35,053 bases of DNA from Acidisphaera sp. GTDB taxonomy: Bacteria > Pseudomonadota > Alphaproteobacteria > Acetobacterales > Acetobacteraceae. The stretch lies in NCBI GenBank assembly GCA_019240635.1, contig JAFAYA010000116.1, positions 1 through 35,053 on the forward strand, given 5' to 3'. Below the pieces are notes generated by a model. The model was given only the letters and a program-made list of their open reading frames with translations, made no database searches and was not told the DNA's origin. Shown piece by piece: positions 1 through 35,053 of the stretch. Positions within the stretch are counted from its first letter, which is position 1, and the number at the start of each line of letters is the position of its first letter. Made by a program: the position numbers and the translations under genes.

Positions 1-121
1 GGCGGGTGCGCCATCTGCATCGTGAATCGCACCACCAGAGAGTCTGCTTGTGGGCCGATTCACGCTGCAGTCGGGAACCGACTGCAGCGATCGGACCACT
101 AGAGTACGGTCTGTCGCACCC
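1..121. promoter_or_regulatory. Self-complementary leader upstream of the ammonia-lyase gene
   Basis: Three nested or adjacent inverted repeats fill the leader. GGGTGCG (4-10) pairs with CGCACCC (115-121). CGTGAATCG (21-29) pairs with CGATTCACG (56-64). CGCTGCAGTCGG (63-74) pairs perfectly with 78-89 around a 3-base GAA loop. The outer pair encloses both inner ones, so the RNA could form a multi-branch structure ending 10 bases before the Shine-Dalgarno (AGGAGG, 132-137). Alternatively the repeats are DNA operator sites. It matches no riboswitch class that I recognise, and upstream sequence is missing. Confidence 0.4.
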
Positions 122-148
122 ACGGATGCGCAGGAGGTGTAACGCCCG

Positions 149-1321
149 GTGTCCGAAACCCTGTGGCTGAATCATCCCGGCTTCGCGCGGTCGAATTATC
201 CGTTCGCAGAACTGCTCTCCCTTGCGCATGCCGGGGCGGCGCGGGATGCGCTCGTCGCCTGTCCCGCCTATGCGGTCACGCCGATGCGCGACCTGCCCGA
301 TGTCGCCGCACGGGCGGGGGTCGCGCGCGTGCTCTACAAGGATGAGGGCGGACGGTTCGGACTGGGAAGCTTCAAGGGGCTGGGCGGCGCCTACGCCGTG
401 GCGCGGCTGCTCGCCGCGCATGTCCGCGCCGCCACCGGCGAGCCGGCATCGCCGGCCGACCTCGTCGGCGGGCGCTGGCGCGCACTCACCGCCGACGTCA
501 CGGTCGCCTGCGCGACCGACGGCAACCACGGCCGCTCGGTCGCGGCGGGAGCTCGCCGGTTCGGTGCGCGCTGCCGGATTTTTTTGCACGCCGAGGTCAG
601 CCAGGGGCGCGAGGACGCGATCGCGGCGTTCGGCGCCGACATCGTCCGGGTGCCCGGCACCTACGACGATGCGGTGCGCGCGGCCGCGCTCGCCGCGAAA
701 CGGGAAGGACTGCACCTGGTCTCCGACACGTCCTGGCCGGGATACGAGGACGTGCCGGCCGACGTGATGCGCGGCTACGGCGTGATGATGCTCGAAGCCG
801 GGGAGCAGCTCGAAGTGCCGCCGACCCACGCCTTCATCCAGGGCGGCGTAGGCGGCCTGGCGGCCGCCGTGTGCGCGCATCTCTGGGAGGCGCACGGCCC
901 GTCCGGCGCGATCGTCGTCGTCGTCGAGCCGGAGCGTGCCGACTGCCTGTTCCAGTCGGCGCTGGCCGGCGCGCCGCGCCCGAGTTCGGGCGACCTGCGC
1001 ACGATCATGTCCGGCCTCGCATGCGGTGAGGTGTCCTGGCTCGCCTGGCGCGTGCTCGCGGCCGGGGCGCACGGCTTCATGCGCATCGCTGATATCGCGG
1101 CGATCGAGGGCATGCGGACGCTGGCCCGGCCCGGCCGTGGGCGACCCGGCATCGTCGCCGGCGATTCGGCGACCGCGGGGCTCGCCGGCCTGCTCATCGC
1201 CGCCGCCGACGCGGCGATGCGAGCGGCGCTGCGCCTGGACGAAACGTCCCGCGTGCTGCTGATCGGCAGCGAGGGCGCGACCGACCCTCTGCTGTATGCG
1301 GAACTGGTCGCCGGGGCATAG
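149..1321 (+). CDS. Diaminopropionate ammonia-lyase-like PLP enzyme
   Basis: The 390-residue protein belongs to the fold-type II PLP enzymes and most resembles diaminopropionate ammonia-lyase (DpaL/YgeX), which converts 2,3-diaminopropionate to pyruvate and ammonia in the cytoplasm. The PLP lysine is K76 in GLGSFKGLGG. The DGNHG motif (D124) and SDTSW (D193) sit where the Escherichia coli enzyme has its two catalytic aspartates. A glycine-rich phosphate-binding loop is QGGVGG (231-236). Length matches the family (about 400). The start is GTG, supported by AGGAGG at 132-137. The gene is monocistronic, ends in a hairpin and converges on the DapA-family gene. A related threonine/serine dehydratase activity cannot be excluded, but the N-terminal sequence is typical of DpaL. 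Confidence 0.85.
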   Translation: MSETLWLNHPGFARSNYPFAELLSLAHAGAARDALVACPAYAVTPMRDLPDVAARAGVARVLYKDEGGRFGLGSFKGLGGAYAVARLLAAHVRAATGEPASPADLVGGRWRALTADVTVACATDGNHGRSVAAGARRFGARCRIFLHAEVSQGREDAIAAFGADIVRVPGTYDDAVRAAALAAKREGLHLVSDTSWPGYEDVPADVMRGYGVMMLEAGEQLEVPPTHAFIQGGVGGLAAAVCAHLWEAHGPSGAIVVVVEPERADCLFQSALAGAPRPSSGDLRTIMSGLACGEVSWLAWRVLAAGAHGFMRIADIAAIEGMRTLARPGRGRPGIVAGDSATAGLAGLLIAAADAAMRAALRLDETSRVLLIGSEGATDPLLYAELVAGA

Positions 1322-1363
1322 AGCAGGATGGATTCGCTTGCGCTCATCCATCCTGCTCTATCT
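1319..1363 (+). terminator. Intrinsic-type terminator hairpin after the ammonia-lyase gene
   Basis: A perfect 13-bp stem, GAGCAGGATGGAT (1321-1333) with its complement at 1346-1358, encloses a 12-base loop and is followed by a T-rich run. The stem begins at the last base of the TAG stop. It can serve as a terminator for the plus-strand gene and may act in the opposite direction for the convergent gene ending at 1419. Confidence 0.7.
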
Positions 1364-1418
1364 CTTTATCTCATCGTGTGATTCACGCCTCCGGTGATTC
1401 CACCTCCGGCGATCGCAC

Positions 1419-2480
1419 TCAGTCCAACCAGCGCTGAAGGTTCTCGGCGACGAAATCGTCGTCCGCGAGGTCGGCGTGCTCGGCGCAGACGCGGTCGATC
1501 TGCTCGCGCTGGCCGGGGCTCAGCCCTTCCGCGGGGTCGAGGCAAAGAATATTGGCGAGCAGGCCCTGCCGGCGCAGCACTTCGTGGCAGCCGGCGATGC
1601 AACCGGCGAAGTCGTTGGCGACGTCGAAGAACGCGGCGTTGCAGTCGGTGACGCGGCTGTCGAGCGCCAGCAGGTCGGCATCGACCGTGCCGCTGCGGGC
1701 CGCCTCCCGGCAGCGCCGCAGAATGTCTACGGCGCCGCGCACCCAGACCGACCAGTGGCCGAGCAGGCCGCCGCGGAAGCATACCGTCACCGGCCGCCCG
1801 TCGCGCAGGACGGTGAACGGCGTTACGAGGTCGAGCACGATGTGGTCGTCATTGCCGGTGTAGAGGGCGACGCGATCCTCGGCGCGCGCGGCGACGACGC
1901 CGCGCACGACGTCGAGCGTGCGGTAGCGGTTGAACGGCGCCACTTTGATGGCCAGCACGTTGTCGATCGCCGCGAACCGCGCCCAGAACCGCGCGCTGAG
2001 CGAGAGGCCGCCGACCGCCGGCTGGAGATAGAAGCCGACGAGCGGAATTTCCTCGGCCACCGCCGCGCAATGCGCAACCAGCGACTCCTCGTCGGCGCCG
2101 TGCATCGCCGCCAGGCTGAGCAGCCCGGCGTGGTAGCCGAGGCCGACAGCCATGTGCGCCTCGCGCCGCGCCTGCTCGGTGCGGCCGGCGAGACCGGCGA
2201 TCAGCGCGATCGGCCGGTCGGCCCAGGCCGCCGCCTCGCGCGCGGCGGTCGCGAGCACCGGCTCATACAGCCCGGCCTCGCGGATCGCGAACTGCGTCGT
2301 GTGCACGCCGACGGCCAGCCCGCCGGCGCCGGCGTCGATATAATAGCGGGTGAGCGCCCGCTGACGGCGCGCATCGAGGCGCCGGGCTGCGTCCAGCGCC
2401 AGCGGATGGGCGGGAATCACGGCGCCGGATTGCACGATTTTCAGGACGGGGGCGGGCAGGGCGGTTCGGTGCAGCGGCAT
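1419..2480 (-). CDS. Dihydrodipicolinate synthase (DapA)/N-acetylneuraminate lyase family protein
   Basis: The 353-residue protein looks like a class I aldolase of the DapA/NanA superfamily, a TIM barrel that forms a Schiff base with pyruvate or another 2-oxo acid. The lysine is K179 in LAIKVAPF. The conserved tyrosine is Y151 in FYLQP, at the place of YNxP. The VHTTQF segment (59-64) stands where the family has its paired threonines. It is longer than the usual 290-300 residues, with an extended C-terminal helical region rich in Asp and Cys. It starts 10 bases after the prfA stop, with an AGGA Shine-Dalgarno overlapping that stop, so the two are co-transcribed. It is probably not the biosynthetic DapA; the substrate is unknown. 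Confidence 0.75.
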   Translation of the reverse strand: MPLHRTALPAPVLKIVQSGAVIPAHPLALDAARRLDARRQRALTRYYIDAGAGGLAVGVHTTQFAIREAGLYEPVLATAAREAAAWADRPIALIAGLAGRTEQARREAHMAVGLGYHAGLLSLAAMHGADEESLVAHCAAVAEEIPLVGFYLQPAVGGLSLSARFWARFAAIDNVLAIKVAPFNRYRTLDVVRGVVAARAEDRVALYTGNDDHIVLDLVTPFTVLRDGRPVTVCFRGGLLGHWSVWVRGAVDILRRCREAARSGTVDADLLALDSRVTDCNAAFFDVANDFAGCIAGCHEVLRRQGLLANILCLDPAEGLSPGQREQIDRVCAEHADLADDDFVAENLQRWLD

Positions 2481-2490
2481 CAGCGGGTTC

Positions 2491-3546
2491 CTACTCCATG
2501 GCGGCGAGGCGCGCCGCCTCGTCCTCGGCGGTCAGCGCATCGATGAACTCGTCCAGCTCGCCCAGCATCACCCGGTCGATCTTGTAGAGCGTCAGGTCGA
2601 TGCGGTGGTCGGAGACGCGGCCCTGCGGAAAGTTGTAGGTGCGGATGCGCTCGCTGCGGTCGCCGGTGCCGACCTGCGCCCGGCGGTCGGCGGCGCGGGT
2701 CGCGTGCAGGCTGGCGCGCTGCTGCTCGTAAAGCCGGGCGCGGAGAATCTTCATCGCCTTCGCGCGGTTCTTGTGCTGGCTTTTTTCCTCCTGCATCGCG
2801 ACCGCGATGCCGGTCGGCAGGTGGGTGATGCGCACCGCGCTCTCGGTCTTGTTCACGTGCTGGCCGCCGGCGCCGGACGCGCGATACACATCGACGCGCA
2901 GGTCGCCCTCGTCCACCTGCACGTCCACCTCCTCGGCCTCCGGCAGCACGGCGACGGTGACCGTGGAGGTGTGGATGCGTCCCTGGCTCTCGGTCTGCGG
3001 TACGCGCTGCACGCGATGCACGCCGGATTCGTATTTCAGCCGGGCGAACACCCCGCGCCCGGTGATTTCGGCGATGCCCTCCTTGATGCCGCCAAGTCCG
3101 GTGTCGGCGTATTCCAGAATTTCCGTGCGCCAGCCGCGCGAGTCGGCGTAGCGCTGGTACATCGCGAACAGCTCGGCGGCGAACAGCGTGGCTTCGTCGC
3201 CGCCGGCGGCGGGGCGGATTTCCAGGATGGCGGCGCGCTCGTCGGCCTCGTCCTTCGGCAGCAGGGCGAGGCGGATTTCCTGCTCGAGGGCGGGGACGCG
3301 CGGCTTCAGCTCGCGCATTTCCGCTTCGGCGAGGTCGTGCATTTCGGGGTCGGCGAGCATGGCCTCCGCCTCGGCGAGTGCACGTTCGGCGGCGCGCAAT
3401 TCGCCGATGCGGGCGACGACGGGTTCGATGTCGGACAGCTCTTTCGAGGCGCGGGCGTAGGCGTCGCCGGAAAATGCTTCGTTCAGGCCGGCGCGCAATT
3501 CTTCGGCGCGGGCGACGATACGGTCGAGTTTTTCGGCGAGGTTCAT
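2491..3546 (-). CDS. prfA: Peptide chain release factor 1
   Basis: The 351-residue RF1 recognises UAA/UAG and triggers peptidyl-tRNA hydrolysis. The GGQ catalytic motif is at 227-229 (GAGGQHVNK) and the codon-reading tripeptide is PQT at 183-185 (PxT class), which separates RF1 from RF2. Length is normal (E. coli 360). The start [11 protein letters not shown] matches the family N-terminus. No Shine-Dalgarno precedes the ATG, but a promoter-like TAAATC lies only 6 bases upstream. In many proteobacteria the next gene is prmC, the methyltransferase for the GGQ glutamine. Here a DapA-family gene takes that place and no prmC is in the window. Confidence 0.97.
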
Positions 3547-3552
3547 ATGGGA

Positions 3553-3580
3553 GATTTAGACGTAAGGTTCGCTCGGTGAA
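3553..3580 (-). promoter_or_regulatory. Possible promoter of prfA, giving a leaderless mRNA
   Basis: On the minus strand TTCACC (3575-3580) and TAAATC (3553-3558) are separated by 16 bases. The -10-like box ends 6 bases from the prfA ATG, so transcription would begin at or next to the start codon. This fits the missing Shine-Dalgarno. Both boxes are imperfect (4 of 6 matches each). Confidence 0.3.
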
Positions 3581-3620
3581 GCACCACGGAGGCTGTCCCT
3601 TCCTGCCCACGATTGTGCGT

Positions 3621-3699
3621 CCGTTGGCGCGGCCCGCGTCAACCCCGAGCGCGCTGCGCGCGTCGCTGATGCGATGGTTGACCCGGGCCACGCCAACGG
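3621..3699. repeat. 24-bp inverted repeat upstream of prfA
   Basis: The arms at 3621-3644 and 3676-3699 are complementary at 22 of 24 positions and are separated by 31 bases rich in GCGC. Each arm has GGCCCG or CGGGCC at its core and ends in GTCAACC or GGTTGAC. No reading frame with family features crosses it. It could be a REP-like element, an operator pair or a transcript hairpin in the hisS-prfA gap. Confidence 0.6.
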
Positions 3700-3766
3700 C
3701 AGGGTTTGCTTGGGGTCAGAAAGGACGGAACTGCACACCGCCGGCTTTCTCGATCGAAGCAAAACT

Positions 3767-3843
3767 GCCGGTTCGGCGGGGAGATCAAGGCCGGCGTGGG
3801 CGGCGGCGAAGCCGCTTGGCCTTGAGCTGGCCGACGAACCGGC
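3767..3843. repeat. Nested long hairpin downstream of hisS (possible terminator)
   Basis: GCCGGTTCG (3767-3775) pairs with CGAACCGGC (3835-3843). Inside it TCAAGGCC (3785-3792) pairs with GGCCTTGA (3818-3825), and inside that GCGGC pairs with GCCGC around GGCGAA. Together they form an imperfect 77-base hairpin beginning 43 bases after the hisS stop. There is no U-run on either strand, so intrinsic termination is uncertain. With the element at 3621-3699 it accounts for most of the 339-base gene-free stretch 3547-3885. Confidence 0.5.
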
Positions 3844-3885
3844 CGGACAATGAGCAATCGAGGCAGTCGGCTGCACGCGGGCGTT

Positions 3886-5121
3886 TTACGCGAGCCGGGA
3901 GGCAAGCTCCGCGATCGGCACTTCCGTCTGCTCGCCTGTGGAAAAATCCTTGACCTGCGCCACACCCGTCGCGAGTTCCGCATCACCGAGGATCACGGCA
4001 GCGCGGGCGCCGATGCGGTTGGCGCGCTCCATGCGGCGGCGCAAATTGCCGCGATACGCCATTTCGGCGCGCAGCCCGGCCTGGCGCAGCGCCTGCACCG
4101 CCGCGATCGCCGCCGGCTCCGCCGCCTCTCCCACCGGCACGACGGCGATCGGCGCGGGTTCCGGCGGCGGCGCGTCCAGCAGCATCGCCAGCCGCTCCAC
4201 GCCGGCCGCCCAGCCGACCGCCGGTGTCGGCGGGCCGCCCATCTCCTCGACGAGGCCGTCGTAACGGCCGCCGCCCATCACGGTGCCCTGCGCGCCCAAT
4301 GCCTCGGTGACGAATTCGAACGCCGTGTGTCCGTAATAGTCGAGCCCGCGCACGATGCGCGGGTTCTCCCGGAACGGCACGCCAAAGCGGTCGAGCAGGC
4401 GGCGGAGGTCGTCATAGAAGCGCGCGGCTTCGGGCGTCAGGAAGGGCGCGATGGTCGGTGCGTCGGCGACCACGCGGCGGTCGCGCTCGTCCTTGCTGTC
4501 GAGGATGCGCAGCGGATTGCGCTCCAGGCGCTGCAGGCTGTCTTCCGACAGCGTGTCGCGATGGGCGGTGAAATAGGCGACGAGGGCGGCGCGATACGCG
4601 TCGCGGCTCGGCCGGTCGCCGAGCGTGTTCACCTCCAGCACGGTCAAGCGGTCCACGCCGAGCGCGCGCAGCACGTTCCAGCCGCAGGCGATCACCTCGG
4701 CGTCGGATATCGGCTCGGCCGAGCCGATCGCTTCGATGTCGACCTGGTGGAACTGCCGGCCCCGGCCCTTTTGCGGCCGCTCGTAACGGAACATCGGGCC
4801 GGCATAGAACACCTTTTGCGGCAGCGACTGCGTCAGGCCGTTGCTGACCAGGGCGCGGCAGATGCCGGCGGTGGCCTCCGGCCGCAACGTGATTGACTCG
4901 CCGCTGCGGTCCGTGAACGTGTACATCTCCTTCATCACGACGTCGGACGTCTCCCCGAGCGAGCGGGAGAAGACGCGCGTATCCTCGAAGATCGGCGTGG
5001 TCCATTCGTCGAAGCCGTACGACCAGACGATGCGGCGGGCGGTGTCGATCACGTGGCGGTGCCGGCGCTGATCCTCGCCGATCAGGTCGTGCGTACCGCG
5101 GACTGGCTGCAGCGCGCTCAC
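3886..5121 (-). CDS. hisS: Histidyl-tRNA synthetase
   Basis: The 411-residue class II aminoacyl-tRNA synthetase charges tRNA-His. N-terminal RGTHDL, motif 2 ([19 protein letters not shown]), the HisA signature [13 protein letters not shown] and motif 3 ([10 protein letters not shown]) are all present, followed by an alpha/beta anticodon-binding domain near the C-terminus. Length is normal (E. coli 424). It begins with GTG in a GTGA overlap with the stop of the small HTH gene and has no clear Shine-Dalgarno, which suggests translational coupling. It is the last gene of an ispG-HTH-hisS group. Confidence 0.97.
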
Positions 5122-5393
5122 GGCGACGCGGGAGTGGCCTGGGACCAGGGCACCAGGTCTTCAAAATCGACGCGCAAGGTCCGGGCGATGGCGGCGATGT
5201 CGCTGAGCCGGCCCTGTTCCCCACTCTCATCGAGCTTCGCGACTGCCGCCTCGGGCACGCCGGCCGCGGTGGCGAGGGCCGGGATCGTCATGCCGCGATG
5301 CTCGCGCCATACGCGCAGCGGCGACTCGCCTGCCATGAGGCGCTGCACCAGGATCGAGGGGACCAGCTCTTCCTCGGCTATTTCAGCCTGCAT
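5118..5393 (-). CDS. Small XRE-like helix-turn-helix protein
   Basis: The 91-residue protein carries a helix-turn-helix in its middle ([22 protein letters not shown]), preceded by an acidic N-terminus and [12 protein letters not shown], a phrase typical of small XRE regulators and of antitoxin C-terminal domains. I chose the ATG at 5393 because GGAG lies 10 bases upstream; a GTG two codons earlier (5399) is too close to that site. It sits 7 bases after the ispG stop and overlaps hisS by 4 bases. No toxin partner is adjacent. A role in controlling this operon is possible but not shown. Confidence 0.75.
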
Positions 5394-5400
5394 CAGCACG

Positions 5401-6525
5401 TCACTCCGCGGCAGCCGGCACTGGCTGCGGGGCGGCGGCGAGCTCGGCGGCCTTGGCTTCCACCATCTCCACGATGTGGTCGATCATGCGGTCGGCCTCG
5501 ATCGTGTGGTCGGTGCGGCCGGCGCGATAGACCATGTGGCGGCCGGCACCGCCGCCGGTGATGCCGAGATCGGTCATAAGCGCCTCGCCCGGCCCGTTCA
5601 CCACGCAGCCGATGATCGACAGGGTCAGCGGCGTCTCGATATGCGCGAGCCGTTCTTCCAGCGCGGCGACGGTCTCGATCACATTGAATCCCTGCCGCGC
5701 GCAGGACGGGCAGGAGATGATGCGCACGCCGCGATGCCGCAGGCCCAAGGATTTCAGCAGCTCCCAGCCGACCAGCACCTCCTCCTCCGGCTCGGCGGAG
5801 AGGCTGACGCGCAGGGTGTCGCCGATGCCGGCCCAGAGCAGGCTGCCGAGCCCGATGGCCGACTTTACCGTGCCGGTGCGCCGGCCGCCGGCCTCGGTTA
5901 TCCCGATATGCAGGGGATGGTCGCAGACCTCGGCGAGCTGCTGGTACGCAGCGACCGCCATGAACACGTCGGACGCCTTCACGCTGATCTTGAAATCGTG
6001 GAAATCGTGGTCCTGCAGGATCTTCGCGTGCTCGAGCGCGCTCTCGACCAGCGCCTCGGGGTTGGGCTCGCCGTATTTCTCCAGCAGATGGCGCTCCAGC
6101 GAGCCGGCGTTGACGCCGATGCGCATCGAGCAGCCGTGGTCGCGCGCCGCCTTCACCACCTCGCGCACTCGCTCCGGGCTGCCGATGTTGCCGGGGTTGA
6201 TGCGCAGGCAGGCGGCACCGCTCTCGGCGGCCTCGATGGCGCGCTTGTAGTGAAAATGGATGTCGGCGACGACCGGCACGTCCACCTGGCGGACGATGTC
6301 GGCGAGCGCCAGCGCGCTTGGCTGGTCGGGGCAGGAGACCCGGACGATGTCCACGCCGGCGCGCTCGGCGCGGCGGATCTGGGCGACCGTCCCGGCCACA
6401 TCGGTGGTCGGCGTGTTCGTCATGGTCTGCACGCTGATCGGCGCGCCGTCGCCGACCGGAACGCGGCCGACATAGACCCGCCGGGACTTTCGGCGGTCGA
6501 TCTGCTGGTATGGGCGATAGCTCAT
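5401..6525 (-). CDS. ispG: 4-hydroxy-3-methylbut-2-en-1-yl diphosphate synthase (flavodoxin/ferredoxin)
   Basis: The 374-residue protein carries out the reductive ring opening of methylerythritol cyclodiphosphate in the MEP isoprenoid pathway. The three [4Fe-4S] cysteines are in ISCPSCARQ (CxxC) and in [11 protein letters not shown] near the C-terminus. The TIM-barrel substrate domain opens with [10 protein letters not shown] and QTMTNTPT. The frame stays open upstream, but the ATG at 6525 (MSYRPYQQ) fits the family N-terminus and has GGAGCGAG 5 bases upstream. The extension to 6717 is low-complexity arginine/proline shadow sequence. It lies between rodZ and the HTH gene. Confidence 0.97.
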
Positions 6526-6613
6526 TCGGACTCGCTCCGATGGTGCGTTGCAGCACAATGGCGTGCTGCCCCCAGGATTTCCACCGCTTCCCTGGCTGGC
6601 AGGTATGCGAGGG

Positions 6614-7708
6614 CTACTGCGGAGCCGCCGCGGCCTGGCCCGTGGGCAATGGCGGGGAGGGCGGCTGCGGCGACGGGGTGGCGGCCGACTGAGCCGGGCG
6701 TGGCGGCGCCTTGGCATTGGCGATCTGCGCCTGCAGCTTGCCGTCCTTGATCATGTCCGGGTCGAGCGGCAGGTCCCGGCGCACCGCGCCGTTGGCGCCG
6801 ATCGACGGAGCCACGCTGCCGTCGACCAGAAGGTCGAGCCCGCCGGCATTGCCGGTCGTCAGCACGGGCTGCGGACCGGCCGGCACCGGCCAGGCCTCGC
6901 CGCTGTGGAGCACCCGGTTCAGCAGCACCTTTCCGGCGGGATCACGCACCTGCACCCAGGCATCGGCATGAGCCCGCAGCACGATGCGTCCCTGATCCGG
7001 TCCGGGCACGGGACTCGACGCTCCCGTCGCGGCGGGGGGCGTTGGACCCGGCACCGCGGCGGGCATCGGCGGCGCGGTGGCGATCGCCGCCGGCGATGCC
7101 GCGCGCAGCGCGGGGGGCGGTGGCGGAATGGCGGCGGCGGCGGAACTCGGCGGCACCGAGGGCACGGCCGGCTCGGGCGCCACCACCGGGGGCGCCGGGG
7201 CGGCCTGGGGCGGCATTGGGGACGCCGGGGCAGGGCTCGCCGTCTCGGCCAGCGGCGCCAGCCGGTCCGGCACCTGCTGCACCGTCTGTCCGGGCTGCTC
7301 GCCGGACATGCGGTACCAGGCCACGTACGCGCCGGCCGCCAGCACCGCGCCGAGCAGTACCACGGCCCCGGTGGGGACGCCGCGCTCCGCCACGGGTGCG
7401 GGAAACTCCAGTTCCGTCCTGCGGTTCACGTCGCCCGCTTCCGCACGGAACCGGCGCGCCACCTCGTCCTGGTCGAGGCCGAGCAGCGCGGCATAGGCGC
7501 GCACGAAACCGATCGTGTAGGTGCCGCCCGGCAGGTCGGCGGTGCGGCCGTCCTCGATCGCCAGCAGGTAGGGATAGCGGATGCGCAGGCTCGCCTCGAC
7601 GTCGTCGAGCGACCAGCCGAGTCGCTCGCGGACGCTCCGCAGCTCCGCCCCGATGCGCGGCGCACCGAGCGGCGCCTCAATCAGATCAGGTTCGGCGGAG
7701 GTGGTCAT
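6614..7708 (-). CDS. rodZ: RodZ-like helix-turn-helix membrane protein with DUF4115
   Basis: The 364-residue protein has the RodZ layout. A cytoplasmic HTH_25 domain spans residues 15-90 ([21 protein letters not shown]), one membrane segment about 113-132, then a Pro/Ala-rich periplasmic linker (145-245), and a DUF4115 beta domain (about 245-325: [20 protein letters not shown]). RodZ links the MreB cytoskeleton to the elongation machinery and helps set cell shape. The ATG is preceded by AAGGGGGCGGC. It is 88 bases from ispG; rodZ-ispG linkage is common in proteobacteria and fits one operon. The alanine/proline tail after DUF4115 is longer than usual. Confidence 0.88.
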
Positions 7709-7838
7709 GCCGCCCCCTTCCGCTCGCTCGCGTCGATCGGCGCCAGCCTCGATCGGTCATCCTGCAGCACGGCGTTCGATCCGCGTCGGCCTCTGTTGCT
7801 GCAAAGCGCTGTAAAATAGCGATCGCCTGCGCGGCATC

Positions 7839-7867
7839 ATCTAACCCCAGACGCCGCCGCTTGCCAA
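7839..7867 (-). promoter_or_regulatory. Possible promoter for rodZ-ispG-HTH-hisS
   Basis: TTGGCA (7862-7867, minus strand) lies 17 bases from TTAGAT (7839-7844) in the 218-base gap between ptsP and rodZ. The -35 is near consensus and the -10 is weak (3 of 6). It would give a leader of about 125 bases. No strong competing structure was seen in the gap. Confidence 0.25.
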
Positions 7868-7926
7868 CGGCTGCGAGGCCCGCCGGTTCACGGCGGCGCA
7901 AGATGAGCCGAGCGCGCGTGCGGCGG

Positions 7927-10167
7927 CTACACCTCCAGGCCGTGCTCGCGCGCCCAGGCGGCGAGCGGCTCGCGCAGGCTGGGTGCCCCGCCGGCGCTGT
8001 GGCGCATCGCCCCCAGCACCGGCCGGAACGCCCGCAGATCGGTGGCACCCAGCATCGCCTTGACCGGCAGGATGCCGAGCGCCGGCATCGACAGCGCCGT
8101 GTAGCCGAGCGAGACGAGGGTCAGCGCCTCAAGCGGGCGCGACGCCATCTCGCCGCAGACCGACAGCGCCACGCCGGCCGCCTCGGCCCGCCGGCACAGC
8201 TCCTCCAGCAGGTCGAGCACCGGCGGCGACAGCACGTCGTAGCGGGCGGCGAGCGCCGGCGCGCCGCGATCGGCGGCGAACAAGAACTGCATCAGGTCGT
8301 TGGAGCCGACCGACACGAAGTCCACCTCGGCCAGCAGCTCGGGAAGCTGCCACATCAGCGCCGGCACCTCGAGCATGGTGCCGACCCGCAGCGTTTTCGG
8401 CGCAGGCTCGGCGCGCGCGGCCTCGGCCATCAGCAGCGCGCGGGCGGCGCGGTATTCGGCGACCGTCGCGACCATCGGGAACATCACGCTGAGCGCCCGG
8501 CCGGCCGCCGCCAGCAGCAGCGCCCGAAGCTGGCGGCGCAGCAGCCCCGGCCGGTCCAGCGCGACCCGCAGCGACCGCCAGCCCATCGCCGGGTTATCCT
8601 CCGCCTGCGGCGGGCCGTCCGGCAGCAGCTTGTCGCCGCCGAGATCGAGCGTGCGGAACAGCACCGGGCGGGTCCCGGCCGCGTCGAGCACGCGGCGATA
8701 GACCGCCGCCTGCTCGGCCACGTCCAGCACGGCGCCGCGCGCCAGCATCACGGTCTCGGTGCGAAACAGGCCGATGCCCTCCGCCCCGGTGCTGTCGAGC
8801 TGCTCCAGCTCGAGCGCCAGGCCGACATTCAGCATCAGGCTGACCTTGGTGCCGTCGCGGGTCATCGCCGGCCGGTCGCGCAGGCCGGCCCACTCGGCGC
8901 GGCGGGCGAGGCGGGCCTCCAGCACCCGGCGGTAGGCGGCCTTGGTGTCGACCTCCGGCCGCAGGATCAGCTGCCCCTCGTCGGCGTCCAGTACCGCTTC
9001 GTCCTCGGGCTCGACCGATTCCAGCACGCCGCGCAGCCCGGCGATGGTCGGCAGGCCGAGGGCGCGGGCGATGATCGCGGCGTGGCCGTTGGCGCTGCCC
9101 TCCTCGACCGCCACGCCGGCGATCCCGGCGGCGTGCCAGTCCAGCAGGTCGGCGGGTCCGAGCCGGCGGGCGATCAGGATCGCCCCCGGCGCCACCTCCG
9201 GCCGCGCGTGCCCGTCCAGTGCCGCCAGCAGCCGTCCCGCGAGGTCCTCGAGGTCGGCGACCCGCTCGCGCAGATAGGGGTCGACGATCCGGCGCATCCG
9301 GTCGCGCAGCTCGCCCGTGACCCGGTTCACTGCGGCCTCGGCCGTCAGGCCGCTGCGCACGACGTCCTGCACCCGACGCAGCCAGCCGGCGTCGGCGGCG
9401 ACCAGCCGATACGCTTCGAGCACCTCCCGCGTGGCGCTCGAGCCGGGGTCGGCGGCACCGTTGCCGCCCGGCGGCAGGGAGCCGGCGATCAGCTCGTCGA
9501 GCCCGCGCTGCATCGCCTTCACGGCGCCGCTGAGCCGGGCCAGCTCCTGCTCGGGGTCGTCCGCCAGCAGCCGGCGTGGCGCCGGACCGCTGCCATGCAC
9601 GACCACCGGGCCGACCGCCAGCCCCGGCACCAGGCTCGACGCGGGGAAGCGCCGCGGCAGGGTGGCGGCGACACCTTCTTCCGCCCCGTCCGAGGCGCCG
9701 GCCGCGGCCAGCACCTCGGCCAGCAGCATCGCCACCGTCTCCAGTACCTCGACCTCGTCCTCGGCGTAGCTGCGCGGCGCCCGGTTCTGCACGGCCAGCA
9801 CGCCCATCGTGTGCCCGGCCCGGCGTACCGGCACGGCGAGCAGCGAGATGAACGGTTCCTCCCCGGTCTCCGGCCGGTAGGCAAAGGCGGGGTGATTCTG
9901 CGCGTCCGGCAGGTTCAGCAGCTTGCCGGTCGCTGCGACGATGCCGATGATTCCTTCGCCGACACGCAAGCGCGTGCGGCCGACCGCGTCGGGGCGCAAC
10001 CCCTCGGTGGCGGTCAGCTCCAGGATGTCGCCGGGCCGCATCACGTAGATGGAGCAGACTTCGGCGACCAGCTCGGAGGCGACCAGGCGGACGAGCTGCG
10101 GCAGCGGCGCGGCACCGGACGCCATCGTCGCCCGCAACCTTGCCAGCAGGCGGCGGGGCGTGGACAC
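7927..10167 (-). CDS. ptsP: Phosphoenolpyruvate-protein phosphotransferase of the nitrogen PTS (EI-Ntr)
   Basis: The 746-residue protein is enzyme I of PTS-Ntr. It takes phosphate from PEP and passes it to NPr and EIIA-Ntr, a regulatory chain sensing nitrogen and carbon state. An N-terminal GAF domain (about 15-155, with VGEGIIGIVAATG) precedes the PEP-utiliser N-domain, the phosphohistidine domain with H362 (GHAAIIARALGLP), and the PEP-binding barrel (GTMLEVPAL, VGSNDLMQF, CGEMASRP). The start is GTG at 10167. It follows a nitronate monooxygenase gene by 43 bases and lysC lies just upstream; ptsP next to lysC is a recurring alphaproteobacterial arrangement. Confidence 0.96.
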   Translation of the reverse strand: MSTPRRLLARLRATMASGAAPLPQLVRLVASELVAEVCSIYVMRPGDILELTATEGLRPDAVGRTRLRVGEGIIGIVAATGKLLNLPDAQNHPAFAYRPETGEEPFISLLAVPVRRAGHTMGVLAVQNRAPRSYAEDEVEVLETVAMLLAEVLAAAGASDGAEEGVAATLPRRFPASSLVPGLAVGPVVVHGSGPAPRRLLADDPEQELARLSGAVKAMQRGLDELIAGSLPPGGNGAADPGSSATREVLEAYRLVAADAGWLRRVQDVVRSGLTAEAAVNRVTGELRDRMRRIVDPYLRERVADLEDLAGRLLAALDGHARPEVAPGAILIARRLGPADLLDWHAAGIAGVAVEEGSANGHAAIIARALGLPTIAGLRGVLESVEPEDEAVLDADEGQLILRPEVDTKAAYRRVLEARLARRAEWAGLRDRPAMTRDGTKVSLMLNVGLALELEQLDSTGAEGIGLFRTETVMLARGAVLDVAEQAAVYRRVLDAAGTRPVLFRTLDLGGDKLLPDGPPQAEDNPAMGWRSLRVALDRPGLLRRQLRALLLAAAGRALSVMFPMVATVAEYRAARALLMAEAARAEPAPKTLRVGTMLEVPALMWQLPELLAEVDFVSVGSNDLMQFLFAADRGAPALAARYDVLSPPVLDLLEELCRRAEAAGVALSVCGEMASRPLEALTLVSLGYTALSMPALGILPVKAMLGATDLRAFRPVLGAMRHSAGGAPSLREPLAAWAREHGLEV

Positions 10168-10210
10168 GGTTCAGCCCGCTCGGATCGCGGGTTGCGGAAG
10201 CCGGCGGCGC

Positions 10211-11275
10211 CTAGGGTCCGGCATGATGCCCGCCGCGTGCCGCCAGGGCGGCGCTGGCCTGAGCGATCAGCTCGGCGATGATCGTGGCCGTGGGCTGCTC
10301 GGCGGTGACCATGCCGACGGACTGGCCGGCCATCACCGACCCGTTCTCGACGTCGCCCTCGATGACCGCGCGGCGGAGCGCGCCGGCCCAGAAATGCTCG
10401 ATGGCGAGCTGCGCCGCCTCACGCGTCAGTTCGCCGGACTCGAAGCGGTCGCGCGTCGCGGCCTGGTGCTGCAGAAACCGCTTGCTTCCGGCATTGACCA
10501 GGCCGCGCACGGGGATCACCGGAAAGCGCTCGTCGAGCTGCACGGACGGCAGGGCGTCGCGGGCGGCGGCGCGAATGAACGCCTGCTTGAAGCGCGGATG
10601 GGCGATCGATTCTGCCGCCGCGGCGAACCGTGTGCCGAGCTGCGCCCCGGCCGCGCCCATTTCGAGGTAGGAAAGGATCGCCTCGCCCCGGCCGAGCCCG
10701 CCGGCGACGAACACCGGCACCTCGCGCATATGCGGCAGGATCTCCTGGGCCAGCACGGTCAGCGACACCGGCCCGATATGGCCACCGGCCTCCGATCCTT
10801 CGATCACCAGCGCGTCGGCGCCCGAGCGCACCAGCCGGCGCGCCAGCACGAGCGCCGGCGCGAAGCAGACCAGCCGGGCCCCGCCGTCCTTCACCGCCCG
10901 CACGGCACTGCCCGGCGGAATGCCGCCGGCCAGCACCACGTGCCCCACCCGCGCCGCCAGGCAGACCCGGACGAGATCATCGAGCTGCGGATGCATGGTG
11001 ATGAGGTTGACGCCGAACGGCCGCTCGGTCAGCGCCTGGGTGCCGGCGATCTCCGCCTCGAGCTGGGCCGGATCCATCGCCCCGCAGGCGATCACGCCGA
11101 AGCCGCCGGCATTCGAGATGGCCGAGACCAGGTGGCGCTCGCTGACCCAGGTCATCGCCCCGCCCATGATGGCGTAGCGCGTCCCGAGGAAGCGCGCGCC
11201 GCGCTCCCACAGCCGGTCGAGATCGAGGCGCGCCGCCGCCAGCCGGTCGTCTTCGCTTGCGGCCTCAGGCGGCAT
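10211..11275 (-). CDS. Nitronate monooxygenase / 2-nitropropane dioxygenase family
   Basis: The 354-residue FMN-dependent TIM-barrel protein probably oxidises alkyl nitronates such as propionate-3-nitronate to harmless products. Family motifs are AIMGGAMTWVSERHLVSA at the N-terminus, NAGGFGVIACG, EGSEAGGHIG (the catalytic His region) and the FMN phosphate loop VFVAGGLGRGEAI with MGAAGAQLGTRF. FabK-type enoyl-ACP reductases share this fold, so that activity is an alternative. Its ATG overlaps the lysC end by 11 bases, indicating one transcript with lysC. Confidence 0.88.
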   Translation of the reverse strand: MPPEAASEDDRLAAARLDLDRLWERGARFLGTRYAIMGGAMTWVSERHLVSAISNAGGFGVIACGAMDPAQLEAEIAGTQALTERPFGVNLITMHPQLDDLVRVCLAARVGHVVLAGGIPPGSAVRAVKDGGARLVCFAPALVLARRLVRSGADALVIEGSEAGGHIGPVSLTVLAQEILPHMREVPVFVAGGLGRGEAILSYLEMGAAGAQLGTRFAAAAESIAHPRFKQAFIRAAARDALPSVQLDERFPVIPVRGLVNAGSKRFLQHQAATRDRFESGELTREAAQLAIEHFWAGALRRAVIEGDVENGSVMAGQSVGMVTAEQPTATIIAELIAQASAALAARGGHHAGP

Positions 11276-12482
11276 CGAGGCCGTACGCGGTGTGCAGAGC
11301 GCGCACCGCGAGCTCGGTGTATTCGGCGGCGATGAGCACGCTCACCTTGATCTCGCTGGTCGAGATGACCTGGATGTTGATCGACTTGTCGGCCAGGGTT
11401 CGGAACATCGTGTTGGCCACGCCGGGGTGGCTGCGCATGCCCACCCCGACCACGCTGATCTTCGCCACGTCGGGATCGGCGAGGATGTCGGCGAACCCGA
11501 CGGCCTCGCGCGCCGATCCGAGTGCTGCGCGGGCGCGCGGCAGGTCCGCCTTGCCGACCGTGAAGGTCATGTCGGTCGTGCCCTCGGCAGAGACGTTCTG
11601 CACGATCATATCGACGTTGACGCCCTGCGCCGCCAACGCACCAAAAATCGCTGCCGCGATGCCCGGCCGGTCCGGCACCCGGCGGACCGTGATCTTGGCC
11701 TCATCGCGCGAATAGGCGATGCCGGTAACCACCTCTTTTTCCACGATCTCGTCCTCGTCGACCAGCAGCGTCCCGGGTGCTTCCTCGAAGCTGGACAGCA
11801 CCTGCACGCGGACCCGTTCCTTCATGGCCAGCTCGACGCTGCGCGTCTGCAGCACTTTGGCGCCGACCGAGGCGAGTTCCAGCATCTCCTCGTAGGCGAT
11901 CCTGTCGAGCTTGCGCGCCTTCGCAACGATTCGCGGGTCGGTTGTATAGACACCGTCGACATCCGTGTAGATGTCGCAGCGGTCCGCCCGGATGGCCGCC
12001 GCCAGCGCCACGGCGGAGGTATCCGACCCGCCGCGGCCGAGCGTGGTCACCCGGCCGTCCGGGCCGACGCCCTGGAATCCCGCGACCACCGGCACCTGGC
12101 CGCGGCGCATGCGCGCCACCAGTTCGGTCCCCTCGATACGCTCGATGCGGGCCTTGCCGTGCGCGTCGTCGCTGACCAGCGGGATCTGCCAGCCGAGCCA
12201 GGAACGCGCCTCCACGCCCATCTCCTGCAGCGCGATCGCCAGCAAGCCGGCGGTGACCTGCTCGCCGGTCGCCACCACCGCGTCGTATTCGCGCGCGTCG
12301 TGCAGCGGCGAGAGCGCCTGGCACCAGGCGACGAGCTGGTTGGTGACCCCGGCCATGGCGGAGACAACGACCGCCACCTCATCGCCGGCCGCCACGGCCC
12401 GCTGCACCCGCCGGGCGACGCCGCGGATCCGGTCGAGGTCGGCGACCGAAGTGCCGCCGAACTTCATGACGACGCGGGCCAT
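11265..12482 (-). CDS. lysC: Aspartate kinase
   Basis: The 405-residue protein phosphorylates L-aspartate, the first step to lysine, methionine and threonine. The nucleotide-binding KFGGTSV (7-13), the FQGVGPDGRVTTLGRGGSD segment and two C-terminal ACT domains (around VTGIAYSRDEAKITVRRVPD and SVVGVGMRSHPGVA) give the allosteric single-function layout. The frame stays open far upstream. I set the start at the ATG at 12482 because AAGGA lies 8 bases before it; the ATG at 12488 would abut that site. Divergent from ubiG, with a 12-bp inverted repeat between them. Feedback by lysine and threonine is likely from the ACT pair. Confidence 0.97.
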   Translation of the reverse strand: MARVVMKFGGTSVADLDRIRGVARRVQRAVAAGDEVAVVVSAMAGVTNQLVAWCQALSPLHDAREYDAVVATGEQVTAGLLAIALQEMGVEARSWLGWQIPLVSDDAHGKARIERIEGTELVARMRRGQVPVVAGFQGVGPDGRVTTLGRGGSDTSAVALAAAIRADRCDIYTDVDGVYTTDPRIVAKARKLDRIAYEEMLELASVGAKVLQTRSVELAMKERVRVQVLSSFEEAPGTLLVDEDEIVEKEVVTGIAYSRDEAKITVRRVPDRPGIAAAIFGALAAQGVNVDMIVQNVSAEGTTDMTFTVGKADLPRARAALGSAREAVGFADILADPDVAKISVVGVGMRSHPGVANTMFRTLADKSINIQVISTSEIKVSVLIAAEYTELAVRALHTAYGLDAA

Positions 12483-12528
12483 CTGCATGTCCTTCGCGGC
12501 GGCGCAGGGCGCGCGGTTGCGGCCGCGA

Positions 12529-12577
12529 CCCCTGGGGCGCACAAGCGCGCACACACATACCGGCCGCGCCCCAGGGG
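12529..12577. promoter_or_regulatory. 12-bp inverted repeat in the lysC/ubiG divergent region
   Basis: CCCCTGGGGCGC (12529-12540) is the exact complement of 12566-12577, with 25 bases between, including an ACACACA run. Each arm carries its own 9-base near-palindrome (CCCCTGGGG and CCCCAGGGG). Its place between two divergent starts suggests an operator pair or a transcript hairpin. Confidence 0.5.
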
Positions 12578-12607
12578 GGCAACATAGGGAGCAACGCAGG
12601 GAGCGAG

Positions 12608-13345
12608 ATGGCGAGCGATATGATGGGCGAACGGATCGGCACTGGGGCCGCGTCGGCCGAGGAGGTGGCGCGGTTCGACGCGCTCGCCGCGCGCTGGTGG
12701 GACCCGGATGGGCCGATGCGGCCGCTGCACGGCATGAACCCCGCCCGCATTGCCTGGATCGAGACGCGTATCCGCCGGCGCTTCGGCGACTCCGGCGTGG
12801 CCGTGCTCGATATCGGCTGCGGCGCCGGGCTCGCCGCCGAGGCGCTCGCCGCGCGCGGCCATCGGGTGCTGGGCATCGACGCCGCCAGCGAGACGATCGC
12901 GGCCGCGCGCGCCCACGCCGCCGGCCAGGCGCTGCCGCTCGCCTATCGGCAGGCCGTCGCCGAGGACCTGGTAGCCGAGGGCGCGGGCTTCCCCGTCGTG
13001 ACCGCGCTCGAGGTGATCGAGCACGTGCCAAATCCTGCCGCCTTCCTCGCCGCAGTGGGCCGGCTGGTGACGCCGGGCGGGCTGCTGTTCCTCTCCACCC
13101 TGAACCGCACCACCGAGGCCTGGATCGCCGCGAAGCTCGGCGCCGAGTACCTGCTGCGCTGGCTACCGGTCGGCACGCATGACTGGCGCCGGTTCGTGAC
13201 TCCCGCGGAGCTCGGCGCCGGGCTGCGGCGCGCCGGGCTGCGCGTCGCCGACGTGGCCGGCCTGACCTACGATCCGCTGGCAGGCCGCTGGCGCACCGGG
13301 CGCAACCTGTCGGTGAACTACATCATCGCGGCGCAAGCCGCGTGA
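12608..13345 (+). CDS. ubiG: Ubiquinone biosynthesis O-methyltransferase
   Basis: The 245-residue SAM-dependent methyltransferase does both O-methylations of ubiquinone synthesis. N-terminal FDALAARWWDPDGPMRPLHGMNPAR is a UbiG hallmark. SAM motif I is VLDIGCGAGLAAE; EVIEHVPNP and TLNRTTEAW follow, then the typical C-terminal YDPLAGRW. AGGGAG lies 4 bases before the ATG. It is divergent from lysC, the standard alphaproteobacterial order. Its last codons and stop are inside the first of three 28-base tandem repeats. Confidence 0.97.
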   Translation: MASDMMGERIGTGAASAEEVARFDALAARWWDPDGPMRPLHGMNPARIAWIETRIRRRFGDSGVAVLDIGCGAGLAAEALAARGHRVLGIDAASETIAAARAHAAGQALPLAYRQAVAEDLVAEGAGFPVVTALEVIEHVPNPAAFLAAVGRLVTPGGLLFLSTLNRTTEAWIAAKLGAEYLLRWLPVGTHDWRRFVTPAELGAGLRRAGLRVADVAGLTYDPLAGRWRTGRNLSVNYIIAAQAA

Positions 13346-13410
13346 CGCTGAATCCGCGGCGCAAGCCGCGTAATGCTGCATCCGCGGCGCAAGTCGCGTG
13401 CGGCGCTCAG
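13327..13410 (+). repeat. Three 28-base tandem repeats, each a GCAA-tetraloop hairpin, at the ubiG stop
   Basis: Units begin at 13327, 13355 and 13383, exactly 28 bases apart. Each opens with CGCGGC-GCAA-GCCGCG (the third has one C-to-T change), a 6-bp stem closed by a GNRA-type GCAA loop. Units 1 and 2 are nearly identical over 28 bases; unit 3 diverges after about 18. Unit 1 encodes the UbiG C-terminus and its TGA. The convergent DUF1178 gene ends in unit 3 (13407). The array may act as a two-way terminator or RNA-stabilising 3' element. Confidence 0.75.
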
Positions 13411-13883
13411 CCGTCGGCCGGGGGAACCCAGGGGATGCGCGAGAATTGCACGCCCTCTTCGGCCAACGTCTCGGCCTGGTCGGGCGTCGTCTCGCCGTAG
13501 ATTCCGCGCCGGTCGCTCTCGCCGCGATGGATGCGGCGCGCCTCCTCGGCGAAGTCGGGCCCGACATAATCGCAGTTCCGCTCCACCTCGGTGCGCAGCC
13601 GCTGCAGAACGGCGCGCACCTGGTCGGGGATGCGCGCCTCGCTGACCGCCATCGGCTGCGGCGGGGATGGAGCGGCGCCGGCGGGCTTCGCAGCTTGCGC
13701 CGGGGAAGGGGGGCGCCGCCGCTTGGCAAGCGCGGGCGCCATCAGGGCGCGCGCCACCTCGGTGCTGCCGCAGGCCGGACACTCCAGCAGGCCCAGGCCG
13801 GCCTGGCAATCGAACGCGGCGCTGTCCTTGAACCAGCCGTCGAACGCATGGTCCCGGTCGCAGCGCAGGTCGTAATGGATCAT
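13407..13883 (-). CDS. DUF1178 family protein
   Basis: The 158-residue protein has the DUF1178 pattern: N-terminal MIHYDLRCDRDHAFDGWF, a CPAC pair near residue 36, a Pro/Ala linker, and a conserved C-terminal half with EVERNCDYVGPDFAEEARRIH and RGIYGETTP. The cysteines suggest a zinc-ribbon-like head, but no function is established. I chose the ATG at 13883 because upstream residues are arginine-rich and not family-like. It lies downstream of grxC (91-base gap), a gene pairing seen often in alphaproteobacteria. Confidence 0.9.
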   Translation of the reverse strand: MIHYDLRCDRDHAFDGWFKDSAAFDCQAGLGLLECPACGSTEVARALMAPALAKRRRPPSPAQAAKPAGAAPSPPQPMAVSEARIPDQVRAVLQRLRTEVERNCDYVGPDFAEEARRIHRGESDRRGIYGETTPDQAETLAEEGVQFSRIPWVPPADG

Positions 13884-13966
13884 CGGCGATTCCCGAGGCC
13901 GGCGGCCCCGCGATCCCAGCACTCGGACCGCAGGAATGCCAGCCTTGTGGCAGCCTCGCGACAGGG

Positions 13967-13984
13967 CGTGGCGTTCACGCCACG
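13967..13984 (-). terminator. Hairpin at the grxC stop codon
   Basis: CGTGGCG and CGCCACG (13967-13973 and 13978-13984) form a 7-bp stem whose 4-base loop reads TGAA on the minus strand and contains the grxC TGA stop. It has no U-run, so it may limit readthrough or protect the 3' end rather than terminate by itself. Confidence 0.4.
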
Positions 13985-14235
13985 GCCAGCAGCGAATCCA
14001 GCCGCCCCGTCGCTTCCAGGCGCATCAGTTCGTCGCAGTCGCCGATATGCCGGCCGTCGACGAAGATCTGCGGCACGCTGGTGCGCCCGCCGGACCGCTG
14101 GACGGATGCCTCGCGCTCTGCCGTCCCGTAGGGGGCGTCGATTTCCCGGAACGCGATGCCCTTGCGGGCCAGCAGGCCCTTGGCCCGGCTGCAATAGGGG
14201 CACCAGGGCTGGGTGTAGATTTCGACGTCCGGCAT
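13975..14235 (-). CDS. grxC: Glutaredoxin 3 (GrxC type)
   Basis: The 86-residue dithiol glutaredoxin reduces disulfides with glutathione. The active site is CPYC (12-15) in YTQPWCPYCSRAK; the cis-proline motif is TSVPQIFVDG and the glutathione-binding GDCDEL follows. Length equals the GrxC family. The ATG at 14235 has an excellent GAAGGAGG site. The reading frame continues upstream without support. It follows comF by 64 bases, in the usual comF-grxC order of alphaproteobacteria. Confidence 0.96.
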   Translation of the reverse strand: MPDVEIYTQPWCPYCSRAKGLLARKGIAFREIDAPYGTAEREASVQRSGGRTSVPQIFVDGRHIGDCDELMRLEATGRLDSLLAVA

Positions 14236-14299
14236 GCGCCCTCCTTCAGGCGAGGTAAGGTCGTGATGCAAGCCGTGCTGGACAAGGGTGCGGGCGCGG

Positions 14300-15049
14300 T
14301 CAGGCGAGCCGCGGGTCCGGCACGCGAGCCGCCACCAGCACATCGACGGCCGCGGCGCCGGCCTCGCGCAGCACGCCCGCGCAGGCCGCGGCGGTCGCGC
14401 CGGAGGTCATCACGTCATCGACGAGCAGCACGCGCCGGCCGCGCAGCCGGGCGGCGCGCTCCGCCCGCACCACGACGGCGCCCTGCAGGATTCGCGCGCG
14501 TTCCTCCGCCCCGCGCTCACCGAGCGGCACGGTATGCCGCACCCGCCGCAGCGCGTCCTGCATCGCCGGCACGCCGGTCTGTGCCGCGAGGGCGCGGGCG
14601 AGCAGCGCCGCCTGGTTGTAGCGCCGCGCGCGCAGCCGCCGGCGATGCAGGGGCACCGGAACCAGCAGATCGGCCTCGCGCAGCAGCGCGGCGCCGGCGC
14701 GGGCCATGTGGCGCGCCAGCGCGGCGGCGATCTCCGTCCGGTCGGCGTATTTGAAGGGCAGCAGGATCCGTCGCGCCTGCGCGTCGTAGCGCAGCGCCGC
14801 GCGCGCCCGCTGAAAGGGCGGCGGCCCGGCCCGGCAGCCGGGGCACAGCCGATCCGGCCCCCCCTGGGCGGCGTGGACGAACGGCACGCCGCAGCACCGG
14901 CAGAGCGGCTCGGTCACGAATTCCGTCGCCTGGAAGCAGGCGGTGCAGAGCTGTCCGGGCTCGCCGACCGGCGCGTCGCAGGTCAGGCAGCTCGCCGGAA
15001 GCAGTAGGTCGAGCGCCGCCAGGGCCGCCCGGCGCAGGCCGCCGGCCAT
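14300..15049 (-). CDS. comF: ComF family phosphoribosyltransferase-like protein
   Basis: The 249-residue protein has an N-terminal double zinc motif (C21, C24, C35, C38, C50, C53, C69, C72) and a C-terminal phosphoribosyltransferase fold with the PRPP loop VLLVDDVMTSGAT. The middle has the family phrases LLPFKYADRTE and VPVPLHRRRLRARRYNQA. ComF proteins assist natural DNA uptake in some bacteria, but in alphaproteobacteria the role is unclear. The start at 15049 lies 13 bases after the rhodanese stop; GTG at 15055 is an alternative. Confidence 0.9.
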   Translation of the reverse strand: MAGGLRRAALAALDLLLPASCLTCDAPVGEPGQLCTACFQATEFVTEPLCRCCGVPFVHAAQGGPDRLCPGCRAGPPPFQRARAALRYDAQARRILLPFKYADRTEIAAALARHMARAGAALLREADLLVPVPLHRRRLRARRYNQAALLARALAAQTGVPAMQDALRRVRHTVPLGERGAEERARILQGAVVVRAERAARLRGRRVLLVDDVMTSGATAAACAGVLREAGAAAVDVLVAARVPDPRLA

Positions 15050-15062
15050 GCGCACGAGCGGC

Positions 15063-16661
15063 TCAGCCGGCACGTTCCGTCTCGGCCGGCACGCCGAACC
15101 GGACGCTGCCGTCACGCGCCACGTCGTGGAGCAGGTCGATCTCCCAGGACAGGTAGGCCCGCATCGCCGCCTCCACCCCGCTGTTGCGGTCGTACGGGCG
15201 GAGATAGACGTCGGCACAGGCCAGGTCCGGCGGGTCGGTGCGGTCCTGCGCGAGGGGCCCGCCCTCGCGCGCCCAGGCGGTAGTGCCGCCTCGCAGCACC
15301 CGCACCGGCGCGCCGGCCAGCGCCCGCACCTCTGCGACCGCGAGGCGCGCCAGCACCGCGTCCGGCGAGGTCAGGACGACCCGCGACGCGCCGGCCAGGG
15401 CCAGGCGAAGCGCCTCCAGCCGGGTGCGGATGCCCCAGAGCGCGCCGGGGATGTGGCCGTCGCGGAATTCCACGCTGCGGGCGAGATCGATCACCACGGC
15501 CCCGTCGGGCTGGTCGGCGAGTGCTGCCGGTTCGATCCAGTCCGCCGGCTCCGCCAGTTCGGGTACCGGCACCGGCGCCGGGCCTTCGCTGCGCGCGCCC
15601 TCCAGTCCGCCTTCCACGACGAAGACGTCGCGGTGGCCCATCTGGCGCAGCCACGCCCCGGCCATGCGGGCGCGCACGCCGTCATCGTCCAGCAGCGCGA
15701 CCCGGGCGTTGCGCACGCCGATCCACCGGTCGGTCGCCTGCACCAGCTGGCCGCCCGGCGCGTTGTGGCTGCCCGGCCGATGGCCGGCGGCGAACTCCGC
15801 GGGGTCGCGCACGTCGAGCGCGTAGAGCGTGCGGTCGGGGTCCTCCTCGTAGCGCGCGAGGTCGAGTGCGCCGATGACGCCCACGCCCGACGCCTCGGCG
15901 AACGCCCGGGCGCGCGCCAGCGCCTGGTCGGCGGTGCGCGGCCGCCCGTCCGGGTAGCGCGCGGTGCTGCCGCGATCCGGTCGCAAGCCCGCGAGTTCCC
16001 AGCCCATCGTCCCGTTGCGCAGCGCCAGCACGCGATTGGGGATGCCGGCGCGGCGCAGGCTCTCGGCGCCGAGGATGCTGCGCGTGCGCCCGGCGCAGTT
16101 CACCACCACGGTGGTCGCGGGATCGGGCGCCAGGTCGCCGATGCGATAGACCAGCTCGCCCCCGGGCACGTTGACCCCCCGGGGGATCGACATCCGGGTG
16201 AATTCGTCGAGCGGCCGGCTGTCGAGCACCAGCACGTTGCGGCCCTCGTCCAGCCAGGCCCGCAGGTCCGGCGCATCGATGCTTTCGGTGCCGTAGTGGT
16301 GCTCGACCCACTCGCCGAACGCCTTCGAGGGCACGTTGACGCCGGTGAACAGCACGCCTCCGGCCGCCTGCCAGGCCGGCGTGCCGCCCTCCAGCACGCT
16401 CACATCGGCGGCTCCGATGTCCGTCAGCCAGCCGGCCAGGCGCTCGGCGACGCCGCGGCCGTCATCGACGCAGACGACGCGCACGGCGAGCCGGGGAAGC
16501 AGGGCGCGCGCGTCGATCTCCCGGCGGGAGAGCGGGCAGGGCACCGCCCAGAACAGGTGGCCGGTGCCGAACTCGCCCTCCTCGCGGGCGTCCAGGATGG
16601 CGAGCTCGCCCCCGTCGGCGATCGCCGCGCGCAGCTCCGCCGGGCCGATCCGGCGCATCAC
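15063..16661 (-). CDS. Multidomain rhodanese (four rhodanese-like domains)
   Basis: The 532-residue protein contains four rhodanese-like repeats, opening near residues 5, 127, 263 and 377 (DARE, DSRP, DVRD and DLAR motifs). Only the first two keep a cysteine at the loop: C64 in CVDDGRG and C189 in CAGRTRS. In domain 3 the loop is LLDDDGVRAR and in domain 4 it is LTSPDAVLAR, without cysteine. Catalytic domains would transfer sulfur to an acceptor such as cyanide, glutathione or a protein; the others probably bind or position a partner. It starts with GTG in a GTGA overlap with the thiol dioxygenase stop (ATG at 16658 is an alternative), so the two are coupled. Confidence 0.9.
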   Translation of the reverse strand: MMRRIGPAELRAAIADGGELAILDAREEGEFGTGHLFWAVPCPLSRREIDARALLPRLAVRVVCVDDGRGVAERLAGWLTDIGAADVSVLEGGTPAWQAAGGVLFTGVNVPSKAFGEWVEHHYGTESIDAPDLRAWLDEGRNVLVLDSRPLDEFTRMSIPRGVNVPGGELVYRIGDLAPDPATTVVVNCAGRTRSILGAESLRRAGIPNRVLALRNGTMGWELAGLRPDRGSTARYPDGRPRTADQALARARAFAEASGVGVIGALDLARYEEDPDRTLYALDVRDPAEFAAGHRPGSHNAPGGQLVQATDRWIGVRNARVALLDDDGVRARMAGAWLRQMGHRDVFVVEGGLEGARSEGPAPVPVPELAEPADWIEPAALADQPDGAVVIDLARSVEFRDGHIPGALWGIRTRLEALRLALAGASRVVLTSPDAVLARLAVAEVRALAGAPVRVLRGGTTAWAREGGPLAQDRTDPPDLACADVYLRPYDRNSGVEAAMRAYLSWEIDLLHDVARDGSVRFGVPAETERAG

Positions 16662-17281
16662 CGCGTGGCGTTCGGCTTCATGAAGGCCTGGTTGTACGGC
16701 TGCACCGTGCCGGCCTGCAGGTCGTAGCCGACCCGGTCGTCGAGCCGCTCCAGCGCCAGGCCGTACATGTGCAAATGGCGGGTCGGCACCGTGCCGGTGG
16801 TGTGGATGGAGTGGATGTCCTCGGGCATCAGCGCGATGCCGCGGCCCGGCTCGACCATGACCTCGCGGTCGAGCTGCAGCCGCGCCTCGCCCTCCCGGCC
16901 GCCGGGATCGGTGCGGCGATAGACGCGGTTCAGCTCCTGCCCCTGCACCGCCACGACGACCGCCCAGGTCGTGTGGTCGTGCGGGCGCGTCTCGTTGCCG
17001 GGGTTCAGCGCGTTCATGTAGAGCGCCAGGCGGTTGTCGGGGTCCTCGCGCAACAGATAGCGGCGGCTGCCCTTCTCGCCCGCCGGCGGCGGGGGAAACT
17101 CCGATGAAGGGAACAGCTGCTCCTGCGCGGCGAGCGCCAGCATCTCCTGCTTGATCCGGTCGAGCGCCGCGCGGGTGATGCGGCCGCTTTCACGGATCGC
17201 CGCCTGCTCGAGGCTGCGGATGCGTTCGATTGTCGCGCCGACCGCGGCGGTGCGGGCGGCCGAGACATCGGCTGCGTTCAT
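16658..17281 (-). CDS. Cysteine dioxygenase-like cupin (thiol dioxygenase)
   Basis: The 207-residue cupin resembles type I cysteine dioxygenases, Fe(II) enzymes that oxidise a thiol such as cysteine to its sulfinate. Iron ligands are likely H101 and H103 in RPHDHTTWAVV plus H157 or H160 in EDIHSIHTTG; the C-terminal YGLALERLD segment follows. The ATG at 17281 is supported by GGGAG 8 bases before it; an upstream extension to 17320 has no site. The stop overlaps the rhodanese start. 3-Mercaptopropionate or another thiol is possible as substrate. Coupling to a rhodanese suggests shared sulfur catabolism. Confidence 0.85.
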   Translation of the reverse strand: MNAADVSAARTAAVGATIERIRSLEQAAIRESGRITRAALDRIKQEMLALAAQEQLFPSSEFPPPPAGEKGSRRYLLREDPDNRLALYMNALNPGNETRPHDHTTWAVVVAVQGQELNRVYRRTDPGGREGEARLQLDREVMVEPGRGIALMPEDIHSIHTTGTVPTRHLHMYGLALERLDDRVGYDLQAGTVQPYNQAFMKPNATR

Positions 17282-17360
17282 GGACGTTCTCCCTCGAAAG
17301 CCGCGGAAGGCTAGACCCAAACCGCTTGGCTGTCAGGTCGATGCAAGCCTGCCCTTGGCA

Positions 17361-17376
17361 GGCGCGGCGCCGCGCC
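17361..17376. promoter_or_regulatory. 16-bp perfect palindrome before the methyltransferase gene
   Basis: GGCGCGGCGCCGCGCC is its own complement and ends 4 bases before the ATG at 17381, in the 99-base gap between divergent starts. The location suits an operator or a translation-blocking hairpin, and it would hide the ribosome site of the methyltransferase. Such GC strings also arise by chance in this DNA. Confidence 0.3.
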
Positions 17377-17380
17377 GCAC

Positions 17381-18253
17381 ATGCCCAGCGTGAGCCAAGC
17401 CGTGTTCGACCGCCGGGCCGTCCGGCTGCACCGGGACCGCGCCGCCGCGGAAGTCGGCAGCGTCGGCGAGGTCCTTCGCGAAGCCGCCGGCCGCCTGCTC
17501 GACCGGCTCGACGACACCACCCGCCGCTTCAGCCGTGCGCTCGACGTCGGCGGCCGGGGAGTCGTCGCACCCCTGCTGCGGGCGCGCGGCATCGCGACCG
17601 TCGCCTGCGACCTCTCGGCGCGCATGGCGGCGCGGTCGGGCGGCCCGTGCGTCGCGGCCGACGAGGAGTGGCTGCCGTTCGGCCCGAACAGCTTCGACCT
17701 CGTCGTGGCCAGCCTGTCGCTGCACTGGGTCAACGACCTGCCGGGCGCGCTGATCCAGCTGCGCCGGGCGATGCAGCCGGACGGCCTGCTGCTGGCGAGC
17801 CTGCCGGCGCTCGGCACGCTCGGCGAGCTGCGGACGGCGCTCGCCGAGGCGGAGGCGGCGATCGCCGGCGGCGCGTCGCCGCGCGTCTCGCCGTTTCCCG
17901 ATCTGCGCGATTGTGCGTCGCTGCTGTCGCGCGCCGGCTTTGCGCTGCCGGTCGCCGACGCCGATGAGCTGGTCCTGCTCTACGCCGACCCGACGGCGCT
18001 GCTGGGCGAGCTGCGCGCCGCCGGCGAGTCGAACGCCGTGCGCCTGCGCGACCGGCGGATCCCGGCCCGTGATCTCTTTCCCGCGGCCCTCGCCGCGCTG
18101 CCACGCAGCGACGGGCGGGTACGGGCGACCTTGCGCATCGCGATGATGACGGGATGGGCGCCGTCGCCGAGCCAGCCCAGGCCGCTGCCGCGCGGCAGCG
18201 GCGCCACCCCGCTCAGCCTAGCCCCCGGCGACGATCGCGACACGCCGCCGTGA
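17381..18253 (+). CDS. BioC/NDUFAF5-like SAM-dependent methyltransferase
   Basis: The 290-residue protein has FDRRAVRLHRDRAA at its N-terminus, SAM motif I-like ALDVGGRGVVAP, ASLSLHWVNDLPGAL and MQPDGLLLASL, the pattern of the alphaproteobacterial relatives of mitochondrial NDUFAF5 (a complex I assembly arginine hydroxylase/methyltransferase) and BioC. No Shine-Dalgarno is clear; the palindrome at 17361-17376 occupies that space. Neighbours comF and grxC, on the opposite strand here, travel with this gene in related genomes. The last 25 residues are Pro/Arg-rich. Whether it works on complex I, on biotin or elsewhere cannot be told. Confidence 0.85.
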   Translation: MPSVSQAVFDRRAVRLHRDRAAAEVGSVGEVLREAAGRLLDRLDDTTRRFSRALDVGGRGVVAPLLRARGIATVACDLSARMAARSGGPCVAADEEWLPFGPNSFDLVVASLSLHWVNDLPGALIQLRRAMQPDGLLLASLPALGTLGELRTALAEAEAAIAGGASPRVSPFPDLRDCASLLSRAGFALPVADADELVLLYADPTALLGELRAAGESNAVRLRDRRIPARDLFPAALAALPRSDGRVRATLRIAMMTGWAPSPSQPRPLPRGSGATPLSLAPGDDRDTPP

Positions 18254-18336
18254 GCGACGCCGCAACTTCGCCACGCTTGGTGCGTAACGGCAGCGAACCG
18301 CTACCGGTTCACCCCTCAACCAACCGAGGTATGCTC

Positions 18337-18516
18337 ATGTCCGCCGGCCCGTCTCGAGTGCTCGCGTTGGCCGCCACGCTTCTGTGTGCGCTGGCTGCCT
18401 GCTCCATCAACTCCCCGCCGCCCACCGTCGCAGCGTCGCCGGCCCCGGCCGTCGTTGTCCAGCCGTCGAGCCCGCCGCCGCCCTCGACCGTCGTGGTGCA
18501 GCCGCGGACCTACTAA
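18337..18516 (+). CDS. Small lipoprotein
   Basis: The 59-residue protein begins with a basic residue and a hydrophobic signal (RVLALAATLLCALAAC) ending in an LAAC lipobox, so it is probably cut and lipidated at the cysteine. The mature peptide is Pro/Ser/Val-rich and ends PSTVVVQPRTY. I chose the ATG at 18337 because GAGG lies 7 bases before it; the in-frame ATG at 18331 is too close. It follows the methyltransferase by 83 bases. No catalytic domain is visible and I do not recognise the family. Confidence 0.7.
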   Translation: MSAGPSRVLALAATLLCALAACSINSPPPTVAASPAPAVVVQPSSPPPPSTVVVQPRTY

Positions 18517-18536
18517 GCTTGCCGGGCCGTCAGATG

Positions 18537-18566
18537 CGCGGCCTCCCGCCGGCGGGGGAGGCCGCG
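18537..18566. terminator. Hairpin terminator between the lipoprotein gene and moaA
   Basis: A perfect 11-bp stem (CGCGGCCTCCC, 18537-18547; complement 18556-18566) with an 8-base loop lies 20 bases after the lipoprotein stop and 2 bases from the moaA stop (minus strand, 18569). Only a weak pyrimidine run follows on the plus strand, so it may serve both convergent genes. Confidence 0.6.
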
Positions 18567-18568
18567 GT

Positions 18569-19555
18569 CTATCCTCCCGTCACGCTCATGTGGCGGGCGA
18601 CCGCGGGGCGGGCCTGGCGGCGGTCGATGATGAAGTCGTGCCCCTTGGGCTTGCGCCGGATCGCCGCGCGGATCGCGTCCTGAAGCGCCGCGTCGTCGGC
18701 GCCGGCGCGCAGAACCGGCCGGAGGTCGGCCGCGTCGTCCTGCCCCAGGCACATGTATAGCGTCCCGGTGCAGGTCAGCCGGACGCGATTGCAGCTTTCG
18801 CAGAAATTGTGGGTCATCGGCGTGATGAAGCCGACGCGGCGCCCGGTCTCCGCCACGTCATAGTATCGGGCCGGTCCGCCCGTGCGGAAGCCGCTCGGCT
18901 CGAGCGTCCAGCGCTGGCGGAGCCGGCTGCGCACGACCGAGAGCGGCAGGTACTGCGCCGTCCGGTCGCCGTCGATGTCGCCCATCGGCATCGTCTCGAT
19001 CAGGCAGAGGTCGAAGCCGTGCTCGCCGCACCACGCGAGGAGGGCGTCGAACTCGTCCTCGTTCACGCCTTTCAGCGCGACCGTGTTGATCTTGATCGCC
19101 AGGCCGGCGGCCTTGGCCGCGAAGATGCCGTCCAGTGTCTTATCGAGGCGCCCCCAGCGCGTGATCGCCGCGAAGCGCTGCGGCGAGAGCGTGTCCAGGC
19201 TGACGTTCACCCGCCGCACGCCGGCCGCGCGCAGCGCCGCCGCATGGCGGGCCAGCTGGCTCGCGTTGGTGGTGACCGTCAGCTCCTCCAGCCCGGTGCC
19301 CAACCGGCTGCCGAGGCTCTCGAACAGCCGCATCACGTCACGCCGCACCAGCGGCTCGCCGCCGGTGATGCGGATCTTGCGCACGCCGAGGCCGATGAAG
19401 GCGCCGCACACCCGGTCCAGCTCCTCGAGCGACAGGATCTGCGCCTTCGGCAGGAACGTCATGTCCTCGGCCATGCAGTAGACGCAGCGAAGGTCGCAGC
19501 GGTCGGTCACCGAGACGCGCAGGTAGGTTATGGACCGTCCGAACGGATCGATCAT
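18569..19555 (-). CDS. moaA: GTP 3',8-cyclase (molybdenum cofactor synthesis)
   Basis: The 328-residue radical SAM enzyme makes the first molybdopterin intermediate from GTP. The radical SAM cysteines are C20, C24 and C27 (RCDLRCVYC). The C-terminal [4Fe-4S] site is in [15 protein letters not shown] and the last two residues are the GG needed for activity. [12 protein letters not shown] is the SAM-binding glycine motif. The ATG at 19555 (MIDPFGRS) fits the family and AGGAGG lies 11 bases upstream; the longer upstream frame is unsupported. The DUF3553 gene precedes it by 56 bases. Confidence 0.97.
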
Positions 19556-19611
19556 CTCGGCGTGAGCCTCCTGCGGACATATTAAGACCTGCGCCGGCAC
19601 GTGGGGAGGGC

Positions 19612-19815
19612 TCAAGGGCGTCTTTTCGCGGCATCCTCGTCCAGCAGCTCCAACGTGACCACACGCGCATTTACCAGGACTTTGCCTGCGTTCTCGAAAT
19701 TGACGGTGATACGGTCGCCGATCGCCGACTGCACCTGTCCTGCTCCCCAGCCCGGCTGGCCGGGGTGGCGGACGCGCTGACCGGGTTCGAGCGGCGAGGC
19801 GGCCGGGTGTGGCAT
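19612..19815 (-). CDS. DUF3553 domain protein
   Basis: The 67-residue protein is one DUF3553 domain: [20 protein letters not shown], then [15 protein letters not shown] and VVTLELL. It is a small SH3-like beta fold also seen at the C-terminus of some helicases, so nucleic-acid or protein binding is plausible. No function is established. It is divergent from the chpT-like gene (43 bases) and lies upstream of moaA. No strong Shine-Dalgarno was found. Confidence 0.88.
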
Positions 19816-19858
19816 GGCTCAATTCGCGTGGGGCTCGATTGAAGTGGGGAGGCAACCG

Positions 19859-20515
19859 ATGCCTGCAAAGGACCTGGCGGCGAACCCGTCGGTGCGTCTC
19901 GCCGCCCTGCTTGCCGCCCGGCTGACCCACGATATCAGCGGCCTGCTCGGCACGACGATGGGTGCGCTCGAACTGGCGCACGAGGATCCCGGCGCCGGCG
20001 AGGAGGCGCTGCAGCTCGCGGTGGACGCCGCGCGCGAGCTGGGCCAGCGCCTGCGGCTACTGCGCGCGGCCTGGGGACCGGAAGGCGGGCCGCTCGGGGT
20101 CGCCGACCTGGCCGCCCTGGCGGAGGGCCTGCCGGGCCGGCGGCGCGTGCAGATCGACCTCTCCGCCCTGCCGTCGACGGCCGCCTTCACCCCGGCCGCC
20201 GGCCGCCTGCTGCTGAACGTGCTGCTGCTTGGCGCGGAGGCGCTGCCGGGCGGCGGGCGCGTGTCGCTCGCCGGCGACGCCGTGCGTGAGGTCGTCGCCA
20301 CGATCGCCGGGCCGCGCGCCGCCTGGCCGGCCGGCTTCGCGGCCTGCCTCGCCGACGAGGCGGCGGCGTGGCAGGCGCTGGGCGGGGCGCGCGAGTTGCA
20401 GGCGCCGCTCACCGCGCTGCTCGCCCGCGCCGGCGGCCTCGGCCTGTCGTTCCTGATGGCCGCCGAGGCCGAGGCGTCGCCGCCGCTGCTGGTGCGCCTG
20501 GCCGGTCCGGCCTGA
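19859..20515 (+). CDS. chpT: ChpT-like histidine phosphotransferase
   Basis: The 218-residue protein fits the alphaproteobacterial ChpT family, which relays phosphate from CckA to CtrA and CpdR to drive the cell cycle. The phospho-accepting H24 is in [20 protein letters not shown], the family helix; a degenerate histidine-kinase-like C-terminal domain follows. I set the start at 19859 because GGGGAGG (19846-19852) stands 6 bases before it, not at the frame opening 19814. ChpT is found almost only in alphaproteobacteria, so it supports the taxonomic call. Confidence 0.88.
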
Positions 20516-20573
20516 CGCCGGGGGGCGCCAACGCGGCTTTGATGTTTCCAGCGTTTTGGGACGGGTCTCTGCA

Positions 20574-20602
20574 TTGACACGGCACCCAGCACCCAGCACG
20601 GT
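20574..20602 (+). promoter_or_regulatory. Possible promoter of the glycosyltransferase-like gene
   Basis: A perfect TTGACA (20574-20579) is followed after 17 bases by CACGGT, a poor -10. The spacer contains two direct copies of GCACCCA. Only the -35 is convincing. The next gene has a GGAG site at 20610-20613. Confidence 0.25.
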
Positions 20603-20622
20603 CCCGCCCGGAGCAAAACAGC

Positions 20623-21912
20623 ATGTTCGGCGGTCGAAAAGTCATCCTGACGACCTTCGCCGGTCGTCGGGATCGGATGCGTTTGCTCGCCGCCTATGCG
20701 CGCGAGGCGATCCGGCGCGGCCTGATAGATGAGTGGCACGTCTGGAACTTCGCCCGCACCGAGGAAGACCGGCTCTGGCTGAGGCAGACATTTCCCGTGG
20801 TTGCTCGCATTCCCGGCAATCACCGCTATGTCAGGCTGGGCGAGATGCAGGGGGATGGCGCCGCAAGCTCGTTCCGCGTCAGCGTGCGCTGCGGCCACGA
20901 CTTCGTGCTCGGCCTTCGGCCGCGCGACGGCGGCGATTGCTACGAGATCGTGCTGGGCGGCTGGGGCAATCTGCGCAGCGTGATCCGCCGGCTGCCGGCG
21001 GAGAACGCGCTGCGCATCGACAGCCTGCCCTGGCTGGAGGGCGAACTCCTGCATGACGCCGAAACTCCGGGCGTGCTGGCCAGCGCCGCCTGGCGCGAGG
21101 TGCATCTGCAGATCGGCGCCGACACGGTGCGCGTCGATGTCGACGGCCACGCGGCCCTGCGCTTCGCGATCCCCGGCCTGTCGCCGGAGTGCGACGTGTT
21201 CGGCCTGAGCGGCTGGGGCGGTCACGCCGAGCTGCGCATGCACGGCCCGCCGGTGGCGATCAAGCGCTTCGAGGCGGAGGGCAGCTATGCGGTCAGCGGC
21301 TTCGGCGAGTTCTACCACTACTATGCCGATCGCGCGCCGGAATACGCGACGGCGATCTTCGTCAAGTGCGACGACGACATCGTCTACATCGACCTCGACC
21401 GCTTCGATCGGTTCCTCGAGTTCAGGTTCGGGCGGCCGGACTATTTCGTGGTCAGCGCCAACGTCGTGAACAACGGGGTCTGCGCCTTCCACCAGCGCAG
21501 CTACGGCGCCTATCCCCGCGAGCTCATGGAATTCGACGGTCCGATCACCGACTTCATCATGCGCCAGTGGGCCGACGCCGAATTCACCTCCGCCTTGCAC
21601 GAGACGTTCGTGCGCGATCCCGGGCCATTCTCGCGCGCGCCGGTCGATCGTGTGGAGTGGAGCGAGCGCATCAGCATCAACTTCATTTCTTTCCTCGGCC
21701 TGGACCTCGACCACATCGGGGTGAACCACGACGACGACGAACGCCATCTGAGCGTCACGATCCCGCGCCGGCTGGGGCGGCGCAACGCGTTCTTCATGCC
21801 GTTCAACGTGGCCCACCTGTCATTCTTCCCACAGGAGGCGGGCCTCGACCTCGGTCGCGTTCTCGGCCTGTACGAGGGCCTGGCGCAGGCGCGCGGCATT
21901 CCGCTCGGCTGA
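20623..21912 (+). CDS. Glycosyltransferase-like protein with an inserted FAMeT-like domain
   Basis: The 429-residue protein seems to be split. Residues 1-70 (VILTTFAGRRDRM, IDEWHVWNF) and 215-429 (KRFEAEGSYAV, YATAIFVKCDDDIVYIDLDRF) look like one GT-A-type domain; D250-D252 is a candidate metal motif. Between them, residues about 75-210 match the pattern of the farnesoic-acid O-methyltransferase-like domain (YEIVLGGWGNLRSVIRR, FGLSGWGG), a fold mainly known from animals and probably carbohydrate-binding. No signal peptide or membrane segment is seen. It may modify a surface polysaccharide. Followed 58 bases later by the LLM oxidoreductase. The glycosyltransferase assignment is inferred from motifs only. 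Confidence 0.55.
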   Translation: MFGGRKVILTTFAGRRDRMRLLAAYAREAIRRGLIDEWHVWNFARTEEDRLWLRQTFPVVARIPGNHRYVRLGEMQGDGAASSFRVSVRCGHDFVLGLRPRDGGDCYEIVLGGWGNLRSVIRRLPAENALRIDSLPWLEGELLHDAETPGVLASAAWREVHLQIGADTVRVDVDGHAALRFAIPGLSPECDVFGLSGWGGHAELRMHGPPVAIKRFEAEGSYAVSGFGEFYHYYADRAPEYATAIFVKCDDDIVYIDLDRFDRFLEFRFGRPDYFVVSANVVNNGVCAFHQRSYGAYPRELMEFDGPITDFIMRQWADAEFTSALHETFVRDPGPFSRAPVDRVEWSERISINFISFLGLDLDHIGVNHDDDERHLSVTIPRRLGRRNAFFMPFNVAHLSFFPQEAGLDLGRVLGLYEGLAQARGIPLG

Positions 21913-21970
21913 GCGCACTTGAACGGCGGCGCGGCGAGCGCCAGGATCGGCTCCCGCCGGCTGGGGACGC

Positions 21971-22831
21971 ATGATGCAGATCGGACGATGGGGCGTCTGG
22001 TACCCGCTGGACCGGCTCGACGCGGCGCAGCTTCGCGCGTTCCTCGGCACCGTAGAGCGCCTCGGCTACGACGTTCTCTGGTATCCCGAAGCGCTCGGCT
22101 ACGAGTCGATGTCGCTCGCCGGCTTCCTGCTCGCCAGCACGCGGCGGCTGAAAATCGGCAGCTCGATCGCCAGCATCTACGCGCGCGACGCCTTCACCGC
22201 GCGCCGCGGTCTGCGCGGCCTGACGCGGCTGTACGACGGGCGCTTCATCCTCGGCCTCGGTGTCAGCCACGCGCCGATGGTGGAGGGCGTGCGTGGCCAC
22301 CGCTACGAAAAGCCGCTCGCGGCCATGCGCGCCTATCTGGACGCGCTGACCAGGGACCAGGAGGGCGCCGCGGACTGGCCGGTCGCACTCGCCGCACTCG
22401 GGCCAAAAATGCTGGCGCTGGCGGCCGAGCGGACAAGCGGCGCGCTTCCCTACAACACGACGCCCGAACACACGGCGCGGGCGAAGGCGATATTAGGGCC
22501 GGACAAGTGGCTCGTCGTCGAGCAGAAGGTGTGCCTGGAGACCGACCCGGCGAAGGCCCGCGCGCTCGGGCGCCGTGAACTCGCGCGCTACATGGCCATG
22601 CCGAACTATCGCGATCACTGGGGGCGCTTGAGCTTCACCGAGCAGGATTTTGCGGCCGGCGGCAGCGACCGGTTCATCGACGCGATGCTGCTGTGGGGCG
22701 ACGCCGCAACGGTGCGGCGCAAGCTGCACGCCCATGTCGAGGCGGGGGCGACGCAGGTCTGCCTGCAGCCCGTTCACCCCGAAGGCGACTGGGCGGCGCG
22801 CGATGCGATCCTCACGGCACTGACGGGCTGA
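21971..22831 (+). CDS. LLM class flavin-dependent oxidoreductase (TIGR03620-like)
   Basis: The 286-residue protein is a luciferase-like monooxygenase-fold barrel. Typical pieces are GVWYPLDRLDAAQL, LGYDVLWYPEALGYES, RLKIGSSIASIYARDA and LGVSHAPMVEGVRGHRYEKP, the set I associate with the TIGR03620 family, annotated as F420-dependent. Whether this organism makes F420 is not shown; FMN is also possible. Two ATG codons are side by side (21971 and 21974). The 3' end overlaps the folC end by 20 bases, tail to tail. Substrate unknown. Confidence 0.82.
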   Translation: MMQIGRWGVWYPLDRLDAAQLRAFLGTVERLGYDVLWYPEALGYESMSLAGFLLASTRRLKIGSSIASIYARDAFTARRGLRGLTRLYDGRFILGLGVSHAPMVEGVRGHRYEKPLAAMRAYLDALTRDQEGAADWPVALAALGPKMLALAAERTSGALPYNTTPEHTARAKAILGPDKWLVVEQKVCLETDPAKARALGRRELARYMAMPNYRDHWGRLSFTEQDFAAGGSDRFIDAMLLWGDAATVRRKLHAHVEAGATQVCLQPVHPEGDWAARDAILTALTG

Positions 22832-24107
22832 TCGCCATGGGGTCGTCCAGCTTCAGGACCTCGCCGGCAAGATAGAGGCTGCCGCAGATCAGCACGCGCC
22901 CCGGCGCACCGCCCACGGCCAGCGCCCCGAGCGCCTCGCGCACCGTCGGTCCCGGCCGCGCCTTGCCCGCCGATGCCGCGATGATGTCCTCGACCGGCTC
23001 GGCCTCGTGCTGGCGGGGCTCCGCCACCGCCCACAGCGTGGCGGCAAACGGCAGCAGCGGGCGCAGGAACCCGGCCGCGTCCTTCGATCGCTTCATGCCG
23101 ACGATCAGGTGGGTCGGGCGGTCCGTCCAGCCGGCGAGGTGCTGCGCCAGCGCGAGCCCGGCGCCGGGGTTGTGGCCGCCGTCCAGCCATAGCTCGAAGC
23201 CGGGCGGCAGCATCGCGGCGAGCCGGCCGGAGAGGCGCTGCAGGCGCGCCGGCCAGTCTGCCCGCGCGACGCCGGTGGCGATGGCTGCGTCGCCGATCGC
23301 CAGGCCGGAGGCGCGCAGCGCCGCGATCGCCAGCCCGGCGTTGTCGGCCTGGTGCAGGCCGGGCAGGCCGAGCTGCGGCAAGGCGATTCCGCCCTGCGCA
23401 TCGGCGAAGCGAAAGCCGGCGCCCTCCGGCGTGATCGACCAGTCGCGGCCGCGCGCCAGCAGCCTCGCACCCCAGGCGTCCGCCCGGGCGGCGATGACGG
23501 ACAGCGCCTCCGGCGTCTGCGCGCCCGTCGCCACCGGCACACCGGGCTTGATGATGCCGGCCTTCTCGGCGGCGATCGCCGCGATCGTGTCGCCCAGCAT
23601 CTCCCGGTGGTCGAGCGATATCGAGGCGATGGCGCAGGCGGCCGGGCGGTCGATCACGTTGGTGGCGTCGCCGCGGCCGCCGAGACCGACTTCCAGCACG
23701 CAAAGATCGGCGGGCGTGCGCGCGAACAGCAGGAAGGCGGCGGCGGTCAGCACCTCGAAGACCGTGATCGCGGCGCCGGCGTTCGCCCGCTCAGCTTCTT
23801 CGAGCGCATCCTCGAGCGCGGCGTTGCCGACCAGCTTTCCGGCCAGGCGCACGCGCTCGTTCACGTGCACCAGATGCGGGGAGGTATAGACGTGCACGCG
23901 CAGCCCCGCCGCCTCGCCGATCGCGCGCAGGAAGGCGCAGGTGCTGCCCTTGCCGTTGGTGCCGGCGACGTGCAGCACCGGCGGCAGCCGGCGCTCCGGA
24001 TGGCCGAGCTTTTCCAGCAGCGCCCGCAGACGGTCGAGCGTGAGGTCGATCAGCCTCGGGTGCAGCCCGGCCAGGCGATCGAGGATCGCCTCCGCGCGCT
24101 GCGCCAC
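22812..24107 (-). CDS. folC: Bifunctional folylpolyglutamate synthase / dihydrofolate synthase
   Basis: The 431-residue Mur-ligase-family enzyme adds L-glutamate to dihydropteroate and to folates. The P-loop is HVAGTNGKGSTCAF, followed by YTSPHLVHVNERVR, EVGLGGRGDATNVI and the C-domain LDGGHNPGA. Length is normal. The start lies 5 bases after the accD stop, giving the classic accD-folC operon. Confidence 0.97.
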   Translation of the reverse strand: MAQRAEAILDRLAGLHPRLIDLTLDRLRALLEKLGHPERRLPPVLHVAGTNGKGSTCAFLRAIGEAAGLRVHVYTSPHLVHVNERVRLAGKLVGNAALEDALEEAERANAGAAITVFEVLTAAAFLLFARTPADLCVLEVGLGGRGDATNVIDRPAACAIASISLDHREMLGDTIAAIAAEKAGIIKPGVPVATGAQTPEALSVIAARADAWGARLLARGRDWSITPEGAGFRFADAQGGIALPQLGLPGLHQADNAGLAIAALRASGLAIGDAAIATGVARADWPARLQRLSGRLAAMLPPGFELWLDGGHNPGAGLALAQHLAGWTDRPTHLIVGMKRSKDAAGFLRPLLPFAATLWAVAEPRQHEAEPVEDIIAASAGKARPGPTVREALGALAVGGAPGRVLICGSLYLAGEVLKLDDPMAISPSVP

Positions 24108-24112
24108 TGGCG

Positions 24113-24970
24113 TCAGGCCGCTTCGCGGACCCGCAGCAGGCCGATCAGCCGCCCCAGCGTGTCGCGCAGTTCGGTGCGCTTCACCACCATGTCGACGATG
24201 CCATGCGCGAGCAGATACTCGGCGCGCTGAAAACCCTCCGGCAGCGTCTCGCGCACCGTCTGCTCGATGACCCGCGGTCCCGCAAAACCGATCAGCGCGC
24301 CGGGCTCGGCGATCTGGATGTCGCCCAGCATCGCGAAGCTCGCGGTCACGCCGCCGGTCGTCGGATCGGTCAGCACGACGATGAACGGCAGCCCGGCCTC
24401 GCGGACCAGCTGCACCGCGAGCGTGGTGCGCGGCATCTGCATGAGCGAGAGCGCGCCCTCCTGCATCCGTGCGCCGCCCGAGGCGGTATAGACGATGAGC
24501 GGCGCGTCCTGCAGCACGGCCAGCCGCGCCGCGGCGACGATGCCTTCCCCCACCGCCGCACCCATCGATCCCGCCATGAACGCGAACTCCATCGCCGCGA
24601 CGACGGCGCGCTGTCCGGCGATGCTGCCGTGCGCGGCCAGCACCGCATCATCGAGCTGGGTGGCGTCGCGGCTCTCGCGCAGGCGGTCCGGATAGCGCTT
24701 GGTATCGCGGAAGCGCAGCGGGTCCGCGGCAGCTTTCGGCAGCTCGATGCGCGTCGCGCTGCCGGCGTCGAACGTCCAGGCCAGCCGCTCGGCGGCGCTG
24801 GCGCGCATGTGGTGGCCGCAATGCGGGCAGACCTTAAAGCTCTTCTCGAGGTCTTTCGAGAAGATCATCTGCTGGCAGGAAGGGCACTGCACCCAGAGAT
24901 TGTCCGGCACGTCCCGCCGTCCCAGCAGGGTGCGGATCTTGGGGCGGACATATTCCGTCAGCCAGCTCAT
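24113..24970 (-). CDS. accD: Acetyl-CoA carboxylase carboxyltransferase subunit beta
   Basis: The 285-residue subunit joins AccA to move the carboxyl group from biotin to acetyl-CoA, the first step of fatty acid synthesis. The zinc ribbon is CPSCQQMIF and CPHCGHH; the crotonase-like body has TASGGARMQEGALSLMQMP and DPTTGGVTASFAMLGD. The ATG at 24970 (MSWLTEYV) fits the family; the frame upstream to 25198 is not conserved. In many relatives trpB and trpA come directly before accD; here a divergent reductase gene takes their place. Confidence 0.97.
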   Translation of the reverse strand: MSWLTEYVRPKIRTLLGRRDVPDNLWVQCPSCQQMIFSKDLEKSFKVCPHCGHHMRASAAERLAWTFDAGSATRIELPKAAADPLRFRDTKRYPDRLRESRDATQLDDAVLAAHGSIAGQRAVVAAMEFAFMAGSMGAAVGEGIVAAARLAVLQDAPLIVYTASGGARMQEGALSLMQMPRTTLAVQLVREAGLPFIVVLTDPTTGGVTASFAMLGDIQIAEPGALIGFAGPRVIEQTVRETLPEGFQRAEYLLAHGIVDMVVKRTELRDTLGRLIGLLRVREAA

Positions 24971-25165
24971 GCAGCCCTGTCCATCGCGTGATGTCCTGTC
25001 CGGAGGCGTGCGACCGGGGTGGCGGGAGGCTGCGTCGGGCCGCCCAGCCGCCGGCACGCGGGCTGACGGCACCGCGCCGCGCGCCCGCACCGGCCGATCA
25101 TACTCCTCCGCCGCTCCGGCCGCATAGATCGGCGACGCGCGCTGTCGGCCCGGCGCGGCAGCGGC

Positions 25166-25171
25166 TATCAT
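25166..25171 (+). promoter_or_regulatory. Possible -10 element of the reductase-dioxygenase pair
   Basis: TATCAT lies 26 bases before the ATG at 25197, a plausible distance. No good -35 was seen 17 bases upstream (TGTCGG). The 226-base gap 24971-25196 otherwise shows only GC-rich sequence. Confidence 0.2.
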
Positions 25172-25196
25172 GGCGCTGCAAGGCAGGGAGGGCGGC

Positions 25197-26282
25197 ATGG
25201 CGGTGAGGATCGCGGTGGTCGGCGCCGGCGCGGTCGGCGGCTATGTCGGCGGACACCTGGCGCGGCTGGGTTTCGACGTCACGCTGATCGACCCGTGGCC
25301 CGAGCACGTGGAAGCGATCCGCGCGCGCGGGCTGGAGCTGACCGGCGTGACGGCCGAAGAAGCCTGCACGGTGCGGGCGAACGTGCTGCACGTGACGGAG
25401 CTGCAGGACCCGCGGCGCGCGCCCTTCGATATCGGCATCGTCTCCGTCAAATCCTACGATACGGAATGGGCGACCATGCTGATCCGGCCCTATCTGGCGC
25501 CCGACGGCTACATTCTGTCGCTGCAGAACTGCATCAATGAGGAGCGGATCGCCGGCATCGTCGGCTGGGGGCGCACGGTCGGCTGCATCGCGGCGCGCAT
25601 CTCCGTCGATCTGCATGAGGCCGGGCGCATCCGCCGCACCGTGCCAAAGGGCGGTGCGGCGCATACCGTGTTCCGGGTCGGCGAGGTGCATGGGCGGATC
25701 ACGCCGCGGGTCCAGGCGCTCGCCGACATGATCGCGGCGATCGACAGCGTGAAGGTGACCACGAATCTCTGGGGCGAGCGCTGGTCGAAGCTGTGCGTCA
25801 ACGGCATGCGCAACGGCGTCGCCGCGGCAACCGGCCTCGCCGGCAACGACGCCGACCGCGACGATGCCATCCGCCGCTTCGCCATTCGCCTGGGTGGGGA
25901 GGCGGTGCGCGTCGGCCAGGCGCTCGGCTACGATCTCGAGCCGATCGGCACGCTCGATCCCGAACGGCTCGGCCGCGCCGCCGAGGGCGACCGGCGGGCG
26001 CTGGCCGAGGTCGACGCGGCGCTGCTCGCCGGCAGCAACGCCGGCGGGCGCAGCGACTTGCAGCGCCCGTCGATGGGGCAGGACATGCTGAAGGGACGGC
26101 GCACCGAGATCGAGTACATCAACGGCTTCATTGCCGAGAAGGGTGAGGCGATCGGCCGTCCGGCGCCGGCGCATGCGGCGCTGACGGCGCTGGTAAAACG
26201 GGTGGAGCGTGGCGAAACGCCGGCGCGGGCGGAAAATGTGCGGGCGCTTGGCGAACAATTTTGGGCGGAGGCGGGACGATGA
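25197..26282 (+). CDS. Ketopantoate reductase (PanE/ApbA) family protein
   Basis: The 361-residue protein has an N-terminal Rossmann domain (VVGAGAVGGYVGGHLARLG), SVKSYDT, QNCINEERI and the C-domain phrase LWGERWSKLCVNGMRN with the conserved lysine and asparagine. PanE reduces 2-dehydropantoate with NADPH, but this form is about 60 residues longer than usual, so another 2-oxo or 2-hydroxy acid is likely. The start at 25197 is supported by GGGAGG 5 bases before it; the ATG at 25170 is not. It overlaps the TauD-type gene by ATGA, suggesting one pathway. Confidence 0.82.
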   Translation: MAVRIAVVGAGAVGGYVGGHLARLGFDVTLIDPWPEHVEAIRARGLELTGVTAEEACTVRANVLHVTELQDPRRAPFDIGIVSVKSYDTEWATMLIRPYLAPDGYILSLQNCINEERIAGIVGWGRTVGCIAARISVDLHEAGRIRRTVPKGGAAHTVFRVGEVHGRITPRVQALADMIAAIDSVKVTTNLWGERWSKLCVNGMRNGVAAATGLAGNDADRDDAIRRFAIRLGGEAVRVGQALGYDLEPIGTLDPERLGRAAEGDRRALAEVDAALLAGSNAGGRSDLQRPSMGQDMLKGRRTEIEYINGFIAEKGEAIGRPAPAHAALTALVKRVERGETPARAENVRALGEQFWAEAGR

Positions 26283-27148
26283 GTGCAGTGGCCGAACGCA
26301 GCTTGGATATCCAGCGCAATCCCGGCGTCGGCGCGGAGGTGCGCGGCGTCGATCTGCGGCGCGTGGACGACGCACTGTTCGCGGCGATCCATCGGGCCTG
26401 GGTCGACCACGCGGTGCTGCTGTTTCGCGGCCAGACGCTGAGCGATGACGAGCTGATCGCGTTCAGCCGGCGGCTCGGCCCGCTCGATTTCGCGCCGGTG
26501 CAGGAGGCAGGGCGGCGCTTCGTCGAGGGGCATCCCGAGCTCTACGTCGTGTCGAACGTTATGGTGAACGGAGAGCCGATCGGCAGCCTCGGCGCCGGCG
26601 AGGCGGTGTGGCACACCGACATGTCGTATCTGGATGACCCGCCGAAGGCGAGCCTGCTCTATGCGTTGGAAGTGCCGCCGGAGGGAGGCGACACCTGGTT
26701 CTGCGACATGTACGCGGCGTACGAGACGTTGCCCGAAGATTTGCGCCGGCGCGTCGACGGGCTTCGGCTGAAGCACGACGGCACGTACAACAGCGGCGGC
26801 TATGTGCGCCAGGGCGTCGAGGCGACCGACGATCCTCGGCGCTCGCCGGGTGCCGTGCATTCGGTCGTCTGCACGCATCCGGAGAGCGGGCGCCGAGCGC
26901 TCTATCTGGGACGGCGGCGCAACGCCTGGCTGGTCGATCTCGACCTGGAGGAATCCGAGACGCTGCTGGATGCGCTGTGGGCACATATCGCGCGCCCGGA
27001 GCTGGCGTACCGGCACCGCTGGCGCGTCGGCGACCTCGTGCTGTGGGACAACCGCTGCACGATGCACCGCCGCGATCCGTTCGATGCGGCGAGCCGGCGC
27101 GTGATGCACCGCACGCAGGTGAAAGGGGAGAGCCGGCCGGCGCCGTAA
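26279..27148 (+). CDS. TauD/TfdA family 2-oxoglutarate-dependent dioxygenase
   Basis: The 289-residue protein oxidises its substrate using Fe(II), oxygen and 2-oxoglutarate. The iron HxD is in WHTDMSYLDDPPKAS; the distal His is in LWDNRCTMHRRDPF, followed by the arginine that binds 2-oxoglutarate (RRVMHRT). Other marks are GAEVRGVDL and LLFRGQTL at the N-terminus. GGAGG precedes the ATG, which overlaps the reductase stop. Taurine, another sulfonate, a phenoxyacetate or a hydroxy acid could be the substrate; neighbours do not decide it. Confidence 0.88.
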   Translation: MSAVAERSLDIQRNPGVGAEVRGVDLRRVDDALFAAIHRAWVDHAVLLFRGQTLSDDELIAFSRRLGPLDFAPVQEAGRRFVEGHPELYVVSNVMVNGEPIGSLGAGEAVWHTDMSYLDDPPKASLLYALEVPPEGGDTWFCDMYAAYETLPEDLRRRVDGLRLKHDGTYNSGGYVRQGVEATDDPRRSPGAVHSVVCTHPESGRRALYLGRRRNAWLVDLDLEESETLLDALWAHIARPELAYRHRWRVGDLVLWDNRCTMHRRDPFDAASRRVMHRTQVKGESRPAP

Positions 27149-27240
27149 GGCGCGGAGGTCGGGTTCCGGCGAGCAGGCCGCTGGGTGGCGCCGTACCGCC
27201 GGGCGAGGCTGGCGATCAGGATCATTGCGCGCCGCCGCGG

Positions 27241-28050
27241 TCAGCCGAACTCCGGACCGGCGGCCGCGAGCAGGCGGGCGGGAACGCCGGGCAGGCGGTC
27301 GCGGCCGAGGGCCATGCGCAAAAAACTGCGGCGGTGCGCGAAGCCCGCGGCTTCCAGACGGGGCGCGAGCGTGGCGCCCTGTTGCAGGATGTCGACGATC
27401 ACGGGGCCGGAGGCTGCGTCGATCGCGGCGTCGAGGAGGTCGCGTGCGCGATCCGCGTCGGGTGCGACGATTGGTCCGATCTGGGTCGCGAGACGGCCGG
27501 GGCGCAGCAGCGCGAAGCCGCCCGGCCGCGTGACGGCGGCGGCACCGGGACGGGACAGGAAGTTCCCGAGAAGAAAACCGCGGTCGGCGCCAAAAGCCTC
27601 GGCATCGAGACGTGCGGGCTCATCGTGCCGTGGAACGGGCGCGTTGCCCCGGCCGGTGCCGGTCCAGCGCTGCATCGTGCAGAGCGGAGCAAAGCCGAGA
27701 GCGGCATAGACCGCGGCACCGTCCTGCGTCGCATCGAGCAGGGCGGCGCGGCCGGCCGAGCGCAGGTTTTCGATGCAGTCGCCGGTCAGCCGGCGCGCCA
27801 GGCCGCGCAGGCGCCACGCCGCGGTGACGATGACCATCGAAATCCAGCCGAATTCTTCCCCGTACGGCAGCACGGCGGCGGTGGCGACCAGACGGTCCTG
27901 TGTGAGCAGGCCGAAGACCTTTCCGTATTTGATGAACACCGCCCAGTCCGCCGCGGTCTGATTCCAGCCGGCTTCGATCGACAGCTTTTCGGCGTCCGGG
28001 ATATTCGCGGGGGTCAGTTCGATGCGCTGCGGCACCTCAGTAGGTGCCAC
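27241..28050 (-). CDS. GNAT family N-acetyltransferase with C-terminal second domain
   Basis: The 269-residue protein has an N-terminal GNAT domain ([37 protein letters not shown] as the acetyl-CoA loop region; [10 protein letters not shown]) and a second half like the Acetyltransf_18 type found in YitH-like proteins ([19 protein letters not shown]). The start is a GTG at 28050 with GAGG 6 bases before it, overlapping the SDR gene by 14 bases; GTG at 28035 is an alternative. It closes the tct operon. Substrate not evident. Confidence 0.75.
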
Positions 28051-29074
28051 TGCGCACCTCGAATTTCGTCGGTTTGTCGAGGCTCGGGCGGTCGTGCGCC
28101 ACCCAATCGGCGACCCAGTCCAGCATCCGCGCCAGCGGCACCAGCGGGTAGCCGAACAGCCCGGCCGCCTGCGCCGTGTTGGTGAGCCAGGCCGTGGGCG
28201 CCTCCTGCCCGGTGACCACCGGCGTCTTGCCAAGCCGGCGGCCAAGCTCGGCGGCGAGCCAGCGCACCGACAGGGTTTCCGGGCCGCTGACATTGATGGG
28301 CGTGGTCGGCGTCGTGCAGCGGGCGAGGCAGCGCAGCGCCTGCGCGCAGGCGTCGCCCTGCCAGATCACGTTGACATGGCCCATGGTCACGTCGAGCGGC
28401 GCGTCATCCCGCACTTTGCGGGCGATGTCGTGCAGCACGCCGTAGCGCAGGTCGATCGCGTAGTTCAGCCGGAACAGTCTTCCTGGCGTGCCGTGCCGGC
28501 GCGAAAAGTACTGAAACATCCGCTCGCGGCCGACGCAGGTGAGCGCGTACTCGCCGGGCGGCTCGAGCGGCGTGTCTTCGCTGGCGCCGCCCTGCGTCAC
28601 CGGCACGAACGGATAGACGCAGCCGGTCGAGAAGGCGACGATGCGCGCGGCATGGAACGCCTCCGCGACCAGCGCCGGCAGGTGCACATTCATCGCCCAG
28701 GTCAGCGCCGGATCGCCCGAAGCGCCGAACTTGTGGCCGGCCATGTAGATCACGTTCCGCAGCCGCGGCAGCGCGTGCAAGGCCGCGCGGTCGAGCAGGT
28801 CGCAGGCGATCGTCTCGATGCCGTGCGCCTCCAGGTCCTCGCGCAGGCCGCGTTCGGTGAAGCGGGCGACGCCGACGATGCGCCGCTCCGGCGCGGCGTT
28901 GCGTGCAAGGCGGGCCAGTGTCGGCCCCATCTTGCCGCCGACGCCGAGGATCAGCAGGTCGCCGTCCGCGGTCTTCAGTTCGTCGATCAGCGCCCGGGTC
29001 GGTGCCGCGAGCAGCGCGTCCAGCAGCGCGGGGCTGTCGATGCGGTCGGGCAGGGCGGCGGGATCGAGCAGCAT
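28037..29074 (-). CDS. NAD-dependent epimerase/dehydratase (extended SDR)
   Basis: The 345-residue protein has an extended-SDR Rossmann loop at G44-G50 (GVGGKMG), about 35 residues later than usual because of an N-terminal extension. STGCVYPFV (149-157) fits the SDR serine strand, and the catalytic tyrosine is Y176 in EYALTC. The lysine expected four residues on is C180, so the YxxxK motif is broken. The C-domain has [13 protein letters not shown]. It lies 12 bases after tctA and overlaps the GNAT gene, so it belongs to the tct operon and may act on the imported acid or a sugar derived from it. Confidence 0.82.
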
Positions 29075-29086
29075 TTTCTTGCACCC

Positions 29087-30613
29087 TCAGCCGAGCGAGG
29101 CGGCGCGGCGGCGGGCACCCGGCCGGACCAGGCGGCGCAGCCGGATGGAGACGGCAGGGACCGAAAAGATCACCGAGCCGAAGCTCAGGCAGGCCAGCAC
29201 GATGCAGATCGGCCGGGTGAAGAACGGCAGGATGCTGCCGTTGGCGATGGTCAGGCCGCGCAACAGATTCTTGTCGAGGAGTTCGCCGAGCACCATGCCG
29301 AGGATCATCGGCGCCATCGGAAACTTCATCCGCCGCAGCACCATGCCAAGCACGCCGAACACCAGCATGACCCAGATGTTGAACACGCGCGCGGTGGTGG
29401 CGTAGGCGCCGATCGTGCAGAGCAGCACGATCACCGGCATCAGCCGCTCGCGCGGCACGCGCAGGATCAGCAGCAGCGGACGCACCAGGAAGAAGCCGTA
29501 GAACAGTTTTGCCATATCCGCGATCATCAGCATGGCGACGACGCGATAGAGGTATTCCGGCGTGGTGACCAGCAGCATCGGGCCGGGATTGAGGCCGTGG
29601 ATGAACATCGCCGCCATCAGCACCGCGGCGGGTGCGGAGCCGGGGACGGCGAGGGTGAGCACGGGGATCATGGCGCCGGGCACGCAGGCGCTCTCTCCGG
29701 TTTCGGCGGCGATCAGCCCCTCGATGCTGCCCTGGCCGAATTTTTCCCGCTCGCGGCTGGCGCGGCGGGCGGCGGCGTAGGCGGCGAAGGCGGCGGTCTC
29801 TTCGCCGAGGCCGGGGAGGGTGCCGGTGAACGTGCCGATCAGGCCGGAGCGCAGGATGGTGCGCCAGTAGCGCGCGACATCCGCCGGGCGCGGCAGCACC
29901 GAGCCGACCTTCGTCACGACCCCGTGCACCGGCGGGCGCCCCATCGCGGTCAGCACCTCCGCCAGGCCGAACGCGCCGACCAGCGCGGGCAGCAGGCCGA
30001 TGCCGCCGGCGAGGTCGGGGTTGCCGAACGCGAAGCGCGGATAGGCATGCTGGGAGTCCTGGCCGATCGTCGAGATGAACAGGCCGAGGAAGCCGACCAT
30101 GTAGCCCTTCAACGGATCGCCGCCGGCGAGCGTGCCGGAGATCACGATGCCGAACACCGCGACCCAGAACAGCTCGTAGGAGCCGAAAGAGAGCGCAAAA
30201 TTCGCCAGGAACGGCGCGAGCGAGGCCATCACCAGCGTGCCGGTCAGTGTGCCGAGCCAGCTGCCGGTCGTGGAAATGCCCATCGCGCGGCCGGCCAGGC
30301 CCTGGCGCGCCAGCGGAAATCCGTCGAGCGTGCTCGCGGCACTCGCGGGGGTGCCGGGGATGTTCAGCAGGATGGCGCTGCGGCTGCCGCCGTAGATGGC
30401 GCCGACATAGACGCAGATCAGCACCTGGATCGCCTGGTTGGGTTCCATGCTGAACGTCAGGCTGGTCATCAGCGCGACGCCGAGGGTCGCGGTGAGGCCG
30501 GGCAGCGAGCCGACGACGATGCCGGCAAACGTGGCCCAGAGCACGTTGAACAGCGTGGTCAGGTTGGCCTGGTCCGCAAGCTGTCCGCCGAGCATGGAGA
30601 GATTGTCGAGCAT
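29087..30613 (-). CDS. tctA: Tripartite tricarboxylate transporter large membrane subunit (TctA)
   Basis: The 508-residue integral membrane protein is the main channel of a TTT-family transporter. The family marks are VVGSLPGLTATLGVALM near the N-terminus, GAIYGGSRSAILLNIPGTP and TGTLPGLGEETAAFAAYA in the middle, with about ten or more hydrophobic segments. The ATG at 30613 (MLDNLSMLGG) is the usual start; the frame continues upstream to 30670. It follows tctB by 87 bases. The substrate (a di- or tricarboxylate) is set by the TctC protein. Confidence 0.93.
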   Translation of the reverse strand: MLDNLSMLGGQLADQANLTTLFNVLWATFAGIVVGSLPGLTATLGVALMTSLTFSMEPNQAIQVLICVYVGAIYGGSRSAILLNIPGTPASAASTLDGFPLARQGLAGRAMGISTTGSWLGTLTGTLVMASLAPFLANFALSFGSYELFWVAVFGIVISGTLAGGDPLKGYMVGFLGLFISTIGQDSQHAYPRFAFGNPDLAGGIGLLPALVGAFGLAEVLTAMGRPPVHGVVTKVGSVLPRPADVARYWRTILRSGLIGTFTGTLPGLGEETAAFAAYAAARRASREREKFGQGSIEGLIAAETGESACVPGAMIPVLTLAVPGSAPAAVLMAAMFIHGLNPGPMLLVTTPEYLYRVVAMLMIADMAKLFYGFFLVRPLLLILRVPRERLMPVIVLLCTIGAYATTARVFNIWVMLVFGVLGMVLRRMKFPMAPMILGMVLGELLDKNLLRGLTIANGSILPFFTRPICIVLACLSFGSVIFSVPAVSIRLRRLVRPGARRRAASLG

Positions 30614-30700
30614 CGGCTCAGCTGTCCGACCGCGGTGCACGGCACTGGCGAGCGTGTTCCCGGCCGTCACGCACGCGCGGAGCGCCGTCCGGCAGCACCA

Positions 30701-31219
30701 TCAGGGCATGCGGATCAGAAAGACGTGCTCGAACAGAAGCGTGATGCCCCATCCGGTGCCGAGGCCGATCGCCGCCGCGATGCCGGCGTCACGCGCGAGC
30801 ACGCCGCTCGCCATGCCCGGCCGCCATTCGAACGCCAGGATGAAGACGAACACGAAAATCGCCGCGGCCAGCCAGAACGGCAGGCGGCCGACCATGAAGC
30901 CGGAGAACACGATCGCCAGCACGCAGGCCAGCGCAATCCGCAGCAGGCTGCGTCGGGCCGACCCGCCTGAACCCGGCATCGGACGGAACGCGCCGCGCAG
31001 CACCGAGCGCACCGCCAGCACCAGTGCCAGCAGCGAAATGACCGTGCCGTGGAACCCCGGCACGATTCCGGGGGCGACATAGGCGGGGGTGCCCTGGTCG
31101 GTGAAGGTCGGCATCTGCGCGGAGACCACGATCACGGCAACGCCGAACGCCAGAAAGCCCGCAGCGGTGAAAAGATCGGCGCGCGGACTGGGTGGCGGGC
31201 TGTCGTGCGCGACGGTCAT
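30701..31219 (-). CDS. tctB: Tripartite tricarboxylate transporter small membrane subunit (TctB)
   Basis: The 172-residue membrane protein has four hydrophobic segments (about 17-36, 60-78, 92-109 and 114-132) with the TctB-type ending GWGITLLFEHVFLIRMP. It pairs with TctA. Its ATG follows the tctC stop without a gap, so it is translated from the tctC transcript. Confidence 0.88.
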   Translation of the reverse strand: MTVAHDSPPPSPRADLFTAAGFLAFGVAVIVVSAQMPTFTDQGTPAYVAPGIVPGFHGTVISLLALVLAVRSVLRGAFRPMPGSGGSARRSLLRIALACVLAIVFSGFMVGRLPFWLAAAIFVFVFILAFEWRPGMASGVLARDAGIAAAIGLGTGWGITLLFEHVFLIRMP

Positions 31220-32227
31220 CTACGCCCGGCTGATGCCGACGGTATCGGGTGAGACTTTGGCCTTGCCGCCGTCGTAGTAGAGCCAGGCCGCCTGGCGCAC
31301 CAGCTTCATCGCTTCGTCATGCGCCGGCTGGCCGGCCAGCGGCGTGAACAGCGCGGCGCGGCGCTCGGCGTAGTCGCGCAGCGCTTTCGAGGATGCGATC
31401 CTGTCCTGCCACGCCTGCTGCATGGTCGCGTGCACCTCGGCCGGCGCATCCTTGGGCAGCCAGATGCCGAAATAGTTTAGCGGCGCCGCCATGCCCGGGA
31501 CCCACTGCGTGATCGGCGGAATGGCTCCGTAGCCGGCGAGCGGCACCGGCTTGTCGGCCAGCGCCGCGAGCGGGACGAGGCGCTTGGCCTTGATCATGTC
31601 GCCGGCTTCGACCAGCAGGCAGCTCACGATCGGCGTCTCGCCGGCGACCGCGGCGATGACCGCGGGATTGCCGCCGTCGTACGGCACGTGGCGGTAGGCG
31701 CCTTTGGTTGCGGCGCGCAGCATCTCCATCATCAACTGGCCGGCCGAAGAGATGCCGGCGGTGGCGACCGGCACTTCGGTGCCGCCCGGCTTGGTCATCG
31801 CCGCAAAGAAAGCCGCAAAATCCTTGTACGGGGAGGACGGGTTGGCGCAGATCACCGAGACGTTGGCGATCGCCAAATAGAGGTTCCAGTCGTCGAGCGA
31901 GGTGTCGAGCAGCCCGAGCACTTTATAGCAGCCGAGATCGGCGGCGGCGCCGGAGGCCCAGGTGTATCCGTCATGCGGCCCGGCCAGCACGTTGCGCGTG
32001 CCGATCGAGCCGGACGCGCCGGGCTGGTTGACCACGACGCAACTCTGCCCGAGTGCCGCCTGCAACTCGCTGGCGACCACGCGCACGCACTGGTCGGTCG
32101 AGCCGCCGGCGGCCCAGGGCACGATGATCGTGACGGGATGGTCCGGCTTCCAGGCGCCCTGCGCGAAGCTGCGGCCGGAGCCGGCCATGGCGGCCGTCGC
32201 GCCCAGAAGAAGATCGCGGCGGCGCAT
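31220..32227 (-). CDS. tctC: Tripartite tricarboxylate transporter substrate-binding protein (TctC)
   Basis: The 335-residue periplasmic binding protein starts with MRRRDLLLG, a twin-arginine-like signal, and a cleavage site near AQG (about residue 22). The Bug/TctC family marks are VTIIVPWAAGGSTDQCVRVV, VVNQPGASGSIGTRNV and the C-terminal DYAERRAALFTPLAG. Many Acetobacteraceae and Burkholderiales carry dozens of such proteins with different acids. GGAGG precedes the ATG at 32227. It is first in the tct operon, downstream of a near-consensus promoter at 32256-32283. Confidence 0.93.
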   Translation of the reverse strand: MRRRDLLLGATAAMAGSGRSFAQGAWKPDHPVTIIVPWAAGGSTDQCVRVVASELQAALGQSCVVVNQPGASGSIGTRNVLAGPHDGYTWASGAAADLGCYKVLGLLDTSLDDWNLYLAIANVSVICANPSSPYKDFAAFFAAMTKPGGTEVPVATAGISSAGQLMMEMLRAATKGAYRHVPYDGGNPAVIAAVAGETPIVSCLLVEAGDMIKAKRLVPLAALADKPVPLAGYGAIPPITQWVPGMAAPLNYFGIWLPKDAPAEVHATMQQAWQDRIASSKALRDYAERRAALFTPLAGQPAHDEAMKLVRQAAWLYYDGGKAKVSPDTVGISRA

Positions 32228-32255
32228 GCCGTTGCCTCCGTTTTCCGAACCTCGG

Positions 32256-32283
32256 GTTATAGACCGCGCGTTTGACTCGTCAA
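32256..32283 (-). promoter_or_regulatory. Near-consensus sigma-70 promoter of the tctCBA operon
   Basis: TTGACG (32278-32283) and TATAAC (32256-32261) are 16 bases apart on the minus strand, the best promoter match in the window (5 of 6 each). The tctC ATG lies 29 bases after the -10. Confidence 0.6.
32272..32283. promoter_or_regulatory. Operator-like palindrome shared by the divergent promoters
   Basis: TTGACTCGTCAA is symmetric except for the two central bases (TTGAC-N2-GTCAA). It coincides with the -35 of the tctC promoter and with a TTGACT -35 facing the isomerase gene, whose -10 candidate TAACAC is at 32295-32300. A regulator here would control both directions at once. No regulator gene is adjacent in the window. 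Confidence 0.45.
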
Positions 32284-32325
32284 TCACCGGCCCCTAACAC
32301 GAAAAGGGCTGACGGAGGTCGCGGC

Positions 32326-33159
32326 ATGCGGCTGCGCATCGCGCTCTGCAACGAGGTCCTGCAGCGCATGGAGTTTTCCGCGCAATGCAGCTTTGCCGCG
32401 GCACTCGGCTACGACGGGCTGGAGGTGGCGCCCTTCACGCTCGGCGATGCGCCGGATGAATTGTCCGACCGGCAGATCGCCGCGGTGCGGCGTGCGGCGG
32501 AGGCGGCCGGCATCGTCGTGGCCGGGTTGCACTGGCTGCTGATCAGGCCCGAGGGATTGTCGCTGACCAGCGCCGAACCGGCGGTTCGCGCGCGCACCGT
32601 CGCGGTGATGCGGCGCATGGTGGCGCTCTGCGCCGCGCTCGGCGGCGCCTACCTGGTGCACGGCAGCCCGGCGCAGCGCCGCCTGCCGCAGGCCGGGCAG
32701 GCGGACGCCCGCGGCTGGGCGGCCGACGGGTTCGCGGAGGCCGGCGAGGCGGCTTCCCGCGCCGGCGTCGTCTATTGCGTGGAGCCGCTGGCGCGCGGCG
32801 AGACCAACTTCATCAACACCGTCGCCGAGGCGGCGGCGCTGGTCCGCAGCATCGGCAACCCGTCGTTGCGCACCATGCTCGACACCTCCGCCGCCGCGCA
32901 GAACGAGGCCGCGAGCGCGCAGGCGCTGCTGGCGGAATGGCTGCCGACCGGCCTGATCGCGCATGTGCAGGTGAACGATCGCAACCGCCGCGGCCCCGGG
33001 GAGGGCGCAGACCGGTTCGCGCCGGTGCTGCGAACATTGCGCGAGCACGGCTATGCCGGCTGGGTCGGGGTCGAGCCGTTCGAGTATCGGCCGGACGGCC
33101 CGGCCTGCGCGGCGCGCGCCATCGGCTATCTGCGCGGCATCGAGGAGACGCTGGGGTGA
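32326..33159 (+). CDS. Sugar phosphate isomerase/epimerase (AP-endonuclease-2 TIM barrel)
   Basis: The 277-residue TIM barrel has MRLRIALCNEVL at the N-terminus, LGYDGLEVAPFTL, CVEPLARGETNFINT, MLDTSAAA, VQVNDRNRRGPGEG and VGVEPFEYRPDG, the metal-binding glutamates and histidine-type residues of the xylose-isomerase-like family. The usual reaction is sugar or inosose isomerisation or epimerisation. GGAGG (32314-32318) supports the ATG at 32326. It overlaps the enolase-family gene by 4 bases, and both diverge from tctC. Confidence 0.85.
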   Translation: MRLRIALCNEVLQRMEFSAQCSFAAALGYDGLEVAPFTLGDAPDELSDRQIAAVRRAAEAAGIVVAGLHWLLIRPEGLSLTSAEPAVRARTVAVMRRMVALCAALGGAYLVHGSPAQRRLPQAGQADARGWAADGFAEAGEAASRAGVVYCVEPLARGETNFINTVAEAAALVRSIGNPSLRTMLDTSAAAQNEAASAQALLAEWLPTGLIAHVQVNDRNRRGPGEGADRFAPVLRTLREHGYAGWVGVEPFEYRPDGPACAARAIGYLRGIEETLG

Positions 33160-34619
33160 GCGATGCGCCGCGATTCAGCGTCCGCGACGTCGACTGTTTC
33201 GAGTGGCCGTTCGGGTTGCGCCTGCCGTTCCGGTTCGGCGCCATCACGGTGACGCACGGCCGCCAGGCGGTGGCGCGGCTGCGCATCGTGCTGCAGGATG
33301 GGCGAAGCGCCTGGGGCTACGCCGCGGAATCGCTGGCGGCCAAATGGTTCGACAAGGATCCCGCACTGAGCGACGACGCGAATGTCGCGCAATTGCGCCG
33401 CTCGCTGGAAATCGCCCGCAGCCTCTACACGGACCAGGGTGCGCAGACCGCTTTTGGCCACGCCGAGGCGGCATACGGGCCGGCACTGGCCGCCTGTGCC
33501 GCGGAAAACCTGCCGCCGCTGGTCGCCGGCTACGGGCCTGCGCTGCTCGACCGCGCCGCGGCGGACGCGCTGGGCCGGCTGCTCGGGCTGTCGTTCTGGG
33601 AGCTGGTCCGGCGGGACGTGCCGGGGTTCCGTCCGCAACGGCTTGCGCCGGACCTGGCGGGACACGATGCGCCCGCTTTCCTGGCATCGCTGCGCCCGCT
33701 CACGCGGTTGGACGTACGCCATACCGTCGGCATGCTCGATCCGATCGTTGCCGCCGACCAGAGCGCGCGCATCGGCGACGGGCTGCCGGAGACGCTGGAG
33801 GAGGTCGTCGCGACATACGGCCATCGCTATTTCAAGCTGAAGGTCGGCGGCGACGTCGCCGCCGACATCGACCGGCTGGGCCGCATCGCCGCCGTGCTCG
33901 ACCGCATCGACGCGCCGTACCACGCGACCTTGGACGGCAACGAGCAATACGCCGACGCGGAGGGCGTGCTCGAACTGATCAGCGCCATCGCGCTGACCCC
34001 CGGGCTGGCGCGCTTGCGGACAAGCCTGCTGTTCATCGAGCAGCCGATCCGCCGCGGGCTCGCGCTCGAGCGCGACGTGACGCCGATCACCGCGGCGGCG
34101 CCGCTGATCCTCGACGAGAGCGACGGCGAGGTTGGCGTGTTTCCCCGCGGCCGCGCGCTCGGCTACCGCGGCGTCAGCAGCAAGAACTGCAAGGGCTTCT
34201 ACAAGAGCCTGATCAACCGGATGCGCTGCGACATCTGGAACCGCGAGCAGCCCGGCTTCTTCATGTCGGCGGAAGACCTGACCACGCTGGCCGGGCTCTC
34301 CGTGCAGCAGGACCTGGCCCTGGTGGCGTTGCTCGGGCTTACGCATGCCGAGCGCAACGGCCACCATTTCGTGGACGGCTTTGCCGGCCGGTCGGAGCGG
34401 GAGGCCGGAGAGTTTCTCCGCGCGCATCCCGACCTCTATCACGCGGAGAACGGCAAGGTGCGCATGCGCATCGAGGGTGGCCAGGTGGCGATCGGCTCGC
34501 TCGGCTGCCCGGGCTTCGCCTGCGCGGCGCTGCCGGATTTTTCGGCGATGCAGCCGATGCCGCCCGCCGCCTGGCCGGCGCGGCGTACGGTCAGCCGGAC
34601 AGGCGCTTCTCCATCGTGA
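33156..34619 (+). CDS. Enolase-superfamily (mandelate racemase/muconate lactonizing-like) enzyme
   Basis: The 487-residue protein has an enolase-superfamily C-terminal barrel: K227-x-K229 (YFKLKVGGD), metal ligands D260 (LDGNEQY), E295 (FIEQP) and D320 or E321 (LDESD), and K343 (SSKNCKG) at the sixth strand, as in the muconate-lactonizing subgroup. It may be a sugar-acid dehydratase, epimerase or racemase. It is about 80-100 residues longer than typical members, with most of the extra length in the N-terminal half. GTG start in a 4-base overlap with the isomerase; GGAG lies 9 bases before it. Convergent on the last gene with a 29-base overlap. Confidence 0.82.
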   Translation: MSDAPRFSVRDVDCFEWPFGLRLPFRFGAITVTHGRQAVARLRIVLQDGRSAWGYAAESLAAKWFDKDPALSDDANVAQLRRSLEIARSLYTDQGAQTAFGHAEAAYGPALAACAAENLPPLVAGYGPALLDRAAADALGRLLGLSFWELVRRDVPGFRPQRLAPDLAGHDAPAFLASLRPLTRLDVRHTVGMLDPIVAADQSARIGDGLPETLEEVVATYGHRYFKLKVGGDVAADIDRLGRIAAVLDRIDAPYHATLDGNEQYADAEGVLELISAIALTPGLARLRTSLLFIEQPIRRGLALERDVTPITAAAPLILDESDGEVGVFPRGRALGYRGVSSKNCKGFYKSLINRMRCDIWNREQPGFFMSAEDLTTLAGLSVQQDLALVALLGLTHAERNGHHFVDGFAGRSEREAGEFLRAHPDLYHAENGKVRMRIEGGQVAIGSLGCPGFACAALPDFSAMQPMPPAAWPARRTVSRTGASPS

Positions 34620-35052
34620 CCGAGGTCGGCTCGGCGTAGCCGGGATGCGCCCGGCGGGTCGTCTCGACGAAGCCGTGCGCGGCGAATAGCCGGCGATTGG
34701 CGGGCAGCGTCAGCCGGACGCCGAGATGCAGCCGCGCCAGGTCCAGCGCGCGTGCCTGCGCCTCCGCGGCCGCGATCAGGGCCGAGCCCACGCCCTGGCC
34801 GCGGCAGGACGGCAGCACGGCGAGCCGGCCGAGATATAGCCCGCCCTCCTTCTCGCTCCACAGCACCGCGCCGATCATTTCCGCGCCGCGTTCGGCGATC
34901 GCGCCGCCCCCGTCCGCGAGTGCGGCGGCGATCGTTTCCGTGGTCTCGCGGAGCGCGGAGGGCGGCGGGTCCGTGGCAACCTCCTGGTGCGCGAACGCCA
35001 GGCGGACGAGCGCCGCGATTTTCGGCGCGTCCGCCACCCCGGCCGGCCGCAC
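34591..35052 (-). CDS. GNAT family N-acetyltransferase (partial at window edge)
   Basis: The visible 153 residues form a nearly complete GNAT domain: acetyl-CoA loop LPSCRGQGVGSALI, LAVL strand, and ANRRLFAAHGFVE. The last visible codon is GTG, but the family usually starts a few residues earlier, so the true start probably lies beyond the window. Substrate unknown. It converges on the enolase-family gene. Confidence 0.85.
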   Translation of the reverse strand: MRPAGVADAPKIAALVRLAFAHQEVATDPPPSALRETTETIAAALADGGGAIAERGAEMIGAVLWSEKEGGLYLGRLAVLPSCRGQGVGSALIAAAEAQARALDLARLHLGVRLTLPANRRLFAAHGFVETTRRAHPGYAEPTSVTMEKRLSG

Positions 35053-35053
35053 G

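Follow-up and report, generated by a model that had tools for sequence, protein, structure and literature searches.

The window analyzed here is the whole stretch of DNA, 35,053 nucleotides from an Acidisphaera genome of 2.39 Mb that is 72% complete. On its forward strand it carries an open and intact reading frame of 429 codons (20623-21912), which has the GC3 pattern of a real gene. The encoded protein consists of a glycosyltransferase-type core that is interrupted by an inserted domain of the Pfam family PF12248 (Methyltransf_FA, FAMeT), and this two-part composition is well supported. The gene contains the following features:

20623..21912, forward strand: whole gene, glycosyltransferase with inserted FAMeT domain, 429 aa (translation, PF12248 and phrog_4447 matches, GC3)
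20623..20811, forward strand: N-terminal part of the glycosyltransferase core, residues 1-63, beta-alpha-beta-alpha, with GR at 14-15 and an EWHxW motif at 37-41 (model, alignment with insert-less homologues)
20812..21252, forward strand: inserted domain, residues ~64-210, PF12248 (E 4.8e-11), modelled as a galectin/CBM66-like beta-sandwich, absent in relatives
20956..20970, forward strand: GGWGN motif, residues 112-116, the best conserved stretch of the insert (alignment)
21253..21909, forward strand: C-terminal part of the glycosyltransferase core, residues 211-429 (best phrog_4447 stretch 223-357; aligns with insert-less homologues)
21370..21378, forward strand: DDD motif, residues 250-252, a DXD motif with a predicted role in metal and donor binding by analogy with the GT-A motif; invariant in 13/13 aligned sequences
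21736..21741, forward strand: DE, residues 372-373, candidate xED catalytic-base motif; [DE]E in 13/13, role by analogy (PMC7185993)
21814..21816, forward strand: H398, candidate C-terminal metal-binding histidine; invariant in 13/13, role by analogy (PMC7185993)

The flanks of the insert matched the family phrog_4447 'glycosyltransferase' in two stretches (E 6.8e-25), and the same family was matched by all of the 11 members tested. Besides the DDD, [DE]E and histidine motifs listed above, the residues GR14-15 are invariant or nearly so in the alignment of 13 members, whether or not these carry the insert. Fold-A glycosyltransferases build their active site from DxD, xED and a C-terminal histidine (PMC7185993); inverting ones typically have an acidic xED base. 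For xED and the histidine, the roles were assigned here by order and spacing only. In the structural model the core runs b-a-b-a ... b-a-b(DDD)-b-a-b (b, beta-strand; a, alpha-helix), that is beta/alpha around the motifs, with parts of it poorly modelled. The profile match and the motifs are in line with the GT-A-like core with a DDD motif that had been proposed in the preliminary description.

The closest named proteins with such a core are phage glycosyltransferases of phrog_4447. Mycobacteriophage Corazon gp81, for example, is homologous to the core over its full length and shares its DDD, [DE]E and H motifs; unlike the window protein, the phage members are only 270-320 aa long and contain no FAMeT insert. 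GlfT2, a galactofuranosyltransferase of GT2 with which the window protein probably has the donor in common, shows the same motif order with nearly the same spacing (DDD256-258, DD371-372; PMC7168186), whereas a sequence relation between it and the window family was not detectable in PDB searches. No meaningful match to PDB sequences was obtained, whether the query was the window protein, the family profile or one of two insert-less members. Assignment to GT2 was considered and rejected: the GT2 family PF00535 (cut-off 23.3 bits) was not matched by the window protein and only weakly by insert-less members (best 16.9 bits, E 0.0065, below the cut-off), and comparison of the core profile with 29 GT2 proteins using hhalign was negative. 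For these reasons we do not file the family in GT2. The same profile also gave a negative result with two DUF707 proteins.

The middle part of the protein had been described as FAMeT-like. A Pfam search with the full protein showed that PF12248 covers residues 67-206 with 43 bits (E 4.8e-11), well above the curated cut-off of 24.2 bits. When the three segments of the protein were searched separately, PF12248 was obtained with the middle segment (43.8 bits), and no Pfam match was obtained with residues 1-75 and 210-429. The motifs on which the description was based are located at residues 107-116 (YEIVLGGWGN) and 196-200 (SGWGG), followed by the DDD at 250-252. PF12248 was matched by eight of the 11 homologues found first. 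It is otherwise rare, being present in 4 of 398 genomes in a sample of the phylum, and the match in the 429 aa protein is the single one in the window genome.

PF12248 is poorly characterised and occurs in animal adhesives, shells and arthropod proteins. The animal FAMeT proteins (from insects, crustaceans and others) exceed the Pfam cut-off as the window insert does; there, the domain is found in tandem or together with DUF3421 and its function is unclear (PMC10015273), whereas in the window protein it is located inside a glycosyltransferase. No animal protein with PF12248 within a glycosyltransferase is described in the literature searched. The domain is also part of sea-star adhesive proteins, where its role is unknown (PMC9382459). 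The statement that FAMeT is known mostly from animals is thus half right, since a small bacterial family exists in Actinomycetota, Alpha- and Gammaproteobacteria. In genome G423, PF12248 is found on a different protein of 233 aa (locus L034, 1462-2163, reverse strand), which is apparently exported; this protein suggests an overlap between PF12248 and lectin domains of the secreted ConA-like type.

Homologues containing the insert were found in six Nocardia species, one Steroidobacteraceae MAG, three rhizobial plasmids and, within the family to which the window belongs, two genomes; those from Nocardia and the Rhizobium plasmids have 37-42% identity to the window protein. Because the same insert is present in Nocardia, Rhizobiaceae, the Steroidobacteraceae MAG and the family of the window, it defines a bacterial family and is therefore not a one-off. 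Relatives lacking the insert are found in Alphaproteobacteria (318 aa in G027 and 343 aa in G146), in which the whole remainder of the protein aligns, and in phages (Corazon gp81, phiGD20-1 gp108 and Synechococcus phage B23 gp354). The closest insert-less relatives (L112 and L113) are 35-44% identical, and their core is colinear on both sides of the insert position. In 47 viral loci, some of them on the same contig, the EWHxW-type motif is separated from the DDD by 55-88 residues, versus 211 in the window protein. Scans of viral contigs were successful when the patterns came from broader alignments and phage members; patterns based on the window protein or on close relatives of it gave no hit. 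Since the insert-less homologues keep both flanks colinear, residues ~64-210 are a true insertion in the glycosyltransferase core. A FAMeT domain splitting a glycosyltransferase-like protein in two had been suspected at residues 75-210; the inserted stretch is real, and the insert-less relatives set its limits slightly wider.

An AlphaFold2 model was built from eight sequences and reached a mean pLDDT of 65 and a pTM of 0.54. The insert (residues 66-208) was modelled all-beta with a pLDDT of mostly 70-89 and forms a separate module inside the beta/alpha core, so that the predicted structure is not one continuous domain. Within the core, modelling was fair for the first third and around the DDD, and residues 279-317 are unreliable (pLDDT <50). 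The C-terminal part (203-429) folded alone had a pLDDT of 51 and was left out of the fold search. The best Foldseek matches in the PDB were CBM66 and galectins (E 1.6e-6 to 1e-5), obtained via the insert. VIA gave Z 12.7 for the galectin LEC-6 and 12.1 for the fructan-binding CBM66, with an rmsd of 2.5-3.0 Å over 124-130 residues; VIA Z values of 7-8 are common by chance. The insert is thus modelled as a galectin/CBM66-like beta-sandwich. The search with the full model returned no known GT-A fold among the matches listed, which were filled by matches of the insert, and this does not count as evidence against such a fold; because the glycosyltransferase part is poorly modelled, the fold search does not confirm the GT-A fold. 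The best viral structural match was a 565 aa protein of Pithovirus LCPAC201 annotated as 'macrocin-O-methyltransferase', which aligned over the whole model with a TM of 0.40 and may be a giant-virus glycosyltransferase-methyltransferase relative.

The similarity to galectins and CBM66 (Z ~12) concerns the predicted fold: sequence identity is ~10%, and the insert sits inside a catalytic domain. Inspection of the translation showed that the galectin HxNxR sugar-binding signature is absent from residues 64-210, and sugar binding therefore does not follow from the fold. Six residues of the insert (D93, E108, G112, N116, G197 and G199) are invariant across distant members in the 13-member alignment, making them candidates for a ligand site or a structural role. 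In the model, helix B (47-56) precedes the insert and helix C (226-236) follows it. Strand 3 of the core may be formed by residues 60-63 or 213-217, the alignment fitting either; with both choices the insert would be located at or beside the loop between strand 3 and helix C, which is the hypervariable region HV1. HV1 is varied among GT-A enzymes, and such loops have been proposed to set acceptor specificity (PMC7185993).

We favour the interpretation that the lectin-like insert would hold the growing acceptor glycan beside the active site, a reading that we consider slightly more probable than not. Holding the acceptor in this way would favour chain extension or the choice of a particular acceptor. 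GT27 GalNAc-transferases and MGAT4A carry a lectin module as a C-terminal appendage. The idea of a lectin module that steers a glycosyltransferase is common to these enzymes (PMC4432651, PMC9296478) and to the window protein; in the latter, however, the module is within the catalytic core, and the protein is bacterial and unrelated in sequence. Alternatively, the insert could have a structural role, mediate oligomerisation or act as a spacer, without any sugar binding, which we regard as possible but doubtful. The missing galectin signature residues would fit such a role, as would the divergence of the insert, which is faster than that of the core (mean identity 27% versus 46%). The six invariant residues, on the other hand, fit a retained site, and could equally be structural. 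Folds of the FAMeT/galectin type are also used in protein-protein contacts. An extension of the acceptor-holding interpretation would be that PF12248 is a galectin-like carbohydrate-binding module which in bacteria became an internal acceptor-tethering subsite, making a new galactofuranosyltransferase family processive; we offer this as a tentative idea.

The proposed donor was derived from neighbouring genes. UDP-galactopyranose mutase (Glf) makes UDP-Galf, and its gene adjoins or neighbours relatives of the window gene in four unrelated contexts, insert-bearing as well as insert-less. In plasmids of Pseudorhizobium and Rhizobium it directly follows the family gene; in G146 the distance to the insert-less gene is ~0.9 kb, and a viral glf (PF03275 E 1e-48) starts 4 bp behind an insert-less gene. 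On the Steroidobacteraceae contig, from a gammaproteobacterial MAG, the gene order is glycosyltransferase, GT4, glf, DUF4422; DUF4422 is the GT111 galactofuranosyltransferase domain (PMC12269835). We consider UDP-Galf the probable donor. A fold-A glycosyltransferase with FAMeT insert that uses another donor, such as a rhamnose-type or methylated sugar, with glf being coincidental or lineage-specific, appears rather unlikely to us, although several observations point in this direction. glf was found neither in the window genome (72% complete) nor in G027 (95% complete), and in Nocardia and G389/G456 it is encoded elsewhere in the genome, distant from the family gene. A second recurrent partner is a sugar-type O-methyltransferase (TylF/Methyltransf_24), which is fused to the family protein in Nocardia (L005/L006) and adjoins the family gene in Corazon (gp80 beside gp81) and on the viral contig L115; in Synechococcus phage B23 the family gene is near a glucose-1-phosphate thymidylyltransferase gene. 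Against another donor stands the presence of glf beside or near the gene in G146, the rhizobial plasmids, viral contigs and the gammaproteobacterial MAG, which holds for insert-bearing and insert-less members alike.

With UDP-Galf as donor, the gene product would be a cytoplasmic fold-A glycosyltransferase from the phrog_4447-like family, metal-dependent and probably inverting, which most likely moves galactofuranose from UDP-Galf onto a surface glycan. UDP-Galf and a divalent metal would be bound at the DDD/His site, and the DE pair (372-373) would supply the base. In this scheme the insertion, the identity of the inserted domain, the conserved motifs and the recurring glf neighbourhood are observations, and we infer which donor is used exactly, that the mechanism is inverting, that the insert binds sugar and how it affects catalysis. 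As a whole, a metal-dependent, probably galactofuranosyl transferase with an inserted lectin-like, acceptor-holding module is the reading that we consider fairly probable.

It is highly improbable that the insert is a farnesoic acid-type O-methyltransferase and the protein a bifunctional glycosyl/methyl transferase: the Pfam name and the fusion of Nocardia members to a genuine SAM methyltransferase would suggest it, but the latter is a distinct C-terminal domain, the modelled insert is a sandwich of beta-strands only and lacks a Rossmann SAM site, and for the animal FAMeT proteins, which are perhaps not enzymes, methylation was never reliably shown (PMC10015273). The FAMeT name need not, as far as the model indicates, imply methyltransferase activity here. 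PF12248 has been named after an activity that was not reliably shown, and in the window family a module predicted to be galectin-like is placed inside a sugar-transferring enzyme, which is a hint that the animal FAMeT domain may be a sugar-binding module.

Horizontal transfer of the inserted part had been suggested as one explanation for its presence. Whole-segment GC does differ within the gene (72.6% versus 63-64%); GC3, however, is equal in insert (0.905) and C-terminal part (0.895), and the GC difference therefore stems from amino-acid composition. In addition, the identities of insert and core are correlated (r 0.88). A recent transfer of the insert alone is thus not supported, and the insertion is old compared with the spread of the family, because GC3 is the same and the identities of both parts are correlated. 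Core trees require two changes between presence and absence of the insert, and the constraint that all insert-bearing sequences form one group was not rejected (p-AU values of 0.205, 0.213 and 0.067). The phage branches in these trees are long, so that gain and loss of the insert may have occurred in either order.

In the window, the gene is flanked by chpT and a gene for an F420-dependent oxidoreductase and stands there as an orphan. moaA and chpT also adjoin in G001, a genome of the same genus, showing that these neighbours on the window contig are typical for the genus. In G001, chpT is followed by ECF sigma/anti-sigma-like genes (read from translations), and the glycosyltransferase gene has no counterpart at the matching place; therefore the whole gene, not the insert alone, looks like an accessory acquisition. 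Within the family of the window, 4 of 200 genomes carry the gene, the insert-less G027 counted in. This scarcity and the lack of the gene in G001 would also fit an assembly chimera or a MAG contaminant, an explanation that is very improbable and already largely excluded, as one continuous reading frame crosses both junctions, independent isolates (Nocardia, Rhizobium plasmids) have the same architecture at 37-42% identity, and the moaA-chpT neighbours match those of the genus. Elsewhere in the window, the accD frame (24113-25198, reverse strand) contains ~76 extra residues ahead of the family match, its true start probably being further in, and the frame at 15063-16661 (reverse strand) encodes a protein of 532 aa in which four stretches are rhodanese-like.

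No bacterial enzyme with this arrangement was known to the preliminary description, and no description of a FAMeT insert in a glycosyltransferase core was found in the literature searched, which lies mostly outside subscription journals. What was already known is the core, as an uncharacterised phage glycosyltransferase cluster only, and the insert, as a Pfam domain; the insert-bearing proteins are an undescribed bacterial family. The number of galactofuranosyltransferases known from bacteria is small. The hypothesis that PF12248 binds glycans becomes directly testable, as a soluble domain of bacterial origin could be used. Furthermore, natural insert-bearing and insert-less versions exist, both beside glf, and their comparison makes the effect of the module on acceptor choice or chain length measurable.

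Several members of the family show further variations in architecture and context. In Nocardia, L005 (7995-10094) and L006 encode the fusion with a C-terminal TylF/Methyltransf_24 SAM methyltransferase, and in L005 a gene for an EmbC-type arabinosyltransferase is located upstream of the fusion gene. In N. albiluteola (L001, 7929-10094) a GT2-like domain continues the reading frame behind the family protein, resulting in a double glycosyltransferase of 721 aa. Nocardia alni (L004) contains two insert-bearing paralogues side by side (5738-7858 and 7986-9344), the first of which lies in a frame of 706 aa and is extended at its C terminus. G389 contains a second copy (L021, ~6290-7541; G389:C1:129283-130537) that is split over two frames and looks decayed. 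The viral contig of L115 (2345-4934) carries two tandem insert-less relatives behind the Methyltransf_24 gene.
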